A DNA stretch of 64,000 nt from assembly GCA_002030045.1 (NCBI GenBank), contig LQBI01000004.1, positions 1 to 64,000 on the forward strand. The letters run 5' to 3'. Every line of letters starts with the position of its first letter. Positions within the stretch are counted from its first letter, which is position 1. This document shows positions 1 to 64,000 of this stretch, piece after piece. The notes beneath the pieces are model-generated. The model saw nothing but the letters and a program-made list of their open reading frames with translations. It was not told where the DNA came from and did no database searches. The DNA comes from Candidatus Aegiribacteria sp. MLS_C. GTDB taxonomy: Bacteria; Fermentibacterota; Fermentibacteria; Fermentibacterales; JCC-6. The translations under genes were made by a program, and so were the position numbers.

Positions 1-171
1 ATGCTTTGGCCATGAAAAACAATACACACTTAGCACCATGCTGCTTCATTCTGTGCTGCAAATCCGTATTAATACCTGTATACAGCTGTCCTTTTCTGTC
101 ACAAAGATACAGATACCACATCGCACACCTTCCTGATCAGCCTGGTCTCATAGTGAAGATACCAGCATAGC

Positions 172-198
172 AAAAGAGCCGCAATAATATGCGGCTCT
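172..198 (-). terminator. Rho-independent terminator of tRNA-Arg
   Basis: An 8-bp perfect stem (AGAGCCGC/GCGGCTCT, arms 175-182 and 191-198) with an 8-nt A/T loop lies just after the 3' end of the minus-strand tRNA-Arg. Read on the minus strand the stem is followed by TTTT. Position and shape fit an intrinsic terminator. Confidence 0.75.
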
Positions 199-206
199 CG
201 CTTTGA

Positions 207-282
207 TGGTACCCCCGACGGGACTCGAACCCATGCTTCCGGCTCCGGAGGCCGACGCTCTATCCACCTGAGCTACGGGGGC
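207..282 (-). tRNA. tRNA-Arg (anticodon CCG)
   Basis: The minus strand folds as a complete cloverleaf. The acceptor stem is GCCCCCG/CGGGGGT with a G-U first pair, the D arm is TAGCTC...GAGC, and the 5-bp anticodon stem encloses the loop CTCCGGA, giving anticodon CCG. The T arm contains GGTTCGAGTCCC. The discriminator is A and CCA is encoded (207-209). A terminator hairpin follows. It decodes CGG arginine codons. It lies about 30 nt downstream of the HU operon and could be read from it or from its own promoter. Confidence 0.95.
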
Positions 283-311
283 ACCTTTGTTTCTAATATG
301 CTGCCAGGCGG

Positions 312-797
312 TCAGAATGTAATCTTCTCCACCTTCGGCTCACTGCCCTCCTCAAGGGTCAGTAGAGCCATGGACCTCTTTCCCTTTGAAGAAGATACCG
401 CTCCCGGGTTCAGTCTGAGAACACCATCCTTCAAGTCGTTGTTGAACTCGTGTGAATGGCCGTAGATGATGATGTCCGGGTTGCGGGGCTGAAAACGCCT
501 GAGGAGTCTTTCCCTGAGTCCGAAGCCCGGTCCCGACCCGTGGGTCATGCAGATCCTGAAACCCTCTATGGTCAGTTCCAGACTCTCCGGATACCGCTCG
601 GTTATATCGCAGGGGTCCATGTTGCCACTGACCGCCTTCAGCGGAGCGAAACGCTCGAGATCGTGCAGGACCTCCAGCTCGACCACATCGCCTGCGTGCA
701 GTATCAGGTCGCACTCTGCACAGACCTCATATACCCGGCCGGGGATCGCCCCCAGCCTTGTGGGTATATGAGTGTCTGATAGAACGGCTATCCTCAA
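312..797 (-). CDS. YfcE/MJ0936-family metallophosphoesterase
   Basis: 161-residue single-domain calcineurin-like phosphoesterase. The metal-site motifs are visible in order: SDTH near residue 8, HAGDV near 35, SGNMDPCD near 58, MTHGSG near 85 and YGHSHEF near 112, then the typical NPGAVS close to the C terminus. Family members are Mn-dependent phosphodiesterases, usually active on model substrates with unknown physiological partners. The start is TTG at 797, immediately after the TAA of the upstream peptide gene, with no gap; the family alignment (MRIAVLSDTH) supports it. Last gene of a three-gene HU unit, so probably translationally coupled. Substrate is unknown. Confidence 0.9.
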   Translation of the reverse strand: MRIAVLSDTHIPTRLGAIPGRVYEVCAECDLILHAGDVVELEVLHDLERFAPLKAVSGNMDPCDITERYPESLELTIEGFRICMTHGSGPGFGLRERLLRRFQPRNPDIIIYGHSHEFNNDLKDGVLRLNPGAVSSSKGKRSMALLTLEEGSEPKVEKITF

Positions 798-893
798 TTA
801 GACTTTCTTCTTCTTATGCCTGTTTGCGCGGCGCCTCTTCTTCATCTTGTGTTTTGCGATCTTTTTTCTTTTTTTCTTCTTACCGTTCGGCAT
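798..893 (-). CDS. 31-aa AURKAIP1/COX24 (mS38)-like basic ribosomal peptide
   Basis: A 31-codon gene: begins MPNGKKKK, contains KHKMKKRRRANRHKK and ends KKV. More than half the residues are Lys or Arg. The pattern matches the small bacterial AURKAIP1/COX24-domain proteins common in Bacteroidota and relatives, whose mitochondrial counterpart is the small-subunit protein mS38, so a 30S-associated role is likely. It sits exactly between the HU stop (TAA 896-894) and the TTG of the phosphoesterase, sharing neither gap nor overlap. ATG start. Easily missed because of its size. The family call rests on the K/R pattern and length only. Confidence 0.75.
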   Translation of the reverse strand: MPNGKKKKRKKIAKHKMKKRRRANRHKKKKV

Positions 894-1175
894 TTACTTC
901 GCGACCTTGTTCTTGATGAGCCTTGAGGGCTTGAACACGGGAACCTTCCTCTTGGGGACTTCGACCGCGTCACCGGTGTGGGGGTTCCTGGCTATGCGCT
1001 TCTTGCGGTCAACGACCTTGAAGGTGCCGAAACGCCTGATCTCGATGTGCTCGTGCCTGTAGAGAGCCTCCCTCAGTTCCTCGAGGAAGCTGTCGACAAC
1101 CATGGCGACGTCCTTCTTGTTCATGTCGATATTATCGCGGGCAGCTATCCTCGATACGATATCGGCTTTCGTCAT
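894..1175 (-). CDS. hup: HU/IHF-family DNA-binding protein
   Basis: 93 residues covering the whole HU/IHF fold: MTKADIVSRIAARDN, the helical SFLEELREAL segment, the beta-arm GTFKVVDRKKRIARNPHTGD with the signature RNPxTG, and the C-terminal KPSRLIKNKV. It binds and bends DNA as a nucleoid protein. Two ATGs are possible. The upstream one (1181) directly abuts the GGAGG Shine-Dalgarno, so the second ATG (1175) with 6-nt spacing is preferred. First gene of the HU / small peptide / phosphoesterase unit. A plausible promoter lies ~40 bases upstream. Whether it is HU or an IHF subunit cannot be decided. Confidence 0.95.
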   Translation of the reverse strand: MTKADIVSRIAARDNIDMNKKDVAMVVDSFLEELREALYRHEHIEIRRFGTFKVVDRKKRIARNPHTGDAVEVPKRKVPVFKPSRLIKNKVAK

Positions 1176-1214
1176 TTTCATCCTCCGTTTAAGTGGTTAG
1201 TGTCTACCGAAAAA

Positions 1215-1242
1215 ACAGTATTCCGGCTTGTGTTATCGTCAA
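1215..1242 (-). promoter_or_regulatory. Putative sigma70 promoter of the HU operon
   Basis: On the minus strand TTGACG (1242-1237), a 16-nt spacer and TACTGT (1220-1215) lie ~40 nt upstream of the HU start. The -35 box is near consensus; the -10 keeps only the TA...T positions. Confidence 0.45.
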
Positions 1243-1436
1243 CCCTGGCTCTTGCTCACAGGAGGCTTAAGATAGACAATAACAACCAGTTCGGCAAGGG
1301 CCTCAATTGTGACATTCAAAACGAATGATTCTGTATTTTATACTATTTATACAGATGGATAATTGTAAATGCCTATGGTCCTCTGACCCATTTCCACTGT
1401 TTCCCCGGTATTGAGCCGGGCAGCGTTCTCGTTCGA

Positions 1437-1467
1437 AAAGAAAGCGGAGAGCCTGGACTCTCCGCTT
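1437..1467 (-). terminator. Rho-independent terminator of tRNA-Ala
   Basis: A 10-bp perfect stem (AAGCGGAGAG/CTCTCCGCTT; arms 1442-1451 and 1458-1467) has a 6-nt loop and, on the minus strand, is followed by TCTTTT. It begins a few bases past the tRNA-Ala CCA end. Confidence 0.85.
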
Positions 1468-1473
1468 CCCTCC

Positions 1474-1550
1474 TGGTGGAGCTGACGGGAGTCGAACCCG
1501 TGACCCCCTGACTGCCAGTCAGGTGCTCATACCAACTGAGCTACAGCCCC
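1474..1550 (-). tRNA. tRNA-Ala (anticodon GGC)
   Basis: Minus-strand cloverleaf. Acceptor GGGGCTG/CAGCTCC with one G-U pair, D arm TAGCTCAGTTGGTATGAGC, anticodon stem CCTGA/TCAGG around loop CTGGCAG (anticodon GGC), T arm GGTTCGACTCC, discriminator A and encoded CCA (1474-1476). It reads GCC/GCU alanine codons. It stands alone with its own promoter and terminator, so it forms a monocistronic unit. Confidence 0.95.
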
Positions 1551-1564
1551 GCCGAAGTAGGGGT

Positions 1565-1592
1565 ACATTACTAAAAAGAGGCCGGAAGTCAA
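1565..1592 (-). promoter_or_regulatory. Putative promoter of tRNA-Ala
   Basis: Minus strand TTGACT (1592-1587), a 16-nt spacer and TAATGT (1570-1565), ending 14 nt before the tRNA 5' end. The distance suits a tRNA promoter with a very short leader. Confidence 0.5.
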
Positions 1593-1616
1593 GGACAGAA
1601 CGCTTTCCGCAGCTTC

Positions 1617-2039
1617 TCAGCCTCCCGTGTCAAGCTGCCAGAAGTCCCCTCCCGAGGGTAACCGCACAAGGTCAGTACCGAGTTCCAGCATGACCAGTTC
1701 TACGGTCATCGCTACCGTTCCGAAGAACAGGTGTCCCCCCCTGGCGTTGAGTTCATCATCCGCAAGGCTCACATGGAGATGAACGAAGGGCTCGCCTTCC
1801 TTCAGGGATACGTTGCCCTGAAGGGAAAGCACCTCGGAAGGTCCCGGGACCTTCTCCCTATTGTATGATTCTCCGTCATATCTGCCTATCTCCGTGTTCT
1901 TCAGCATTCCTATGCCACAAAGGATGGCGGCGGAATTGATATCCTCCCCTTTGCACCATTCGGCAAGTGCCCCGGGAAACTCCTCCCCGATGTCGAACCT
2001 GATCATCGTCCTCCCGTTCTGCCGGTAAAGGACCTTCAT
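1617..2039 (-). CDS. PPC/DUF296-domain protein
   Basis: 140 residues matching the PPC (plants and prokaryotes conserved, DUF296) domain over nearly its full length. It has an N-terminal strand RFDIGEEFPGAL, the core SAAILCGIGMLKNTEIG, and the histidine motif PFVHLHVSLADD followed by GGHL and a C-terminal hydrophobic VELVMLELG strand. Bacterial members form trimers; their ligand is generally unknown, and DNA binding is established only for AT-hook-carrying plant versions. No AT-hook is present here. It overlaps the upstream lipoprotein gene by ATGA, and an alternative start is the Met 11 codons downstream. Function not assigned. Confidence 0.8.
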   Translation of the reverse strand: MKVLYRQNGRTMIRFDIGEEFPGALAEWCKGEDINSAAILCGIGMLKNTEIGRYDGESYNREKVPGPSEVLSLQGNVSLKEGEPFVHLHVSLADDELNARGGHLFFGTVAMTVELVMLELGTDLVRLPSGGDFWQLDTGG

Positions 2040-2389
2040 GAGGAGTCACCCGCTGTCCAGCTTCTCCGTCCCGTGTCTACTGAACCGTGACCGCAGGGGC
2101 ATCTTACTATGTAGCCGTCGTCCCTGAGTTCGATGATGTATTGTTCATCGGATACCGGGCATGTCAGCGGTCGTGTTCTCCTTGCGTACCTGTCGAGTTC
2201 CTCGTTAGTGCCTGCCCAGCGGCCAGTTGCGTCGCGGTAGTTGGCCTGGTCGGTGCAGAGGGTGTTCATGTTCGCCCTGCACTGACGCTCCCTCGATACT
2301 TCCACAATGCCGCCCTCCCCCCCGCTGCATCCCAGGAAAGCCGGAACAATCGACAGAAAAAGGATGGTGGCTCCCAGCCTCGTCATCAT
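2036..2389 (-). CDS. Lipoprotein with pseudopilin-like C-terminal CP...CPCGH motif
   Basis: 117 residues. The N terminus is a type II signal with lipobox FLGC (Cys at residue 21), so it is predicted to be lipid-anchored. The middle part (QCRANMNTLCTDQANYRDATGRW) resembles the region after the hydrophobic helix of type II/IV pseudopilins. The end (CPVSDEQYIIE...YIVRCPCGHGS) matches the C-terminal pattern CPxxxxxYxI...CPxHG often seen in prepilin-like proteins, but here the pilin helix is replaced by a lipoprotein signal. It overlaps both neighbours by ATGA, so it is made with the C25 protease and the PPC protein. Role unknown. Confidence 0.65.
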   Translation of the reverse strand: MMTRLGATILFLSIVPAFLGCSGGEGGIVEVSRERQCRANMNTLCTDQANYRDATGRWAGTNEELDRYARRTRPLTCPVSDEQYIIELRDDGYIVRCPCGHGSVDTGRRSWTAGDSS

Positions 2390-4761
2390 TCGTCCAGCAC
2401 CACCAGTCTCCTGCTCACCTGATCCGCACCCTCTGCCCTGAAGAGAGCAAAGTAGGTCCCGGAGGGTACCCTGTGTCCATCATCATCCTCGCACTGCCAG
2501 ACCAGGGTTCCTCCGACACCCTGCTCCAGGTCGATCCGCCTCACTATCCTGCCGGAGATGTCGAGAATGCTGAGGGTGGCGTCTCCAAGCGGCGAGGCCC
2601 ATCGGAAGGCCGTGGAGCCGTTGACCGGATTGGGTCCCGGCAGGGATATGAAGGGTCCGGGTACGGAGTGCCCGGTACCGCCGATGCCGGTACCGGATAC
2701 AGGGACGTCGATCGTTACGGCGGCGTGGTCCCGGCTCCAGGCGGTCAGGGCTGCGGTATCGTATTCATCGGTTGCGGTGACCGTCATGTTAATCTGTCCC
2801 GACCCGTCCGTATAGCCCACCTCGTACAGGTCGGGGCCGTCCCAGGGGCCCTGCATGAGACATACCCTCGCGTCGCTCACCGGTCCGGAACCGTCGGTTA
2901 CCGAGACGGTGATGTTGTTGATCCCTACGGAGAGCTGGTCGGGGCCGTCCACCTGCAGCGCACCGTCGGGGGGAGAGAGCCACATCGGTAGTTCCGGGTC
3001 CCCGAAGAGCGTGATGGATTTGGCTATCCAGTCGTAGTGGGTATCCGATGGAATGAGCGGTATGAACTGGTCCCAGGCCATGGCGTGTGCAACTCCGAGG
3101 TTGTATAGGTCCTCTACGAAGAAATTCCTGAAGAACTCCTGGTCCACAAGTTCGCTCCACTGATCCCCGGGCTCGGAGGGCTCGCCCCATCCATAACGGC
3201 AGTTCATCATGCAGAAACCGCCTCCTCCGGGTGAGTTTATCCAGGCCTCGGCCAGACAGTCTCCCTGGTCGAATGCTCCCGACAGGCATGCTATCGTGTT
3301 CCAGATCGATACCCTGCCGTTGGAGGAGATGTTGGTCAGTTCCAGGAAATCACCGGTGCCCAGAGAGGAGGAACCTATGGATACGCTGCCGTTGCTTCCG
3401 TGCCCGGCGTGGTTCACCAGCTGCATTCCCGCATTGAGCATTTCCATAGTAAGAGCGTAGCTCTGCGTCCCGGCGCTCTCATAATGCTTTATGACCGGCT
3501 GCCAGGAAGCGGGTGTGTAGAGGGTGTCCACCTTCTCCTTGCCGGCGCTTCCGGGACAGTAGGGGCTGTACCATAGTATCGAGGTGGTGAAGCCCATGGA
3601 TGTGTACCAGGGATCCGTGTCCCTTTCGTCCGCCAGCTGGGGCAGCTCGAAGGACAGTACCTTGTTCACGAAGATATCCGCTTCCGGACCGTTCTCCACG
3701 GAGGCCCTTCCTATGAAGTAGTCCGGGTGGTAGTCCATTATGTCGCCGTCCAGCTCACCCCAGGTCCCGTTGTTGTTGGCATCCCAGTAGTCGATGCCGA
3801 CCTGCGGGTCGTTCATGTCCTGGTAGTAGATGTCAGCCGCCGGATCGTCGGTGTATCCCTCGGCTGTCGCCCAGCAGTTGCGGTGGGGCACCAGGGGCGT
3901 GTCCCCCCCCAGCAGAATCCAGGTGGGAGGAGTGGTCTCGTAGATGTCCCTCAGGAAGAACCTCAGCTTCTGGGCCGCGTCCACTCCACCGTAGGTGGAC
4001 TCTATGTACTCCATGGTGACTATTCGGGCGGGAACACCCTTCATCGTCTTGAACTGTGCCAGTGGTTCGAAGACCTCCACCAGGGAATCCCTGGTGATGA
4101 TCAGATACTCGCCCCAGGGCAGGTCCCGGGCTGGCAGGGCTGCAATCCCGGGTATCTCCCCGGGATTTATGACCTGGCTCTCCAGGATATCATGGAGGAC
4201 CCTGACACCCTCCTCTCCCCTGGCCATCGGCGGCACGTGAGCAAACTCAACGTGATAGTCTATTCGAATGGCGAACAGGGTTGTCAGCGTTGCCCTGCCC
4301 GTGGACGGGTCCCAGGTCACTGGAGATACCCTGAGGTCCAGAATGTTGCAGCCCATCAGGTACCCCTGGGATACCGCCTCCACCAGTGGACCCCGGGCCA
4401 CATCCGAGTATGCCGCCGGATCCCTTGGCGTCGGAGAGTAGAGCTCGGGGAGCGAAAGGGGCACGCCGTGCTGCACGGGCTTGAGGTCGAAGGTCCCGGG
4501 AATATCCATGACCGCCTGAGAGAGTGGTTCCACACCGTCGACCACGGCGCCGGGGGGAAGCAGTACGCTTACGGGAAAGACCGGAAGGGCGGGTTCTCCC
4601 GGTACTCCGGTGTTCACCGCGCCCGGTATGCTGAAATATTCCCCCAGGGGACCGCTCCTCACCTCCGGGTCCTGTACCGGGCATTCCCAGGTCACCACCA
4701 GTTCATCCGCAAGGGCATGTGAGCATGCAAGAAGGGCCGCCAATAACAACATTGTCTTCAT
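2386..4761 (-). CDS. Secreted C25 (gingipain-like) cysteine protease with FlgD/T9SS-type C-terminal domain
   Basis: 791 residues. A signal peptide (MKTMLLLAALLACSHALA) is followed by a propeptide-like region, the C25 domain and an Ig-like tail. The catalytic His lies in NHAGHGSNG (~residue 450) and the Cys in NTIACLSGAFD (~490), followed by a GGGGFCMMNCRYGWG segment typical of C25. The last ~85 residues (PNPVNGSTAFRW...LSILDISGRIV...VPSGTYFALF) match the FlgD-Ig/type IX sorting-like domain of secreted proteins in Bacteroidota and many candidate phyla. An in-frame ATG lies 22 codons upstream, but this start has the Shine-Dalgarno AGGAATGGA and directly precedes the signal peptide. Probably an extracellular or surface endopeptidase; Arg or Lys specificity cannot be read. 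Confidence 0.9.
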   Translation of the reverse strand: MKTMLLLAALLACSHALADELVVTWECPVQDPEVRSGPLGEYFSIPGAVNTGVPGEPALPVFPVSVLLPPGAVVDGVEPLSQAVMDIPGTFDLKPVQHGVPLSLPELYSPTPRDPAAYSDVARGPLVEAVSQGYLMGCNILDLRVSPVTWDPSTGRATLTTLFAIRIDYHVEFAHVPPMARGEEGVRVLHDILESQVINPGEIPGIAALPARDLPWGEYLIITRDSLVEVFEPLAQFKTMKGVPARIVTMEYIESTYGGVDAAQKLRFFLRDIYETTPPTWILLGGDTPLVPHRNCWATAEGYTDDPAADIYYQDMNDPQVGIDYWDANNNGTWGELDGDIMDYHPDYFIGRASVENGPEADIFVNKVLSFELPQLADERDTDPWYTSMGFTTSILWYSPYCPGSAGKEKVDTLYTPASWQPVIKHYESAGTQSYALTMEMLNAGMQLVNHAGHGSNGSVSIGSSSLGTGDFLELTNISSNGRVSIWNTIACLSGAFDQGDCLAEAWINSPGGGGFCMMNCRYGWGEPSEPGDQWSELVDQEFFRNFFVEDLYNLGVAHAMAWDQFIPLIPSDTHYDWIAKSITLFGDPELPMWLSPPDGALQVDGPDQLSVGINNITVSVTDGSGPVSDARVCLMQGPWDGPDLYEVGYTDGSGQINMTVTATDEYDTAALTAWSRDHAAVTIDVPVSGTGIGGTGHSVPGPFISLPGPNPVNGSTAFRWASPLGDATLSILDISGRIVRRIDLEQGVGGTLVWQCEDDDGHRVPSGTYFALFRAEGADQVSRRLVVLDE

Positions 4762-4869
4762 ATCATTCCATTCCTGTTGGTCCCGGACCCTCGAACCTGC
4801 ACCAGAAGGCGGTCCGGCAGGGCACATCTCCGGACGGGGTGCGTCCGGGCAGGGACCGGGCTGCGTGCA

Positions 4870-5967
4870 TCAGGTCTCCATTATCGCTATTATCCATCTC
4901 TTCCCGCAGGTCTCCTCCAGCATCACCTTCATCAGGATCGTGATGGGAACCGCCAGCATCATGCCCCAGGCTCCCCAGAGCCATGCCCACAGGATTACGG
5001 CGGTGAGCACGGTAACGGCTCCCACCGGGAGCGAGGACTGCATGAGCTTCGGCTCCAGAGCGTTTGAGACGCTCATGTTGACCGCGACGATTATCAGTAT
5101 GACGGGCCACACATCGAGGAAACTGCCCTCCTGGTAGACGGCCATGGTATAGAGCACGGCGCCGGCACCGGCGATCAGGGAGCCGTATATGGGGATGAAG
5201 TTCATGATGAAGCATATCGAGCCCCATATTATCGCGTCCTGCGCCTCCAGGAAGAGCATCAGCCCCATGCCTATGCCCAGTCCGGTGATGGAACTGGTCA
5301 CCAGCTTGGTGAGGATGAACTTGCGGACGTTGTTCTCCATCTTACTGGAAATCTGCATGATCCTGTCGAAGTTGTCGGGCTCGAGGTTCTGGCTGAGCTT
5401 CTCCTCCAGCCTTCTCCGGCCCACCATCAGGAATGTGGTCAGGATGAGTATCATCACGAACGTGAACATTCCCGAGATGATAGGCCTGGCCGCATTGGGG
5501 AGTATGCTCATGGCCGATTCCGCCATGTTGTTGACGTACTGCGAGACGGCTTCGGAATCACCGAAGAGTCCGCTGGAGACCATCCATGTCTTGATGGGCT
5601 CCACTATGTTGTTCATTATCTCGTTGCTCTTGCCGAGTATCAGGTCTATCTGGCCTCGAATAAGAATGTAGACCCCGAAGGACAGTACGATGAAGAGAAG
5701 GAGGACGAAGACCACGGAAAAGATCACCGCCAGTCTCGACTCCTCGCTGATGTGCTCCCTCCCGAACCTTCCCTTTATCCTGTACAGCGTCCGGTCTACC
5801 AGGTAGGCGGTCCTGTTGGATACGGGCTGGAGCAGGAGCATAATGAAGAAGGCCACGGTCAGCGGCACGAATACGTTCGAGGCGTTCTTGAGTATCATTC
5901 CCGCCGCCACAATGCCGAGAAGCACTATGGCCATCCGGAAGAGCCTTCCCCCGTCACCGTTCGCCAA
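4870..5967 (-). CDS. AI-2E family (PerM/TqsA-like) permease
   Basis: 365 residues with the topology of the UPF0118/AI-2E transporter family: about eight hydrophobic segments, two at the N terminus (~10-50), one near 75-100, then a soluble stretch (~110-160) and paired helices to the end. The C-terminal block INFIPIYGSLIAGAGAVLYTM and the final segment MMLAVPITILMKVMLEE are characteristic. Members have been linked to export of autoinducer-2, other small molecules or Na+/H+ exchange, so the substrate is open. Start TTG at 5967, overlapping the nitrilase gene by 14 nt with AGGA nine bases upstream. Confidence 0.9.
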   Translation of the reverse strand: MANGDGGRLFRMAIVLLGIVAAGMILKNASNVFVPLTVAFFIMLLLQPVSNRTAYLVDRTLYRIKGRFGREHISEESRLAVIFSVVFVLLLFIVLSFGVYILIRGQIDLILGKSNEIMNNIVEPIKTWMVSSGLFGDSEAVSQYVNNMAESAMSILPNAARPIISGMFTFVMILILTTFLMVGRRRLEEKLSQNLEPDNFDRIMQISSKMENNVRKFILTKLVTSSITGLGIGMGLMLFLEAQDAIIWGSICFIMNFIPIYGSLIAGAGAVLYTMAVYQEGSFLDVWPVILIIVAVNMSVSNALEPKLMQSSLPVGAVTVLTAVILWAWLWGAWGMMLAVPITILMKVMLEETCGKRWIIAIMET

Positions 5968-6760
5968 TGTGCCCCATCCTCTCCAGCAGAATACCGTACT
6001 CCTCGGGCCTCCTGTCCTCCAGGCAGTTTATCCTGCTCCTCATCGCAGCGACATCCTCGAGGTCGATCCTGAAGTCAGTGACGCCGTCTTCGACGCTGGA
6101 ACCCCTGACCATCTTTCCGCCCGGGTGCGCCACTCCGCCGCCGCCACCGAAGCTGACCCCCAGATGCTCACCGCCCAGGTTGCATCCGACGGTGAATACC
6201 TGGGCCTCCGCGGACCTGGCGCGAAGAAGGGACCTGAAGAGTTCCCTCCTTCCTATGGGCCACTGGGCGGGTACGAAGAGTATCTCCGCTCCGGAGAGGG
6301 CCAGTCTCCTGGATAGTTCGGGAAAACGGAGGTCGTAGCATACCAGGCCTCCGGCAGTGACGGGTCCGTACCTGAAGACCCCGCCGCTGGAACCCGGTAC
6401 GAAGGCCTCGTCCTCGCCCATCTGCCGGAAAAGATGGACCTTCTCGGTTGTGTAGGCCAGTCTGCCCCGGGGATCGAATACCGTCATCATGTTGACCACT
6501 CCCCAGGGGGTCGCAACGGGAAGTGTCCCGGCAACTATCCAGATGCCCTTATCAGAGGCAACCGCAGCCGGCGGGATTGATGCCAGGGTGTCCGGGGCGA
6601 CGGCAAGTTCCGGGATCCTGTCGAGCACGTATCCGGTCGTGAAAAGCTCAGGCAGTACCACTGTGTGTGGCAGCGGCTCGATGACGGCAGCCTGAAGGAA
6701 CCTCTCCATGCTCTCGTCGGGACTGCCCTTGATATCCAGCTCGACAAGTCTCAGGACCAT
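5954..6760 (-). CDS. Carbon-nitrogen hydrolase (nitrilase superfamily, omega-amidase-like)
   Basis: 268 residues with the complete nitrilase catalytic triad: Glu in LPELFTTGY (~residue 38), Lys in TEKVHLF (~110) and Cys in GLVCYDLRFPELSR (~140). The following AEILFVPAQWP and RARSAEAQVFTVGCN blocks match the YafV/omega-amidase branch, which hydrolyses alpha-keto-glutaramate or related amides. The tail after residue 230 diverges. A PLP aminotransferase is transcribed divergently 176 bases away; omega-amidases and glutamine transaminases often act together, so a linked function is a reasonable inference. Cytoplasmic. Confidence 0.85.
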   Translation of the reverse strand: MVLRLVELDIKGSPDESMERFLQAAVIEPLPHTVVLPELFTTGYVLDRIPELAVAPDTLASIPPAAVASDKGIWIVAGTLPVATPWGVVNMMTVFDPRGRLAYTTEKVHLFRQMGEDEAFVPGSSGGVFRYGPVTAGGLVCYDLRFPELSRRLALSGAEILFVPAQWPIGRRELFRSLLRARSAEAQVFTVGCNLGGEHLGVSFGGGGGVAHPGGKMVRGSSVEDGVTDFRIDLEDVAAMRSRINCLEDRRPEEYGILLERMGHIGER

Positions 6761-6936
6761 CTGTTCTCCGTATCGGTGTTCGACATTGTTTTCTAATATA
6801 ATAAGCCTGTGTCGGTCGCTGTGATATGCTGAACGACCCAGCCATTTTCAGCAAGGTAAACCATGCAGCCATCCGCATCTGCAGGGATTCAGGGGCGGAC
6901 CGCGGAGAGGTAACCGGAAGGAAGGGATGACCACAA

Positions 6937-8148
6937 ATGAGCACTCCCGGCATCAGTAGAAGGGGCGCTGAAATACAGGAATCACCCATTCGAAAACTGG
7001 CTCCGCTTGCGGCCGAAGCCGTCAGGAGGGGTATCAGTATCCACCACCTGAACATAGGACAGCCCGATATCCCTACACCGGTGGAATTCTGGACCGCCGT
7101 CAAGTCGAAGATGAGCAACGTGCTCGCCTACGGCCCCAGCAACGGTATACCGGAACTCAGGGAAGCTATCTGTTCCTACTACGGTAAGACCGACATCGAC
7201 GTGGACCCTTCGGAGGTGATGATAACCACCGGAGGTTCAGAAGCCGTGATATTCGCCATGATGGGCACCTGCGACCCCGGCGACGAAATAATCTGCTTCG
7301 AGCCCTTCTACACCAACTACAACGGTTTCGCAACCCTGGCCGACGTAAGGCTTGTACCGGTCACCAGCAGCGTGGAGAACGGTTTTCACCTTCCCCCCTT
7401 CGAGGAGATCACTTCCAGAATAACTCCACGGACCAAGGCCATACTCATATGCAATCCCAACAACCCTACCGGGACCATACTCACCGACGCGGAGATAGCG
7501 GAACTGGCGGACATCGCCTCGGACAGCAACATCTTCCTTCTGGCTGACGAGGTCTACAGGGATTTCGCTTTCGACGGCAGGCAGCACTCCTCGGTGCTGG
7601 AATTCCCGGAGATCTCCGAGCGTGTGGTGGTGATGGACTCCATATCGAAGCGGTTCAGCTCATGCGGAGCAAGGCTCGGCAACCTGATAACCCGGAACCG
7701 GGAACTCATGTCCGTGTTCATGAAGTTCGGCCAGGCCAGGCTGTGTCCCCCCACCCTGTCCCAGTACGGGGCCGCTGAGATGTACCGCAACCTTGACCAT
7801 GACTATTACCGGTCGGTGGTGCGTATGTACCAGAACAGGCGCGACATACTCATGGAGGAACTCCATGGGAGGGAAGGCGTCTTCTTCCTCAAACCGGAGG
7901 GAGCCTTCTACGCCACCATACGCCTGCCGGTAACCGACACCGACGACTTCGCCGCCTGGATGCTGACCGACTTCTCCGTAGACGGATGGACGACCATGGT
8001 GGCTCCGGCGGCCGGTTTCTACGCCACTCCGGGAATGGGCACCGACGAGATCCGCATCGCCTACGTACTCGAGGAGGGGAAGATGCGTTCCGCGCTCTCC
8101 ATCCTCAAGGCAGGCCTGGAGGAGTACGTCTCCACCGGCCGAAGCTAG
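6937..8148 (+). CDS. PLP-dependent class I/II aminotransferase
   Basis: 403 residues with the fold-type I landmarks. The N-terminal HLNIGQPDIPTP and AYGPSNGIPELREA blocks, TTGGSEAVIFAM for phosphate binding, ICNPNNPTGT (Asn and Pro around the ring), ADEVYRDFAF (Asp for pyridine N), the Schiff-base Lys in SISKRFSSCGARLG (~residue 238), and the C-terminal Arg in DEIRIAYVLEEGK. The closest family is the aspartate/aromatic aminotransferase group I-gamma. The donor cannot be decided. It is the only + strand gene in this left section and faces the minus-strand nitrilase-type amidase, suggesting transamination of glutamine followed by keto-acid amide hydrolysis. Its 3' end overlaps the convergent NusG-II gene by 4 nt. 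Confidence 0.9.
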   Translation: MSTPGISRRGAEIQESPIRKLAPLAAEAVRRGISIHHLNIGQPDIPTPVEFWTAVKSKMSNVLAYGPSNGIPELREAICSYYGKTDIDVDPSEVMITTGGSEAVIFAMMGTCDPGDEIICFEPFYTNYNGFATLADVRLVPVTSSVENGFHLPPFEEITSRITPRTKAILICNPNNPTGTILTDAEIAELADIASDSNIFLLADEVYRDFAFDGRQHSSVLEFPEISERVVVMDSISKRFSSCGARLGNLITRNRELMSVFMKFGQARLCPPTLSQYGAAEMYRNLDHDYYRSVVRMYQNRRDILMEELHGREGVFFLKPEGAFYATIRLPVTDTDDFAAWMLTDFSVDGWTTMVAPAAGFYATPGMGTDEIRIAYVLEEGKMRSALSILKAGLEEYVSTGRS

Positions 8149-8534
8149 TAGGAAACGGCGTCCAGGGGGGGATCGCCCCCGTGGGTGAGTACGATATAGA
8201 CCCCGGAAGGTACGCAGACGGACATGTCCCCGGCATCCTCGAGCCAGCCACGCCTGACGCAGTCCTGGCCAGCACAGGGGGACGAGAGCACCCTCGCCCT
8301 GCTTCCAGCGACCTGGACCTGCAGAGGTCCCAGATTGCCGGGTACCAGCAGAACCGTGTCCGTTCCCATCGGGTGAAGGATGGTGCTATCACCTGAATGC
8401 ACTTCGAGAAGGGGATGATCCCCGGTCACTGGAGGAGTGCCCGGGCTGCCCTGGATGAGCACGACGACCAGTACGAATACCGGAATTGCCAGATCGGCGG
8501 GGCGGAAGCAGCGGTAAGGCCGTTCAGAGTTCAT
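8145..8534 (-). CDS. NusG domain II-containing membrane-anchored protein
   Basis: 129 residues. One N-terminal transmembrane segment (LAIPVFVLVVVLIQG, ~residues 15-29) is followed by an extracytoplasmic beta domain. The segment SPCAGQDCVRRGWL...MSVCVPSGVYIVL matches the NusG_II family (typically CPDQxCVxxGWI...IxCLPNxLVI), including both Cys of the first motif. Proteins of this family usually accompany ApbE and FMN-binding redox proteins; here ApbE is two genes upstream in the same operon. A redox or flavinylation accessory role is inferred. Confidence 0.75.
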   Translation of the reverse strand: MNSERPYRCFRPADLAIPVFVLVVVLIQGSPGTPPVTGDHPLLEVHSGDSTILHPMGTDTVLLVPGNLGPLQVQVAGSRARVLSSPCAGQDCVRRGWLEDAGDMSVCVPSGVYIVLTHGGDPPLDAVSY

Positions 8535-9522
8535 ATACTATGCCGAGATCGGCCCCGCATGCGGCGCATTTACCTTCTCTGAGTCCGTCGGTGTTCACCG
8601 ACCACCCCTTCCTCTCGATGCAGACGGCCCCGCAGGATGGGCACAGTGTATGGGAGAAATCGGTGGCCACGTTTCCGACGTACACATGATCGAGCCTGCT
8701 GCTGAAGGTCTCATGAGCCGAGATCAGAGTCTCCTCAGGTGTGGGCGGGCGCTTCAGCCTGTAACCGGGGAAGTACCTCGAGATGTGAAGAACTGTATTC
8801 CTTCCGCAGTTGTCGGCCAGCCAGTCGGCCATCTCCTCCCAGTCAGAGGGATCGTCGTTCTCTCCGGGTATGATCAGGAAGGTGACCTCCAGGTGGCAGC
8901 GGGAGGCTGCCAGGGTCTTCAGGGTCCCCAGCACCGTGGAAAGCCTTCCCGAACAGTGCCTGGAGTAGAAGTCCTCGGACCATGACTTGAGGTCAACGTT
9001 CCAGGCGTCGGTGAACTCGGTGTACCTCTCGAGGGGTTCGGGCAGCACCTCACCGTTGGATACCATCACCACGGCTCCTCCCCTCTCCCTGACAAGCGGG
9101 GCCGTATCGGCAATGTACTCGTACCAGATCACAGGCTCGGTGTACGTGAAGGCGATGCCTGCGCTGCCCTCCGAAAGACAGATCCCGGCCATCTCCTCGG
9201 GAGGAATGTACCTTGTCGGCACTCCGTCGCTCTGGGATATGGTCCAGTTCTGGCAGAAGTCGCAGGTCAGGTTGCAGCCCGGAGGTCCGGTGGAGAGAAT
9301 CCTGGAACCGGGAAGGAAATGGTACAGGGGTTTCTTCTCTATTGGGTCAATCGAGAGGGATACGCACCTGCCGTATCCGGGAAGGAAGGGTCGTCCGTCC
9401 CTGACACCCCTGACCCTGCACAGTCCCAGCCGGTCCGACCCGCCGGGGAAAGTGCATCCTCTGGGGCAGAGCACGCATTTCCAGCCGTCTTCCCTCTTCT
9501 CGAACCACACTGGATCCCTCAT
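8524..9522 (-). CDS. amrS: AmmeMemoRadiSam-system radical SAM enzyme
   Basis: 332 residues. An N-terminal zinc-binding-like block (CVLCPRGCTFPGGSDRLGLC) is followed by the radical SAM core with CNLTCDFCQNW (CxxxCxxC, residues ~87-94) and the conserved FTYTEP, GEVLPEPLERY and NVDLKS blocks. The C terminus carries a CPSCG...CAACG ribbon typical of AmrS. Start ATG at 9522 overlaps the ApbE stop by ATGA and has AAGGAG six bases upstream; a GTG six codons further up would destroy that Shine-Dalgarno spacing. Its usual partners AMMECR1 and MEMO are not adjacent. The natural substrate of the family is not established. Confidence 0.85.
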   Translation of the reverse strand: MRDPVWFEKREDGWKCVLCPRGCTFPGGSDRLGLCRVRGVRDGRPFLPGYGRCVSLSIDPIEKKPLYHFLPGSRILSTGPPGCNLTCDFCQNWTISQSDGVPTRYIPPEEMAGICLSEGSAGIAFTYTEPVIWYEYIADTAPLVRERGGAVVMVSNGEVLPEPLERYTEFTDAWNVDLKSWSEDFYSRHCSGRLSTVLGTLKTLAASRCHLEVTFLIIPGENDDPSDWEEMADWLADNCGRNTVLHISRYFPGYRLKRPPTPEETLISAHETFSSRLDHVYVGNVATDFSHTLCPSCGAVCIERKGWSVNTDGLREGKCAACGADLGIVYEL

Positions 9523-10610
9523 AATGAACTCCTTCTCCACTCAGTGACCGCTCCGCTGTCATTCTCAGATATAACAATGATCAGCGTGAAGAGGGAATCG
9601 GGCAGGGTTTCCGCAAGTGGTACGCCTCCCACTGCGATAGCCGTGGCAAGGGCGTCCGCCACGGATGCGCGGGCTGAGACCACGGTCACCGATGCCGTGC
9701 CCGACTCAGGATACCCGGTCCTGGGATCAAGTATGTGGCAGTACCTCCGGCCACGGTGCAGAAAAAAGCTCTCGTAGTCACCGGAGGTTGCCATGGCTCC
9801 GCTGTCCATCTCCATTACAGCCATCATCCCCTCTCCCCTGGGGTCCCTGACCGCCAGCCTCCAGGTCCTGCCCGCTTCGGCATCGCCTCCGCACCTTATC
9901 TCCCCTCCTATCTCCACCAGTACTGCGGACGCGCCAAGCTCCCTTGCATGCTCGTATATCCTGTCGACCACAAAACCCTTGGCCACCGCACCAAAGTCAA
10001 GCATCGTGCCTGTCCCGAGGATCAGACTGTCGCCCGATATCCTCACATGTCGGAGCCCCGAGAGAGCGAGAGCACTGTCCACCGCAAGGCTTCCCGGGAA
10101 CGCCGGATCGTCGGGAAAGCCCCATGCTGCCGCCAGACGCCCGATGGCCGGGTCGAACAGCGAGTCCGTAAGCGAAGATATCTCGAATGAAAGCTCGAGA
10201 AGGTTCCGCATATCTTCGGACATTCCCGGGATCCAGGCAGAACCACGGGTGTTGATGCGGTGCAGCTCTCCGGTACCGAAGACTCCGAGTTCGCCGTCGA
10301 GATGCCTGGCCAGGGAATCCATCGACGAGAGCAGGGCTGCTGCGCTGCCGGTATCGGCTATCACCTTATAGGTAGCGAAGGTTCCAAGGACCGGGGTCCT
10401 TCTCGTGAACTCGCCGTATACGGTCCACGGCGCAGTCGGAAGCAGCCTGAACACCAGTGCAGCCAGCAGACTGACAAGGAGCAGCAGGGCTACGGTTCCC
10501 GGGCGGATGGTACCGCCCCTCGGTCCTGGAACTACCTCCGTCCCTCGTCCTTCATCAGGTCGAGATGGTACCTGCAGTACTTTGAACCGGGTACGGAAGG
10601 TCTTCCGCAC
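9519..10610 (-). CDS. apbE: FAD:protein FMN transferase (ApbE)
   Basis: ApbE attaches FMN to Thr/Ser of redox proteins such as Rnf and Nqr subunits, outside the cytoplasmic membrane. A single anchor helix (TVALLLLVSLLAALVFRLLP) precedes the domain. Family motifs follow: MGT-like TPVLGTFATYKV, PAIGRLAAAWGF, DFGAVAKGFVVD, VEIGGEIRCGG and the C-terminal DPRTGYPESGTASVTVVS with ADALATA. The start is uncertain: the GTG at 10610 lies inside the upstream gene and has no good Shine-Dalgarno, while GGAGG at the end of that gene has no ATG/GTG/TTG at proper spacing. No Rnf/Nqr target is in the window. Confidence 0.85.
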   Translation of the reverse strand: MRKTFRTRFKVLQVPSRPDEGRGTEVVPGPRGGTIRPGTVALLLLVSLLAALVFRLLPTAPWTVYGEFTRRTPVLGTFATYKVIADTGSAAALLSSMDSLARHLDGELGVFGTGELHRINTRGSAWIPGMSEDMRNLLELSFEISSLTDSLFDPAIGRLAAAWGFPDDPAFPGSLAVDSALALSGLRHVRISGDSLILGTGTMLDFGAVAKGFVVDRIYEHARELGASAVLVEIGGEIRCGGDAEAGRTWRLAVRDPRGEGMMAVMEMDSGAMATSGDYESFFLHRGRRYCHILDPRTGYPESGTASVTVVSARASVADALATAIAVGGVPLAETLPDSLFTLIIVISENDSGAVTEWRRSSL

Positions 10611-10840
10611 TCAATGCACTTGAGGGTCTCCCCGGCTTTCCTCCTGGCCTCCTGGACGCTCTGACCCGTCCCGGTGAGGGACATGATCAGGAGCAGCACG
10701 GCAGCTGCCGGAACGATGTAGGATGCAAGACCGGCGATGGACCAAAGGAGCGTGAAGTCGCTTCCCATTATGAAACCCGCCGTCCAGACCAGTATGCCGA
10801 GGATGAGAGAGATCCGAAGAGTGCTTCTTACTTTCCTCAA
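10532..10840 (-). CDS. Small two-TM protein with C-terminal Cys4/His ribbon
   Basis: 102 residues, no recognised family. Two hydrophobic segments (ISLILGILVWTAGFIMG and LASYIVPAAAVLLLIMSL, ~residues 10-55) are followed by a basic linker and a compact metal-binding-like module LKCIECGRPSVPGSKYCRYHLD (CxxC...CxxH). Similar short zinc-ribbon tails occur in many small membrane proteins of unknown role. Start TTG at 10840, with AAGGA eight bases upstream. It overlaps the longest ApbE frame by 79 nt and is co-transcribed with it. Confidence 0.6.
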   Translation of the reverse strand: MRKVRSTLRISLILGILVWTAGFIMGSDFTLLWSIAGLASYIVPAAAVLLLIMSLTGTGQSVQEARRKAGETLKCIECGRPSVPGSKYCRYHLDLMKDEGRR

Positions 10841-10856
10841 TTGGTCATTCCTTCCA

Positions 10857-11636
10857 TCAGAACAGGTCTATGAAACTCACGAAATGGTTTGCTCCCAGTA
10901 CGGCGAACCCCGTCTCGTCCTCCCCTGAGACTATCAGGGCAACGGCTCCCGCTTCCACGGCGAGGTTCAGCCATCCGACTCCCCTTCCTGACGAAAGCTG
11001 ACCCCATCCTGGAAGTATCAGTGACTTCCAGGGCTGAGCCGTGGGTTCGGCCGCTGCAGTTGCCGTCGGAAGCGTATCAACCCGGACCGACCAGTCGGGC
11101 ACCAGCGGAGGCCTCATCTCTACAGGCAGAAGAACAGTTCCCACTTCCAGCTCCCTGAGTTCCGCCCGTCTCCAGAACTGCTCATGGGTCATGGAGCCTT
11201 CCAGCACGCTGTCTATCCTGGCGATGGGACAGTCGATGCTGATCCAGCTCAGGTCGCTGACATCCACCACGTCCAGAGCCAGGTCGGTGATCCCCATGTC
11301 CGGAAAACGGCCCAGGCAGTCAGACACTACTGCGAACACCCGCTCCACTGTGTTGACCGGAATTCTGGCCCTGTACTCCACCAGGCCGGAGAATGTCACG
11401 TAATTGGAAGTGGAGGAGTCCGGGAAAACGGCCTGCTCCCCCTCCATGAGCATGCCTGCCCTTGTGGTCAGAACCAGCTGCCTGCTGCCCGGACCGGGCA
11501 CGCCGGAGACGATCTCGATACGTATGACGCTGACGAATGGGGATCCTCCGATGAGATCCTCGACAACGGCGAATTCAAAGGGTGTCTGCCCTAAGGACAG
11601 GAAGGATATCAGCAGCAAGGCGAGAATGGATCGCAT
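10857..11636 (-). CDS. Exported protein with DUF5683-like C-terminal region
   Basis: 259 residues. Signal peptide MRSILALLLISFLSLGQ, then ~170 residues of mixed beta sequence with no clear family. Near the C terminus, PWKSLILPGWGQLSSGRGVGWLNLAVEAGAVALIV resembles the LPGxGQxYxG...G segment of DUF5683 and related membrane proteins, here likely one or two membrane-associated helices. A glycine/proline linker (TATAAAEPTAQP) separates the parts. It lies in the minus-strand series between the dipeptidase and the small ribbon protein. Function unknown. Confidence 0.6.
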   Translation of the reverse strand: MRSILALLLISFLSLGQTPFEFAVVEDLIGGSPFVSVIRIEIVSGVPGPGSRQLVLTTRAGMLMEGEQAVFPDSSTSNYVTFSGLVEYRARIPVNTVERVFAVVSDCLGRFPDMGITDLALDVVDVSDLSWISIDCPIARIDSVLEGSMTHEQFWRRAELRELEVGTVLLPVEMRPPLVPDWSVRVDTLPTATAAAEPTAQPWKSLILPGWGQLSSGRGVGWLNLAVEAGAVALIVSGEDETGFAVLGANHFVSFIDLF

Positions 11637-11652
11637 GTCTCTTTTCCCCGTT

Positions 11653-12495
11653 TCATTCTGATTTGATGGCTCTTCTCCAGTTCTTCGATGCCACCCTGGA
11701 TATATCCCCGGGGCTCCAGCCCCTCCTCTCCATAAGCTCGAAAAGGTCGGGCCACACGGTGCAGTCGGCGATGCCCCCGGGCAGCCTGCCTATGCCGTCG
11801 AAATCGCTCCCGAAACCCGCGCAATCGATCCCGGCCACTTCTACTAGGTGCTCGAGGTGGTACACCACATCTTCGATGCTCTCCCGGCCTCCCAGGAAAG
11901 CGGGTACGAATGTGATGCCCACCACGCCTCCCTTCCCGGATATCTCTCTGAGGTCGTCGTCGGGCAGGTTCCTGGGCGAGTCGTGCAGGGCCCTGCAGTT
12001 GCAGTGGGTAGCGACCGCCGGGAGGTCCATGGCGAGCAGTTCCCTTCTGGATCGGTCGCAGAGATGGGATACGTCAAGGACCACACCGCTTCCCGCCAGC
12101 TCACCGGCCAGTTCCCTCCCCCTGGGGGTGATTCCCGAATCGGTGCCTATGCCTCCTCCGAGGCTGTTGGCCCCGTTCCAGGTCAGGGAGGCGACAGAGA
12201 GCCTTTTCATCGCTTCCCCGCCCTCGGGCAGGTCCACGAGCTGCTGGCAGCCTTCCACCATCAGGTGAAGGTTTATCGACGACTTCCCCGAAAGCTCCAG
12301 GAAGTTGGAATACGCCCTTATGAAGCCCTTCACCGGGTCCCTCTCGGCCTCGGAACAGATCGCCGTGACCAGGTCGGTGACGCCTGAGGCTGAAGCACGG
12401 GGTTCGTCTACCTGAGTGGGCGAACCCTCGATGAACTCCCGGGGACCGGGTATTCTCATGAGAGTGTCAACGTGTGCATCAAAGACCTGGTGCAT
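11653..12495 (-). CDS. Peptidase M19 (membrane/renal dipeptidase family)
   Basis: 280 residues, somewhat shorter than typical M19 enzymes (~310-400). The zinc ligands can be traced: HVD in VFDAHVDT (~residue 8), Glu in LHLMVEG, His in VLDVSHL (~143) and ATHCNCRALHDSPRNLPDD (~163), and GSDFDG (~230). Members cleave dipeptides, including D-amino-acid-containing ones. No signal peptide is visible, so it is probably cytoplasmic. Its start overlaps the stop of a small membrane protein gene (TGATG). Confidence 0.85.
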   Translation of the reverse strand: MHQVFDAHVDTLMRIPGPREFIEGSPTQVDEPRASASGVTDLVTAICSEAERDPVKGFIRAYSNFLELSGKSSINLHLMVEGCQQLVDLPEGGEAMKRLSVASLTWNGANSLGGGIGTDSGITPRGRELAGELAGSGVVLDVSHLCDRSRRELLAMDLPAVATHCNCRALHDSPRNLPDDDLREISGKGGVVGITFVPAFLGGRESIEDVVYHLEHLVEVAGIDCAGFGSDFDGIGRLPGGIADCTVWPDLFELMERRGWSPGDISRVASKNWRRAIKSE

Positions 12496-12683
12496 CAGTC
12501 CTCACCCGCTTCGGTGCATTCAGTTTCAGTGGGGAAGAAAATGCTCGTGAAGCCCCTGACCAGAGAGTCTGCCTTCAGCATGAAGACTATCACCATTACC
12601 AGCAGGAAGATGTAGAACATCACCCTGCCCCTGGAGGACCTCGTCGGATGCTTCTCCCTCCAGTCATCGACCAGGGACATCAC
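12495..12683 (-). CDS. Small single-TM protein
   Basis: 62 residues, not recognised. A polar N terminus (VDDWREKHPTRSS) precedes one transmembrane helix (VMFYIFLLVMVIVFML, ~residues 21-36) and an acidic tail ending TECTEAGED. It overlaps the upstream gene by ATGA and the dipeptidase start by one base, so it is an integral operon member. Cytoplasmic N terminus is expected from the basic residues before the helix. Confidence 0.6.
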   Translation of the reverse strand: MMSLVDDWREKHPTRSSRGRVMFYIFLLVMVIVFMLKADSLVRGFTSIFFPTETECTEAGED

Positions 12684-13060
12684 TCATTCATCTCCCTGGT
12701 GACCCTGAACTGTCTGCTGATTGTCGGCAGGAATCCCGGGAACTCTATGGAATCCTTGTAGGTCACCACGTAGATGTCCCCCTCGAATCCGTTGCCCGAA
12801 CAATCGCGGGAGGCGGACACGGCACCCGAGCACTGGTCGGAGTTGCGGTAGTTGCCCCATTCCATAAGGAACTGGGCCTTTCTAAGTGACATCGGCCGAA
12901 CCGCGGATACCCTCGAGAAGACCTCCTCCAGTTCTCCCTTCACTTTTCCGGGAGTTACGGAAGTCATTCTCACGTACTTGAATCCTACGCTCACCACCAT
13001 CACCAGAAGAACCAGGAGCAGTGCGTAGAGACCGTTCCTGCCAGAAAACACCTCAGTCAT
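12680..13060 (-). CDS. Membrane-anchored protein of unknown function
   Basis: 126 residues. One N-terminal transmembrane segment (LYALLLVLLVMVVSVGFKYV, ~residues 11-30) is followed by a ~95-residue extracytoplasmic domain with two Cys (DQCSGAVSASRDCSG) that could form a disulfide. No family is recognised; the layout resembles bitopic envelope proteins. ATG start with AGGTGAAG upstream. It lies between the lptE-like gene and another small membrane protein, both nearly overlapping. Confidence 0.6.
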   Translation of the reverse strand: MTEVFSGRNGLYALLLVLLVMVVSVGFKYVRMTSVTPGKVKGELEEVFSRVSAVRPMSLRKAQFLMEWGNYRNSDQCSGAVSASRDCSGNGFEGDIYVVTYKDSIEFPGFLPTISRQFRVTREMNE

Positions 13061-13067
13061 TCTTCAC

Positions 13068-13538
13068 CTACCATCCAGAAAGACATCTCCTGACTACGTC
13101 CTCCGCCGATTCCTCGAGCAGCCTCTCCAGGGCCTGGGCTTCGGATTCGGCGTCAGGATCGTACACAAGCCAGGTGGTTACGTTCTCGTTCCGCAATATC
13201 TCGCTCTCCTCAACCAGGTCGGTGAAGGAGACCTCTACCCTTATCTCCAGCTTGTACTCCTCCACGACCTCCGCCGAAGTGTAGGAATAGGGAGTTCTGG
13301 AGTATGCCGCAACCACTCCTTCTATCTCCGAGTCCTGTCCCTCCAGGGCAATGGCCAGTCGGCCGTCGGTCACCAGTTTCTCGGTGACCCTCGAGGTCAT
13401 TTCCTGTTCGAGACCGTACTGGGTGACCCTGCTCCGGAATGGCAGAACTCTCACAGACTGAAGATGAGCGGGGAGGCTTCCTCTGAAGCTGTAGGAACAG
13501 GCGATCAAGAGCATCAGAGGAACCGCCGCAGCGGGTAT
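13068..13538 (-). CDS. lptE: LptE-like LPS-assembly lipoprotein
   Basis: A lipoprotein signal (PAAAVPLMLLIACS, lipid Cys encoded at 13497-13499) is followed by CSYSFRGSLPAHLQSVRVLPF, then the alternating beta-helix pattern of LptE-family proteins (VTEKLVTDGRLAIALEGQDSEIEGVV, EYKLEIRVEVSFTDL). LptE plugs the LptD barrel that inserts lipopolysaccharide at the outer membrane, matching the polysaccharide genes nearby. The start is odd: no ATG, GTG or TTG occurs in frame between the dut stop and the lipobox except an ATG only six codons before the Cys. ATA at 13538 (AGG nine bases upstream) is given as the provisional start. Coordinates at the 5' end are uncertain. Confidence 0.65.
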   Translation of the reverse strand: MPAAAVPLMLLIACSYSFRGSLPAHLQSVRVLPFRSRVTQYGLEQEMTSRVTEKLVTDGRLAIALEGQDSEIEGVVAAYSRTPYSYTSAEVVEEYKLEIRVEVSFTDLVEESEILRNENVTTWLVYDPDAESEAQALERLLEESAEDVVRRCLSGW

Positions 13539-13551
13539 TGAACAGCGCCTG

Positions 13552-14001
13552 CTACCTTCCCGAATGGCCGAACCCCCCTTCGCCCCTCTCGGTATCGGGC
13601 AGACACACGACCCTTCGGAAGCCCGGTCTTGCGACCGGTGCCAGTACTGCCTGGGCGATCCTGTCACCCCTCCTGAGCGTGAAGGTCTCACTGCCCAGGT
13701 TGGCCAGGATGACCTTGACCTCTCCCCTGTAGTCCGAGTCAACGGTTCCCGGAGAGTTCAGGACGGTCACGCCGTGTCTCAGGGCGTTGCCGCTCCTGGG
13801 ACGGATCTGCCATTCGTAACCCATGGGTATCGAAACCCTGATACCTGTTGGTACAAGGAGGGTCTGACCCGGATGTAGCTGCACTTCCCCGTCGACAGCT
13901 GCGTGGAGGTCTGCACCGCTGGACCCTGGAGTGGCGATCGACGGCAGTGGAAGGTCCGAGGCGTGCTCGAGCACTTCAAGGAGAACTTCCACTTCCGTCA
14001 T
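13552..14001 (-). CDS. dut: dUTP diphosphatase
   Basis: 149 residues, the usual length. All five trimeric dUTPase motifs are present: GSSGADLHA (motif 1), RPRSGNALRHG (2), GTVDSDYRGEVKV (3), FTLRRGDRIAQAVL (4) and the flexible P-loop-like RGEGGFGHSG (5) at the C terminus. It hydrolyses dUTP to dUMP and pyrophosphate, keeping uracil out of DNA and feeding thymidylate synthesis. It follows pnp by 32 bases in the translation operon. Confidence 0.96.
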   Translation of the reverse strand: MTEVEVLLEVLEHASDLPLPSIATPGSSGADLHAAVDGEVQLHPGQTLLVPTGIRVSIPMGYEWQIRPRSGNALRHGVTVLNSPGTVDSDYRGEVKVILANLGSETFTLRRGDRIAQAVLAPVARPGFRRVVCLPDTERGEGGFGHSGR

Positions 14002-14033
14002 CGTGGTCTTCCTTCCGGTCGGGCCTTCCGGAT

Positions 14034-16130
14034 CTATTCCTGGTCGACATCCTTCATGGTGAGGTCGACCTTGCCGTCGTCCTTCACCTCGATGACCTTG
14101 ACCCTGACCCGCTGTCCTCTCTTGAGGAGGTCCTCTACCTTCTCGATGCGCTTCCTGCTTATCTGGCTTATGTGGACCAGCCCGTCGGTGCCGGGCATTA
14201 TCTCCACGAAAGCCCCGAAGTTCATGATCTTGGCGACAACTCCCTCGTAGACCTGACCCACCTTTGGTTTTCCTGCGGAAAGCTCGATGAGTTCTATTGC
14301 CCTGTCGGCGGCAGCCGCTTCCTCTGACAGCACTATTACGGTACCGTCGTCCTCGATGTTTATCTCGGCGCCGGTCTCCTCGGTTATTGCCCTGATGTTC
14401 TTGCCTCCAGGACCTATGAGCTTTCCTATCATGTCCCTGTCGATATGGACCGTATAGATCCTGGGAGCGTAAGGGCTGAGTTCAGGTTTCGGTCTGCTGA
14501 TGACCCTGTTCATCTCGTCGAGTATGTGGAGTCGGCCATCACGGGCCCTCTCCATACCTTCCCTGAGGATGTCGATCGGGATCCCCTCCACCTTCAGGTC
14601 CATCTGGATAGCGGTTATCCCTTTCGAAGTACCGGCTATCTTGAGGTCCATGTCCCCCAGGTGGTCCTCCACACCGGCGATGTCGGAAAGAATGACGTGG
14701 TCTTTCCCGTCGGTCACGAGACCCAGCGCCACGCCGGCTACGGCCGCGCTGATGGGTACACCGGCGTCCATGAGGCTCAGAGAGCCTCCGCATATGGTCG
14801 CCTGGCTGGAGGAACCGTTCGATTCCAGCACGTCGGAGACTACTCTCACGGTGTAGGCGAATTCATCCTTGTTCTTCGGCATGACATGTGAAAGGGCCAT
14901 CTCCGCCAGATGTCCGTGGCCGATCTCGCGCCTTCCCGGGCCTCTTGCGGGTTTCACCTCCCCCACACTGAACGAGGGAAAGTTGTAATGAAGCATGAAG
15001 TCCTTGGTGTACTCACCCATGAGGGCGTCTATTCTCTGCTCGTCCCTGGCGCCACCCAGCGTGACAGCCACCAGTGCCTGTGTTTCGCCTCTGGTGAACA
15101 GTGCCGAGCCGTGTGGTCTCGGCAGTACTCCTATCTCGCAGGTGATAGGTCGGATATCGGATTCTGACCTTCCGTCATGCCTGCTCTTCTTCGCCAGGAG
15201 CTTGTGCCTTGCGAACTTCATCTCCGCCTCGGACACGGCGTTGGAGATGACCTGTTCCAGGCGTCCGGATTCCTCCAGCGTCGGGTACCTGCCGGCAAGC
15301 TTCTCCAGGGCGGTTTCTGCTGCAGCTGCACCCGCCTCGCTCAGGGCGTTCTTGATCCCGTTCCCCCATACCTTCTCGAACTCCGGCATTGCGATGCTCT
15401 CAACCTCGCCCTGAAGAGTATCCGGAACCACCAGGAGGGGCACCACGTTCCTCTTTTCCCTGCCGGCGGCTTTCTGCAGTTCCATCTGCAGGCGGTTTAT
15501 CTTAGCCGCCTCCTGCGAGGCGAGCCTGATTGCCTCGAGGACCTCATCCTCCGAGAGCTGGTCGCATGAGCCCTCCAGCATCACCACGTCGCTTCCCTTG
15601 ACGGCTACCACCAGGTCGAGTTCGTTCCTTTCCTGCTCCTGCATGGTGGGGTTGATGACTAACCGCCCGTCAATCTTCCCGACCTTGACCGAGGAAACGG
15701 GACCGTCCCAGGGTATGTCGGATATCATGAGGGAGGCGGATGCCCCGACCATGCCCAGCAGGCTGGGATCGTTCTCGTTGTCGGAACTCAGCACCAGTAT
15801 GTATATCTGAGTCTCCTCCATGAAATCCGGAGGGAAGAGGGGCCTAAGCGGCCTGTCTATGAGCCTGGCGGTGAGGACTTCCTTCTCCTGTGGTTTGCCC
15901 TCCCTCTTGAAGAATCCGCCCGGTATCTTACCGGCGGCGTAGGTGCGCTCCCGGTATTCTATGGTCAGTGGAAAGAACGGAAGGTCCCGCACTCCGGCGG
16001 CGGTGGCGGCGACCAGCACGGCTGAACCGCCGTAGGTAACGTATACCGCTCCGTCGGCCTGCTTGGCCATCCTTCCGGTCTCGATCGTAAGTGTCCTGCC
16101 TGCTATCTCGGTCTCAACTGTTTTCTTCAT
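14034..16130 (-). CDS. pnp: Polyribonucleotide nucleotidyltransferase (PNPase)
   Basis: 698 residues, full length. Two RNase PH domains flank an alpha-helical linker (~1-330 and ~310-555), with FFKREGKP, RLIDRPLRPLFP and, in the second domain, ALFTRGETQALVAVTLG and SNGSSSQATICGGSLSLMDAGVPI. A KH domain (IGKLIGPGGKNIRAITEETGAEINIEDDG) and an S1 domain (YEGVVAKIMNFGAFVEIMPGTDGLVHISQIS) end the protein. It degrades RNA 3'-5' by phosphorolysis. Located directly after rpsO as in most bacteria, with two hairpins in the spacer. Confidence 0.98.
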   Translation of the reverse strand: MKKTVETEIAGRTLTIETGRMAKQADGAVYVTYGGSAVLVAATAAGVRDLPFFPLTIEYRERTYAAGKIPGGFFKREGKPQEKEVLTARLIDRPLRPLFPPDFMEETQIYILVLSSDNENDPSLLGMVGASASLMISDIPWDGPVSSVKVGKIDGRLVINPTMQEQERNELDLVVAVKGSDVVMLEGSCDQLSEDEVLEAIRLASQEAAKINRLQMELQKAAGREKRNVVPLLVVPDTLQGEVESIAMPEFEKVWGNGIKNALSEAGAAAAETALEKLAGRYPTLEESGRLEQVISNAVSEAEMKFARHKLLAKKSRHDGRSESDIRPITCEIGVLPRPHGSALFTRGETQALVAVTLGGARDEQRIDALMGEYTKDFMLHYNFPSFSVGEVKPARGPGRREIGHGHLAEMALSHVMPKNKDEFAYTVRVVSDVLESNGSSSQATICGGSLSLMDAGVPISAAVAGVALGLVTDGKDHVILSDIAGVEDHLGDMDLKIAGTSKGITAIQMDLKVEGIPIDILREGMERARDGRLHILDEMNRVISRPKPELSPYAPRIYTVHIDRDMIGKLIGPGGKNIRAITEETGAEINIEDDGTVIVLSEEAAAADRAIELIELSAGKPKVGQVYEGVVAKIMNFGAFVEIMPGTDGLVHISQISRKRIEKVEDLLKRGQRVRVKVIEVKDDGKVDLTMKDVDQE

Positions 16131-16160
16131 CTTTTCTCTCTGTTTTCCTTGCTTCTATCC

Positions 16161-16205
16161 GTCCCGCACCCTGCGGGACAGGCGCTCCCCGGCACCCCGC
16201 CGGGG
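16161..16205 (-). promoter_or_regulatory. Twin hairpins in the rpsO-pnp spacer
   Basis: Two perfect GC-rich hairpins stand side by side: GTCCCGCA/TGCGGGAC with a 3-nt loop (16161-16179) and CCCCGGC/GCCGGGG with a 5-nt loop (16187-16205). On the minus strand neither is followed by a U tract. In other bacteria the same spacer carries RNase III/RNase E processing sites through which PNPase controls its own mRNA; a similar role here is inferred. They could also partially attenuate transcription. Confidence 0.55.
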
Positions 16206-16272
16206 CTATTTTCTACAGGCACCACTTACAGCGAGTTCTCTTCCCTCAGTGCTGCTCTGTTCGAACGCCGTT

Positions 16273-16542
16273 CTATCTCCGCAGTCCCAGTTCCTGTACT
16301 ATCGACCTGTATCGCTCGATGTCCCGGTTGCTGAGATAGTTCAGCAGCTTCCTCCTCTGGCCCACCAGCTGAAGGAGTCCCCTCCTGCTGTTGTGGTCCT
16401 TCCCGTGGAGCTTGCTGTGCTCCGTGAGGGTCTTTATCCTCTCGGTGAGTATGGCAATCTGGACCTCGGCCCTGCCGGTGTCCTTCTCGTTCTCACCGAA
16501 CTGCTTGATCAGTTCCGCCTTCCTCTCGGCAGTTATGCTCAT
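16273..16542 (-). CDS. rpsO: 30S ribosomal protein S15
   Basis: 89 residues, exact family length. The S15 helices are clear: [68 protein letters not shown] is conserved, including the 16S rRNA-binding HxKDHxSRRGL segment, followed by [12 protein letters not shown]. It nucleates assembly of the central 30S domain. Its ATG overlaps the ribF stop (ATGA), so the two are coupled. Confidence 0.98.
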
Positions 16543-17426
16543 TCTACAGGATCCTCCATTCGTCCCTTCAATTGATCGAATTCCATGACCGCATCGACGT
16601 CCCCTGCGATCAGTTCCCTGAGTTCGTCCATGGAACCGGGGAATGCCCTCTCCCGGATCCTCTCCACTATCTCCATCCGCATGAGGCTTCCGTATACCTC
16701 GTCCAGCCTGCGGCCGGGAACGTAAGCCTCCACCGGCCCGCCTTCGGTCCCCGGAACGAAGACCGCTGCGGCCATCCTCTCTCCTACATCAGTCGAATAT
16801 ACATAACCGCAGTAGCTTCCGGACACGGGAAGCAGCTTGCAGCATGCCACCCTAAGGTTCAGCGTCGGAAAACCGAGTTCACGACCCAGTCCCTTGCCGC
16901 GGGCGACCACTCCCGTCAGTGAATAGGGCCTTCCCAGGAGACCGTTTGCCTGGACCGTCTCCCCCCTGTCCAGGAGGAGCCTTATCCGTTCGCTCTTGAC
17001 CGGTTCATGCCCTATCTCCAGCGGAGGTACAATAATAGTACCGATTCCCCTGGAAGTACACCACCTTTCCAGTAATTCCACGGTTCCGGTGCGCCGGATG
17101 CCGAAATGGAAATCGTATCCCACCACCACCCTGCCTGTGTCGGTACCGTCCAGCAGTTCCTCCAGGAACTCCCCGGGACCCTGGGTCGCCGTACCTGAAT
17201 GGAAGGGAACGAGCTGAACCCGGTCCACACCTCTATCCTTCAAAATGCTGAACCGCTCCCATGATGTGGTCAGACGTCTGCTCCAGCGCCCCGGATTGAA
17301 GTACTGCCTGGTGACGGGTTCGAAGCATACGGCAGTAACCGGCCCGCCACAGGACATCGCCTCCTCCAGTACCTTCATATGGCCCAGGTGCACACCGTCA
17401 AAATTCCCGATGGTGACGGTCCTCAT
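16539..17426 (-). CDS. ribF: Bifunctional riboflavin kinase/FAD synthetase
   Basis: 295 residues. The N-terminal FAD synthetase (nucleotidyltransferase fold) shows [10 protein letters not shown] (~residue 8), [14 protein letters not shown] and [10 protein letters not shown]; the C-terminal riboflavin kinase has [24 protein letters not shown] and the conserved [14 protein letters not shown] region. It converts riboflavin to FMN and FAD. Placement between truB and rpsO is the common arrangement. Confidence 0.95.
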
Positions 17427-17430
17427 ACCA

Positions 17431-18282
17431 CTACTTCTCCACCAGGACGCAGACGGGCCTTAGAAAGCTGCCGTCGCCCTCAGCAACGGCTGTGAGTTCC
17501 CCACCGGTCCCGATAAGCCTGAACAGCCCCGTTCTTTCATGAGGGAGAGGCGTCCCGTGTGACATCATCTCCGTCTGGAATGGATCCAGGTATACCGCCG
17601 GGTATTCCCTCATCAGCTCCGCCATGGTCAGCATGGATGACGCGTCGTCGGGTCTGCCGGAAGCCTCATTCACAGTGAAGCCTCCAACTGCGGTCCTCCT
17701 GATGTCGAATGCCGTCCCCAGCGTCCCGAGCGCTTCACCCATGTCCCTTGCCAGTGCCCTGACATAGGTCCCGGAACTGACCGTGACTGAGAACCTGACT
17801 GTATCTCCATCCAGTTCCAGTATCTCCCATCCCGAGGCACGGACCTCCCTCACGGGAGTGTCCGGATCAAGACCCTTCCTTGCCATGCTGTAGGCTCTTC
17901 CGCCCTCCACCCTGACAGCCGAGTATTCCGGCACCTTCTGCATGAAACTTCCGGTGAATGAACGGAGCACCTCCCGAATGTCATCCTGCGTCACGCCCGT
18001 CACGCTTCGGCGTTCCAGTACACGGCCCCCGGTGTCGTCCGTGTCCGTCCTCAAGCCCAGTTTCACGGCGAAGGAATAGGTCTTCTGCCCGTCCAGGAAG
18101 AACCTGGACAGCCTCGTGGCCCTGCCCATAAGGACCATGAGGAGTCCGGTGGCATCCGGGTCCAGTGTCCCCGCATGGCCGAACTTGCGGAAACCCCAGG
18201 TCCGCGCCACCCATGAGGCCGCCCTTCTCGAAGTCGTTCCGGGTGCCTTGTCGAGGAGGTAGGCGGCGCCGGAAGAAGTCAA
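17431..18282 (-). CDS. truB: tRNA pseudouridine(55) synthase
   Basis: 283 residues. The TruB catalytic block FGHAGTLDPDATGLLMVLMGRATRL contains the nucleophilic Asp (~residue 41). Further conserved parts are KTYSFAVKLGLRTDTDDTGG, VPEYSAVRVEGGRAYSMAR (binding Tyr) and SSGTYVRALARDMGEALGT. It modifies U55 in the T loop of tRNAs. The 3' third is the variable PUA-like region. It overlaps rbfA by ATGA. Confidence 0.96.
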   Translation of the reverse strand: MTSSGAAYLLDKAPGTTSRRAASWVARTWGFRKFGHAGTLDPDATGLLMVLMGRATRLSRFFLDGQKTYSFAVKLGLRTDTDDTGGRVLERRSVTGVTQDDIREVLRSFTGSFMQKVPEYSAVRVEGGRAYSMARKGLDPDTPVREVRASGWEILELDGDTVRFSVTVSSGTYVRALARDMGEALGTLGTAFDIRRTAVGGFTVNEASGRPDDASSMLTMAELMREYPAVYLDPFQTEMMSHGTPLPHERTGLFRLIGTGGELTAVAEGDGSFLRPVCVLVEK

Positions 18283-18623
18283 TCCTCCTCCAGCTCCCGC
18301 ATAACCTCCAGGGTTCGGTCACCCTCCTCCCCCGACCGGTCCAGTACCAGCGAGAGTACGGGTGTCCCCCTCATCCTTATGGCTGATGCTATCCTCGACC
18401 TGAGGAATCCCCTTGCGGATTCCATGGCCTCCCTGCTTTCCAGCCTCTGCTCCTCGGTACCGGGAACCTCGTAGAAGAGCGTGGCGTGAGAACCGTCCCG
18501 GGACAGCTTGATACGGGTGCAGTGGACCCTCTGTAGCCTTTCGTCGGAGACCTCCCTGGAAATGACATCCTGAAGTACCTGCAGCATGTCTCCCGAGAGC
18601 CTCTGTCTTCTGCGCTCGTCCAT
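18279..18623 (-). CDS. rbfA: Ribosome-binding factor A
   Basis: 114 residues with the RbfA KH-like fold: RRQRLSGDMLQVLQDVISREVSDERL, the strand region VHCTRIKLSRDGSHATLFYEV, the helix SARGFLRSRIASAIRMRGTPVLSLVLD and the DRSGEEGDRTLEVMREL end. It binds the 30S subunit during late 16S maturation and cold adaptation. It lies between infB and truB, its usual position. Confidence 0.94.
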   Translation of the reverse strand: MDERRRQRLSGDMLQVLQDVISREVSDERLQRVHCTRIKLSRDGSHATLFYEVPGTEEQRLESREAMESARGFLRSRIASAIRMRGTPVLSLVLDRSGEEGDRTLEVMRELEED

Positions 18624-18641
18624 CGGAGATTCTCCCGCGGG

Positions 18642-20783
18642 TCAGAGTTCCCTTGCCACGGAGACTATCTCGAAACTCTCGATGACGTCCCCGACCTTTA
18701 TATCGTTGAAGCCCGAGAGGCCTATTCCGCACTCGAAGCCGGATTTGACCTCCTTTCGGTCTTCCTTGAACCTTTTCAGGGAGCTGACCGTACCGCTCCA
18801 GACGTCCACTCCGTTGCGCACAAGCCTAACCTGCGCGTTCCGTTTTATGACGCCGCTTATCACGTAGGCTCCGGCTATAGTACCTGTTTTGGGTACCTTG
18901 AAGAGGTCCCTCACTTCCGCAGAGCCCAGGAATTCCTCCTTTTCCTCGGGTTTCAGAAGCCCGGAGAGGGCCTTCGTGATCGTCTCTTCAACCTGGTGGA
19001 TTACGCTGAAGGTGGCTATCTCCACCTCCTTCGCCGCGGCTTCTTCCCGTGCCCTGACATCCGGCCTCACCCTGAACCCGATGATAACGGCATTGGAGGC
19101 CGCCGCCAGGTTCACGTCGTTGCCGGTGATGCCTCCCGCACCGCTCCTTATGATGTTCACCGAAACCTCTTCGTTACCAAGCTTCGTGAGGGCATCGACG
19201 ATGGCCTCGGCCGTGCCCTGCACGTCCGCCTTCACCACAAGGTTGAGGACCCCCTGGGTCTCGCCCGACTTCCTGAAGAAGTCCTCCAGGGAGATCATCT
19301 TGCTGGAATGCATGTCCCTCTCCCGCTGGACCAGCTGGCGTCTCCTGGTTATTCTCTTCGCCTCGTGCTCGTCCGATACCGCCACTATGGCATCCCCGGC
19401 GTCGGGGACTTCGGAGCAGCCCAGTATCTGAACGGGGATACCGGGTCCGGCCTCGACCAGTTCGTTGTCGTTCTCGTCGTATATGGCCCTGATCCTGCCG
19501 GCGCAGCATCCCGCGACGAAGTCGTCCTCGACCCTCAGTGTTCCGTCCTCGATGATCACGTTGACGACTATTCCCCTCCTAGGATCGATCTCCCCCTCGA
19601 TCACGGTCCCCTTTGCTGGACGGTCGGGGCACGCTGTCAGTTCCAGCATCTCCGCCTGGAGCAGGACCTTGTCCAGCAGGTCTTCGATGTTCTCTCCGGT
19701 TATCGAGGAGACCTCGGAGCAGAGGACTTCCCCGCCCCACTCCTCCACCAGCACATTGTGGGCGGCAAGGTCGTTCTTGACCAGATCAGGATTGGACGTT
19801 GGAAGGTCGATCTTCGTTATCGCCACCACGATGGGGACACCCGCCGCCCTGGCATGATCGATCGCCTCCTCCGTCTGGGGCATGACCCTGCTGTCGGCGG
19901 CAACCACCAGAATGACTATGTCCGTCACTCTGGCCCCCCTGGTTCTCATTGCGGTGAACGCCTCGTGTCCGGGAGTGTCGATGAAGGTGATGTGCTTCCC
20001 GTCACCGACCTGCGCCACATAGGCTCCGATGTGCTGCGTGATGCCCCCCGTTTCAGTCGCTATCACGTTAGTCTTCCGAATCCTGTCCAGCAGCGCCGTC
20101 TTGCCGTGGTCCACATGCCCCATCACGGTAACGATAGGTGATCTCGAAGTCTCTGTGCCCCCGCTGCTTACCCTCTTCCTCTCGATCTCCTTCGCTCCGA
20201 AACTGTCGACTACCTCTGCTTCGAAGCCGAACTCGTCGGCCACCGTCGATATTGTCTCAACGTCCAGGCGCTGGTTCGCGGTGGCCATGACGCCCATTTC
20301 AATGAACTTGCCTATTACCTTGCTCAGGGGAAGCCCCATCAGGTCGGCCAGCTCGGAGGGACTTGTGTACTCGGTGACACGGATCTTCCTGTGATCCTTA
20401 TCGGTAGAGGCCTCAAGCTGCTTCTCCACCTTCTCCTCGCGGTGTTTCCGTCGCTTCTTCTGCCTTGCCTTCCCGGAACTTGAATCGATCTTCGCAAGGG
20501 TATCCCTGACGGTCTTCACCGCCTCCGCCGTGACCCGGGGCTTGTGCCGCCGTCTCTTCTTCTTCTTCTTTACCGTCCTGGACCGGGCCTCCTGCTTCTC
20601 CTGGTCGAACCGGCCCCTGACCACGTCCACCTGCTCCGGCGACAGGGAGCTCATGTGGCTCTTGACGGCTATCTTCATTTCCTCAAGGACCTTGATGAGA
20701 GCTTCGCTGGACAGGTTGAGCTCCTTGGCCAGTTCGTATACTCGCTTCTTCTTTCCTCCACTGGTTTCAGCCAAGGGAATCAC
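18642..20783 (-). CDS. infB: Translation initiation factor IF-2
   Basis: 713 residues from the preferred start. An N-terminal IF2_N domain ([23 protein letters not shown]) and a lysine/arginine-rich linker precede the GTPase domain with [18 protein letters not shown] (G1, ~residue 220), DTPGHEAF (G3) and ITKID (G4), then the beta-barrel domains and the C-terminal fMet-tRNA-binding region. It delivers initiator tRNA to the 30S subunit. GTG at 20783 follows AGGA by five bases and starts right before the IF2_N domain; an ATG at 20861 would add 26 residues without family similarity. Confidence 0.96.
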
Positions 20784-20867
20784 CCTCTTCCTTCGTCGAT
20801 CTTGTTCGTTTTCTCTCCTGAATGGCTCTCGGCACCTTCCCGGACTCGACTCGCGGGACATGCATGC

Positions 20868-22310
20868 CTAATCTTCCCGGGGCAGGTCTCCGCTCTCCGT
20901 GCCGCCTTCCTTCGGGAAGGCGTCCCCGGGCCCATCGGTATCCTCTTCGGCCTCGATGCTCTCCATCTCCAGTGCCAGGAGCCTGGCCTCCTCCTTCTTC
21001 CCGTCCACCATCTTCTTGCGGACCTTCAGGAGCTTCTTGGCCTCCTTGAGGATGTTCTCGGCCGTCACAGGGCCCACGCCATGGACCTCCATCAACCTCT
21101 GGGGCGAACAGCCTATCAGAGTGTCGGCGGAATCGAATCCCGCCCTGGTGAGCCTTTCCGCAAGCTTGTCGTTCACGCATTCGAATTCCGAGATGTCAAC
21201 GCGGAGCATGTCCTCCCACTGCTTCCTCTTGTCCCAGACGGACTTCTCCTCCACCTCTATCCTGCAGCCCACCAGCTTTCCGGCCAGGCGGACGTTGTGG
21301 CCGCCCTTGCCCTTTGCCCTTCCGATCTCGTCATCGGGAACCGTGGCGATCATCACCGTTTCCTCGGCACCGGTATCGGGATCCACGGATTTCTCGGTCT
21401 CAACCCTCAGGACCGTTGCAGGGAGCAGTGCGTTGGTAACGAGTAGCTTCCTGTCTATTGTCCAGGGTATTATGTCTATTCGTTCACCGTTCAGTTCCCT
21501 CATCACCGACTGGACACGCATTCCCTTCATCCCCACGAAGGTGCCTACGGCATCTATTCTGATATCGCTGCTGGCAACTGCGATCTTCGTCCTTACACCG
21601 GCCTCGCGGGCTATGGCCTTTATCTGGACGATGCCCTCGTCTATCTCCGGGGCCTCCCGTTCGAAGAGCCTCTTCACCAGGAGCGGGGTCGCCCTGGATA
21701 GAACCAGCTGCGGATCGGTGCTTTCGGGGGGAAGAACCTCCACGAGCACCGGCAGTACCGTGTCGCCGTGCTCGAACCTCTCGCCCCTGGCCCTCTCCTC
21801 TGGAGGGATGACAGCATCGATCTGACCCGCGACCCTCACGTTGACCCTGTTCTTGTAGACCTGCTGGACAACGCACCTTGGTATGAGCTGTCCCACCCTG
21901 CCGGAATACTCCTCGTATACCTTCTCCCGCTCTGCGGACTTTTCCAGTGTATGGAACTCCCTGCGGAATACGTTTATGGCCGAACGGCCGAACTCCTCGA
22001 AGTCGACTGGCACAGATACCTCGTCCCCTATCTCGGCCTCGGGGAGGTATTTCCTCGCCCTGCGCCTGGAGATCTGGAGATGGGACATGCCGGGTCCGAC
22101 CTCCTTGACCACTTCCATAAGGGCGACGATGTGCACGTCGTCGCTCTTCTGGTCCCAGGTGACCCTGATGTTCTGGGGTGAGCCGTACTCCCTCTCGGTA
22201 GCTTCCAGGAGACCTCTCCTGAGCCACTCCAGGAGCAGTTCCTGGTTGGCCCCCTTGCTCTCCCTGATGACGGCGGCCAGGGCTTCTATTCTCTGGTAGT
22301 TGTCAGACAC
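20868..22310 (-). CDS. nusA: Transcription termination/antitermination factor NusA
   Basis: 480 residues. Domain order: N-terminal RNAP-binding domain (~1-125), S1 (~133-200, YEEYSGRVGQLIPRCVVQQVYKNRVNVRV), KH1 and KH2 (~230-345, with RVQSVMRELNGERIDIIPW and DDEIGRAKGKGGHNVRLAGKLVGC), then one helix-hairpin-helix (LMEVHGVGPVTAENILKEAKKLL) and an acidic tail. It sets pausing, termination and antitermination. The single HhH after the KH pair is shorter than the double acidic repeats of E. coli NusA. Located between rimP and infB. Confidence 0.97.
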   Translation of the reverse strand: MSDNYQRIEALAAVIRESKGANQELLLEWLRRGLLEATEREYGSPQNIRVTWDQKSDDVHIVALMEVVKEVGPGMSHLQISRRRARKYLPEAEIGDEVSVPVDFEEFGRSAINVFRREFHTLEKSAEREKVYEEYSGRVGQLIPRCVVQQVYKNRVNVRVAGQIDAVIPPEERARGERFEHGDTVLPVLVEVLPPESTDPQLVLSRATPLLVKRLFEREAPEIDEGIVQIKAIAREAGVRTKIAVASSDIRIDAVGTFVGMKGMRVQSVMRELNGERIDIIPWTIDRKLLVTNALLPATVLRVETEKSVDPDTGAEETVMIATVPDDEIGRAKGKGGHNVRLAGKLVGCRIEVEEKSVWDKRKQWEDMLRVDISEFECVNDKLAERLTRAGFDSADTLIGCSPQRLMEVHGVGPVTAENILKEAKKLLKVRKKMVDGKKEEARLLALEMESIEAEEDTDGPGDAFPKEGGTESGDLPRED

Positions 22311-22325
22311 TTTCGACTCCTCGTT

Positions 22326-22787
22326 TCAGTCATTTGCCGAACCCTGGTCCCCTGACGGACCCTGCTCCAGTACCTCAACTGCGCTTACTATGCTTTCAGC
22401 GGATATCTCCCGGCCATCACTGAACTTCAAAAGGCCCGATCCGTAATCCTCCAGCCAGTCAACGAAATCCTCCCCCTCCAGCCGGACCGAGAGTCTCCTG
22501 CCGACGGACCTGATCCAGTCCACCTCTCCGGAAAGCGGACGGCCCACTCCCGGAGAACTGACCTCAAGCCTGTAGTCCCATCCACTGAACAGGAGATTCT
22601 GGTCCATGGTGTCCTGAAGTTCCCTGGAGAGGCCGGCGCACTCCATGACGGTAACCCGGCCCGGTCTGTCGACCAGGAGCCTGATCATGTACTTCCTGCC
22701 GGTATTCCTGACGCTCAGGTCGACAAGCAGCAGTCCGGCCTCGTCCACCAGTCCCTGCACAATCTCGAGGAGGTCCGGAGAATCCAT
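22326..22787 (-). CDS. rimP: Ribosome maturation factor RimP
   Basis: 153 residues. The RimP N-terminal domain has EIVQGLVDEAGLLLVDLSVRNTGRKYMIRLLVDRPGRVTVMECAGLSRELQDTMD and DYRLEVSSPGVGRPL, followed by an Sm-like C-terminal domain with an acidic/glycine tail. It assists 30S maturation. ATG at 22787 has AAGGA four bases upstream; a GTG four codons earlier is possible but lacks a Shine-Dalgarno. First gene of the nusA-infB operon, starting right after the terminator of the polysaccharide cluster. Confidence 0.93.
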   Translation of the reverse strand: MDSPDLLEIVQGLVDEAGLLLVDLSVRNTGRKYMIRLLVDRPGRVTVMECAGLSRELQDTMDQNLLFSGWDYRLEVSSPGVGRPLSGEVDWIRSVGRRLSVRLEGEDFVDWLEDYGSGLLKFSDGREISAESIVSAVEVLEQGPSGDQGSAND

Positions 22788-22805
22788 GTTATCCTTCACA
22801 GGCCT

Positions 22806-22836
22806 ATATAAAATTAAGGCGGATAGATACCGCCTT
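22806..22836 (-). terminator. Rho-independent terminator of the polysaccharide cluster
   Basis: A 7-bp stem (AAGGCGG/CCGCCTT, arms 22816-22822 and 22830-22836) with a 7-nt loop is followed on the minus strand by AATTTTATAT. It lies 58 bases after the O-antigen-ligase gene and just before rimP, separating the two operons. Confidence 0.85.
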
Positions 22837-22893
22837 GTGAATCAGCTGATCCCTCAGCGCGATCGTAATGGGAAATCTATATTTTCTGGGGCT

Positions 22894-25800
22894 TTATGGC
22901 AAGTCGGGCCGTGTTATCCGGCCCAGGGTCAGGTCCCCTCGAAGAGACTCGATGTATCCACGGAACTCGCCCTGGACGTTCAGCAGCCTCGCCTCTTCCA
23001 GCATGCCGAACATCAGTCCCACCCTGTACTGGGTCTCGTTCTCTCCAAGTATGACGGTGAGACGGTCCCTGTCATCGGCCAGCATGTTGACCACCGCCGC
23101 GGACTGCATGCTGCTGTAATGCGGTACTCCAGCAAAGGATGCGCTGTAGAATATGAAGAGCCACTCCATCTCCATGAGTAGTCTGTCGGCATCCATGGTG
23201 TCTGCCGCCACGATCCCGGACAGGTCCGTCCAGTTCCTGTGCAGTATTCCCTCCGGAGCCATCAGAGGAGGCACGGTGTCCAGCCGGTTGTACTCCATGT
23301 AGGAATACATCGGTCCACCTATCTCCTCCCAGATGTAGCCGTAGCGGTCCCTCACTCCGCGGTAGGCCTCCTCTAGGGTCATCGAGGATTCCATGAAGAC
23401 CACCACTTCGAAAATCCTCCGATCCAGCTCAAGTAAGCTGGAGAGGTGCCTGTAAAGCAGTAGCCTCTCGTCCTGTGTGTCGATTCCGGTGGCGGCAATC
23501 GCTTCGTTCATGACCTCCATCATCGTTACGGCGTCGACGGGGAAATAGAGCAGGTCGTCTATACCGTTGTGGAAGATGTATCGAAAAGTCCCGAGCGTCA
23601 GATCGATCCCCGCCGGATCGCCCCTTTCGGCAAGAATGATCCCGTACAGGGCAGAATGGACCGGAAGATGCCTCATGACCTCACGGTCCATACCGCGGAG
23701 CACATCCATGACGGCCGCGGTATCATCGCGGAGGTACATGCCAGCCAGTTCGGCACCCTCTTCAAGACGGGCCAGCTGGAGGTCCACGATCTCCGTCATC
23801 CGAGCCAGCTCCGTTCTTCCGCTGGATACGAGCAAACCCTTGAGTTCCGCCGCCAGGCTGTCCTCCAGACCGGGGAAACCGTAAAGGGTCGTCCCGAAGT
23901 CGAATACGGCGGGACCGCTGATATTTCCGTAGACCGTCTCCGATACCCCTCCCTCCAGGACCCTCTCAAGTGAGTAGATGTTGCAGAGCCATTTCAGGTA
24001 GACCCCGTCGGGAGACCGGGTGATGCAGTTGAGTATCCTTATCTTATCGGCGTAGGCTGCCCTGCTGTGGGCATGCAGGTCCCACGCCCTCCTCATGTGG
24101 GCCAGAGCGCTGTCGGCGTTCCCAAGGTTCAGCCACACCAGGGCCAGGTTGTTGTGTATCTCGGCGTAATCCGGCGCCCTTCGTCTGAGTGAATCGTAGG
24201 CCGCAAGACTTGCGTTGATGTACTCGAGGGCCAGCTCCTCGTCCTCGACTTCGATGCCTCTCTGCCGGCATATAACCGTCAGCGGCGGGGATATCTGCTG
24301 GTACAGCCTGGAACTTGACACGTACGCGCTGCCCAGGGCGTACCAGCCTCCCAGTTCGTCAGGGTCGGTCTCGACACACATCCTGCACCACTTCAGAGAA
24401 CTGTCGGCCAGCTGTCTGGCTCTGCTGTAGTAGTTGATCGCCATGTCGGCTGCTTCCGTTCTGTCTCTGCTGTTCCATTCCATCGCCGCACTTACGGCGT
24501 TGTCGACATCCTGCTGTATGCTTGTGAGGAAGATGTCCTTGCCCCTGAACAGCTCCTTCCCCGCCCTCATGGATGCGCAGTATTTAGGCATTGCGGTGAC
24601 GAACAGGAAGACCGCCGCCCCGGCCATAGCCGCAGAAACACCGTACCTCACTGCCGCGGAGGGCCGGCAGGGACGGAAAGGTATGCAGGCAAGCAGCAGT
24701 CCGGTCAGAAGGGCCATCATGAATGCCGACGGCGGCCACCTGAGGGCGACCGAGACGAGCGCCTCGGCCAGGAGTGCAAGTATCCCTCCGGCTATTCCGA
24801 GGAACATCCAGCCTTCGGCATCAATGAGTTTTCCTTCTCCCCCCCCGTCTTCAGCATTTCCTCTCCTGCCCTTTCTCACGGCCGTCATGACGGACACTGC
24901 CAGGAAACCCCAGAGAAGGAGCCCGACCAGACCGGAATCCCCAAGTATCTCAAGGTACTCGCAATGGGCGTGCAGAGTGTTGTGACTGACCCCGAGCAGG
25001 AAGTAGTCCGGGTTCCTGTAACCGGGAAAGACTATCTGGAAGGAACCGGGACCGTATCCGAGCACGGGATTCCCGAGCCACATGCGGAGCGAACCCGACC
25101 AGATGAGGTTCCGGACCTGGAGTGTCCCCCGCTCCATCTGAGTCAGTTCCTCTACCCTGTTCCAGAGCACCACCACCGATAATCCGAGGAGCACCAGCAG
25201 CAGCAGCAGGATTGCCGCAAGCCTCTTCCTGTCCCTGCGGAGCGCAGGTATCAGCGGAACCGATACCGCAAGGACCGCTATGCCCAGGAGACTGCCCCTG
25301 GTCTTGCTGCTCACTACCGCGAACAGGCAGAGGAGAGCGAATACTCCCGCAGCGGGTATGCGGAACTTCGACAGCCTGTGACGTCCCAGCAGGAAGCCGG
25401 TGCCCACGGGTATCATCACCATGGAGAAACTGCCAAGAAGGTTGGCGTTGCCCATGGTTCCGGAACTCCTGGAACTATGAGTAATACTGGCGTCCCATGA
25501 GAAGATGTTCAGTCCCAGGGACTGAAGGATCGAATAGACCGATATGACAGCGGCCGCGGTCAACAGGACCCAGATGATCAGGTTCCTGGAACCTGAGTCC
25601 ACGAAGCCGGCGATGACGAAGGCAAGCCCGCCGAGCGCGAGAAAGCCGTACAGGTATTTCGTTCCGTTCACGGACTGCACTCCGCCGAAGTGCCTGAACA
25701 CCAGCCAGGCGAGAAGAAGTACGAAAGCCAGTACCATCGCGAAGCTGATCCTCCTGCACGCTATGACACCGCGGACACCCAGGATGACAGCTCCTGCTAG

Positions 25801-25941
25801 CAGAAGAACGGCTGAGCCTCCTACGAATACGGCTTCCTTGACCAGAATGCTGCTCCTGCTGTTGGTCTGTATGATCAGCAGAACTCCCAGCATGGTCAAT
25901 ATGAGAAGACCGTTCAGGGCGTGCCGCATGCCCCGGTTCAC
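22894..25941 (-). CDS. O-antigen ligase (Wzy_C/WaaL) domain protein with TPR region
   Basis: 1015 residues. The first ~450 hold about twelve transmembrane segments with the Wzy_C signature in the middle (WSGSLRMWLGNPVLGYGPGSFQIVFPGYRNPDY...HNTLHAHCEYLEILGDSGLVGLLLW), including the Arg and His residues conserved in WaaL-type ligases. After the last helix come TPR-like helices (~480-650: LGSAYVSSSRLY, EIHNNLALVWLNLGNADSALAHMRRAW) and ~360 residues of soluble helical sequence with no recognised family. The membrane part probably transfers polymer from a lipid carrier to an acceptor; the TPR part may bind partners. Last gene of the cluster. Confidence 0.85.
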   Translation of the reverse strand: MNRGMRHALNGLLILTMLGVLLIIQTNSRSSILVKEAVFVGGSAVLLLAGAVILGVRGVIACRRISFAMVLAFVLLLAWLVFRHFGGVQSVNGTKYLYGFLALGGLAFVIAGFVDSGSRNLIIWVLLTAAAVISVYSILQSLGLNIFSWDASITHSSRSSGTMGNANLLGSFSMVMIPVGTGFLLGRHRLSKFRIPAAGVFALLCLFAVVSSKTRGSLLGIAVLAVSVPLIPALRRDRKRLAAILLLLLVLLGLSVVVLWNRVEELTQMERGTLQVRNLIWSGSLRMWLGNPVLGYGPGSFQIVFPGYRNPDYFLLGVSHNTLHAHCEYLEILGDSGLVGLLLWGFLAVSVMTAVRKGRRGNAEDGGGEGKLIDAEGWMFLGIAGGILALLAEALVSVALRWPPSAFMMALLTGLLLACIPFRPCRPSAAVRYGVSAAMAGAAVFLFVTAMPKYCASMRAGKELFRGKDIFLTSIQQDVDNAVSAAMEWNSRDRTEAADMAINYYSRARQLADSSLKWCRMCVETDPDELGGWYALGSAYVSSSRLYQQISPPLTVICRQRGIEVEDEELALEYINASLAAYDSLRRRAPDYAEIHNNLALVWLNLGNADSALAHMRRAWDLHAHSRAAYADKIRILNCITRSPDGVYLKWLCNIYSLERVLEGGVSETVYGNISGPAVFDFGTTLYGFPGLEDSLAAELKGLLVSSGRTELARMTEIVDLQLARLEEGAELAGMYLRDDTAAVMDVLRGMDREVMRHLPVHSALYGIILAERGDPAGIDLTLGTFRYIFHNGIDDLLYFPVDAVTMMEVMNEAIAATGIDTQDERLLLYRHLSSLLELDRRIFEVVVFMESSMTLEEAYRGVRDRYGYIWEEIGGPMYSYMEYNRLDTVPPLMAPEGILHRNWTDLSGIVAADTMDADRLLMEMEWLFIFYSASFAGVPHYSSMQSAAVVNMLADDRDRLTVILGENETQYRVGLMFGMLEEARLLNVQGEFRGYIESLRGDLTLGRITRPDLP

Positions 25942-27011
25942 CGTCCCATGCCCCTTTTCTCCGCACTGTGCATGAAGTAGGAGAAGAGCATCACCAGTCC
26001 CAGCGCGTGGAAGAATACCAGTATCGCCTGGAAGGGCGAAAGTGTCGAGAGCAGAAGCGCGGGCATGCCCATCAGGACGGCCACTGCAAGAAGCAGCTTC
26101 ACAGCTTCGCTATGGGAGAGACCTAATCTCATAAGCCTGTGGGCCAGGTGGTTGCGGTCCGCGGCGAAGAGGGGTCTGCCATTCTTCCACCTGTAGACGA
26201 GTACGAAGGTGGTGTCGATAATGGGAAGAGCCAGTATGAGCAGGGGTGTGAAGATGGCGATCTCCCGGACTGAACCTTCCCGGGTGTAGACCCCGAGGAC
26301 CGCTATGATACCCAGCATGAATCCCAGCATGTTACTTCCACAGTCTCCCATGAAGATCGAGGCGGGGTTATGGTTGTACACGAAGAAACCGATTGTGGCT
26401 CCTGCCAGGCAGGCACTCACGAATGCCACGGAGTAATTGCCGTTCAGGAAGTTGACCGCCGCGAAGAAGATGGCGGCAATGGAGCAGGTCCCGGCCGAGA
26501 GTCCGTCGGCGTGGTCCAGGAGATTCACCGAGTTCGTGATGCCCACTAGCCACAATACAGTGATGGGAACGGTGAGCCACGCCAGGCTGCTGCCGGTGAG
26601 GAACAAACTGAGGAGAGCTCCCCTGGTTATGAAGAAAGCTCCCGCCAGCACCGCGGCCGCCGTGTGGAGCATGAGCTTCACCGAGGGTCTGAGCCCCAGG
26701 ATGTCGTCCACCAGACCCACCAGTGCCATGAGCCCTCCGGCCATGATCACCATGAGGCAGAGGGTTCCCCATGAAAGCGGTATCATGCTGGAGTCTCCGT
26801 CGATCAGCTTCATGCCCAGGGCTGCTGTGACGGCGAAGGAAGCGTAGATAGCCATTCCTCCCAGAAGGGGGGTGGACATCAGGTGTTCCTTCCTGCCCTG
26901 CGGGTTGTCCATCAGGCCTGTCCTGAGAGCCAGCATCCTCGCCAGCGGCGTAAGTACCACGCCAAGTACGAGGGAAGCCATGAACGATATGCTTATCTCC
27001 CTGAAACCCAT
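25938..27011 (-). CDS. WecA/TagO-type polyprenyl-phosphate sugar-1-phosphate transferase
   Basis: 357 residues, about ten transmembrane helices. Family landmarks: DNPQGRKEH with GGMAIY near the N terminus, GLVDDILGLRPSVKL (catalytic DD), NSVNLLDHADGLSAG, the IFMGDCGSNMLGF loop and the AADRNHLAHRLMRLGLS motif. It loads a UDP-activated N-acetylhexosamine phosphate onto undecaprenyl phosphate, starting glycan synthesis. The NxxNLLDHxDG motif has His where Asn or Gly is usual. Overlaps the ligase gene by ATGA. Confidence 0.88.
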   Translation of the reverse strand: MGFREISISFMASLVLGVVLTPLARMLALRTGLMDNPQGRKEHLMSTPLLGGMAIYASFAVTAALGMKLIDGDSSMIPLSWGTLCLMVIMAGGLMALVGLVDDILGLRPSVKLMLHTAAAVLAGAFFITRGALLSLFLTGSSLAWLTVPITVLWLVGITNSVNLLDHADGLSAGTCSIAAIFFAAVNFLNGNYSVAFVSACLAGATIGFFVYNHNPASIFMGDCGSNMLGFMLGIIAVLGVYTREGSVREIAIFTPLLILALPIIDTTFVLVYRWKNGRPLFAADRNHLAHRLMRLGLSHSEAVKLLLAVAVLMGMPALLLSTLSPFQAILVFFHALGLVMLFSYFMHSAEKRGMGR

Positions 27012-27015
27012 GTGC

Positions 27016-28089
27016 TCAGTTACCGTCCGTCTCTACCCTGGATCCCTCCTGGTCGAAGAGATGGCTCCTGGTCATATCCATCCTGAACCGGAACCCATCA
27101 CCGGGAGAGGCCTGTACGGTGGGGGCGCACCTGGCGGACAGCTGTCTGCCCGCAAAGCTCATGTATATGATGTTCTCGTTCCCGAGAGTCTCCATAACCT
27201 CCACCTTCCCCTCCCTGGGACTGGATGGGTCGGGGTGGATGTCCTCGGGTCTGATGCCGAAAAGGTATCTTCCGGCGGGAACGGATGCGAAGCGGCCGGC
27301 CTCCATCTCGGCGTTTCCTGTGGTCATCCTGCCAGCGCTGAGTTCCACCTCGAGGAAGTTCATCGAAGGACTGCCTATGAAACCGGCGATGAAGCTGTTG
27401 TCAGGGTGGTCGTACAGCTCCAGGGGAGTGTCGATCTGCTGGATGTAACCATCCTTCAGGACCACTATCCTGTCCCCCAGAGTCATGGCCTCTGCCTGGT
27501 CGTGAGTGACATAGATCATCGTCGAACCCAGCCTGGTATGGAGCTGGCTGAGTTCGTTCCTCATCTGCACTCTCAGCTTGGCGTCCAGATTGGAGAGCGG
27601 CTCGTCGAACAGGAAGACCTCGGGATGCCTGACTATTGCCCTTCCCACGGCGACCCTCTGCCTCTGGCCCCCCGACAGTTCCCTCGGTTTCCTGTCCAGG
27701 TACCGGGATATGCCGAGGATCTCGGCGGCATCGGTCACGTTTCGCCTGATGGACTCGGTATCCATCCTCTTCATCTTCAGGGAGAACGCCATGTTGTCGA
27801 AGACCGTCATGTGAGGGTAGAGCGCATAGTTCTGGAATACCATGGCGATGTCCCTGTCCTGGGGCTTCACTTCGGTCACGTCTCGGTCCCCGATGAATAC
27901 GCGGCCGGTGGTAGGCTCCTCGAGACCCGCCAGCACCCTGAGACTGGTCGACTTGCCGCACCCGCTGGGTCCCACCAGTACCAGGAACTCGCCGTCCCTC
28001 ACCTCCAGGTCGAACCTGGCAAGGGCCAGCACCCGGTTGTCGTATATCTTGCTGACTCCGCTGAACCTGACAGAAGCCAAGTTACACAT
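27016..28089 (-). CDS. MalK/UgpC-type ABC transporter ATPase (orphan)
   Basis: 357 residues. Complete nucleotide-binding domain: Walker A GPSGCGKST (~residue 40), Q-loop VFQNYALYPHMTV, signature LSGGQRQRVAVGRA, Walker B VFLFDEPLSNLDAK, H-loop THDQAEAM; then the CUT1-type TOBE/OB regulatory region with LFGIRPEDIHP. Such ATPases energise binding-protein-dependent uptake of oligosaccharides or glycerol-3-phosphate and may serve several permeases. No permease or binding protein is adjacent. It sits between a WecA-type gene and a carbohydrate-binding lipoprotein. Confidence 0.9.
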   Translation of the reverse strand: MCNLASVRFSGVSKIYDNRVLALARFDLEVRDGEFLVLVGPSGCGKSTSLRVLAGLEEPTTGRVFIGDRDVTEVKPQDRDIAMVFQNYALYPHMTVFDNMAFSLKMKRMDTESIRRNVTDAAEILGISRYLDRKPRELSGGQRQRVAVGRAIVRHPEVFLFDEPLSNLDAKLRVQMRNELSQLHTRLGSTMIYVTHDQAEAMTLGDRIVVLKDGYIQQIDTPLELYDHPDNSFIAGFIGSPSMNFLEVELSAGRMTTGNAEMEAGRFASVPAGRYLFGIRPEDIHPDPSSPREGKVEVMETLGNENIIYMSFAGRQLSARCAPTVQASPGDGFRFRMDMTRSHLFDQEGSRVETDGN

Positions 28090-28129
28090 CCTTTCGAGAC
28101 TGTCCCGTAAAACAGGCCTGCCGGTACCC

Positions 28130-28504
28130 TCAGTCAGGTATCATGACCAGCGAGACGGTCCTGCCCTGGAACTCCGAAGTCAACGGGTTGACAGGGTCCC
28201 TCAGCCACCCGTGCCCGTTGACAAGGAACGAGTACCGGTAGGATCCTCCTTCCAGGTGCGATATGTCCAGGGTCCAGAAACCTTCAGGGTTCCTGCTCAT
28301 CATTCCGGCCAGGGGGTCGATGACGCCGCCGGCGGCCACCAGGCCTCCCCATTCGTTCCAGTCGCCCAGGACCTGCACAGAGGATGCACCGGGCATCCAG
28401 AGGACCAGGTCCACGCCCTCCGACTGCGGTCTCTCTACGGGACGCATGAGCCCGCAGGAACAGAGAAGCAGGGCCGAAACGCCGACGGTCATCCTTCCGG
28501 TCAT
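28130..28504 (-). CDS. Lipoprotein with CBM48/AMPK-type glycogen-binding domain
   Basis: 124 residues. A short type II signal with lipobox LLCSC (Cys ~16) is followed by one domain: VDLVLWMPGASSVQVLGDWNEWG, then EGFWTLDISHLEGGSYRYSFLVNGHGWLRDPVNPLT. The WNEW, W and YRYSFLVNG...DP positions are those of CBM48/AMPK glycogen-binding modules. Predicted to face the periplasm and bind an alpha-glucan or simply be a structural beta sandwich. ATGA overlap with the upstream barrel gene links it to envelope function. Confidence 0.8.
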   Translation of the reverse strand: MTGRMTVGVSALLLCSCGLMRPVERPQSEGVDLVLWMPGASSVQVLGDWNEWGGLVAAGGVIDPLAGMMSRNPEGFWTLDISHLEGGSYRYSFLVNGHGWLRDPVNPLTSEFQGRTVSLVMIPD

Positions 28505-29760
28505 TTGAGAAGCCCCCTCAGTTCAAGCCCGAACACCGGAGAGCAGTCGTATGCCCAGTCTACCGATACGAGCCCCCGAACGGGACCCAGGGCGGAAGAA
28601 ACAACGGCCCGGCAGGACGGCTGCAGGCTGTCGTCCAGGTCCCCTGATACAAAAACCTCGGCGCACACGTCCCTCCTGGGGGAGTACGCTGCAGAGCCGG
28701 TCACCCTGGAACTGTCGTCCAGCACTTCGAGCATCATTCCCGCCGCGGCGAAGGAGTCGGCTATTCCGGCTTTCACGCATCCCCGGTGATCGCCGTCCAC
28801 AAAGATATCAAGCATTATGTCCCAGGTCACTCCCTCCCTGTCCACCATTCCGGCCCTGGCCGAGATACCGCTGAGGCTGTCACTCTCCAGGTCGATCATG
28901 CCTTCCAGTCCGGCTGAGACCATGTGCCTGCGGGACCTGAGGTAGGATCCGAGAAAGAGGACCCTCTGACCCGGTGAATAGGCCTGAGTAACCATTCGGA
29001 CCGAGTCACCGGCGAACCTTGCTCCAGGGACCACCTCCACTCTGCCCCATCCGGTATCAAGGAGACAAAGATCCAGTATCTCGCAGCTGAGCCCCCATCT
29101 TCCGGATCCGCCGTCACCTCCTGTGAGGACCAGCCTTGGTCTGACGTAGCGGAAGTCGGTCCTGACCTCCAGGACGTTGACGGCCATGTGGAAGGCGGAC
29201 GAGTCACCGGGAGAAAACTCCATCCTCCTGTAGTCGGCACCTGTGAAGCCCATCCAGGGTGAAGACACGGTGAACTGCTGGAGGGTGTCGTCCGAAACCT
29301 CCTGCAGGAGGTATTCCGAACTGAACCCGAGTATTCCTCCTCCTGAGACGCTGAAACCGCTTATGGAATCGGGTTCCAGCCATCCCCATTCAACCACCGG
29401 GGATCGAAGACCGGGCAGGAAGGGAATGCGGTCTGAGTAATGGACGCCCCCTCCTATCCAGGGAGTGCCCGGCCATTTAACCTCCGCCCCGGCCCTCCTC
29501 AGGTAGAGGTCCGAAGAGGGTGAATTCTTCGCTGCCGCGACCGCCAGGATGTCCACCTCCCGGGAGAGGGCATGAACCGAGAAGGCTGCGTCCATCAGGG
29601 TACTGTCCATCGATGGCCTGCTGTCGCTCCACATTCCCCCGGCCTTCGCCATGAACAGCATCGAACAGTCCAGCTCCCAGTCGCCGGGAACCGTCCCCGA
29701 TCCCGTGGAATCCTGTCCGGAAGCTGTGAGGGTCAGCAGGAGAGCGATCGCGGGTATCAA
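28501..29760 (-). CDS. Exported beta-rich protein, probable outer-membrane barrel
   Basis: 419 residues. Signal peptide (MIPAIALLLTLTASGQ) followed by a sequence of alternating polar/hydrophobic strands with many Gly, Ser and aromatic residues (e.g. GWGRVEVVPGARFAGDSVRMV, HMVSAGLEGMIDLES) and an ending strand GLVSVDWAYDCSPVFGLELRG. That layout suits an outer-membrane barrel of about 18-20 strands; no family is recognised. It overlaps neighbours on both sides by ATGA, placing it with the second barrel protein and the glycogen-binding lipoprotein. Confidence 0.65.
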   Translation of the reverse strand: MIPAIALLLTLTASGQDSTGSGTVPGDWELDCSMLFMAKAGGMWSDSRPSMDSTLMDAAFSVHALSREVDILAVAAAKNSPSSDLYLRRAGAEVKWPGTPWIGGGVHYSDRIPFLPGLRSPVVEWGWLEPDSISGFSVSGGGILGFSSEYLLQEVSDDTLQQFTVSSPWMGFTGADYRRMEFSPGDSSAFHMAVNVLEVRTDFRYVRPRLVLTGGDGGSGRWGLSCEILDLCLLDTGWGRVEVVPGARFAGDSVRMVTQAYSPGQRVLFLGSYLRSRRHMVSAGLEGMIDLESDSLSGISARAGMVDREGVTWDIMLDIFVDGDHRGCVKAGIADSFAAAGMMLEVLDDSSRVTGSAAYSPRRDVCAEVFVSGDLDDSLQPSCRAVVSSALGPVRGLVSVDWAYDCSPVFGLELRGLLK

Positions 29761-30548
29761 AACTCATCCTCCCCGTGGTAGGATACTCCAAGGTAGCTGA
29801 CAGTATCGAGTTCGTCGATCACCACTGACCAGTCCAGACCGAAGCGACCTGAGGCAAGTGAAACGCCTGAACTCCACGAGGACCCGTCGGATCCGGACCT
29901 GACTGTCAGCCAGTCCCTCACACCCAGCTCGAATCCCACCGCCGGCCGCCCGTCCGTGACTGAGAAATGCCCCCTGAACCTTCTGTCGAATATGGTGGTG
30001 AAACCGTAGTCGATCCTTCGCTCCCCTATCCTGTCCCCTGCAAGCCTGATCCCGCTCATGTCAACCCCTACCGCAACTGTGGGGAATACCGAGAACTGGA
30101 GACCCAGATTCGCCGAGAGCATTCGGACATCGCCATCGGGATCGCCTTCCGAGAAGACGTAGCCCAGGCCCCCCCCGAGTGTTATGCTGGGACCGAAGAC
30201 CCCCTCCATGAAGCCCACCGGGTCTCCCCTCAGGGTCAGCGCGGTGCCCAGTGAGGCATGAAGAGTGTCTATTCCTCCGGAGCTTCGGGTCCAGGCTGCG
30301 GCCGCCGAGTAATAACGGTTCCCAAGCCTGCCTGCCGCCGCCGCTGCCAGTGAACCGTTCTCTGAATCCTCCGCAGAGGTGTAGAGGGCGCAGCTGAATC
30401 CTGTCATGCGAACCAGTCCGGCCGGGGCCGAGACACATTCTACAGCATCGGACGACCACGCCCAGGGGCCGCACGCACATCCGGCAGCAGCCGGACCCTG
30501 AGGGAAAGCCTTCATGCAGAGCAGAAAGAGGACTAAGGAGCTGGTCAG
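29757..30548 (-). CDS. Predicted outer-membrane barrel protein, probable CTG start
   Basis: 263 residues from the CTG at 30548. That start gives a plausible signal peptide (TSSLVLFLLCMKAFPQGPAAAG) and lies seven bases after GGGAAGGGG; its first bases overlap the upstream stop (CTGA). The first ATG (30515) would remove the hydrophobic core. After the signal come repeated beta strands (GNRYYSAAAAWTRSS, HASLGTALTLRGD, SITLGGGLGYVFSEGD, RRIDYGFTTIFDRRFRGHFSV), as in PorV/OmpA-type barrels of ~14 strands. No family is recognised. Operon partner of the next barrel gene. Confidence 0.65.
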   Translation of the reverse strand: MTSSLVLFLLCMKAFPQGPAAAGCACGPWAWSSDAVECVSAPAGLVRMTGFSCALYTSAEDSENGSLAAAAAGRLGNRYYSAAAAWTRSSGGIDTLHASLGTALTLRGDPVGFMEGVFGPSITLGGGLGYVFSEGDPDGDVRMLSANLGLQFSVFPTVAVGVDMSGIRLAGDRIGERRIDYGFTTIFDRRFRGHFSVTDGRPAVGFELGVRDWLTVRSGSDGSSWSSGVSLASGRFGLDWSVVIDELDTVSYLGVSYHGEDEF

Positions 30549-31936
30549 TAGGCACCCCTTCCCTTGAAGATGACGGCTACCGTCCTGAGCAGAATGGTGA
30601 AATCCAGCATCAGCGACTGGTTCCTGATGTAGTAGTAATCATATTCCAGATTGTCGTGAAGGGGAAGCTCCTTCCTGCCCATGATCTGCCACAGGCCTGT
30701 CAGTCCCGGCTTGACCTCGAGCCTGTGACGCTGCCAGCCGTTGTAGTCATCCACTATGAAAGGCATCTCAGGCCTGGGCCCCACCATGCTCATGTCACCC
30801 TTCAGCACGTTGAACAGCTGTGGCAGCTCGTCCATGCTGGTTCGTCTCAGAAGTCTCCCCAGCCGCGTTATTCGGTTGTCCCCGATGGATACCGGAGCAA
30901 CCTCGTACTCGTCGCTGTCGGGTTTCATGGTCCTGAACTTGTAGAGTGTGAACTCCCGGCCTCTCAGGCCCACCCTCCTCTGTCTGAATACGGGAGAGCC
31001 GTTCCTGCTGATGAGATGGACAAGGTAGATCACGGCCATGACGGGCAGCATCAGGACTATGAGGCAGAAGGAGAGCACCACGTCCATCGACCTCTTCATC
31101 ATCCTGTGCAGGGTGCCGGGACTGCCCTGGCCTATCTCCACGATGGGAAGCCTGGCCATGTCGTCAAGGTCCGTGATGCCCATGGCTATCTCGAACAGAT
31201 CGGTGACCAGACGGTAGTGAACGTCGCTGCGGTCCATGGAAGAGATGAGTGCCATGACGGTGGAGTGGTTCAGCTGCGGAGATGCGAAGAAGACCTCGTC
31301 GATATCCATTCTTTCGATCGTCTGTTCCAGACCGTCCAGCCCCGATACGATGGGCACGCCAAGGAGCATGTCTGCGTCAGAGTTACCGACCGCCACTACT
31401 CCGGCTATCTCGGGCGCCCTGCCGGGAAGCCTCCTGAGGGAGCTGACAACCCTGGAAGCCACCTCGCCGGTTCCCACTACAAGTATCCTGGGCGCCTCGC
31501 TCACCGGGGCCGACGCCTGTGCCAGCCTCCTGGCCAGTATCCTTGCAAGGACGGAGGCCGGAAAAGCGGTCCCTATGAAAAGGAACAGCATAAGCCTGGA
31601 GTATTCGACCCTGACCAGGTAACTCGCAGCCATCAATGATACAAGGAGCGTTGCGAAGGCCTTCAGGAGCCGCTGTATCTCCGCCATGCCGCCGGGATGT
31701 CTCCTCGGCACGTAGAGGCCCGACCTGGCGAAAGAGAACAGCCAGATGAATGTCAGCACGGGCAGGGCCACCAGGTAAAGGGTTATCTCGTGGTGGAAAT
31801 CCGGCAGTATATCGACCAGTACGACGGTCCTCAGGAACCATGTGAAGGCGAAGACCAGGGGGATCGTCACCAGGTCTGCCAGGACCAGGAGCATCATAAG
31901 GATCCGGTCCGCTCTTCGAGCCGGGGCCAGTTTCAT
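30545..31936 (-). CDS. WbaP/WcaJ-type polyprenyl glycosylphosphotransferase
   Basis: 463 residues. Four or five N-terminal transmembrane helices (~1-130), a Rossmann-like CoA-binding domain (ILVVGTGEVASRVVSSLRR...) and the C-terminal bacterial sugar transferase domain from ~260: MKRSMDVVLSFCLIVLMLP, SPVFRQRRVGLRGREFTLYKFRTM, TRLGRLLRRTSMDELPQLFNVLKGDMSMVGPRPEMP and VKPGLTGLWQIMGR. It transfers a hexose-1-phosphate to undecaprenyl phosphate. The ATG overlaps the GT2 stop (ATGA). The cluster therefore has two priming enzymes, this and the WecA-type one. Confidence 0.93.
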   Translation of the reverse strand: MKLAPARRADRILMMLLVLADLVTIPLVFAFTWFLRTVVLVDILPDFHHEITLYLVALPVLTFIWLFSFARSGLYVPRRHPGGMAEIQRLLKAFATLLVSLMAASYLVRVEYSRLMLFLFIGTAFPASVLARILARRLAQASAPVSEAPRILVVGTGEVASRVVSSLRRLPGRAPEIAGVVAVGNSDADMLLGVPIVSGLDGLEQTIERMDIDEVFFASPQLNHSTVMALISSMDRSDVHYRLVTDLFEIAMGITDLDDMARLPIVEIGQGSPGTLHRMMKRSMDVVLSFCLIVLMLPVMAVIYLVHLISRNGSPVFRQRRVGLRGREFTLYKFRTMKPDSDEYEVAPVSIGDNRITRLGRLLRRTSMDELPQLFNVLKGDMSMVGPRPEMPFIVDDYNGWQRHRLEVKPGLTGLWQIMGRKELPLHDNLEYDYYYIRNQSLMLDFTILLRTVAVIFKGRGAY

Positions 31937-32898
31937 GCAGTCTCCTTCCCGGACCCGAATATACCCCTGAGGAGGCCGGCGGAAAGTGCGCAGCCCCTCC
32001 AGAACGCAAAGACCGGGACGAGGGGCGTTGTTAACGGATCGTTCCGCAGAGCCACCAGGGCCATCGGCATCGATGATGCAAGAAAGAGCGACGCCCAGAC
32101 AGCCAGGGGCATCAGGTTGAACGGCAGCATCAGAAGGGTCGGAGGCAGCAGAAGGCACATCAGGATCTGCAACCGCAGGCACCTTGGAGTGTAGGTGTCC
32201 GATCCCGCCTTTGCCGGGTATCTCCTGAGGACCCTTGTCTTCCACCTGCCCCTGCCGTACTTCATTCGGAAGTAGGATGACCATGTGGCCCTGTGGGTGT
32301 GTGAAACCCTGGCGTCAGGTGCGAAACGGAGTGCCATACCCATGGATTCGAGCCTGTACGAGAGGTCTACGTCCTCGTGGTCCGGGAAAGGGAAGGACTC
32401 GTCAAAACCCTTCGACACCTCAAGGGCCTCCCGTCTGTACCCGGCGGAATAGGTATCTATCATGTCCACTCCGGAATAGCGTGACAGCAGCCTGTACCTC
32501 TCCTGGAACTCCACCTGGGCCAGCCGCTGGACCAGTCTGTTCCCTCCCCGTGAATAGACGCCCTTCACTGCGTCGGCCCCTGATTCCAGCGCCTGCGCCA
32601 TCCTTTCCGCCCATGAAGGCTCGGGAACGCAGTCCGAATCGGTGAAAAGCACCAAAGATCCGGACGAAGCCCTCCAGCCCCTGTTCCTGGCCGCGGCGGG
32701 CCCGGCCTGAGGCCCTTCGACCACGAGGTCGGCGAGGTGTTCCAGTGCTTCGGGAAGCGGACCGTGGCCGTCCAGTGAAACCACTACCTGCATTCTGCGG
32801 CGGATCGTCTGGCCCGATAGGGCCTCGAGGCATCCCTTCAGGGCATCGAATCCATTCCTGACGGGAACGACAACGCTCACTCCGCAGCTGCCGGTCAA
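31933..32898 (-). CDS. Family 2 glycosyltransferase
   Basis: 321 residues. GT-A fold: SVVVPVRNGFDALKGCLEALSGQ at the N terminus, the nucleotide/metal site LVLFTDSDCVPEPSWAERM (DSD at ~98), and FPDHEDVDLSYRLESMG (catalytic region, ~165). Two hydrophobic segments near the C terminus (LLLPPTLLMLPFNLMPLAVWASLFLASSM) anchor it to the membrane. It adds a sugar during repeat-unit synthesis; donor unknown. Overlaps the neighbouring genes by ATGA. Confidence 0.88.
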   Translation of the reverse strand: MTGSCGVSVVVPVRNGFDALKGCLEALSGQTIRRRMQVVVSLDGHGPLPEALEHLADLVVEGPQAGPAAARNRGWRASSGSLVLFTDSDCVPEPSWAERMAQALESGADAVKGVYSRGGNRLVQRLAQVEFQERYRLLSRYSGVDMIDTYSAGYRREALEVSKGFDESFPFPDHEDVDLSYRLESMGMALRFAPDARVSHTHRATWSSYFRMKYGRGRWKTRVLRRYPAKAGSDTYTPRCLRLQILMCLLLPPTLLMLPFNLMPLAVWASLFLASSMPMALVALRNDPLTTPLVPVFAFWRGCALSAGLLRGIFGSGKETA

Positions 32899-34346
32899 TT
32901 CTTCCTCGAATTCCTGAACAGGTAGCGGCGGAAAGTGGAGAACGCACGAAGTGTCCTCCTGGCCTCATCGGGGTCCCTGAGGCTTCGCCAGAACTTCCTC
33001 AGCAGGTACCGGGGCCTGAGGTAGAACCTTCTCCTCGCCCTGTCGCAGAAGTCCACAAGATCCTCGGATGAAAGGCTGTCAGTTCTGATGACGCAGTTGT
33101 GCAGCCCCTCTTCAGTCAGCCATTCCCTCCATCTGCAGGCCTTCAGGTTCCCCGATTCCAGGGCCTGCCTGTAGGCTTCCGTTCCGGGGTAGACCATCAT
33201 GGGGTAGAACTGGACTGTATCGGGATCGAGTTCCAGGGCGAACTCCAGCGTCTCCTCCATCGTCTCGGCGGTCTCACCCCGGGTGCCCACCATGAAACAG
33301 CCGTGCACCAGGATACCCGCTCTCCTCGCGTCACGCATGAACCTTCGTGAGTCTTCGGTTGTTATTCCCTTGTTCATGTTGCGAAGCATCAGATCGCTTC
33401 CGCTCTCGAATCCAACGCAGACGGTCCTCAGTCCCGACGCGGCGCAGATCTCCAGGGTATCCCGGTCCACGTCGGCCCTCATGTTGCAGGTCCAGGAGAT
33501 CCGGACTCCACTCTGCATGAAGGATGAAGCCAGGTCCCTGAGCCTGGTCCTGTCCGCCGATATGGTGTCGTCCTCGAAGAACACGGCGCGGACACGGGGC
33601 AGGTTTTCCTGGACCCATAGTACTTCACCGGTCATGTCCTGCACGGAGCGTGTCCTGAACCTCTTTCCCTGAAGTGTCTGCGGGAAGACGCAGAAGGTGC
33701 AGCCGTGGGGGCAGCCCCTGCCTCCCATGATCATGACCTGGGGATGCAGGGCGTTGGGATTGTTGTAGGCTCCAATGTCCAGGTGTCGTGCGTAGACCGT
33801 GCTCACCCACGGCAGACCGTCCAGGTCCTCGACCTTTCCGGCCTCTCCGGTGTCTGTGAAGCCGTCACGGGGACCCCTCAGGCAGAGCCCGGGGACACCG
33901 GCAGGGTCGAGACCCTTCTCAATTGCTTCGGCAAGACCGAGGAGAGGCGTCTCGTACTCCCCGACTACCACTCCATGAAACCTTGATCCGAGTTCCAGTG
34001 TCTCTCTCGGCAGCGCTGATGGATGGGTGCCCACCAGCACCACCGTGGCACCGGTCCCGGCGCAGGCATCGGCGAAAGCCGCATCCGTCTCTATGGATGG
34101 AGTGGAGGTCTCCACAACGACCAGACCCGCCCCGTGGTCCCTCACCCTGCGGATTGCCTCCCCGGGATCCATCCCGGAAGCCGGTGCGTCCACCAGGTCC
34201 ACCTGGTGCCCCGCCTTTTCCAGCGCACCTGCGGCGTATGCAAGCCAGATGGGGTAGTAGAGGGTGCCGCTCTTTGTGACCGCCGGACTCCTCTGTCCCC
34301 TGCTGTAATGGGGCAGGAAGGGCGGGTTCACGGCTGATATCCTCAT
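32895..34346 (-). CDS. B12-binding domain radical SAM protein
   Basis: 483 residues. An N-terminal cobalamin-binding-like domain (~1-150) precedes the radical SAM core with GGRGCPHGCTFCVFP (CxxxCxxC, ~200) and later VFFEDDTISADR, CVGFESGSDLMLRNMNKGI and YPMMVYPGTEAYRQAL. It resembles the HpnJ/BchE/lipid-modifying class. The canonical His of the B12 DxHxxG motif is not seen, so cobalamin binding is uncertain. Its place among glycosyltransferases suggests modification of a sugar or lipid in the glycan. ATG at 34346 overlaps the GT9 stop; a longer in-frame extension upstream lies inside that gene. Confidence 0.82.
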   Translation of the reverse strand: MRISAVNPPFLPHYSRGQRSPAVTKSGTLYYPIWLAYAAGALEKAGHQVDLVDAPASGMDPGEAIRRVRDHGAGLVVVETSTPSIETDAAFADACAGTGATVVLVGTHPSALPRETLELGSRFHGVVVGEYETPLLGLAEAIEKGLDPAGVPGLCLRGPRDGFTDTGEAGKVEDLDGLPWVSTVYARHLDIGAYNNPNALHPQVMIMGGRGCPHGCTFCVFPQTLQGKRFRTRSVQDMTGEVLWVQENLPRVRAVFFEDDTISADRTRLRDLASSFMQSGVRISWTCNMRADVDRDTLEICAASGLRTVCVGFESGSDLMLRNMNKGITTEDSRRFMRDARRAGILVHGCFMVGTRGETAETMEETLEFALELDPDTVQFYPMMVYPGTEAYRQALESGNLKACRWREWLTEEGLHNCVIRTDSLSSEDLVDFCDRARRRFYLRPRYLLRKFWRSLRDPDEARRTLRAFSTFRRYLFRNSRKN

Positions 34347-35392
34347 TGCTGTCTCTCCCTGCCGTTCTCCATCGCCAGCCTCATTCCCATCCAGACCTCC
34401 TCTATTTCGATCGATTCCATACATAACGCACTGGCGTGACGGCATCCGGGAAAAAGACTGTTCGAATAGCACGGGGAGCAGTCCGCCCTGCCCCTGATCG
34501 GCACCACCAGTCCGGGAGGGTAGAGCGCATCGGGGTCCGAAGGACCGAACAGAACCACCGACGGCACTCCCCTCGCCGCAGCCAGGTGTGCCGTACCGCT
34601 GTCCGCACCCAGGAATCCGCAGCACCTGTCGATTACGGCAGCGGTCTGTCCCCAGGTGGTCCTGCCGGTAAGGTCGAGCATCCTAACGCCTGCGGAAACT
34701 GCTGTCTGAGAAGCCGCGTCACCGTCGTCCGCACCGCCCAGCATCACGATGCTCATACCGGAACGCCCCAGTCTATCCGCGATGGCGGCGAACCGTTCCG
34801 GCGCCCATCGCTTCTGAAGAACGGTATCCCTGGGGTTGCGGCCTCCTCCCGGGGCAATTGCGAAAAGAGGACGGGGGAGAGCCAGCCTGTCCGCCCATTC
34901 CCTCTCCTCAGGTCTCACCGGGAAGAACGGTCTCCAGTCCTTCACCGCTACACCGGCCACGCGGGAATAGGCCAGTCCGGCCAGCTCCCCCGGTTTCATC
35001 GGGAACACTTCCTCCCATTTGCCGAGAGGGGTTTCTCCGCATGACGACAGGTGAGCCCCCGTCAGAAAACGTACCCACCGTCGCACTGCGGGAGAACCCT
35101 GAAAGACCAGCGCACGGTCGATCCCTATTAAGCCGCTCCTGTTCCTCAGGCTCCATACTGCCAGGTCCAGAGTCTCGTTCATGCCCGACGGAGGAACCGG
35201 TGCGACGCGGACCCTCGAGATACCCGGCATACGCTCCCAGACGTCCGCGGCGGACGGACCGGTCAGAACCTCGAAGACCCCTCCACCCGAAACGAGTTCT
35301 CTCACCGCCGGAGTGCACATCAGCGCGTCCCCGAAGGCGTGGGTCTTTACAAGCAGAACCCTTCCCTCAGCCAGTCCCGGTCTCCTTACCAC
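34343..35392 (-). CDS. Family 9 (heptosyltransferase-like) glycosyltransferase
   Basis: 349 residues from the GTG at 35392. The GT9 N terminus is RVLLVKTHAFGDALMCTPAVREL; the C-terminal donor domain has FAIAPGGGRNPRDTVLQKRWAPERFAAI, MLDLTGRTTWGQTAAVIDRC and GADSGTAHLAAARGVPSVVLFGPSDP. Members transfer heptose from ADP-heptose to lipid A core or related acceptors. The start is unclear: GTG at 35392 is canonical but lacks a close Shine-Dalgarno, whereas a CTG at 35374 follows a perfect AAGGAG by seven bases and sits across the upstream stop. Confidence 0.88.
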   Translation of the reverse strand: MVRRPGLAEGRVLLVKTHAFGDALMCTPAVRELVSGGGVFEVLTGPSAADVWERMPGISRVRVAPVPPSGMNETLDLAVWSLRNRSGLIGIDRALVFQGSPAVRRWVRFLTGAHLSSCGETPLGKWEEVFPMKPGELAGLAYSRVAGVAVKDWRPFFPVRPEEREWADRLALPRPLFAIAPGGGRNPRDTVLQKRWAPERFAAIADRLGRSGMSIVMLGGADDGDAASQTAVSAGVRMLDLTGRTTWGQTAAVIDRCCGFLGADSGTAHLAAARGVPSVVLFGPSDPDALYPPGLVVPIRGRADCSPCYSNSLFPGCRHASALCMESIEIEEVWMGMRLAMENGRERQQ

Positions 35393-36866
35393 GGTCCGTC
35401 CGGTTCTCCCTCCAGGCCCTGTACCTCTCGGCGGAATACCGAAGACCCGTGAGGGCAAGTACTGCCATGGGAAAATCGATGGATACCCTGTGCGGTGTCC
35501 CTGAAGCCGTGAGGAGGTGCATCAGGCTGTAGCCAGCCACCGCCGTCGCCAGGTAGAACCCCTCGGGTCCTCGGTGCAGAGCGCATCTCCAGGCCCCTCC
35601 CCATAGGAAGAAGAGCACCCAGAACAGCGCCGCCAGCCCCGCCAGGGTGTAGAGTGGAGAGAATGTGTTGAGGGGGAAGGGTTTGAACATCTCGATGAAC
35701 CTCAGGGATATCAGTCTCAGTGTGAGCACGGGATTGGCCAGCATGAACTCGATGTTCCTCCTGTACAGGATGCTGTCCCTTACCCATTCCGGCTCGTCCC
35801 TGAACTCAGGGAACTCCACCAGTTCCGGACGGTTCAGCCGCCCGGTGTACTCCTCCCTTATTCCGCTGTAGAGCATCAGGGCACCCTGCGCCTCCCCCTC
35901 GAAGTGCTCCGTGAATATCCTCCCGTTGTACTCCCACAGATTCACCCCTCCCTGGGACGGCAGTATCATGAAGGAACCCGTTATGCCCAGGTTCCTGATA
36001 CCCCAGGGCAGCATCAGCACGGCGAACGTGCACAGCATGACCAGTCCGGAGAGGAATCCTCTCGCTGACACCGTTCCTCCGGAAGCGGAGGTATCCCTGC
36101 CTCCCGGAAGCACTCTCCTGACCAGAGGCAGGAAAGCGAGCAGTACAGCGGACCATGCCATCACCGGCAGGGCCGCCGGCCTTACGTAGAAGGCGCCGGC
36201 CCAGACGCAGCCCGCAAGGATTGACGTCGAAACCCGGTTCCGGGATTCGGGAACGGTCTCCAGGAGCTTCAGGGACATCAGAATCCCCAGCAGGAAGAGA
36301 AGGGTGAATATGCCCTGGGTGGCGGGCACCGCCTCGTAGAACAGCTGGAACGGGTCGAGGGCGAAGAAAAGGCCGGCCAGTAGAAGGTATCCCCCGGAGA
36401 GGAAGCGGCGTGCGATCAGCAACCCTATGTAGACCGTCGCCAGCCCCAGCAGAAGCTGTACTCCGCTTACGGCCAGGTAGTTCTCCATGCCGAACACGCT
36501 GAAAACACCGGCCATGAACAGAGCGTAGCCGGGAACGAGGAAGACTGTGGGTCTTCCGGGCCTCATGGCGCCGTAGAAACCATCCACCCGCCTGTAGAAC
36601 TCGAAGGTCCTCCTGAAGAGCAGTGGTGCCTGTTCCTCCCTCTCGGGATGCAGCATGCTCCCGGAGAGCATGAAGCCGTTGCCGTTCATGATGTTCACTG
36701 CCAGGTCCGCCTGGGTCCTCCCCTCACCTATGGGAAAGACACCCCTGAATGCGGCTGCGAACACAATGATCCGCGCAAGCAGTGCCAGCAGCAGTATCCT
36801 CCGGATCAGCGGACCACGGAAAGGGTCCCGGAAATCCGGAAGGGACCTCAGTGCGCCCGAAGCCAT
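35367..36866 (-). CDS. Polytopic membrane glycosyltransferase-like protein (GT39/ArnT-like)
   Basis: 499 residues, about eleven transmembrane helices. The first periplasmic loop holds a GEGRTQADLAVNIMNGNGFML segment, in the place where GT-C enzymes carry their catalytic acidic residues, and RPGRPTVFLVPGYALFMA follows as in ArnT/PMT-type proteins (FxxPPLYP-like). Such GT-C enzymes use polyprenyl-phosphate sugars as donors on the periplasmic side. It resembles the GT-C protein two genes upstream, suggesting an old duplication. Start ATG at 36866 or TTG at 36878; neither has a strong Shine-Dalgarno. Confidence 0.7.
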   Translation of the reverse strand: MASGALRSLPDFRDPFRGPLIRRILLLALLARIIVFAAAFRGVFPIGEGRTQADLAVNIMNGNGFMLSGSMLHPEREEQAPLLFRRTFEFYRRVDGFYGAMRPGRPTVFLVPGYALFMAGVFSVFGMENYLAVSGVQLLLGLATVYIGLLIARRFLSGGYLLLAGLFFALDPFQLFYEAVPATQGIFTLLFLLGILMSLKLLETVPESRNRVSTSILAGCVWAGAFYVRPAALPVMAWSAVLLAFLPLVRRVLPGGRDTSASGGTVSARGFLSGLVMLCTFAVLMLPWGIRNLGITGSFMILPSQGGVNLWEYNGRIFTEHFEGEAQGALMLYSGIREEYTGRLNRPELVEFPEFRDEPEWVRDSILYRRNIEFMLANPVLTLRLISLRFIEMFKPFPLNTFSPLYTLAGLAALFWVLFFLWGGAWRCALHRGPEGFYLATAVAGYSLMHLLTASGTPHRVSIDFPMAVLALTGLRYSAERYRAWRENRTDRGKETGTG

Positions 36867-37570
36867 CTTCCGAACCAATCCGAGAGCATCATTTCAAGTT
36901 CCTCCGGCTGATAGAGCGACCATTCCGGAACCGTCGAGGGATGCATCACCAGCTCGGCGGTGCCCTCCCCCGAGATGCGTTCCTCGAGTCCCTCGAGATA
37001 TACCCTGTCCACGCTTCCTGATACAGTGAATCCAAGCATGGCGTCGGGAGTCGCTATTCCCGCAGCTTCGGCCATTCGGGCCAGTTTCCTTCCCAATCTG
37101 TCCAGCACCATAGCCTCCATGCTCCCGCGCCTGTCCGGAAGGATCGCCGCCCGCACGGACGATATGCCGTACTCACTCGCCAGTTCCAGTATCACCTGCC
37201 TCAGTCCGGGCGAATGGTGCAGATGCCGGTGGCTGTCCAGCCTTGTGACCATTATTCCCAGGGACAGCACCCTCTCGACCTGCATGCTCCACTCGCGGCG
37301 GACATCCCCGGCCAGCGATGCTCCCCTCAGGAACCACCAGGAATGGGAGGAGGGAAACCCTTCCCGTGAGAGGAAGGGGGGCTCCACGCAGTTAAGATGG
37401 ACGGAGACCGCGGCATCCGACCCGGAAGCTATCTCAGCCGCCTCCTCGACCCTGCTTCCGGTGGCCAGAATGCTGAGACAGTTGACCATGCCTGCCTCAA
37501 TGAGGCGGGAGGCCGCCTCGTTCACGGAGGGGGAAATACCTACGTCGTCCAGGGTCACGGATACCTTCAA
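36848..37570 (-). CDS. ChbG/YdjC-family carbohydrate deacetylase
   Basis: 240 residues. The YdjC/HpnK fold shows VSVTLDDVGISPSVNEA (metal-binding DD), NCLSILATG, VSVHLNCVEPP (HxN) and the histidine motif TRLDSHRHLHHSPGLRQVI (DSHxHxH), then TAELVMHPST near the end. Members remove acetyl groups from N-acetylated sugars, for example in chitooligosaccharides or hopanoid sugars. TTG at 37570 follows GGGAG by seven bases and overlaps the upstream stop (TTGA), giving MKVSVTLDD. It may deacetylate a sugar of the exported glycan. Confidence 0.88.
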   Translation of the reverse strand: MKVSVTLDDVGISPSVNEAASRLIEAGMVNCLSILATGSRVEEAAEIASGSDAAVSVHLNCVEPPFLSREGFPSSHSWWFLRGASLAGDVRREWSMQVERVLSLGIMVTRLDSHRHLHHSPGLRQVILELASEYGISSVRAAILPDRRGSMEAMVLDRLGRKLARMAEAAGIATPDAMLGFTVSGSVDRVYLEGLEERISGEGTAELVMHPSTVPEWSLYQPEELEMMLSDWFGRWLRAH

Positions 37571-38898
37571 ACGGTTTTCTCCCATCCTGCCCTGCGGCCT
37601 GCGAAAAGTGCGGTAAGTACGATGGGAACCATGTCCACCGGAAGCCTGTAACGGACTCCCCCGTGGGCCAGCGAGTGAAGCGCCAGGTAAAGAAGGAAGG
37701 TGGCGCAGAGCAGCAGCACATGCGGGTCCTTCCTTCTCCTGAAGGCCTCCAGGACCCCGATGAGCAGCATGGGCGTGTATATGATCAGCCCGGCCGCGGA
37801 AGCGGCCGGATGGTCTATGGTGCCTCCTATCGGCGACAGGAAACCTGCGGCTCTGGTGAGGGTTAGATAGCCTACAAGTACCGGATTCGCCGTCAGAAAG
37901 GAGACTGCCCTGTCCATCAGCAGCCGGCTCCTCTCCAGTTCGGTGTCCAGCCCCTCCATTTCCGGGTACGCCAGCAGTTCCCTCCTTGATATCCCGGATT
38001 CCACGGCATCGGGCAGGTGGATGCCTTCCATGGCCAGTATCTCCGGGTTGTTGCGCATCCACAGGTTAAGCACACCCTTGGTGGGCATGAGTACGGGACT
38101 CCCGAGCCGGACCTGGTTGCGGACTACCCAGGGCATGCAGCAGAGTATGAAACCGGTCGCCACCATCAGTGCCTGCTTCCATCTCCTCCTGAGAATCAGC
38201 CATAACATCTGCACTGGCAGAAGGAAGAACGCGGTGCTCCTCACCAGGAACAGAAAACCGGTGGATACGCCGGCGGCTGCGGACCTCCATAACCGTGCCG
38301 GGGCATCCCCCTGCATGCGCCTCGCTCCTCCACCGGAGGATTCCACTGTCAGCAGCAGAACGAGCGGGAGCATCGATACGTGAACCGTTTCCGTCATTGC
38401 ATATGCGCCATAGTAGATGTAATACGGGTAGAGTGACCATATCAGGGCGGCCAGAAGACCCTGCCTGGAACCCCACAGGACCGTGACCATCCTCATGAGC
38501 GCCAGGGCTCCGATCAGGGCGAAGATGCAGTTGAGCAGGAAGACGCTCCCCGCGAAAGGTCCGGCAACAGTCACCGCGAGGGCCAGGAGAAGCGGGTATC
38601 CCGGTTCCATCGAGGCGGTGGGGGTTTCCACCGGTACCATGCCGAACATGTAATCCGGATCGGAACTCCAGGAATCACGCAGAGGATTCTCCCCGGCCAT
38701 CATGTGCCTGAGCAGCCCCTGTTCCCTGCTGTACGACAGCCCCCGACCCTCCAGTATCCCGCCGGCGGCCTCGATGTAGATGCCCTGGTCCCTGGTGGGC
38801 TCCGGAAGCCTGCCTCCCAGGAACGAGAACCAGGCCATCCTCGGCAGGATCACCGCGAGGACCAGTACCGCGTACCTGTGCCTCGAAAAAAGGTTCAT
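37567..38898 (-). CDS. Polytopic membrane glycosyltransferase (GT39/ArnT-like)
   Basis: 443 residues, ~11 transmembrane helices. The first external loop has EPTRDQGIYIEAAGGILEGRGLSY, with the acidic pair expected of GT-C enzymes, and SMEPGYPLLLALAVTVAG matches the PxxYPxxL element of PMT/ArnT proteins. Later LIWSLYPYYIYYGAYAMTE and LPVQMLWLILRRRWKQA are typical. The ATG (38898) overlaps the Wzt stop (ATGA). Likely moves a sugar from a polyprenyl-phosphate carrier to lipid or polymer at the periplasmic face. Confidence 0.78.
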   Translation of the reverse strand: MNLFSRHRYAVLVLAVILPRMAWFSFLGGRLPEPTRDQGIYIEAAGGILEGRGLSYSREQGLLRHMMAGENPLRDSWSSDPDYMFGMVPVETPTASMEPGYPLLLALAVTVAGPFAGSVFLLNCIFALIGALALMRMVTVLWGSRQGLLAALIWSLYPYYIYYGAYAMTETVHVSMLPLVLLLTVESSGGGARRMQGDAPARLWRSAAAGVSTGFLFLVRSTAFFLLPVQMLWLILRRRWKQALMVATGFILCCMPWVVRNQVRLGSPVLMPTKGVLNLWMRNNPEILAMEGIHLPDAVESGISRRELLAYPEMEGLDTELERSRLLMDRAVSFLTANPVLVGYLTLTRAAGFLSPIGGTIDHPAASAAGLIIYTPMLLIGVLEAFRRRKDPHVLLLCATFLLYLALHSLAHGGVRYRLPVDMVPIVLTALFAGRRAGWEKTV

Positions 38899-40091
38899 TC
38901 CTGCTTCCAGACAGCTTCCGCCAGCCGCAGCGGAGGATCCCGCCTCTCCTCCAGGAGGGTGACGGGATAGAAGAAGTCCTGCCAGTGGTAGTCCCTGGAA
39001 GCCCTGGGATCCGTCAGGGCGATCCCGAGGAGGTAGGACCCCGGCTCCTCCACTTCGAGCTGGATTCGTATCGATGTCCTGCTGGACCCGTCCACGGTGA
39101 GCAATGGCTGGTTCATCTCCAGGTTGTTGGTCCCGATGATCTTCTCGCCATCGCTTCTGTGGAGGGAGAAACCGAACACTATTCCATCGACGGGACCGGG
39201 CATGCGGCTCTTCACAAGAGCGTCGACGACAAGTACCTCTCCCTTCCTGAATGTCCTTGCCGGTGTGCCGCTGCCGTTCCTGATGGTCACGGAATCGAAC
39301 CACACCTCCCTGCTGCCCCATTCCCTGGGTGAGGAATCCTGACCGGAATGCCTCCTCTGCGAGTTCTCAAGGTATCCCGAGAGCACTTCCCCGGGTTCTC
39401 CGTCCCTCACTATCCTGCCCTCGCCCAGCCATACTACCCGCCTGCACAGCCTGGAAACTGCCTTCATGTCGTGAGAGACGAAGATGATGGTCCTTCCCCT
39501 TTCCCTGAAGTCCCAGATCCGGCGGTAGCACTTTTCCTGGAATGCGGCGTCCCCGACTGCCAGCACCTCGTCTATCAGGAGAATATCGGGGTCCACTGCC
39601 GTGGCCAGACTGAAACCGAGCCTCATGAACATGCCGTTGGAGTAGTACTTGACGGGAGTGTCCATGAACCTGGTGAGCTGTGCGAACTCGGCTATTCCGG
39701 GCACCAGCTCCATCATCTCCGACCTGCCGAGTCCGAGGAGGGCGCCGTTCAGCATCAGGTTCTCCTCGCCCGTCAGGTCGGGGTGGAAGCCCACGCCCAG
39801 GTCGAGAAGCGAGGCTATCCTGCCGCAGGAGGAGGCGGTCCCGGAAGTCGGACGATATATGCCGGCCAGTATCTTCAGCACGGTGGACTTGCCCGCTCCG
39901 TTGGGGCCCACCAGACCCACCGATTCACCGGGTCCGACGTGGAGGGTCACTCCGTCGAGGGCCCTGAAGTGTTCGGTGGTCGTCCTCCTGTTGAAGAGGT
40001 TCATCATGGTCTCACGCATTGTGACGGCCCTGTCGTGGTAGAGCCTGTAGTCCAGGGTCACCCCGTCCATCCTTACAGCCCCCGGAACCAC
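38895..40091 (-). CDS. wzt: O-antigen/teichoic-type ABC export ATPase (Wzt)
   Basis: 398 residues. ATPase domain (~1-245): Walker A GLVGPNGAGKST, Q-loop, signature YYSNGMFMRLGFSLATAVDPDILLIDEVLAVGD with the shortened SNGM form typical of polysaccharide exporters, and H-loop FVSHDM. The C-terminal ~150 residues form a beta-rich Wzt_C-like domain (EVWFDSVTIRNGSG...FGFSLHRSDGEKIIGTNN) that in known systems recognises the glycan. GTG start with AAGGAG seven bases upstream, directly after the Wzm gene. Confidence 0.93.
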   Translation of the reverse strand: MVPGAVRMDGVTLDYRLYHDRAVTMRETMMNLFNRRTTTEHFRALDGVTLHVGPGESVGLVGPNGAGKSTVLKILAGIYRPTSGTASSCGRIASLLDLGVGFHPDLTGEENLMLNGALLGLGRSEMMELVPGIAEFAQLTRFMDTPVKYYSNGMFMRLGFSLATAVDPDILLIDEVLAVGDAAFQEKCYRRIWDFRERGRTIIFVSHDMKAVSRLCRRVVWLGEGRIVRDGEPGEVLSGYLENSQRRHSGQDSSPREWGSREVWFDSVTIRNGSGTPARTFRKGEVLVVDALVKSRMPGPVDGIVFGFSLHRSDGEKIIGTNNLEMNQPLLTVDGSSRTSIRIQLEVEEPGSYLLGIALTDPRASRDYHWQDFFYPVTLLEERRDPPLRLAEAVWKQE

Positions 40092-40092
40092 C

Positions 40093-40887
40093 TCAGAGCT
40101 CCTTCACGACCACAGGTTCCGCCTTCCTGAATACAAGGACTCCGATCCCCAGTAGCAGGACCGACCAGGAACACAGGGAGATCCAGCACCAGGCGGGGGG
40201 CCAGGCGCCCGCGTACAGGACAGAGTGCATGATCTCCATGAGGCCCGCCACCGGGTTGAACTTGAGGACGGTAAGCAGGGTACCGGATCCTACGATGTCA
40301 ACGCCTATGGAATCCAGCGGATATATGATGGGCGAAGAATAGAACCAGGCCAGCAGAAGCACCTCTATGAACTGTTTCACGTCCCTGTAGAAGACGTTGC
40401 CCACTGAAAGCATCATTCCCAGCCCGGTGGTCATCAGTGCGAAGATGAGCAGGGCGGGCAGGGCGAGCACCAGGGAGAACCCCGGATAGTGTCCGAAGAT
40501 GATGAGCACCACCTCCAGAACGGCCATCGCAAGAAAGAGGTGCACCAGGTTGGCCACGACCTCGGCGGCCGGGAGTGTCATCCTCGGGAAGTATATGCTC
40601 CTTATCAGTCTCTGGTTGTCCAGCAGTGTCCCGGTGGATGCGCTGAGCGAGGACGCGAAGAAGTTCCAGGGCAGCAGACCGGTGAGCAGGAACAGGGAGA
40701 AGTGAGGTATGGCGCCTCCGAACCTCAGTATCCTGGTGAATGCGAAGTAGTACACTATCATGCTGAAGAGCGGCTTCAGGAGGAACCAGGCGAAACCTAG
40801 CGCGGAACGCTTGTACCTCACCTTGAGGTCCTTGGTGACCAGGCTCTCCATCAGGAGAACTATTCCGGCCTTCCGCCCATCACCCAC
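40093..40887 (-). CDS. wzm: O-antigen/polysaccharide ABC export permease (Wzm)
   Basis: 264 residues, six transmembrane segments of the ABC-2 permease type. Conserved pieces include LVTKDLKVRYKRSALGFAWFLLKPL at the N-terminal amphipathic helix, TLLDNQRLIRSIYFPRMTLP and VFYRDVKQFIEVLLLAWFYSSPIIYPL. With Wzt it exports lipid-linked polysaccharide across the inner membrane. GTG at 40887 has GGAGG eight bases upstream and overlaps plsY by 8 nt; the longer frame from 40926 lies further inside plsY. Confidence 0.92.
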   Translation of the reverse strand: MGDGRKAGIVLLMESLVTKDLKVRYKRSALGFAWFLLKPLFSMIVYYFAFTRILRFGGAIPHFSLFLLTGLLPWNFFASSLSASTGTLLDNQRLIRSIYFPRMTLPAAEVVANLVHLFLAMAVLEVVLIIFGHYPGFSLVLALPALLIFALMTTGLGMMLSVGNVFYRDVKQFIEVLLLAWFYSSPIIYPLDSIGVDIVGSGTLLTVLKFNPVAGLMEIMHSVLYAGAWPPAWCWISLCSWSVLLLGIGVLVFRKAEPVVVKEL

Positions 40888-41509
40888 TTCCGCCGCCTCC
40901 CGTGCTGAACCGGTTCTCCCTGCCATGAAGCAGCTTCACCATGTTGGACTTGTGCCTAACCAGTATGAGGGCGGCGACGACGCAGATGATGATCCTCACC
41001 GGGGTCGATTCCGGTTCCAGTATGAATACCGAGGGGACCATCGCCACCGCCGCGGATATGGATCCCAGAGACACGTACCGGGTTAACAGAAGGACCAGGG
41101 TGAAAACCGCTATACCGGCCAGGATAGTGAACGGTGACAGTATCACCAGGGCCCCCATCGTCGTGGCGACGCCCTTTCCGCCCCTGAACCCCAGCCAGGG
41201 GCTGTAAACATGTCCCAGGACTGCACATATGGCGGTAGCCGACGCCGTCCATTCGCCAGCGGGCGGAGCAAGGCCGAGTATGCCCTCCGAGGCTGCCAGC
41301 ACGGGAACCGCCCCCTTGAGGACGTCGAGAAGCAGCCCGAAGAGACCGGCCTTCCTGCTGCCGCAGACCCTGAAGAGGTTCGTTGCACCCACGTTGCCGG
41401 AGCCGGAACTGCGTATGTCTACACCGTTCAGCCTGCCTATGATGTAGGACCAGGGAATCGACCCCATCAGGAAACCGGCTGCCGGATACGCGACATCGTA
41501 GACCGTCAT
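40880..41509 (-). CDS. plsY: Acyl-phosphate:glycerol-3-phosphate acyltransferase PlsY
   Basis: 209 residues, five or six transmembrane helices. The three PlsY motifs are present: GSIPWSYIIGRLNGVDIRSSGSGNVGATNLFR, GHVYSPWLGFRGGKGVATTMG and the C-terminal VRHKSNMVKLLHGRENR. It acylates glycerol-3-phosphate with acyl-phosphate, the first step of phospholipid synthesis. It lies between der and the export genes, two bases after der. Confidence 0.96.
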   Translation of the reverse strand: MTVYDVAYPAAGFLMGSIPWSYIIGRLNGVDIRSSGSGNVGATNLFRVCGSRKAGLFGLLLDVLKGAVPVLAASEGILGLAPPAGEWTASATAICAVLGHVYSPWLGFRGGKGVATTMGALVILSPFTILAGIAVFTLVLLLTRYVSLGSISAAVAMVPSVFILEPESTPVRIIICVVAALILVRHKSNMVKLLHGRENRFSTGGGGSG

Positions 41510-41510
41510 G

Positions 41511-42812
41511 TCAGTGCTTCCGCCTCCTGTAGATTAGTCCCAGGGGGACGCCCAGCATGCCCATCTCCTCCCTCACGCTGTTCTCGATGAACCTTCTGTA
41601 GTTCTCGGGGATGTCCTCTGGACGGTTCACGAAGATCAGTATCCTCGGCGGGTGGCGCGAAACCTGCGTGGCGTAGAAGAAGCGCACGGGCCTGCCCCTT
41701 GGCGAGGGCGGCTGGACCCTGTCCACCGCATCCTGAATGACCGTGTTGAGCTTGTGTGTCTGAATGTCCGACGCCCTTACGTCCCCGACCTCCACTACCG
41801 TGGGGATTATTTCCCCTGTACCTTTCCCGGTCAGGGCTGAGAAGAACAGTATCGGCATGTATCTCGCCTGGTTGAACCGCTGCACGATCGCCTCTCTCCA
41901 AAGGCCGGCGTCAATGCCGAGGTCGGTCTTGTTGACTCCGATGACCACGCCCTTGCCCATGTCCCAGGCCTTCGCCGCGATGCGTATATCCTGCTGCACA
42001 GGATACTCCGAACCGTCCATCACCACAAGTGCCACGTCCCCTCTTGAAATGGACTTCCATGCCCTGACCGTGCTGTAGAACTCCACGTCGTCCATCTCAC
42101 GGGACTTCCGTCGAAGCCCGGCCGTATCTACTATCTGTATTTGACGGTCGTTCCAGGTGAGGAAGGTATCGGTGGAATCCCTTGTGGTTCCGGGAGCATC
42201 GTGAACGATGTTCCGTTCAGAACCGCAGAGCCTGTTAACGATGGAACTCTTCCCAACGTTGGGCCTTCCCACCACCGCCAGAGAAAGCCCCGAGTACTCC
42301 TCTTCCTGTACCTCGGGAAGAACCGACACTACCTCGTCCAGAAGGTCTCCGGACCCGTGGCCGTGCATGGCGCTGACTGGCCAGGGTCTGCCCAGACCCA
42401 GGCTATAGAACTCCGGGACCAGGTCCATGGTCCTCTGGCTGTCCACCTTGTTAACAGCCAGGAAGCATGGCAGTCCCGTCCTTCGGACCAGGTCCGCCGC
42501 TTCCTCGTCGAAGGGGTGCACTCCCTCGGTCACGTCCACCACCAGTATCACGGCGTCGGCCTCACGGAGAGCGAACTCTATCTGTCTCTCTATGCTGTCC
42601 TGGAATGTATCCTCCCTGCCGGGATCCAGCCCTCCGGTGTCTATCACGAGGAAATCATGCCCTGCCCAGTGTGCGGCCTCCATCTTCCTGTCCCTGGTCA
42701 CTCCGGGACGGTCGTCGACTATCGCTATGCGGCCTCCGGCTATCCGGTTAAAGAGGGTCGACTTGCCCACGTTGACCCTGCCCAGTATGGCTACCGCCGG
42801 AAGTGTGGACAT
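41511..42812 (-). CDS. der: GTPase Der (EngA)
   Basis: 433 residues. Two tandem G domains: first GRVNVGKSTLFNRI...DTGG...NKVD (~10-160), second GRPNVGKSSIVNRLCG...DTAGL...NKTD (~177-345), then the C-terminal KH-like domain (VIQDAVDRVQPPSPRGRPVRFFYATQVSRHPPRILIFVN...). It acts in 50S assembly. First gene of the long minus-strand cluster; ATG start. Confidence 0.97.
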   Translation of the reverse strand: MSTLPAVAILGRVNVGKSTLFNRIAGGRIAIVDDRPGVTRDRKMEAAHWAGHDFLVIDTGGLDPGREDTFQDSIERQIEFALREADAVILVVDVTEGVHPFDEEAADLVRRTGLPCFLAVNKVDSQRTMDLVPEFYSLGLGRPWPVSAMHGHGSGDLLDEVVSVLPEVQEEEYSGLSLAVVGRPNVGKSSIVNRLCGSERNIVHDAPGTTRDSTDTFLTWNDRQIQIVDTAGLRRKSREMDDVEFYSTVRAWKSISRGDVALVVMDGSEYPVQQDIRIAAKAWDMGKGVVIGVNKTDLGIDAGLWREAIVQRFNQARYMPILFFSALTGKGTGEIIPTVVEVGDVRASDIQTHKLNTVIQDAVDRVQPPSPRGRPVRFFYATQVSRHPPRILIFVNRPEDIPENYRRFIENSVREEMGMLGVPLGLIYRRRKH

Positions 42813-42891
42813 TCAGGGACTCCATTCCTTATAGATTCGATGCAAACGATAATTATACGACCTCGGGAACCCGTAAGGAAGGATCTGACCC

Positions 42892-43374
42892 ATGATGACC
42901 CAATCACTTCTCATGACAGCCATCCTTGCCTCGGCCGCCGGACCGGCCGGGCTTCTGCCCTGTTTTCGGGACTCGCTCCTGGCCGGAAGGGTGGACGGCG
43001 CGCTCGAGATGGTATCGCAGGACGCCATGGCCGAAGTGGATTCGGTGCTGGAGAACCATCCCGGACAGGTTGCCGGCATGCTGTCGTACTTCGGCCTCCC
43101 TCCTGAGATGGGAGAAGGGAACACCGGCGGAGCCGGCTTCCTGGCGGCGGTCCTGGGAAGTCCCCAGGTACCCGCCCTGATACTCCTGCTCGGAGTAACG
43201 CCGGTAGAGCCTGTCGAAAGGGACGGGATGACCTTCGTACCCGTATCGTTCGGGTTGTACGGAGCCCGCGACACTGTGTTCGTGAGAATCGTCCCTGAGG
43301 GCGACGAATGGCTGATAAGGGACTATTTCGAGGAGCTTCCGGCGGTCCAGGCGGGAAGGTCCGGAAGGGGCTGA
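42892..43374 (+). CDS. Small exported protein of unknown function
   Basis: 160 residues. A signal-like N terminus (TQSLLMTAILASAAGPAGLLP) precedes ~120 residues with an alpha-beta layout: helices around CFRDSLLAGRVDGALEMVSQDAMAEVDSVL, then strands MTFVPVSFGLYGARDTVFVRIVPEGDEWLIRDYFEE. That end resembles NTF2/DUF4878-like domains (short helix, then W-containing final strand), but identity is not certain. AAGGAAGGA lies upstream of the ATG pair. Transcribed divergently from der. Confidence 0.6.
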   Translation: MMTQSLLMTAILASAAGPAGLLPCFRDSLLAGRVDGALEMVSQDAMAEVDSVLENHPGQVAGMLSYFGLPPEMGEGNTGGAGFLAAVLGSPQVPALILLLGVTPVEPVERDGMTFVPVSFGLYGARDTVFVRIVPEGDEWLIRDYFEELPAVQAGRSGRG

Positions 43375-43496
43375 CCCCTACTCCGCCGGACGGGAGAACG
43401 GCTTATCTCGCGCCAACTCCCTCAGGGTCGTGACAGCAGTTAGATTAATCTTCTGAACCGGCCGCGGAACGGCCGAACGAAGAATCAGAGGAATCA

Positions 43497-44615
43497 ATGC
43501 CCTTCATTGACAACGACGCCGAAGCAAGGCAGTACAGGGCGCTCAGGACCATTACCAGGGCGATCAGCAGGGTCAGGGACCTGCATACCCTGGTAACCCT
43601 TCTGGCTGCCGAGACCAGCAGGGTACTGGGAGTGGAGAGGTCGACCGTCTTCCTGTACAGTCCGAGGAGCGATGAACTCTGGTCCTACGTGGCGGAAGGC
43701 GAGACCGAGGAGATAAGGTTCAACGCCGGGCAGGGTATCGCCGGTTCGGTATTCCGCAGCAGGAAGACCCTGGTCCTGGACGACGTCTCCAAGGACGAGA
43801 GGTTCAACCGGGACATAGACATGAACACCGGTTTCGTGACCCGCAATATGATCACCGCCCCCGTAATGAACCCGTCGGGAGAGTGCATAGGCGTATTCCA
43901 GGTGATAAACAAGAAGAACGGCGGATTCTCCCCCGGCGATGCCGAGTTCCTGGAGGTTGTGGCCACCGACACTGCGGTGACGATAGAGAACGTCCGTCTT
44001 CTCGAGAGCAGGAAGAGGATGTTCGAGAGCCTCATCAAGGCGCTTACGGTCTCCATCGAGGCCAGGGACCCCCTCACAGCCGGCCACAGTTTCGACGTTA
44101 CCTTCCTCTCCGGGAAGATCGCCGAGTACATGGGTGTGGACGACGATACGGCGGAAGCCATCTACTACGCCGCCCTGCTGCACGACTACGGCAAGCTGGC
44201 GGTTCCTGACAGCATACTCAAGAAGCCCGGAACCCTGACGGAAGAGGAGACCTCGATCCTCAGGAAGCACGTTCAGCACACCCGCATCATGCTGTCGTCC
44301 ATCGAGTTCGAAGGGATGCTCGAGCAGGTCCCGGTATTCGCTTCCCAGCACCACGAGCGTATCGACGGCGGTGGTTACCCCGAGGGGCTCAAGGGTGACG
44401 AGATATCCCTGGGAGGAAGGATAATAGCCGTGGCCGACGTCTTCGAGGCGCTCACCGCCAAGCGGCACTACAGGGACCCCTACACCCTCGCGAAGACAAT
44501 CAACCTCCTTCTGGAGGGAGTGGACACCCAGTTCGACAGAGGGGCCGTGATGGCCCTCAGGCAGTACTTCATCGACATAGGCAAGGTCAGACCGGAGGAG
44601 GTGCCGGTCGAATGA
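43497..44615 (+). CDS. GAF-HD-GYP cyclic-di-GMP phosphodiesterase
   Basis: 372 residues. A GAF domain (~20-165, with RSTVFLYSPRSDELWSYVAEG and AGQGIAGSVFRS) is followed by an HD-GYP domain (~185-360): SIEARDPLTAGHSFDV, the metal pair ALLHDYGKLAVPDSIL and QHHERIDGGGYPEGLKGDEI (HHExxDGxGYP intact), then VADVFEALTAKRHYR. It is expected to hydrolyse c-di-GMP under control of a small-molecule or redox signal sensed by GAF. No transmembrane segment. Forms a + strand pair with the cyclase gene 52 bases downstream. Confidence 0.93.
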   Translation: MPFIDNDAEARQYRALRTITRAISRVRDLHTLVTLLAAETSRVLGVERSTVFLYSPRSDELWSYVAEGETEEIRFNAGQGIAGSVFRSRKTLVLDDVSKDERFNRDIDMNTGFVTRNMITAPVMNPSGECIGVFQVINKKNGGFSPGDAEFLEVVATDTAVTIENVRLLESRKRMFESLIKALTVSIEARDPLTAGHSFDVTFLSGKIAEYMGVDDDTAEAIYYAALLHDYGKLAVPDSILKKPGTLTEEETSILRKHVQHTRIMLSSIEFEGMLEQVPVFASQHHERIDGGGYPEGLKGDEISLGGRIIAVADVFEALTAKRHYRDPYTLAKTINLLLEGVDTQFDRGAVMALRQYFIDIGKVRPEEVPVE

Positions 44616-44667
44616 GGCCGTTCCGCTCGGTCGGAATCACGTCCGCCACCCTTCCAGAAGGCTGAAA

Positions 44668-46782
44668 GTGTCCCGGCAGGGTTTCTCCCCCCGCAGCAGG
44701 ACGGTCAGGATCCTCATGGTACTCCTGACCGGCCTTGCGGTGACCGCTTCGGTCTGGGCCATATCACGGCTGGACTTCCACGATGACCTGGAGAGGAGCA
44801 CGCTGGACCTCCGGTTCAGGCTCTCCCCAACCCAGGAAGATGCAGACAGCAGCGTCATCCTCGTGCTACTTGACGGTGGTTCGATGGACAAGCTCCCGTG
44901 GCCGGTTCCCAGGCAGCTGTACACCGATGTGCTCGGTCTTCTGCAGGAATGGGGAGCCTGCGTTGTCGCCTTCGACATACTCTTCGACCTCCCCTCAACC
45001 TACTCTTTCACAGAGGACAGCCTCTTCGGGGAATCGGCAGCCCGCGGCAGCACCACCTTCGTAATGGCTCTTCTACAGAGGGAGGGCTCACCGGTCCCTT
45101 CAAACGCGATCATTCCGGCGGGAATAACCGGCGGTGAACTCGACTCAGCCCGGTACTGCACTCCGCCGAATCCCATGATCGCCAGGGGAGCGTCCATCCT
45201 CGGCAGCACCAGCGACAGGCAGGACCCCGACGGTGTTTTCAGGAGCGTCAGGCTCATTTCTGGAACGCCTTCAGGTACGGTTCCATCCCTTCCCCTTGCA
45301 GTGGCATGGATGGCCCTTGGAAGGCCCGAGGTCACCTTCGACGGCAGCAGCCTCTCCATAGGTGGCACAAGAATCGGCACAACCGGGAACTGCAGGCTTC
45401 AGCTCGCCTTCCACGGTCCCGCAGGAACCTACCGGAGCTACCCGCTGGCGGACCTCACAGCGGCACTCAGCGCAAGGGCTGCGGGCCAGCCGAGCCCCGT
45501 GGACCCGGCTCCCTTCCGTGATGCCGTCGTTCTCATTGGATACGCGGCTCCAGCGCTCTACGACCTCAAGCCGACTCCCTACTCCGCCCAGTGCCCGGGA
45601 GTCGAGGTCCTTGCCACAGCAGTGGACAACCTCCTCAACGGTGACTACATACATAAATACCCCGAATGGGTATCCATTGCGACGGCACTTCTCGTCTCGG
45701 CTCTCACAGCCATATTCCTGTCCTCCGTGAACAGGATCTCCCTCGGCGCCGTCCTTGCCGTACTCCCCACCGGACTGCTCCTTCTCGCCTCGCTGCTTCT
45801 GTTCAGACGGGGCTACTGGCTTGAGACCGTATGGCCTGCCACCGCCGGCATTCTTACCATGCTCGCCGGAGGCCTGTACCTCTTCAGTTCCGAGAGCAGG
45901 AGGAAGCAGGAGATAAGGAACGCCTTCTCCCAGTACCTCTCCCCCGACGTCGTGGCCCATGTCACGGACAACCCCGAGATGCTGGTGCTGGGAGGCGACA
46001 GGAGACGGATGACGGCCTTCTTCTCGGACATCAGGGGTTTTACGGGCATATCCGAGAAGCTCTCTCCAGAGGAACTCGTTTCCATACTCAACCGTTACCT
46101 TACCACCATGACGGATATCATACTGGACACCGGCGGTACCGTGGACAAGTTCGAGGGCGACGCCATAGTTGCCTTCTGGGGCGCCCCGATCCACTTTGAG
46201 GACCATGCTGCAAGGGCCTGTTCCGCAGCACTCCGCTGCCAGGAGGCCCACGCCGCCATGAACGCCGAACTCTCCGGGGACGGGTACCCTGAACTCGTGA
46301 CCAGGATAGGGATGGCCACCGGTGAAATGGTAGTGGGTAACATGGGATCGGACCGCCGTTTCGACTACACCATCATGGGCAGCACCGTCAACCTCGGCTC
46401 CAGGCTCGAGGGGGTCAACAAGGTCTACGGCACCTCCATAATGGTCCCGTACGAAACCGCCCGGGATGCCGGCGATGATTTCGTTTTCCGCGAGCTGGAT
46501 ACGGTTCGCGTGGTGGGCCAGCAGCAACCGGTCAAGATCTACCAGCTGATCTGTGAAAGAAAGGATTTCGAAGAAGACCGCGCGGCTTCAATGCAGACCT
46601 ACGCCGAAGGTCTTGCCCTCTACAGGCAGGGACGCTTCACCGATGCCGCCGAAGCATTCTCAAAATCCGAATCCGAAGACGCACCTTCCGCCATCATGGC
46701 GGAAAGGTGCAGGAAGATGTCCCGGGACCCCGGAGACGGTTCGCCCGAATGGGACGGAGTCTACAACCTCATGTCCAAATGA
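44668..46782 (+). CDS. CHASE2-domain class III adenylate cyclase
   Basis: 704 residues. One N-terminal helix, a periplasmic CHASE2 domain (~45-315, with SSVILVLLDGGSMDKLPWPVPRQLYTDVL and VVLIGYAAPALYDLKPTPYSAQCPGVEVLATAVDNLL), three more helices (~325-410), then the cyclase domain (~450-620). The metal Asps lie in FFSDIRGFT and FEGDAIVAFWG, the transition-state Asn/Arg in GSTVNLGSRLEG, and VDKFEGD Lys with DYTIMG Thr point to ATP rather than GTP. A C-terminal tail (~640-704) has TPR-like helices. It senses an external signal and makes cAMP. Confidence 0.93.
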   Translation: MSRQGFSPRSRTVRILMVLLTGLAVTASVWAISRLDFHDDLERSTLDLRFRLSPTQEDADSSVILVLLDGGSMDKLPWPVPRQLYTDVLGLLQEWGACVVAFDILFDLPSTYSFTEDSLFGESAARGSTTFVMALLQREGSPVPSNAIIPAGITGGELDSARYCTPPNPMIARGASILGSTSDRQDPDGVFRSVRLISGTPSGTVPSLPLAVAWMALGRPEVTFDGSSLSIGGTRIGTTGNCRLQLAFHGPAGTYRSYPLADLTAALSARAAGQPSPVDPAPFRDAVVLIGYAAPALYDLKPTPYSAQCPGVEVLATAVDNLLNGDYIHKYPEWVSIATALLVSALTAIFLSSVNRISLGAVLAVLPTGLLLLASLLLFRRGYWLETVWPATAGILTMLAGGLYLFSSESRRKQEIRNAFSQYLSPDVVAHVTDNPEMLVLGGDRRRMTAFFSDIRGFTGISEKLSPEELVSILNRYLTTMTDIILDTGGTVDKFEGDAIVAFWGAPIHFEDHAARACSAALRCQEAHAAMNAELSGDGYPELVTRIGMATGEMVVGNMGSDRRFDYTIMGSTVNLGSRLEGVNKVYGTSIMVPYETARDAGDDFVFRELDTVRVVGQQQPVKIYQLICERKDFEEDRAASMQTYAEGLALYRQGRFTDAAEAFSKSESEDAPSAIMAERCRKMSRDPGDGSPEWDGVYNLMSK

Positions 46783-46794
46783 CGGTCCCGGGAA

Positions 46795-48396
46795 TCACCA
46801 GACCACCGTCAGTCCGGCGCCTCCGGTGAATACGTCGCCGTCATCCTCGCTCTCGCTGGCGTAGGACGCGTACTGTGCGTAAAGGTCCATGGTCAGCCAG
46901 TCCAGCACAGGGAATCCTCCGCTGGAGACAACTCCCATTCGCCTGTCCGACTCCCCCCTGGAATAGTACCCGCCAAGGGTAAGTGAAAGTTCTTCCGATG
47001 GATACCATGTGCCCCGCAGGTCTCCGGTCCAGCTCCATTCCTCCTCCAGGTCCATCCTCGAGCGCCTTGCGGATAGACACCCCGACAGGACCAGCGGGTA
47101 GTCAAGTGAAACCGTCTCCCTCATCACACCGCTCACCATGCTGTAGTCCCCGCTGCCGCTCCCTATGGAGTTGTCGTGCACTGTGACGGCCAGTGAAGAA
47201 TTGGATTCGAGACCGAAGATCTCACTCCTGTACCCGGCGGATACCGAGAAGGTGGATGTCCTGACCCCGGTTCCACTGGTATCCTCGGACTCTACGGATG
47301 AGGGGGAGTAGCTGACTGTCAGGCTTGGGAAACCCGGAAAGTACATTCCCGCCCTGGCACCGAAGGAATTACCTGTGAAGGTGTTGTCAGAGGTGTCCAT
47401 GAGGTTGTCCCTGTCCCACCGGTAGAACAGGCCGGCGAAGAGCTTACGGTTCATGAAGTACCTGTCCCCCCCGGCCTCCACCCTCATCCTGTCGTTCCGG
47501 AGGTATGGGGCCCCCATGCTCTCGTAGCCCGGGTCCACCCTGCTGAAGGAGAGGGACAGGAGGTTCTCCGAGAAACGAGCCATGGCGGACAGGTCAAGTG
47601 CCCAGCCGTACCCGGAGCTGACGTTGATCCCCGTAAGGTCGATCAACCACTGCGGCACCATGTCCGTATCCACGTCCGGACTCCTGGTATCACGGGTATA
47701 CATGGATCCGGCCACCTCGCCCTCGAACCTCAGGATACCTCCTCCGAAGACGGCTCCCCAGTCGAGGGAGGCCACCATGTTCCTGGACGGAGTTATTCGG
47801 AAGGTGCTGTCTTCAGCTATTGATCCGTACCTGTCCCTGCCGTTAAGGAAGATCAGGTGCAGGTGGCTGCCGAAGGGTGATCCGAGGCCGGCCTGTACGG
47901 CGTATAGATCTCTGCCGTATGCTCCCGGATCGTTGCCGTCCGGTTCCACCGCTCTCCTGTTCCTGCCTCCGGCGACGGCAAGGTACAGGTTGCCAGGCTG
48001 AAGGGCCAGGTTGCCTCCCGAAATGTCCGCCGCGTTCAGGGTCAGCCTTGAGAAGACGGGGTTGAAGGAACCTATTCCGATGGTGGATATGAAGGAGAGC
48101 ACCGATTCCTCCCTGCTGGAAGCCGAGGGAGAGGAGGAGATGTAGACCCTGTTCATGCTCTGCCTGTCCATGCTCTCCTCGGAAGACACGAACACGCTGG
48201 CAACTACAGGAATTCCGCAGACGTTCAACACCGGGTTGAACCTCCATCGCCAGAACTCCTCCGGTATCCGTGTCCATTCCGCTCTGTCGGTGGCGTACTG
48301 GGTGTAGTAGGAGGAGCTTCCTGAGAGAGTGACGTCCGCCTCGAGCAATACCGGAACGAATAACAGGATAACAAGAACCGGAACCCGTGGTATCAC
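46795..48396 (-). CDS. Predicted outer-membrane beta-barrel protein
   Basis: 533 residues. Signal peptide MIPRVPVLVILLFVPVLLEA, then a fully beta pattern of long amphipathic strands with aromatic girdles (SSSYYTQYATDRAEWTRIPEEFWRWRF, GGDRYFMNRKLFAGLFYRWDRDNLM, TFSVSAGYRSEIFG) and a terminal strand ending GLTVVW. About 22-24 strands could form. No family recognised; the last residue Trp rather than Phe still fits an outer-membrane C-terminal signal. It overlaps the PQQ-propeller gene by ATGA; both probably belong to one envelope unit. Confidence 0.75.
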   Translation of the reverse strand: MIPRVPVLVILLFVPVLLEADVTLSGSSSYYTQYATDRAEWTRIPEEFWRWRFNPVLNVCGIPVVASVFVSSEESMDRQSMNRVYISSSPSASSREESVLSFISTIGIGSFNPVFSRLTLNAADISGGNLALQPGNLYLAVAGGRNRRAVEPDGNDPGAYGRDLYAVQAGLGSPFGSHLHLIFLNGRDRYGSIAEDSTFRITPSRNMVASLDWGAVFGGGILRFEGEVAGSMYTRDTRSPDVDTDMVPQWLIDLTGINVSSGYGWALDLSAMARFSENLLSLSFSRVDPGYESMGAPYLRNDRMRVEAGGDRYFMNRKLFAGLFYRWDRDNLMDTSDNTFTGNSFGARAGMYFPGFPSLTVSYSPSSVESEDTSGTGVRTSTFSVSAGYRSEIFGLESNSSLAVTVHDNSIGSGSGDYSMVSGVMRETVSLDYPLVLSGCLSARRSRMDLEEEWSWTGDLRGTWYPSEELSLTLGGYYSRGESDRRMGVVSSGGFPVLDWLTMDLYAQYASYASESEDDGDVFTGGAGLTVVW

Positions 48397-50258
48397 CTTT
48401 CCTCCTCGGGTACGGCAAGTGACCCGTTGTTGGAGGAGTCGAGGCAGTACTGGGGCCAGCCCCCTTCCATGGGTCCAGCGCCGGTTCCCCGGACAGCGTA
48501 GATCCTGTGGTCGTCGCTGCCGAAGTACACGGTACCGTCAACGCCTATGGTGGGGCTGGACCTGACCTGGTCCCCGGTGGGGAACCACCACAGACCGAAG
48601 CCGGAGGGCGAATAGCAGTGAAGTCTGCCGTCCTCGCAGCCGAAGACCATGGCCCCGGTCAGGGTGAGCGCGGGTGTGGAGGTCACCACGGCACCGGCAG
48701 GCACTACTCCCGTCCTGGAGCCGTCCTCCGTCTCAAGGGCGTACACGTTGCCGCTGCCGGTGCCGGCGTAGAGCACTCCCGACGATGAGATCACCGGAGC
48801 CGTGTGGACAGCTGAGGGCAGGTCGCCGGTCCATTCGGTCCTTCCTTCACCGTCGAGGCAGATGACGCTCCTGCCTGCGGCTGCGAAGAGCCTTCCACGG
48901 AAGATGACCGGTCCCCCGGAGAAGGGTTCCTCGAAACGACGCTCCCATACCGTCGCCAGCTCACCGCTGCCGGAAACCTCCACGCACCTGAGGATGCCGT
49001 CGTCACCGGCGAAGTAGACCCTGCCCGAAGAATCGGCCACCGCCGGAAGCCGAATCCCGCCCCCGGTGCCCAGCGTGTCGGTGACCTCTCCGCTGACGGC
49101 GTCGATGCAGTAGAAGACACCTTCGGAGGAACCGGCCACCACCAGACCGGAGGGCAGCTCAAGGGGGCAGCATTCCATGGTCCCCGTCCGAGAACACCTC
49201 CAGAGAGGGAAGCCTGAGCCGTCAAGGCACATCATCCCGGACGCGCCGGCGGCGTAGATGTTCCCGCGGGCTCCAACCGTCACTGCGTAGACCGGTCCGC
49301 CGAAGGCGCACCTCCACTGCTCCCTGCCGGAGCCGTCGAGAGAATAGATGTAACCGTCGTCGCTTCCGCATATCACGCTGCCGTCGGGGGCCAGTGCCGG
49401 ACCGCAGTACACCCTGTCCCCGGTCTCGAAGCTCCACACCCCTGTGCCATCATCACCGGCCGCCTCCGCGGAGGAGCAAGTGAATGTCCGCACCTCGCTT
49501 GCCCCGGTGGACACGCCCTGGTAGAAGCCCTCCACCTGCCAGGCGTAGGTTGCGCCGGTGCGGAACGGCTCCGCAACTATCGGATACGCCAGCTGGGGTT
49601 CCTGCACACCCTCCTGCAGGAACCAGGCGGGATTGGCGTTCACTGCGCTCTGCGGGACCTGGCCGTGAACCAGTTCCACCACCGTGAGGCTGTACTCCAT
49701 TCCCTCCTGCGGTATGGAGGGGAGCCATGTGAAGAGAGGCCTCGGATCCGTCAGCTCCTCGCCGTCGACAGGGAAAAGCAGTTCGGGAGGAGAATGGTTC
49801 TGGACGCCCTGGGTGATCCCTCCCTGTCCGATGATACCGCCGCCGTCCTCGTATACGTATATGGTGACCGTGTACAGGCCGTCCGGAAATCCTCCCATCC
49901 TCGCCACGCTAGCCTCGAAACCGCTGTCGTAGAACTCGGTGCTGATCGGTGAGAGTTCGGCGGACGAAATGTACATGGTGCCCGGCGGGAGCGTGAAGAC
50001 TGAAGTGGTGGCGTCCATCAGCAATCCCTGGAGGGACTCTTCTATGGTCACGAAGAGGAATACCGAGAAGGTCTCCGTGGAGGTGTTGGTGAGCCTTACC
50101 CGCCACAGGTCCTCGACGTACAGCTGGCCGGGAGGAGGCGAGAGGAGCTCCACCTCCACTGGAAGCTGCGGTAACGGAGGCGTCCGGACACCGGGAAACG
50201 CTACCGGCGGAGGCATGGAAAGCGTAAGGAAAGAGAATACGAAAACAGATAATAACAT
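48393..50258 (-). CDS. Exported protein with PQQ-like beta-propeller (BamB-type repeats)
   Basis: 621 residues. Signal peptide (LLSVFVFSFLTLSMPPPVA), an Ig/fibronectin-like region (~35-260, PPELLFPVDGEELTDPRPLFTW...AYAWQVEGF), then 7-8 PQQ-type repeats from ~285, each with a WxFxTGDxVxxxPxLxxDGxVxxGSDDGxxYxLDG pattern (e.g. GVWSFETGDRVYCGPALAPDG, GLWWFPTGDQVRSSPTIGVDG). PQQ propellers of this kind are protein-interaction scaffolds such as BamB; no dehydrogenase motifs are present. Probably periplasmic or surface located, working with the downstream barrel. Confidence 0.85.
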   Translation of the reverse strand: MLLSVFVFSFLTLSMPPPVAFPGVRTPPLPQLPVEVELLSPPPGQLYVEDLWRVRLTNTSTETFSVFLFVTIEESLQGLLMDATTSVFTLPPGTMYISSAELSPISTEFYDSGFEASVARMGGFPDGLYTVTIYVYEDGGGIIGQGGITQGVQNHSPPELLFPVDGEELTDPRPLFTWLPSIPQEGMEYSLTVVELVHGQVPQSAVNANPAWFLQEGVQEPQLAYPIVAEPFRTGATYAWQVEGFYQGVSTGASEVRTFTCSSAEAAGDDGTGVWSFETGDRVYCGPALAPDGSVICGSDDGYIYSLDGSGREQWRCAFGGPVYAVTVGARGNIYAAGASGMMCLDGSGFPLWRCSRTGTMECCPLELPSGLVVAGSSEGVFYCIDAVSGEVTDTLGTGGGIRLPAVADSSGRVYFAGDDGILRCVEVSGSGELATVWERRFEEPFSGGPVIFRGRLFAAAGRSVICLDGEGRTEWTGDLPSAVHTAPVISSSGVLYAGTGSGNVYALETEDGSRTGVVPAGAVVTSTPALTLTGAMVFGCEDGRLHCYSPSGFGLWWFPTGDQVRSSPTIGVDGTVYFGSDDHRIYAVRGTGAGPMEGGWPQYCLDSSNNGSLAVPEEER

Positions 50259-50369
50259 TCGCGACCCCCATCATGTATAATATTGGATTGTAAGGAGGCT
50301 TTCCGCAACCTTCAGGCATCAGCTGCGGAGATGATGATTACGGACAGGTTCCCCGACAAGGAGGTATTC

Positions 50370-50918
50370 ATGAGGACATTAGCGATCCCCATACTTGTGT
50401 TCACGCTCCTGGCCCTGGCTGAGGACGAAGCACCGCAGCCGGGTGACCAGGTGGCGATTTCAGTCCAGAACCAGTACATCTATCCCATGCCCGCATTCTA
50501 CGCATCGCCGACGCAGCCGGTGACCTACGGCACCCTGGCGGTCATAGAGGAAGTGCAGGGTGAGTGGTACCGCGTCACCACCTCACTGGACAGGAGCGGG
50601 TGGATCCACATGACGGCGGTCACCGGAGCGATAGAGGCCTCCTACGGAGGCACAGGCGCTTCCGGCAGTGTCACTTCCGATGAGATAATGCTGGCCGGCC
50701 GAGGATTCAGCCAGGACATCGAGGAGACCTACGCCGGTGAGAACCCGGAACTGGACTTCTCGCTGGTGGACATGATGGAGACATCCTGGGAAGTGTCGTC
50801 GGACCAGCTCTACCAGTTCCTTCTCGAGGGCAATCTGATCGAGGGTACGGGAGCGTCCGCCTCAACACCAGCATCCACTTCCACGACCTCCACCACGACG
50901 GGAGGAAGGGGACAATGA
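50370..50918 (+). CDS. Exported SH3-like domain protein with Ser/Thr-rich tail
   Basis: 182 residues. ATG at 50370 has a perfect AAGGAGG six bases upstream and starts the signal peptide RTLAIPILVFTLLALA. An SH3_3-like domain follows (QVAISVQNQYIYPMPAFYASPTQPVTYGTLAVIEEVQGEWYRVTTSLDRSGWIHMTAV), as in cell-wall binding or peptidase-associated proteins. A helical region and a low-complexity tail (STPASTSTTSTTTGGRG) end the protein. Stop overlaps the M48 start by ATGA, so the two are coupled; both carry the TTGGRG tail. Confidence 0.75.
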   Translation: MRTLAIPILVFTLLALAEDEAPQPGDQVAISVQNQYIYPMPAFYASPTQPVTYGTLAVIEEVQGEWYRVTTSLDRSGWIHMTAVTGAIEASYGGTGASGSVTSDEIMLAGRGFSQDIEETYAGENPELDFSLVDMMETSWEVSSDQLYQFLLEGNLIEGTGASASTPASTSTTSTTTGGRGQ

Positions 50919-51919
50919 CGATTCCAGGAGTGATCCTGACGGCTCTCCTGGCCTTCGGCCTGGGAGACGTGGTTGATATTCTTGAGGATGATGACGTTCA
51001 GAGCGCCATCAGCATCGCCGAATCCTTCCAGAGGGCCAACCGCGAGATGAGCGAGGTCGAGGAGTACTACCTCGGCAGGTCGGTGGCCGCCACCGTCCTC
51101 AACATGTACACGCCCCTGGAGGCTCCTGCGATGCAGCAGTACGTCAACCTGGTCGGACAGAGCGTCGCATGCTGCTCACCGAAACCCGCCATCTACAACG
51201 GCTACCATTTCATGCTCCTCAACAGCAGCGAGATCAACGCCATAGCCTGTCCGGGAGGCAACATCCTGATCTGCAGGGGCCTGATCGACCTTGCCGGCAA
51301 CGAGGACGAACTCGCCGCGATACTTGCTCACGAGGTCGCCCATGTGGCCCTCAGGCACGGGGTCTCCTCCGTGGACCAGGCCAGGTGGACCGAGTTCGGC
51401 ATGACAGTGGCCGAGGAGTCCGCTGAGCAGTGGGGCAGCGGAGAGGTGCAGGCAGCGGTGGACGACTACGGCGACCTTGTGGACGAAGTGGTTTCCAATA
51501 TCATCAACAGGGGCTACAGCCGGGAGACCGAGTACCAGGCGGACAGCCTCGCGGCGGTGATACTCTCCAGGTCCGGCTATTCGCCCGGAGCCCTTGCCTC
51601 GGTGCTTCAGAAGATGAGCGCGATCACCACGAGGTCGGGCCCCGGCTTCTGGCAGACCCATCCCTCTCCCGAGGACAGGCTCTCCCACCTGAACACCGTG
51701 CTGGCCGGTCTTCCACAGAGCGATATCGACCCTGTGAGAACCGCAAGGTTCCAGGAGTACTCCTCGGGCTCCGTGACGGTGCCCGATAGCTCCACTACCT
51801 CGACTACGGGAGGAAGAGGCTCCACCTCTTCATCAACCGGTACCACCGGAACCGGAGGCAGGGGCTCCACTTCATCCTCCACTTCCACTTCCACTTCCTC
51901 CTCATCGTCGAGGAACTGA
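50915..51919 (+). CDS. M48-family zinc metalloprotease (BepA/Oma-like, exported)
   Basis: 334 residues. After a short hydrophobic N terminus (IPGVILTALLAFGLGD) comes an M48 domain with ILAHEVAHVALRH (HExxH, ~residue 146) and the third ligand in SRETEYQADSLAAVIL (ExxxD, ~210). NEDELAAILAHE and SPEDRLSHL are typical of the BepA/LoiP group, which degrades or helps assemble outer-membrane proteins. The last ~50 residues are Ser/Thr/Gly repeats with GGRGSTSSS blocks. Likely periplasmic quality control together with the SH3 protein. Confidence 0.9.
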   Translation: MTIPGVILTALLAFGLGDVVDILEDDDVQSAISIAESFQRANREMSEVEEYYLGRSVAATVLNMYTPLEAPAMQQYVNLVGQSVACCSPKPAIYNGYHFMLLNSSEINAIACPGGNILICRGLIDLAGNEDELAAILAHEVAHVALRHGVSSVDQARWTEFGMTVAEESAEQWGSGEVQAAVDDYGDLVDEVVSNIINRGYSRETEYQADSLAAVILSRSGYSPGALASVLQKMSAITTRSGPGFWQTHPSPEDRLSHLNTVLAGLPQSDIDPVRTARFQEYSSGSVTVPDSSTTSTTGGRGSTSSSTGTTGTGGRGSTSSSTSTSTSSSSSRN

Positions 51920-51923
51920 GGGA

Positions 51924-52715
51924 ATGCGTCCCGGAGGCTACATACCATGGGGCGGAGCGGCCCTGTCGGTCCTGCTCGTATCCTGCGAAGGCGCCAGTGA
52001 GCCTTCGGGAGGTTCCGGCACTGTTCCGGAGACCCTGACCGTAGTGGTGCTGGAGACACTCCCCCACGACACCACCTCGTTCACCCAGGGACTCGAGGTA
52101 CACGACGGCGTACTCTGGGAATCCACAGGTCTATTCGGCCATTCCACCGTAAGGATGCTTGATCCCTCCGACGGCTCCCTGATCGCTTCCTACGACCTTC
52201 CGGACACCCTCTTCGGAGAGGGGCTGACGGTGGCGGGCGACAGCGTCTACCAGCTGACCTGGCTTTCCGGCCTGGTACTGAAATGGTCCGTGGAGGATCC
52301 CGTCCCGGGAGTCGCCGGGACCATCGATACCGAGGGCTGGGGGATCTGCGCGGTGAACGGCAGCACCGTAGCAACCAGCAACGGGAGTTCCACCCTCAGT
52401 TTCAGGGACCTGGGCACACTGGATACCCTCTACACCGTCGAGGTGACCATGGACGGCGTGGGCCTCAGCCAGCTGAACGAGCTGGAATACCATGACGGCG
52501 ATATCTACGCCAACAGGTACTACTCCGACTTCATCTACAAAATCGACCCCGAAAGCGGAAAGGTCACCGGACTGATAGACGCCAACGGGCTCAGGCTGAT
52601 GCTCGACACCTTCACCGCCGGAGTCCTCAACGGAATAGCCTGGGACCCGGACAGGGAAGCCTTCCTGCTCACCGGCAAGAACTGGCCGCTGATCTTCGTC
52701 GTAGACCTTCAGTAA
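51924..52715 (+). CDS. Lipoprotein glutaminyl-peptide cyclotransferase (five-bladed propeller type)
   Basis: 263 residues. Signal with lipobox LLVSC (Cys ~21). The domain matches bacterial/plant glutamine cyclotransferase (PF05096): SFTQGLEVHDGVLWESTGLFGHSTVRMLD, DTLFGEGLTV, YQLTWLSG, TEGWGICAVNG, LNELEYHDGDIYANRYYSDFIYKIDP and VLNGIAWDPDREAFLLTGKNWP. It forms N-terminal pyroglutamate on exported proteins. Begins 4 bases after the M48 stop; third gene of that operon, followed by a terminator. Confidence 0.9.
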   Translation: MRPGGYIPWGGAALSVLLVSCEGASEPSGGSGTVPETLTVVVLETLPHDTTSFTQGLEVHDGVLWESTGLFGHSTVRMLDPSDGSLIASYDLPDTLFGEGLTVAGDSVYQLTWLSGLVLKWSVEDPVPGVAGTIDTEGWGICAVNGSTVATSNGSSTLSFRDLGTLDTLYTVEVTMDGVGLSQLNELEYHDGDIYANRYYSDFIYKIDPESGKVTGLIDANGLRLMLDTFTAGVLNGIAWDPDREAFLLTGKNWPLIFVVDLQ

Positions 52716-52716
52716 A

Positions 52717-52750
52717 GAGAAGGGGGAAGCCCGAGGGCTTCCCCCTTCTC
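52717..52750. terminator. Bidirectional terminator between convergent genes
   Basis: A perfect 15-bp stem (arms 52717-52731 and 52736-52750, GAGAAGGGGGAAGCC with its complement) and a 4-nt loop lie between the convergent glutaminyl cyclase (+) and RRM (-) genes. U-tracts are short on both sides, but stem strength and position support a terminator for both transcripts. Confidence 0.8.
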
Positions 52751-52764
52751 CATTGCGCTCCGGC

Positions 52765-53019
52765 CTAGCTCGGCCTGGTGTGGGCGAAGTCCACCCTTAC
52801 CTGGCGTCCTTCTATCTCCTGGCCGTGCATCGCCTCCTGGGCGCTCTGCGCGTCATCGGGGCTGGCGAAGGTCACGAAACCGAAGCCCCTGGACCTACCG
52901 GTGTCCCTCTCGCAGACCACGTTCGCCTCCTCTATGTCGCCGAACTCCTCGAAGGCCTTCTTGAGACCCTCGTCTGTGGTCGCCCAGGGCAAGCCGCCTA
53001 CAAATAGCTTCCTGTTCAT
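52765..53019 (-). CDS. RRM-type RNA-binding protein
   Basis: 84 residues, one RNA recognition motif. RNP2 is KLFVGGLPW (residues 4-12) and RNP1 is RGFGFVTF (~45-52), with FGDIEEANVV between and EIEGRQVRVDFAH at the end. It resembles the Rbp proteins of cyanobacteria and relatives, which bind single-stranded RNA and are often induced by cold. ATG at 53019 has GGAG five bases upstream. A strong promoter and a ~260-nt leader precede it. Single-gene transcript ended by the bidirectional terminator. Confidence 0.93.
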   Translation of the reverse strand: MNRKLFVGGLPWATTDEGLKKAFEEFGDIEEANVVCERDTGRSRGFGFVTFASPDDAQSAQEAMHGQEIEGRQVRVDFAHTRPS

Positions 53020-53277
53020 ATGATCTCCTGTTCCCGGGACATGAGGTCCCAAAGTACCATGCGGCCGCAATGCCGCGACTGAACCCCGAAAATGGGGCCT
53101 GACAGGCCGGGACGATGCCCGGCGCCGAACCGCCGAAGGCGGAAGAAAAGCGCAGAGAGTCATGCTTCCGGAATGAGTTGGAAGAGAACGAACAGGTGGT
53201 ATAGGGGCCGGATCAGAAATAGCAGAACCTCTTCAGTACATGATCGAAGTCAACCATAAAACCGTATAAAACCGACT
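53020..53277 (-). promoter_or_regulatory. Long structured 5' leader of the RRM gene
   Basis: The predicted transcript carries about 260 untranslated bases. Several GC-rich hairpins can form near the start: CCGCC-GAA-GGCGG (53127-53139 region), GCCGGG...CCCGGC and CCCC-GAAAAT-GGGG (53080-53120 region). No open frame is apparent. Long leaders control cold-induced RNA-binding and cold-shock genes elsewhere; thermosensing or autoregulation is an inference. Confidence 0.45.
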
Positions 53278-53283
53278 TGCGGG

Positions 53284-53312
53284 ATTATAGACCAATGGCC
53301 CCGGGGTGACAA
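53284..53312 (-). promoter_or_regulatory. Consensus sigma70 promoter of the RRM gene
   Basis: On the minus strand TTGTCA (53312-53307), exactly 17 nt, then TATAAT (53289-53284). Both boxes are near-perfect and the spacing is ideal, predicting a start near 53277. It is the best promoter in the window. Confidence 0.8.
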
Positions 53313-53315
53313 CCC

Positions 53316-53909
53316 CTACAGAAGCGTCTTTATGGAGCCCCAGGTATCCCTTTCAAGACGAGTCACTCCGTGACCTGTGACCGTCATGTCCCACATCGTC
53401 CAGTGCAGGTCGGTGGCCCACATGTACCCGTACCCGCTCATGCTGGCCCTGAACAGTATCCGGCCCTCCAGAGCCGATGTGAGGGTCACAGTTCCCGAAA
53501 CATCGGTGGAATCGCTGACGTTGAAGGACACGTATCCCGGGCTGGAATGGTTGTCATACTCGTTGAAGATGACCACATCGGAAGTGAAGGGATCCACCTG
53601 GATTATCATGGATACGTTCACTCCGCCGTCCATCGTGTAACCCGTGTGCAGGAACCCGGTACCCATGGAAACTGTCATGGAATCGCATCCAGCCGGAAAG
53701 TCCAGGAAGACCGTGGTCTGGAAGTCGGCATCATCTCCCGGATCGCACTTCCCGTACATCGACTTCTCGAATTCGAGCCCTCCGGCAACCCCGGTCCAGC
53801 CGGAGCCGTAATTCCACTGCGCATTGAGTTCGGTAAAGGGATACTCCCATACAGCGTCCCCCCATAGAACGGCAGGTCCGAGGAGTATCAGGATGAACAG
53901 CTTTCTCAT
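53316..53909 (-). CDS. Exported beta-sandwich protein with WGSIK-type C-terminal tail
   Basis: 197 residues. Signal peptide (RKLFILILLGPAVLWG), then one beta-rich domain of ~165 residues (WEYPFTELNAQWNYGSGWTG, TTVFLDFPAGCDSMTVSMGTGF, GYVSFNVSDSTDVSGTVTL) resembling carbohydrate-binding or galactose-binding-like folds, with two Cys that may bond. The protein ends with RLERDTWGSIKTLL after a short linker; the tail could be a sorting or anchoring signal, but one example proves nothing. GGAGGGAT lies upstream of the ATG. A weak TTGACT box lies ~65 bases upstream. Confidence 0.65.
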   Translation of the reverse strand: MRKLFILILLGPAVLWGDAVWEYPFTELNAQWNYGSGWTGVAGGLEFEKSMYGKCDPGDDADFQTTVFLDFPAGCDSMTVSMGTGFLHTGYTMDGGVNVSMIIQVDPFTSDVVIFNEYDNHSSPGYVSFNVSDSTDVSGTVTLTSALEGRILFRASMSGYGYMWATDLHWTMWDMTVTGHGVTRLERDTWGSIKTLL

Positions 53910-54094
53910 CAGGTTATCCCTCCATGCCCGGGTTGATCACCGAACTAACCTAAAAAAAACACACAGGGAATAGTCAAACATGCATCGGCAACACTCAGCC
54001 GCCTTCCCCGCATACACGACCAAGAGTATGTCACACCGTAAATTGGAACAGGTATGATCACAGATGTCGAACTGTTACGGACAAGCTGAACTGC

Positions 54095-54123
54095 TTGACG
54101 GAGCGCCTCACGGACCGTATTTT
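54095..54123 (+). promoter_or_regulatory. Putative promoter of tRNA-Asn
   Basis: TTGACG (54095-54100), 17-nt spacer, TATTTT (54118-54123), ending 18 bases before the tRNA 5' end. Spacing and position fit a native tRNA promoter that survived element insertion. Confidence 0.6.
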
Positions 54124-54141
54124 CCCCGTCCATCAGAATGC

Positions 54142-54217
54142 GCCTCGATAGCTCAGTTGGTAGAGCGGGTGGCTGTTAACCACTAGGTCCGAGGTTCGAG
54201 TCCTCGTCGAGGCGCCA
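54142..54217 (+). tRNA. tRNA-Asn (anticodon GTT)
   Basis: Full cloverleaf: acceptor GCCTCGA/TCGAGGC, D arm AGCTC...GAGC, anticodon stem GGTGG/CCACT around CTGTTAA (anticodon GTT), T arm CGAGG-TTCGAGT-CCTCG, discriminator G and encoded CCA. The serine recombinase frame ends in its anticodon loop on the opposite strand, so this tRNA is the apparent insertion site of the element to the right. The intact cloverleaf means the element restores, or does not break, the 3' half. Confidence 0.96.
54176..54217. other. Probable attachment site: recombinase end within tRNA-Asn 3' half
   Basis: Boundary between core genome and mobile element. To the left genes are high-GC and core-like; to the right the recombinase, AT-richer sequence and defence-type genes begin. 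The tRNA 3' half (anticodon loop to CCA) is the likely shared core of the attachment sites. I saw no second copy further right within the window, so the other junction should lie beyond 64,000. Confidence 0.5.
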
Positions 54218-55855
54218 AGCATGTCTCCCAGCGAACTCATTTCCAGCGGTTAACGATGAAGATCGTGTATGTGGTTGACTACCATGCACTCCAACTCGAA
54301 GGCCGTTATTCCCGTCCCAATAGACCCTGTTCACCACGGATTTCATCAGAGCCTTTTGTTCACGACCGTCAAGACGACCAATGGTTCGGGCGAAGTTGTC
54401 CAGCGCTATAACAACGGCTTCTGTCACCACTTTGTCGTTTCCACAGCCGCTGATACGTGCTTCCAGATGGAGGATGTTGTCCGTATTCTCCCTCTTTCTC
54501 TGACTCTGACGCTCAAGCTCCGCCTTAACCTCATTCTGAGCATTCTCATCGAGACTCCCAAGATTCTCCATTAGGGTCTTGATCTTATCATTGGTGCGTT
54601 TCAGGGTTTTCTGATGGACTTGAAGTTCTTTACGCATCCTCGGTAGGTCTGCGGTGATCTGATTGTTTGTCTCCTCGATGATCCTTGAAAGCCGATCGGG
54701 CTTGAAAGCAAGTTCTGATACACTCTTGATAACAGTCTCCTCAATCTCACTAGCAGGAACCGATCCAGTACATTCAGGAGTCTTGCATACATACCTGAAA
54801 TAACGAACCTCTCCCGGCTTCGTTGTTGAATCGGTCTTCATGGGCTTAAGGCACTTCCCGCAGTACATGAGTCCTGAAAGCAGATAGTTGTGTTTCCGTC
54901 TGGCAACGACATTGTGCCGCGTTGCATTGCCTTCATCAAGGACAGTCTGAACCTTATCGAAGAGTTGCTCGGGTACGATGGCTTCCCATGTTGCCTTGAC
55001 CTCTGAATAGAGCTGAGTCTCCTTCAGGGAATCCTGATCCACGTGTTGGTACTTCTTGTTGACTTGCAGTATACCGACATATGCCTTGTTCCTGAGTATC
55101 CTACGGACATTCTCCAGAGTGAATTTCTTTCCTCCTCGAACTACTCCCTGCTTGGAAATTCTCCGTTTTGTTCGATGTCCCTCGCGGTTCAGAAGCTCGA
55201 TAACTTTTCTTAGAGAGCCGAGTTTCAGATACTCCGTGAAAATATGTTGGACGATTACAGCCTCGTCCTTATTGACTACGAGCTCTCCCTGCTTATCTGC
55301 AAGGTCATATCCCAATGGCGGAACTCCACCAGTCCAGATACCCTTACCTGCTCGATTAACTTTACTGATCTGCATACGCTCGGAGGTCTGTTCGCGCTCC
55401 AGCTCAGCCAGTGCCATTAGGATGTATGAGATGAATCTGCCATATGATGAGGTGGTATCGATCTGCTGAGTAACACAGACAAAGCCAACACCACGCTTGT
55501 CGAGGTAGTCGAAGAACTCGATGAAGTCCCTGATGGACCTGCTAACCCTATCCAGCCGAGTACATAAAACTGTATTTACCGCTCCAGTCTCGATGTCCTG
55601 ATAGAGTTGCTGGAACTCGTCACTTTGGACTGACTTACTGCCGGAGATTCCCTCAAGAATATAGGTCTTCGCCTCTGTCCATTCTTCCTCTCTCACAGCA
55701 CCACGATCAGCTCTGATCTGATTCTGGTAGGCGATGTGTGCTCGCATCATATCTATCTGAAGTGTGGTCGATCCTTCCTCCACTCGAGCCTGTCCTAGAG
55801 TACTTACTCTCGCGATCAATCCGCACTTACGATAGACCATCGATATCGTCCTCAT
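54176..55855 (-). CDS. Large serine recombinase (integrase)
   Basis: 559 residues. Resolvase domain ~8-165: catalytic Ser in GLIARVSTLGQA, SRSIRDFIEFFDYL and YILMALAELEREQTSERM. A recombinase domain follows (NRAGKGIWTGGVPPLGYDLA..., ENVRRILRNKAYVGIL), then a zinc ribbon (MYCGKCLKPMK...YVCKTPECTGS) and a coiled coil (~395-470). It catalyses attP/attB integration and excision. The C terminus (AWRLDEDSNLGPSG) is encoded antisense to tRNA-Asn. ATG at 55855 or 55840; both overlap the upstream gene by 29 or 14 nt. Confidence 0.93.
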   Translation of the reverse strand: MRTISMVYRKCGLIARVSTLGQARVEEGSTTLQIDMMRAHIAYQNQIRADRGAVREEEWTEAKTYILEGISGSKSVQSDEFQQLYQDIETGAVNTVLCTRLDRVSRSIRDFIEFFDYLDKRGVGFVCVTQQIDTTSSYGRFISYILMALAELEREQTSERMQISKVNRAGKGIWTGGVPPLGYDLADKQGELVVNKDEAVIVQHIFTEYLKLGSLRKVIELLNREGHRTKRRISKQGVVRGGKKFTLENVRRILRNKAYVGILQVNKKYQHVDQDSLKETQLYSEVKATWEAIVPEQLFDKVQTVLDEGNATRHNVVARRKHNYLLSGLMYCGKCLKPMKTDSTTKPGEVRYFRYVCKTPECTGSVPASEIEETVIKSVSELAFKPDRLSRIIEETNNQITADLPRMRKELQVHQKTLKRTNDKIKTLMENLGSLDENAQNEVKAELERQSQRKRENTDNILHLEARISGCGNDKVVTEAVVIALDNFARTIGRLDGREQKALMKSVVNRVYWDGNNGLRVGVHGSQPHTRSSSLTAGNEFAGRHAWRLDEDSNLGPSG

Positions 55856-56258
55856 CTACCTGCCGTATAAGTCTGTCCTTGTACTCTATAGGAAGTTTCT
55901 CCCAGCCCTCTGCAATAGCTCTTACCCAGATAGGGTATCCTGCCCATTCTTCATCAGACAGTACGCCCTGCTCCCGCTTTTTCAGAAGCTCAGTAAGGGC
56001 CACGGCGTTACTTCTACCAATCATGTACTCAAGGAAGAACCGATCAGAGTCAGTACCTTCAAGAGATTTGCTCAACACCTTGGTTGATTCCGCTACCGCT
56101 CGTGCAGTGTACAAGATGAATTGGTCGATTCTCTCAGAAGTAGACTTGTCAGAAATGAATTCAATCTCAACCGTATACTTCTTCGAGGGTATGAAAGCAT
56201 CATGATCATCCCCGAGGATTGGTACATCAGGCAGAAACGGTACTTCAGAATTTTCCAA
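55827..56258 (-). CDS. Unknown protein encoded upstream of the recombinase
   Basis: 143 residues, no family recognised. It looks coding: acidic N terminus (NSEVPFLPDVPILGDDHDAF), a strand-rich stretch YTVEIEFISDKSTSERIDQFIL, and amphipathic helices (YTARAVAESTKVLSKSL, SDRFFLEYMIGRSNAVALTELLKKREQG), then a tryptophan-containing part WAGYPIWVRAIAEGWEKLP. Overlaps the recombinase start, so it may help integration or excision, for example as a directionality factor; this is inferred only from position. An 8-bp hairpin (56278-56303) lies just upstream. Confidence 0.6.
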   Translation of the reverse strand: MENSEVPFLPDVPILGDDHDAFIPSKKYTVEIEFISDKSTSERIDQFILYTARAVAESTKVLSKSLEGTDSDRFFLEYMIGRSNAVALTELLKKREQGVLSDEEWAGYPIWVRAIAEGWEKLPIEYKDRLIRQVDEDDIDGLS

Positions 56259-56759
56259 CTAACCTCTCCCATCATACCACAGAATCAGGTAACTCATTCT
56301 GTGACCCTACATCACGACTATGTGAAAGAGATAAGTTTCAGGCTACCTATGATAACCTTACGGTCATTTTGGCGACCCCAACAGTGTTCTAATCAAATTG
56401 ATAACTTTCGACTGCATGATCTGTCGGTCATTGATAAGATATCCTCGATAGCATTGAACCACTTGGACAAATAATCCAAGTGCTTCTATCAAAAGAATGT
56501 ACTAATCTATTCATCCTGTATTCAGTATGGAATTGTCTGATTGTACTAGAACTGCTTGTGATGTTCAGACACAGAACAGAAATTTATAATACCATGTATG
56601 TCTTTGAGTTATGGCGTATGATTGTCTAGGACTGAACTTTTAGAACGAATATGGGTATCTTACTTTGTCAGATCGCATGAAGCTGTCTGAACTCTAGATC
56701 GAAGAGCGTGATGATGAGTGGTACTGATAATGTCGGAAGTGGTCAAATGGTAACTAGTT
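56259..56759. other. Non-coding, AT-rich stretch with hairpins and a possible promoter
   Basis: No convincing gene. Two hairpins stand out: CACAGAAT/ATTCTGTG (8 bp, 56278-56303) and CACTTGG/CCAAGTG (7 bp, 56460-56482). A TATAAT box at 56585-56590 (+ strand) has only a weak -35 (TGTTCA, 17 nt upstream); if real, it would start a transcript near 56598 running into the inverted-repeat region. Confidence 0.4.
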
Positions 56760-57211
56760 ATGAGTGTGCACTACTCGCCAATGATTCGATTGGATTCAAT
56801 CACCGAATCCCACTCGGTATAAGCACACACCCGACAGTAAGTTTTTCTGAGAAATACAGTTCTCTATGGGGATGTGATTTCTCCAAAGCTCCGTTTTCGC
56901 ACTCATCTCTAAAAAGCTCGAATGAGTACGACAAATGCAACCCTTGCGTTTATCGCACCTATATACATCAATGGTCGAGAATGGTTGAACACAATAGTTA
57001 TTACTCGAACACAAATGGAAAGGATGACTCCAAGAGCTGCTCCTGCGAGTTGGACAATCTTGGAGCTAAGCATCTGCGGGAGCTGAGAGCAACTGCAGAC
57101 ACTCCTGACAAACGAGGACTTCGATCTATAGATCGGAGAGTAACTCGAAGGAGTGGCAGCCCAAAATGCGGGGCGAGGCCCCGCGGCTGCTGCTATGACT
57201 GAAGTCGAGGG

Positions 57212-57844
57212 ATGTTGACTGATGAAAATGAAACTGACACCATGAATAACACTCACAGCACTAATACTCAGAACACTGACACTCAGGAGAACACGGGTAG
57301 TAATCCTCTGAGCAGGAGGGTGAATACTGTACACAGACTAAGCACTCAGGAGGAGATTCTGAGCAGGAGAAAGTGTGGAGAGATTCCAGACTCTCTGTTC
57401 AGGGCAAGTAAGAGAATAGACAGGGCACGCGATCAGTTGCAGAGACTCCGTTCGATGATACACCGACACAAACAACTCTTAGCCGAGCACGCGCATAGGG
57501 CGATCACTTATAAGGTGATCGACAGTGTAAGAACAGGACTCACACAGACTCTACAGGAACTGAATTGCTCAGACTGCTGCAGTGTAGGGACTCTACGGAC
57601 GCTGGGACAATGGGTGTCCCGCGTCAGGGAAAGACTCAAGGTTACGGGGCGATCCGAGAATGGAGCTAATGTCGGCCGCATCAGCTCTAACCTCGGCATA
57701 CACCCGAACAGAGACGAGGAAGGGCGTAGAGGAGTGCTATACGGACTACATAGGGCACACCTAAGTAGATCTCAGTACACACTATGTGCGAGGCTGCTGA
57801 AGGCTGTTCCCATATCCTACGAGATGTACGAGCACTCATGGTAA
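57212..57844 (+). CDS. Hypothetical protein (210 aa), doubtful
   Basis: An uninterrupted 210-codon frame inside the inverted-repeat region. The first ~25 residues are Asn/Thr/Ser-rich (TMNNTHSTNTQNTDTQENTG), the rest basic and helical (ASKRIDRARDQLQRLRSMIHRHKQLLAEHAHRA, LGQWVSRVRERLKV). No family, no Shine-Dalgarno at the first ATG/TTG candidates, and many hairpins cross it, so it may be a by-product of structured RNA sequence. Kept because so long a stop-free frame is unlikely by chance at this base composition. It contains a 12-bp direct repeat, TCTGAGCAGGAG (57307-57318 and 57358-57369). Confidence 0.3.
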   Translation: MLTDENETDTMNNTHSTNTQNTDTQENTGSNPLSRRVNTVHRLSTQEEILSRRKCGEIPDSLFRASKRIDRARDQLQRLRSMIHRHKQLLAEHAHRAITYKVIDSVRTGLTQTLQELNCSDCCSVGTLRTLGQWVSRVRERLKVTGRSENGANVGRISSNLGIHPNRDEEGRRGVLYGLHRAHLSRSQYTLCARLLKAVPISYEMYEHSW

Positions 57845-57862
57845 GGACAAGACCCAGAGAAA

Positions 57863-57895
57863 GGGTACTAGAGGGTAGGCCTACCTCTAGTACCC
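57863..57895. repeat. 33-bp near-perfect palindrome
   Basis: GGGTACTAGA (57863-57872), a bulged G, then GGTAGG and its complement CCTACC followed by TCTAGTACCC (57886-57895). Sixteen base pairs meet with no loop, 18 bases after the stop of the 210-codon frame. It could be a cruciform, a dimeric protein site, a terminator stem or an RNA helix. Confidence 0.8.
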
Positions 57896-58642
57896 TCCAC
57901 GTACACCGAGCACGGGACCTCGACGATCGCGACCTTCGATCATCCAGCACCTGCATACACAACCACCCGTGCACGGCCAGACATGTGCGAACACTGACAG
58001 GCCCGGGCAGGACCTACAAACGTTCAACGACCGCTAGTCAGTTGAACGGGTGGTGGAGATGATAAGACGGTACCTCGCAATCGCAGGAGGTGCAGCCATG
58101 ATGGCTGAGATGCCTGAAGCGTCCCTTCCAGACAACAACTCACACACGATGGAAGAACGACGCGCACCAAACGATACGACGGCACTGACACTGTCATACT
58201 CCAACCCGCGTTGTCTGATGGAAGGACGAGGTACTACGAATCTACCTCCTCACCCAGCTCGAGATCGTCGTTCGAATCAGGCAACGCGGAGAGACCGCGC
58301 ATGAGATAGTGGATGATGTACTCCTCGCCGCAGAGAGAGTATTCCGCTAATGCTACCCAGATATACCCTACCACGATCACGAACAGGGTCTGGCTGGGCT
58401 GCTGTTATCGATATCCTCCATAGTAAGCTCATACGCGGTCTCAACCCCCGCCCACCCCGCGGCGCCAAGCGCCGCGGCACCAAATGAACGCAGGGGGCGA
58501 AGGGTGCCCCGCCCCTACCGGTCATTACACTATCGCGTTTATTGAGTTTACTTAATCTGGATAACCATCAATCTTGAATGCGAGGTGGCGATTAAAGTGG
58601 ATATGTCAGGTGCATGCGAGAAATACCTTCACAGAGCCAGAA

Positions 58643-58918
58643 CTATCCGATAGGCCTTCGATCAAGCACCTGACGGAAATGTTCTTCAATCTCTTTGTAT
58701 GACATGCAAAGAACGTCGGGAGGATAGTCTTCAAGACTCTTCATGAAAGGTATTGGAGCTTCAGTCTTAAGTTTGTCAGGATTCAATCTACGCCAAACAC
58801 TGTAGGCGATTCCCTCCAACTCATAGCAGGTACTGCAGTATACCCAGCTGACGGGTATTGGCCATGGACCTTGAGTCAGTCTACCTGAACTTCCGCAACA
58901 GCTACATTTATAACTCAC
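58643..58918 (-). CDS. Small zinc-ribbon protein
   Basis: 91 residues, no named family. An N-terminal SYKCSCCGSSG and, 20 residues later, YCSTCYELEG give two CxxC knuckles of a zinc ribbon. The rest is helical and acidic/basic mixed (SVWRRLNPDKLKTEAPIPF, MSYKEIEEHFRQVL). GTG start with GGAG nine bases upstream. It lies alone between the inverted-repeat region and an AT-rich intergenic stretch; possibly a nucleic-acid-binding or regulatory accessory gene of the element. Confidence 0.65.
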   Translation of the reverse strand: MSYKCSCCGSSGRLTQGPWPIPVSWVYCSTCYELEGIAYSVWRRLNPDKLKTEAPIPFMKSLEDYPPDVLCMSYKEIEEHFRQVLDRRPIG

Positions 58919-59305
58919 TCACTTACTCCCGCCTGCTGATTGATTGCTAGCGCATTAGATATTGTTGTTTCAGTAATATTAAGGTGTTAATAGAGACCTG
59001 CGAAATTCCTGTTATAATCCAAAACCAAACTCAAGGGATTCTGCGTATTTCCTGTAAATTGGTAATATCCTACCAGCGGAACATGCTCTTACTCAACCCA
59101 ATTATATGTATAACCAATATCAACTCAAGGCCACCGAGTACAATAAAAGCCGAATAGCCAATCAGATTGGTTGGCGTTGAGGACAGTCATCAGAGCCAAT
59201 CATTTCTTTGTACTCGTATCAATGCTCCGAAAATCCAATGTTGAATCAGCTATTGGCTTTCACTTTAGTATTGAGAATTATTAGAGTAATTAGAAAGGGT
59301 TTGAT
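58919..59305. other. AT-rich intergenic region
   Basis: No gene seen. It contains a palindromic CCAATC-A-GATTGG (around 59159-59171) and long AT-rich stretches that probably hold the promoters of the minus-strand zinc-ribbon gene and of the + strand secreted protein gene. I could not pick reliable -35/-10 pairs. Confidence 0.4.
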
Positions 59306-60376
59306 ATGCAGACAATAGTGGCTTTACTGGCAATCTTGCTTTCTGCGTCCTCACCTGAGATTGAGGTTATCGCCTCAGACTTGGGCTGGCATAGTTGTGA
59401 TCCTGATCTTGAGTTCGACTCCGAGGGCAATCCCTGCATCTGCTACGTTGAAAGCGAAACCAAAATCCTAAGGTTTGCTACAAGGGGAGATTCAGGCTGG
59501 GAGATTGTGAGTGTACCAACAGGTAGCGATCGACGAGTATTTGAGGTCTCGTTCGAGTTGGACTCATTCGATAATCCCCATATTGCATTCACTAGCCGAG
59601 ATGATACTAGCAGCGTTCTGATGTATGCATACAAGGATGGAATCGGATGGCATATTGATACAATTGATGAGCGCGATGACCCCGGTGGCTATATATCGTT
59701 AGCTCTTGACTCGAATGATGTACCGTATGTTTCATACACTATAGGCCATACTGATCCGGGTGTTCGCTATGCCCGTCGCGATGGAACAACATGGATTGCC
59801 GAAACCTTAGCAGCAGCCACAGGTGAGTGGGGTGGCGGTGTTGCCATGGGCGTAGACGGTGAGAATAGACCTGCCGTTGTTTATTACGATTGGGACAATT
59901 CTGGATCAATGGAGGTACTTAGATGGTCTAGTAGCTCATGGAGGTTCGATGTTATTGACAGTGATCTCGGACATCTTGGTGGTATAGGACTGGCGGTTAT
60001 GTATGATGCTCAAGATGCCCTTCACGTAGCGTATTTCGATGACTCGGCCCATTCTCTGATGCATGCCAAGTGGGATGGTAGCAATTGGTCTATAACAACA
60101 ATTGATAGAGGTATAGGTGACTATGGGGGATTCGCCTCTATTGTTATCGATGAGGACTGCAATCCGTATATATCATATTTCGATTACAATAGAGAAACAC
60201 TAATGTACGCTAGATACGATGGTGTCTCATGGATTACGGAAAATATCATCGATGGGATTGGCATATTCCCCGGGAGTAGTTCAATTGCATTAAATCAAGA
60301 CGGCTCACTTTGGTTAGCATACTTTAACTTCGAGGACAAAACCCTGAATTATACGGAAATCGGAAGTGTCAACTAA
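59306..60376 (+). CDS. Exported repeat protein, probable beta-propeller
   Basis: 356 residues. Signal peptide (QTIVALLAILLSASS) followed by six to seven ~48-residue repeats of the form GWxIxTID...GGYxSLALDSNDVPYVSY...LxYAxxDGxxW, e.g. WSITTIDRGIGDYGGFASIVIDEDCNPYISYFDYNRETLMYARYDG. The pattern fits BNR/sialidase-like or related propellers of secreted proteins; no catalytic Asp-box set is evident. AAAGGG lies upstream of the ATG. More AT-rich than the core genes. Likely cargo of the element or a remnant of another insertion. Confidence 0.7.
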   Translation: MQTIVALLAILLSASSPEIEVIASDLGWHSCDPDLEFDSEGNPCICYVESETKILRFATRGDSGWEIVSVPTGSDRRVFEVSFELDSFDNPHIAFTSRDDTSSVLMYAYKDGIGWHIDTIDERDDPGGYISLALDSNDVPYVSYTIGHTDPGVRYARRDGTTWIAETLAAATGEWGGGVAMGVDGENRPAVVYYDWDNSGSMEVLRWSSSSWRFDVIDSDLGHLGGIGLAVMYDAQDALHVAYFDDSAHSLMHAKWDGSNWSITTIDRGIGDYGGFASIVIDEDCNPYISYFDYNRETLMYARYDGVSWITENIIDGIGIFPGSSSIALNQDGSLWLAYFNFEDKTLNYTEIGSVN

Positions 60377-60574
60377 CTAAATTGTATTGACCAATTAATC
60401 GGTGTTTCAGCGTTGCCTATGTATATGCATCAAGAAGTTATATCATCAGAGATTCCTGAGGATTTCTTACATGACACGGTCTTCTCACATGGTGATGTCT
60501 CCGCAAACCTAGGAGCATTTCATTTCACTCGTATAAGAAACTGATTGTAAGTGATACGACCCTTTGTAGCTTGA

Positions 60575-61126
60575 TTAGTATCTACCCGGGTCAGTTAAGA
60601 GACCTCTTCCTCTAGGAAAACCAAAGACTGATCCACCAAGGGCACCACTTACAGTATGTGTATCACCCATGCCAAAATCAGCTTCAATAGTGAAATAATA
60701 CGCGTCATAGTCTGCAATACGATCTTGAAACACGGAGTCATTTAAGAATTGTTCAATTGAGTCAATCCTGATAACTGCCAAATCGAACAACATTTCACTA
60801 TGTCCTGCCTGTAGGCATTCGAGGTGATAAACCGGGACTTGTGCGGGAAGAATCCATTCATCGAATTCGGGATATACGCGCACAACTAGTGTTAGATCTA
60901 CAATATCATAATCGCCAGCATTCTTCAGTCCGAATGTTACGACTCCGATCCTACCCCCATCGTCACTCCTTTTCCACAAATAGCCATGAGGATTCCATAT
61001 CTGTAATTGCTCAGCCAGCTCAATGCTGGTGTAATCAGGGGGCGGTGGATTCTCTAGTCCACGTCCACAGCTAACTGTGATAGCTATAGCTAGCGTGCAT
61101 AGAACTGCGATATTCAACTTGTACAT
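60575..61126 (-). CDS. Lipoprotein of unknown function
   Basis: 183 residues. Type II signal with lipobox ITVSC (Cys ~20), then Pro-rich linker (NPPPPDYTS) and a beta-sandwich-like domain (GRIGVVTFGLKNAGDYDIVDLTLVVRVYPEFDEW, MLFDLAVIRIDSIEQFL) that resembles FxLYD-type domains used for envelope proteins. Tail: GSVFGFPRGRGLLTDPGRY. The nearest upstream base context has AGGAGG before the ATG. No clear partner; it lies 70 bases from the DNA methylase gene on the same strand. Confidence 0.65.
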   Translation of the reverse strand: MYKLNIAVLCTLAIAITVSCGRGLENPPPPDYTSIELAEQLQIWNPHGYLWKRSDDGGRIGVVTFGLKNAGDYDIVDLTLVVRVYPEFDEWILPAQVPVYHLECLQAGHSEMLFDLAVIRIDSIEQFLNDSVFQDRIADYDAYYFTIEADFGMGDTHTVSGALGGSVFGFPRGRGLLTDPGRY

Positions 61127-61196
61127 TTGAATAACCTCCTATCAAACGTTTCATCAATATGGATAATCCAGCGAGTAATTCATTCCTCTGATTTAC

Positions 61197-64000
61197 CTAC
61201 TCCCTGAGAGCCACGCGAGGATCGCCGGGTGGCGGATCGAGGATGGTCTGATACGGGGTATCTGAGTTGATTGCCTCGGACATGCGGTCGTAGATCTCGA
61301 GGATGGTGTTCTTAGTCCTGTATTCTTCGTGTTTAGCCTCATCCCTTTCTCTTACGATACGGAAGTGATCCAGCACATGTGAAACTGCGTCTCTAGCTGT
61401 GGGGAAAAACTCCAGTACTTCATTGCTACCCTCTACCTTCCATCGTTCCGGAACTCCAAAGTAAATATGTAACATCGCAGCATCAAGCTCTGCTCTTAGG
61501 ATACGACGCCTTTTTCGGTTCCATGTATATAGTTTCCCTGAGTCTATTCCATTCAACTCGGCTCCAAGGAGCATGTCGACAGATGTTCGGGTTAGCTCAA
61601 TGATCCTTGACATCACCCAAGAGCTGAGATCGATTCCTGTATTCCAAGGACATACCTGTTTGAGTATTGAATGTGGTACTACAGGTAGCTGTTTTAGGAT
61701 GAAGTAACCCAGCGATGATCCGCCGAGCTTCTGTCGAGTGCAGTAGTCGAAGATGAATGAGTTGAGACATGCAAGCAAGATACAGGTTGCTGCTTGTTGT
61801 CCGCCGTGAAACATAATCGGTGCTTTGTGATTAACTGCGTACAATGGTAGAATAGCGAACACTGCAGTCCTCGCAACTACCGAGCTTGTAACGTCCCTGA
61901 ATGCAAGCAGGAACTGTGGTTTGCCGAGCCCTTCAAGTCGAGCTGCCACCTTATCCTCATGCACCCAGTAGCGGGGCAGTGTGAGATGGCACTCATCCTC
62001 ATGCTGCTCATCGGTAAGCTCTGGGAGTTTGCCTTGTCGAGCTTGAGCTTCAGTCTGACCCTCATACGTGCCGAACCGGTGGTCATACTGCCAGAACATC
62101 TTCCCTTCATAGAGCGGTAGGTACTTCTCCTCTCCCCTTTCGAAAACGTTACCGTTGAGTATCCATCCCTGATCCTCGAGCTGCTCCCTCGTCCGGAAGA
62201 GAATTGAGTCGTTGGACATATCGAACATCCGCAGGAATTTGATACCCCACGGATTCCCATTCTCAGGATCATTCTCATTGATCAGCACAGGGATACGTCG
62301 ATAGATGTACTTAGTGAGTTCCGCGTCCTTTTTCGAGCGAAAGATAGGACAAGTCATAGTGTTAGGGTTCAATAGACGAAACTCATCAGAGGACATGGAG
62401 AAGTGCCTTTCGGATTCACTGAGGTCAGTCGTTGTATAGGCGCCAAAAAGCAGGTCTGCTAACTGAATGTTGCAGTCGACGCCACCGATGACCAACAGGC
62501 AAAACTGCACTCTATGGTCAATGTGCGGGAATAACCTAGCTTCATTGATAAAAGCCTGATAGCTAACGAGAGCTGATCTCTCGACCAAGTCTTGAAAGAA
62601 GTACTTTGTGGTATCGTCTGTAGCGATGCCGGACGGGACAATACAACCAACTCGTCCTCTACCGCTTATCAGGCTACGCTTGAGTTCAGCGAACACAGTG
62701 TATGTGTTAACATCTCCCCTACCACACAACGGGAAGTGACCAGACTCCCTGAGCAGGCTACTTTCGCCTTCAGCCATACGTTTGGTATCTTGGAATGCTC
62801 TGAAAAGCTCAGGATCACTCTCCTTGAGCCCCTTGATCAATCTTCGCCGTGCAGCTGCATTGGGTGCATTCGCAATCCGTTCACTTCGTCCCGCGAAGAA
62901 CTCCTTCTCCTGAAGCTTAACACGCTCCCACGGCGGATTACCCAGCACCACATCGAATCCGGGATCATCCCCGGTGAACACATCCGGATACTCTAGATGC
63001 CAGTGGAAGAACTTATACATCCCCGCCAGACGCTGGACTTCGTCTTTTATATCAGTCGGAACTGTATCTGCCTGCCCCTGAAGCCTTCGAATGGTGTCTG
63101 TGGTGATAAACTGTATGACCCCATCTGTCTTATTCCACACGAAGGCTGAACACCAAGCATCCGCTACAAGCTTCGCGTCGCGGAGCTGTCTTGATGTTTC
63201 GAGGGCGTTGTATCTGGATTCCTTCTGCTTGAGTTCCAGTACGTTCTCTTCGGATTGGTTATCAATCTCAGCTACTTGTAGCGCAATGGTTCTGATGTTG
63301 TCCTCGAACGTCCCCACGTCATCAAACAGCAGCCTCATCTGACCTTTACGTTCCTGCTTGTTAGCCATTTTTAGCTTGGAGCAGACCTTCTTGTCATCGC
63401 CTGTGATCGGCTTGAAGGCTCCATCAGGGATGCCGTCCTTGATGAGTTCAGGAGTAGTTCCGAGTAGACTGTTACCACATTTAATGTGGTGGTCGAGGAA
63501 TGAGAGGGGTTTACCGGGTTCAAGAGCCTCGAGCCAGAGGCTGACTTTGCAGAGTTCCACCGCCATAGGGTTGATATCCACACCGTAGATACAGTGGCTA
63601 ATCACATCCCTGAGAGCATGTCTGTAGGGCTCAGGGGCAGGTTCATCTTCACCAGTACGTATGGCTGCGAGACGCTTTGCCATTCTGTGTGCAGCGGCGA
63701 TAAGGAAGTGGCCTGAGCCGGATGCTGGATCGCAAACCTTAATACTCAGGAGAGCTTGTTCAGCTCCATCCGGTCCGTTTCTTCTGCCCTGTTCAATCCT
63801 TTGGTCCATCACCGGTTCGAGGGCGGAGTTGAGGAGTTCGTTGATCAGACTTGTGGGAGTGTAGTAACTGCCTGTGCTCTTACGTTCGTGCCCTGCCAGT
63901 GTCTTGAGGGAGAAATCGGATGTTTCAGTGTTGATCTCGGGCTGAAGCTCGAGGAGTGATTCGTACACGCTGCCAAGCTCCTCCGAACCGAGATTACGGA
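61197..64000 (-). CDS. Eco57I/PglX-like N6-adenine DNA methylase, partial
   Basis: 933 residues visible; the frame stays open to the window edge, so the N terminus is missing. It begins inside [18 protein letters not shown], a stretch usual in large defence methylases, followed by [19 protein letters not shown] motif [42 protein letters not shown], catalytic motif [17 protein letters not shown] and a target-recognition region. Closest families are type IIG restriction-modification enzymes, BREX PglX and DISARM DrmMI; partners lie outside the window. The gene is minus-strand, so its upstream neighbours would be to the right. Confidence 0.85.

Follow-up and report, generated by a model that had tools for sequence, protein, structure and literature searches.

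A 31-residue peptide encoded between HU and a YfcE-type phosphoesterase in Candidatus Aegiribacteria matches ribosomal protein bS22, and the HU-bS22 neighbourhood recurs across bacteria

A 31-codon gene that lies between an HU/IHF-family gene and a metallophosphoesterase gene in Candidatus Aegiribacteria sp. MLS_C is, as judged from its sequence, a newly found case of an already known protein, ribosomal protein bS22, the bacterial relative of mitochondrial mS38, and its place next to HU is a recurrent arrangement. We consider it very likely that the peptide is bS22, produced from the middle cistron of an HU-bS22-yfcE transcript, translationally coupled to its neighbours and co-varying with growth. 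Direct support for this reading comes from the sequence identity of the peptide, purifying selection on its gene, the tiling of the three genes, the recurring HU-bS22 pair and a conserved promoter-like block. The window is the whole 64,000-nucleotide stretch of contig LQBI01000004.1 that was analysed, and the features at the locus are as follows.

1269-1297, minus strand: promoter-like block upstream of HU (TTGCCG, 17 nt spacer, TATCTT), from an alignment of 13 loci
894-1175 (open reading frame extends to 1181), minus strand: HU/IHF-family DNA-binding protein, MTKAD start (Pfam Bac_DNA_binding, 2.1e-29)
801-893, with stop codon 798-800, minus strand: bS22 coding sequence, 31 aa, from matches to PDB chains, COX24_C and phylum genomes
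312-797, minus strand: YfcE-type metallophosphoesterase, inferred TTG start, 161 aa (TIGR00040 yfcE; Pfam Metallophos_2, 2.3e-36)

Identity of the peptide

The minus-strand open reading frame at 798-893 translates to MPNGKKKKRKKIAKHKMKKRRRANRHKKKKV, in which 19 of the 31 residues are Lys or Arg. A phmmer search of solved structures matches four distinct chains and nothing else up to E 10: chain S22 of PDB 7jil (7jil_5; E 8.7e-7, 77% identity over 30 residues), a chain named AURKAIP1/COX24 domain-containing (9i5v_10; E 6.3e-5, 73% identity), a chain named bS22 (8fmw_V; E 2.4e-4, 68% identity) and, weakly, the mS38 chain of 8a22 (E 0.051, residues 8-30 aligned). We take 7jil to be the Flavobacterium johnsoniae ribosome and 8fmw to come from Borrelia burgdorferi, with bb0822 as its bS22. 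In an alignment of 15 rows, which include three PDB chains and in which the first residue of GTG and TTG rows is written M, residues P2, G4, K6, K8, K11, H15, K16, K19, R25, H26, K27 and K28 are invariant. The peptide has the traits of bS22, with a length of about 30 aa, a Lys/Arg content of over half and the shared invariant residues, and it belongs to bS22 by its match to structure chains named S22 or bS22.

Profile databases capture this relationship less well. Pfam COX24_C (PF08213) aligns to residues 5-31 at 18.5 bits (E 0.0019), under the gathering cut-off of 23 bits, and the peptide is therefore filed as bS22 and not formally as PF08213. On the peptide's own genome, the Pfam COX24_C profile finds nothing at E 0.001, and of 14 control genomes it matches in one; since this model is too weak here, our own 15-row alignment was built for profile searches. 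NCBIfam returns no match to the peptide up to E 1. The initial annotation had called the gene mS38/AURKAIP1-like, and the structure chains together with COX24_C bear this out, the peptide being bS22 by sequence; of the AURKAIP1/COX24 profile search it proposed, the alignment was recovered but not a score above the cut-off. It had also remarked that short basic genes of this kind are often missed, and this one could indeed be missed by annotation, given the COX24_C score and the empty NCBIfam result. In the accessible parts of the literature, bS22 was first recognised in ribosome structures and may be left out of annotations (PMC10618245, PMC10085706), as it had been in Borrelia, where it is an essential-gene candidate with a GUG start (PMC10618245).

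Gene order and selection within the phylum

The three genes follow each other directly. The HU stop codon (896-894) is succeeded by the peptide ATG (893-891) with 0 nt between them (TAA-ATG), and the peptide stop codon TAA (800-798) by the TTG at 797-795, again with 0 nt between them (TAA-TTG), just as the initial annotation had described. Once 13 duplicates are removed from 41 loci, the window's phylum is represented by 28 distinct ones, its own among them, and all 28 have HU, peptide and phosphoesterase in this order. HU and the peptide are separated by 0 nt in 25 of these loci and by 1 nt in three, a spacing held across three families of the phylum; between the peptide and the phosphoesterase, 15 loci have 0 nt, four have 1 nt and nine have 3 nt. 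Because gaps of 0-3 nt recur across the 28 loci, the tiling is more than chance. The trio that the initial annotation had suggested seeking in relatives is thus found throughout these loci, and the outcome it had named as telling against the gene, a lack of peptide homologs beside conserved neighbours, is not what we see. The peptide starts with ATG in 21 of the loci and with GTG in seven. For the phosphoesterase, the codon in register with the start of the model is TTG at 27 of the 28 loci and ATT at the remaining one (L102).

The peptide gene is under strong purifying selection, with a dN/dS of about 0.02. Over 13 genus-level loci the ratio is 0.022, with means of 12.0 synonymous and 4.4 nonsynonymous differences per pair and synonymous sites near saturation (pS 0.73), and over eight loci of a second genus it is 0.025. 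A protein search (E up to 10) matched the peptide in 25 of 40 genomes and the profile search from the 15-row alignment in 28 of the 42 genomes of the phylum, own included in each case. Of the 24 phylum genomes with a completeness of 90% or more and a contamination of no more than 5%, 22 have a match; the other two (G026 and G028) are among the 14 phylum genomes in which the profile search found none. A second match in genome G010 (L027) was rejected as chance, having no start codon, a different sequence and neither HU nor phosphoesterase nearby.

Both neighbours score above the cut-offs of their families. The HU/IHF-family gene scores 102 bits against PF00216 (cut-off 22.4), and its product probably starts at the second ATG (1175) and not at 1181, because a GGAGG motif ends 6 nt before the second ATG and 12 relatives lack the first. 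The first ATG is absent from 12 of the 12 other relatives aligned, by a script that sought MTKAD or VTKAD and so assumed the start but not the missing upstream ATG. The genome's own 16S rRNA retains the anti-Shine-Dalgarno sequence CACCTCC. The phosphoesterase, a predicted enzyme, scores 88.8 bits against the NCBIfam yfcE model (TIGR00040; cut-off 56.25).

Transcription signals

The promoter-like block ends 93 nt before the HU start, and within it TATCTT is kept in 13 of 13 aligned loci and TTGCCG in 11 of 13, while the leader around it has otherwise diverged. Fourteen loci were supplied to this alignment, of which one (L003) was left out, its HU start falling outside the MTKAD/VTKAD pattern. 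A consensus promoter scan missed the block, which has eight of 12 matches where nine were required, and listed five other promoter-like sites (1.4 expected); of these, the site at 1369-1340 upstream of HU was set aside, as it has no conservation in the leader alignment. A consensus scan for terminators found none in positions 1-2200. Since the conserved block precedes HU, it suggests a single HU-bS22-yfcE transcript. The intergenic gaps are too small to hold a promoter; one may lie inside a coding frame.

Rfam, at gathering thresholds, and ARAGORN place three tRNAs in the window, and Rfam at the same thresholds places no leader RNA family there. One of the tRNAs, a tRNA-Arg (CCG) at 207-282 on the same minus strand, starts about 30 nt past the phosphoesterase stop codon, and transcription of the HU operon may run on into it.

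HU-bS22 linkage across bacteria

The bS22 profile matches 152 of 388 searched genomes, own included, all of which were required to be at least 90% complete. From the 130 matched genomes outside the phylum (152 less 22), 121 contexts were read, the nine weakest being left out, and with one locus from the protein search (L023) these give 122 loci in 84 families, each family classed by its closest HU-bS22 locus. At 61 of the 122 loci (38 of 84 families), a same-strand HU gene is found no more than 120 nt upstream, and at nine (seven families) it is farther away, up to 1500 nt. In the stretch read, no HU was seen upstream at 52 loci (38 families), and in one further family the contig was too short. 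HU on the opposite strand occurs at none of the 122 loci and downstream HU at one (L238).

A set of named loci, which is heavy in Flavobacteria, gives a similar picture: among the matches listed, HU lies within 120 nt upstream in 59 of 69. Broken down, and again among the matches listed, this spacing is seen in 43 of 44 Flavobacteriaceae, 4 of 5 Fidelibacterota (titled Neomarinimicrobiota), 8 of 8 Bacteroidota carrying no family name and 3 of 3 loci carrying no phylum name, while HU is not within 120 nt of bS22 in 5 of 5 spirochaetes or in one Bacteroides locus; single loci from Saprospiraceae and Cryomorphaceae have HU at 947 nt and 531 nt, respectively. The contigs of two loci in the set (L054 and L090) end too near bS22. 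On one contig titled SAR202 (Chloroflexota; L035), which has HU upstream, the encoded peptide agrees with the Flavobacterium type at all of 30 residues; we suspect a binning error, and the locus is included in the 59 of 69 listed.

The initial annotation had considered the coupling of HU to a ribosomal peptide an unusual arrangement, which does not hold given its occurrence in 38 of 84 other families and in the listed named loci. The interest of the locus is the opposite, in that the HU-bS22 neighbourhood recurs in many distantly related bacteria; the arrangement is probably old. The pair is nonetheless dispensable, as 38 of 84 families, the five spirochaete loci and the Bacteroides locus showed no HU upstream in the stretch read. 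The bS22 protein is known already, and a description of its linkage to HU was not found in the open-licence literature searched, including the accessible parts of PMC6582356, PMC10085706 and PMC10618245.

Beyond the pair, the neighbourhood varies. Taking one long same-strand gene upstream and one downstream per family, the upstream gene is an SppA-type peptidase (S49) in 16 of 67 families, and the downstream gene is the exonuclease VII large subunit in 9 of 68, a TPR-repeat protein in 9 of 68 and a metallophosphoesterase in 7 of 68. Among the unnamed loci, tblastn places SppA upstream in 22 of the 61 that have HU no more than 120 nt away, in 2 of 9 that have it farther off and in 0 of 52 where no HU was seen; among the named matches listed, the corresponding counts are 4 of 59, 0 of 2 and 0 of 8. 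At the 61 unnamed loci with close HU, xseA is downstream in nine. A literature search for sppA, rpsA and ihfB together found no paper. HisG is the upstream gene in 8 of 67 families, a second recurring bS22 context. In Flavobacterium suncheonense (L042), RNase E/G is downstream, and HU is preceded on the opposite strand by a gene with HhH-GPD and NUDIX domains that reads as MutY-like.

The genome under study has five HU/IHF-family genes, the bS22-linked one and four others (C5, C7, C10 and C14). A tree of 64 HU domains, taken from 23 genomes (own plus 22), was built on 89 columns and has many weak forks; in it, these four lie apart from the linked HUs. The linked label needs six changes on this tree against 18.7 in shuffles, and a single clade of 22 linked rows and one semi-linked row is not rejected (p-AU 0.31). 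The linked HUs thus appear to cluster and to tend to one subtype, with a single clade falling short of proof.

Proposed mechanism and alternatives

Ribosome binding, co-transcription, re-initiation and growth-rate coupling are what we infer for the bS22 reading. By homology, bS22 would fit into the pocket that h2, h27, h44 and h45 form in the 16S rRNA, where it would stiffen helix 44 near the decoding centre, and would touch 23S rRNA to make an extra intersubunit bridge. The promoter before HU would drive one HU-bS22-yfcE transcript, on which ribosomes ending HU may re-initiate directly on bS22, with re-initiation on the TTG of the phosphoesterase presumably weak. In this way the nucleoid protein HU and the ribosomal protein bS22 would rise and fall together with growth, while the phosphoesterase is taken as an operon passenger.

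The most serious alternative is that HU and bS22 sit together with no functional coupling, both being strongly expressed and belonging to an old sppA-HU-bS22-xseA/yfcE cluster that is slowly breaking up and is held by inertia. The turnover of neighbours fits such decay, with sppA upstream in 22 of 61 loci, xseA downstream in 9 of 61, a metallophosphoesterase downstream in 7 of 68 families and RNase E/G at one Flavobacterium locus, as do the 38 of 84 families with no HU seen upstream. However, the HU-bS22 gap stays at 0-1 nt across three families of the phylum while the outer neighbours turn over, close linkage is seen in 38 of 84 other families, and the linked HU tends to one subtype, so that we regard inertia as possible but doubtful. 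A bolder proposal goes the other way: the bS22-linked HU would be an ancient, distinct HU/IHF subtype that works with the ribosome (in rRNA synthesis, 30S assembly or bS22-dependent transcript control), and the pair would act as one unit that ties the packing of the chromosome to ribosome supply in many bacterial lineages; at present we think this unlikely.

The remaining alternatives concern the peptide itself. Its high Lys/Arg content and its position next to HU could also describe a non-ribosomal peptide, a free basic binder of nucleic acid or membrane such as a nucleoid helper of HU or an antimicrobial-like peptide, and free Cutibacterium acnes bS22 inhibits bacteria according to the accessible part of PMC10085706. 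Yet basicity alone would not keep P2, G4, H15 and H26, and 12 positions are invariant over 15 rows that include bS22-named chains, which makes a free peptide very improbable. That the frame is merely a chance Lys/Arg-rich one is suggested by its short length and biased composition and by the one low-score chance match met (L027), but this is refuted by a dN/dS of about 0.02, matches in 28 of 42 phylum genomes and a fixed position in 28 of 28 loci, and we give it virtually no weight.

For annotation, HU adjacency offers a simple positional rule for finding bS22 where the sequence score is weak. Coupling of the pair is testable in Flavobacterium, as 43 of the 44 listed Flavobacteriaceae loci have it within 120 nt.

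Comparison with known systems

The closest relative in sequence is S22 of 7jil, which shares 77% identity over 30 residues, equal length and common invariant positions with the peptide; the accessible literature describes the F. johnsoniae ribosome as holding bS22. The surroundings differ: bS22 is followed by RNase E/G in the single Flavobacterium locus annotated (L042) and by yfcE here. The Borrelia burgdorferi protein has 68% identity (8fmw chain), and the GUG start given for Borrelia in the accessible part of PMC10618245 has its counterpart in the GTG starts of 7 of 28 loci in the window's phylum, whereas five spirochaete loci other than Borrelia, among the matches listed, have no HU upstream. 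The mS38 protein (AURKAIP1/COX24_C, PF08213) resembles the peptide over residues 8-30 by its chain and residues 5-31 by COX24_C, with COX24_C below cut-off; the peptide corresponds to the short core only, mS38 being longer in the text available of PMC10618245. Available parts of the papers compare bS22 with both mS38 and eL41 (PMC10618245, PMC10085706, PMC6582356) and seat it in the 16S pocket of h2, h27, h44 and h45 in contact with 23S rRNA (PMC10618245), its location on the ribosome also being given in PMC10085706.

For the gene pair, the nearest likeness is found in enterobacteria, where ihfB belongs to the rpsA transcript and ihfA to that of pheST, and where IHF supply has been suggested to be linked with translation capacity (PMC8942017, in its accessible part). 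There, as would be the case here if the predicted co-transcription holds, an HU/IHF-family gene shares a transcript with translation genes; the rpsA-ihfB operon differs in that its ribosomal gene is another one and lies upstream of ihf, whereas bS22 lies downstream of HU. The HU-bS22 pair would thus parallel the enterobacterial coupling of IHF to translation genes, and if the pairing reflects coupling, the rpsA-ihfB idea of a nucleoid protein supply tied to translation capacity (PMC8942017, accessible part) would extend to many other bacteria.

Follow-up and report, generated by a model that had tools for sequence, protein, structure and literature searches.

GOLLD, ROOL, and OLE are large bacterial RNAs whose functions are still poorly understood. 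GOLLD is an ornate RNA of more than 800 nt that phages and prophages carry, in many cases close to tRNAs, and that makes intermolecular contacts through palindromic loops (PMC12286853). OLE, which is also ornate, is about 600 nt long, has a GGCC palindromic loop in its dimer contacts (PMC12286853), and occurs mostly in Bacillota (PMC12054373). ROOL (RF03087) is a large RNA of mobile elements, about 550 to 660 nt long, with extensive helices (PMC12286853, PMC5643018). ROOL has itself been mistaken for a gene, LSL_1885 being a false annotation of this kind (PMC5643018).

We examined a 64,000-nucleotide stretch of DNA from Candidatus Aegiribacteria sp. MLS_C (the window), which is part of an 87,914-base contig (C4) in an assembly of 2.98 Mb and 35 contigs. 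An earlier note on this DNA had pointed to a giant structured RNA, likened to GOLLD and ROOL, next to a tRNA-inserted serine recombinase. Here, we describe a region of excess folding at 57020-58540 that stands out in both stem counts and folding energies relative to shuffled sequence. With moderate confidence, we interpret this region as an orphan large structured RNA, probably encoded on the plus strand, that lies alongside defence-like genes on an island with a serine recombinase.

RESULTS

The island carries, as had been claimed, a serine recombinase inserted at a tRNA. The tRNA-Asn (GTT) gene at 54142-54217 (+) is overlapped at its 3' end by the gene for a large serine recombinase of 559 aa (54176-55855, -), which matches Pfam Resolvase, Recombinase, and Zn_ribbon_recom as well as PHROG integrase. 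The same integration site is used in three relatives (G021, G022, and G025), where tRNA-Asn is occupied by recombinases of 56 to 57% identity; in a fourth (G035), a recombinase 51% identical lies in tRNA-Arg. A repeat of the tRNA-Asn 3' end that would mark the other limit of the island was searched for and not found. A 143-aa gene (55827-56258, -) adjoins the recombinase gene, their ends overlapping; what stands in its place in one relative matches it only marginally (E = 0.023), and its product may be an accessory or directionality factor. This gene and a 91-aa ORF (58643-58918, -) flank the candidate. Because both are on the minus strand, a plus-strand unit would be divergent from the former and convergent with the latter. 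An A+T-rich gap (56,260-57,020) separates the 143-aa gene from the folded region.

Among the island genes beyond the candidate is one for a DrmMI-like methyltransferase (61197-63968), and the island also encodes a DpdE/DrmD-like SNF2 helicase, which matches DpdE best (E = 1.5e-238), and a helicase of 1731 aa with Druantia DruE as its best match. The defence-like cluster, of mixed affinities, covers 61197-63968 of the window and L020:1228-10252. A UvrA-like protein of 1609 aa (L020:10850-15679) is much longer than UvrA and falls below the family cut-off; it is followed by a small P-loop kinase-like ORF and by two radical-SAM-like proteins encoded on the other strand. The same contig carries a second serine recombinase (G000:C4:83597-85099, L014), about 28 kb further on and 31% identical to the first. 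Of the mobile-element setting near a tRNA that had been compared with that of GOLLD and ROOL, the tRNA-integrated recombinase is supported, but the lone tRNA is the integration site and the visible cargo is defence-like, not phage structural.

We confirmed that the folding excess in this region is genuine and unusual. When scored with strict penalties against 200 dinucleotide-preserving shuffles, the ten best stems within 57000-58540 sum to 274, whereas the shuffles average 219 and peak at 252, and none of the 200 reaches this sum (a version with looser penalties was uninformative). The corresponding z-score is 5.0, versus 2.3 for the runner-up when 1.5-kb pieces were taken at 3-kb intervals across the 88-kb contig; no other sampled piece approaches the region. 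Minimum free energy (MFE) folding of 57560-58560 yields -387.5 kcal/mol on the plus strand versus -326.9 +/- 7.9 in shuffles (z = -7.7), and z = -4.2 on the minus strand. For 57850-58540, the values are z = -7.8 (+) and -3.6 (-), and for 56900-57800 they are -4.0 (+) and -6.2 (-). Elsewhere on the contig, with the region itself left out, windowed folding z has a mean of -0.35 and a standard deviation of 1.2. Folding better than shuffled sequence, a check that the earlier note had named, is therefore observed for both the 690 nt at 57850-58540 and the stem sum. The excess extends from about 57,020 to about 58,540, coinciding with a distinct A-over-T skew, and 56500-56950 folds unremarkably. Strong helices had been described as crowding into 56760-58515; this is accurate for approximately 57,020-58,540, but not for the first 260 bases, which have no excess. 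Within the region, plus-strand structure is not above chance in the first 300 bases of an overlapping ORF (approximately 57,180-57,480).

The predicted plus-strand fold begins with a 5' hairpin cluster (57026-57190), where 150-nt windows reach z = -5.0 and -5.1. Its helices are 57028-57035/57058-57065, 57073-57079/57093-57099, and 57119-57126/57131-57138, together with 57156-57161/57185-57190, which encloses 57168-57174/57178-57184. Farther along are an 11-bp hairpin with one bulge (57598-57625, p = 0.98) and a three-part stem (57641-57709) with the 6-nt palindrome CGGCCG (57,673-57,678) in its predicted loop. The next element, a 13-bp hairpin at 57862-57896 that occurs once in the genome, has the loop GTAGGCCTA, which includes the 8-nt palindrome TAGGCCTA within 57,875-57,883. 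It lies in the most strongly folded part (57850-58540), which also contains a branched domain (58054-58203) closed by 58054-58064/58192-58203 and 58068-58077/58177-58187 (p = 0.92-0.99), a 14-bp helix (58206-58219/58276-58289, p = 0.97) with inner stems, and a domain (58291-58442) closed by the 15-position helix 58291-58305/58428-58442 (p = 0.99). Two G+C-rich hairpins (58457-58526) form the predicted 3' end ahead of the convergent 91-aa ORF; a consensus scan found no U-tract terminator there.

Three of the helices singled out in the earlier note, namely the 11-bp bulged hairpin, the near-palindrome at 57862-57896, and 58291-58305/58428-58442, are present and predicted on the plus strand with probabilities of 0.96-0.99. 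For a fourth, 58120-58136/58210-58228, the complementarity exists, but its formation would rule out both the better 58206-58219/58276-58289 (14 bp) and 58119-58130/58150-58163, and it counts as an alternative to them, not as an independent helix. The arms of hairpins 58119-58163 and 58205-58289 are cross-complementary and give mutually exclusive long helices, which could represent a conformational switch or be left over from an inverted duplication.

A 210-codon ORF (57212-57844, +) spans the 5' half of the region, leaving a coding reading open for that half. In such a reading, the 5' half would be an ordinary orphan gene for a helical, basic protein of 210 aa, and the folded flanks would be mRNA untranslated regions acting on stability or expression. 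An ORF this long arises in just 10 of 2000 shuffles, its weak period-3 signal of 2.6 is reached by 8 of 300, and its helical amphipathicity exceeds that of shuffles at about 1 in 80. Furthermore, AlphaFold, run on the single sequence, places one confident helix at residues 61-90 (pLDDT 75-89), the plus strand inside the ORF is no more folded than codon-shuffled versions (z = -1.7), and the stop codon directly precedes the hairpin at 57862-57896. We nevertheless consider an orphan gene unlikely. The product has no match in Pfam, PHROG, NCBIfam, or PDB, and other protein searches return no relatives, in line with the earlier statement that no protein family is visible here. Mean pLDDT is 49.8, and codon preference is neutral (-0.005 versus 0.033 in neighbouring frames), whereas the five island genes tested all favour their own frame. 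As a yardstick for the period-3 signal, the four longest island genes tested score 3.7-13, a 432-nt gene scores 4.5, and a 276-nt gene has none. In addition, a folded 3' region of 690 nt is long for a bacterial untranslated region. We found no period-3 signal above chance in these 690 nt (57,850-58,540), which are untouched by the ORF and without coding signal and are the clearest non-coding part of the candidate.

To look for relatives of the candidate, we used blastn against phages and plasmids and against 99 and then 385 genomes (including 42 of the phylum), scans with translated patterns in viral and genome collections, matching of exact 18-mers to viral contigs, and single-sequence covariance models of domains 58054-58203 (R1) and 58291-58442 (R2); none returned a relative. 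The recombinase relatives G021, G022, and G025 (tRNA-Asn) and G035 (tRNA-Arg) contain no comparable region in the 8 kb scanned in each. Searches of this type would pick up only near relatives; they show that the collections searched lack a close one, and relatives may still exist. We set aside an R1 match in G032 that was not significant (E = 1), a chance blastn match in G060 (33 nt, 88%) to G+C-rich DNA that is tiled by long ORFs and lacks excess folding, and two viral contigs that share only a common 18-mer. A repeat family or MITE was also rejected, because the region is single-copy in the genome, palindrome self-match aside. The lack of both homologs and codon signal would be expected of functionless DNA, decayed or foreign and made palindrome-rich by template switching or foldback mutation, and the segments 58119-58136 and 58267-58289 do resemble an inverted duplication. 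However, no fewer than ten distinct stems stand above chance across 1.5 kb, and the excess has sharp limits and coincides with the A-over-T skew; we rate this explanation as slightly less credible than an orphan gene.

The candidate matched no Rfam family. A cmscan search of Rfam, at gathering thresholds and at E <= 10, detected no GOLLD, ROOL, or OLE and no group I or II intron or HEARO; the best loose matches were to unrelated eukaryotic families. As a positive control, the same search detected ROOL in the Lactobacillus salivarius megaplasmid pMP118 (130 bits). Judged by this Rfam model test, the candidate is not a member of GOLLD, ROOL, or OLE, and the comparison drawn earlier, taken as membership, lacks support. 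When we applied our folding measure to the pMP118 ROOL, its sense strand gave z = -1.5; the candidate has the more stable structure by far, but a strong MFE fold does not in itself single out RNA of the ROOL kind.

The plus strand is our better guess for the candidate. It is favored by the folding of the 3' part, given above, and by gene order, whereas folding in the 5' part (z = -4.9 on the minus strand versus -4.0 on the plus strand) and the count of wobble pairs adjoining the shared helices of 57560-58560 (16 versus 6) point to the minus strand. The wobble surplus may simply reflect the G- and T-rich composition of the minus strand. We rejected A-rich unpaired bases and loops as evidence for the plus strand; shuffles give the same result through base composition. 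Folding that matters in DNA, as a cluster of inverted repeats providing binding or processing sites for the mobile element (a transfer or replication origin, recombination accessory sites, or protein-binding dyads), would suit this mixed strand evidence, the above-chance folding of both strands, the adjoining integrase, and the hairpin at 57862-57896, which as DNA is a near-perfect, almost loopless 35-bp palindrome, but it is the least probable of all the readings considered here, given that 1.5 kb of dispersed, differing helices far exceeds the usual origin, that the few island proteins we examined included no relaxase or replication protein, and that the region is absent from related islands of the same recombinase family.

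DISCUSSION

The reading that we prefer, an orphan large structured RNA, would involve a transcript of about 1.5 kb, or at least the 690 nt at 57,850-58,540, carried as cargo of the island. Transcription on the plus strand would start from the A+T-rich gap, divergent from the 143-aa gene, and the RNA would probably end at the G+C-rich hairpins ahead of the convergent 91-aa ORF. Such an RNA may act through its own fold, with a scaffold or a self-assembling particle as the likeliest form, and its two palindromic loops would be natural sites for pairing between RNA copies. A GOLLD- or ROOL-like scaffold role is no more than an analogy. A bolder version of this reading, which we regard as improbable, is that the locus represents a new class of giant bacterial RNA, at about 1.5 kb larger than most GOLLD RNAs, that occurs beside defence-like genes and assembles by palindromic kissing loops. 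Few bacterial RNA classes of such size are known. If true, a further, unrelated class from another lineage and beside defence-like genes would imply that the emergence of large ornate RNAs on mobile elements is a recurrent event, and it would offer a new system for asking what they do.

Apart from the missing match to the models of all three known RNAs, the candidate shares different features with each. Like ROOL, it is large, helix-rich, and borne on a mobile element, and its overlap with an ORF recalls the mistaken gene of ROOL. However, it shows no sequence match to ROOL, folds far more strongly, and sits on a defence-carrying island at one tRNA, away from any tRNA array. OLE is not known from islands like this one; the candidate resembles OLE in its large size and in its palindromic loop (CGGCCG, compared with GGCC in OLE). 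With GOLLD, it has in common large size and hairpin loops that contain palindromes, but we saw neither a tRNA array nor, among the proteins examined, a phage structural gene. Oligomerization through palindromic loops, as in OLE and GOLLD (PMC12286853), is a lead that these shared loops suggest for the candidate.
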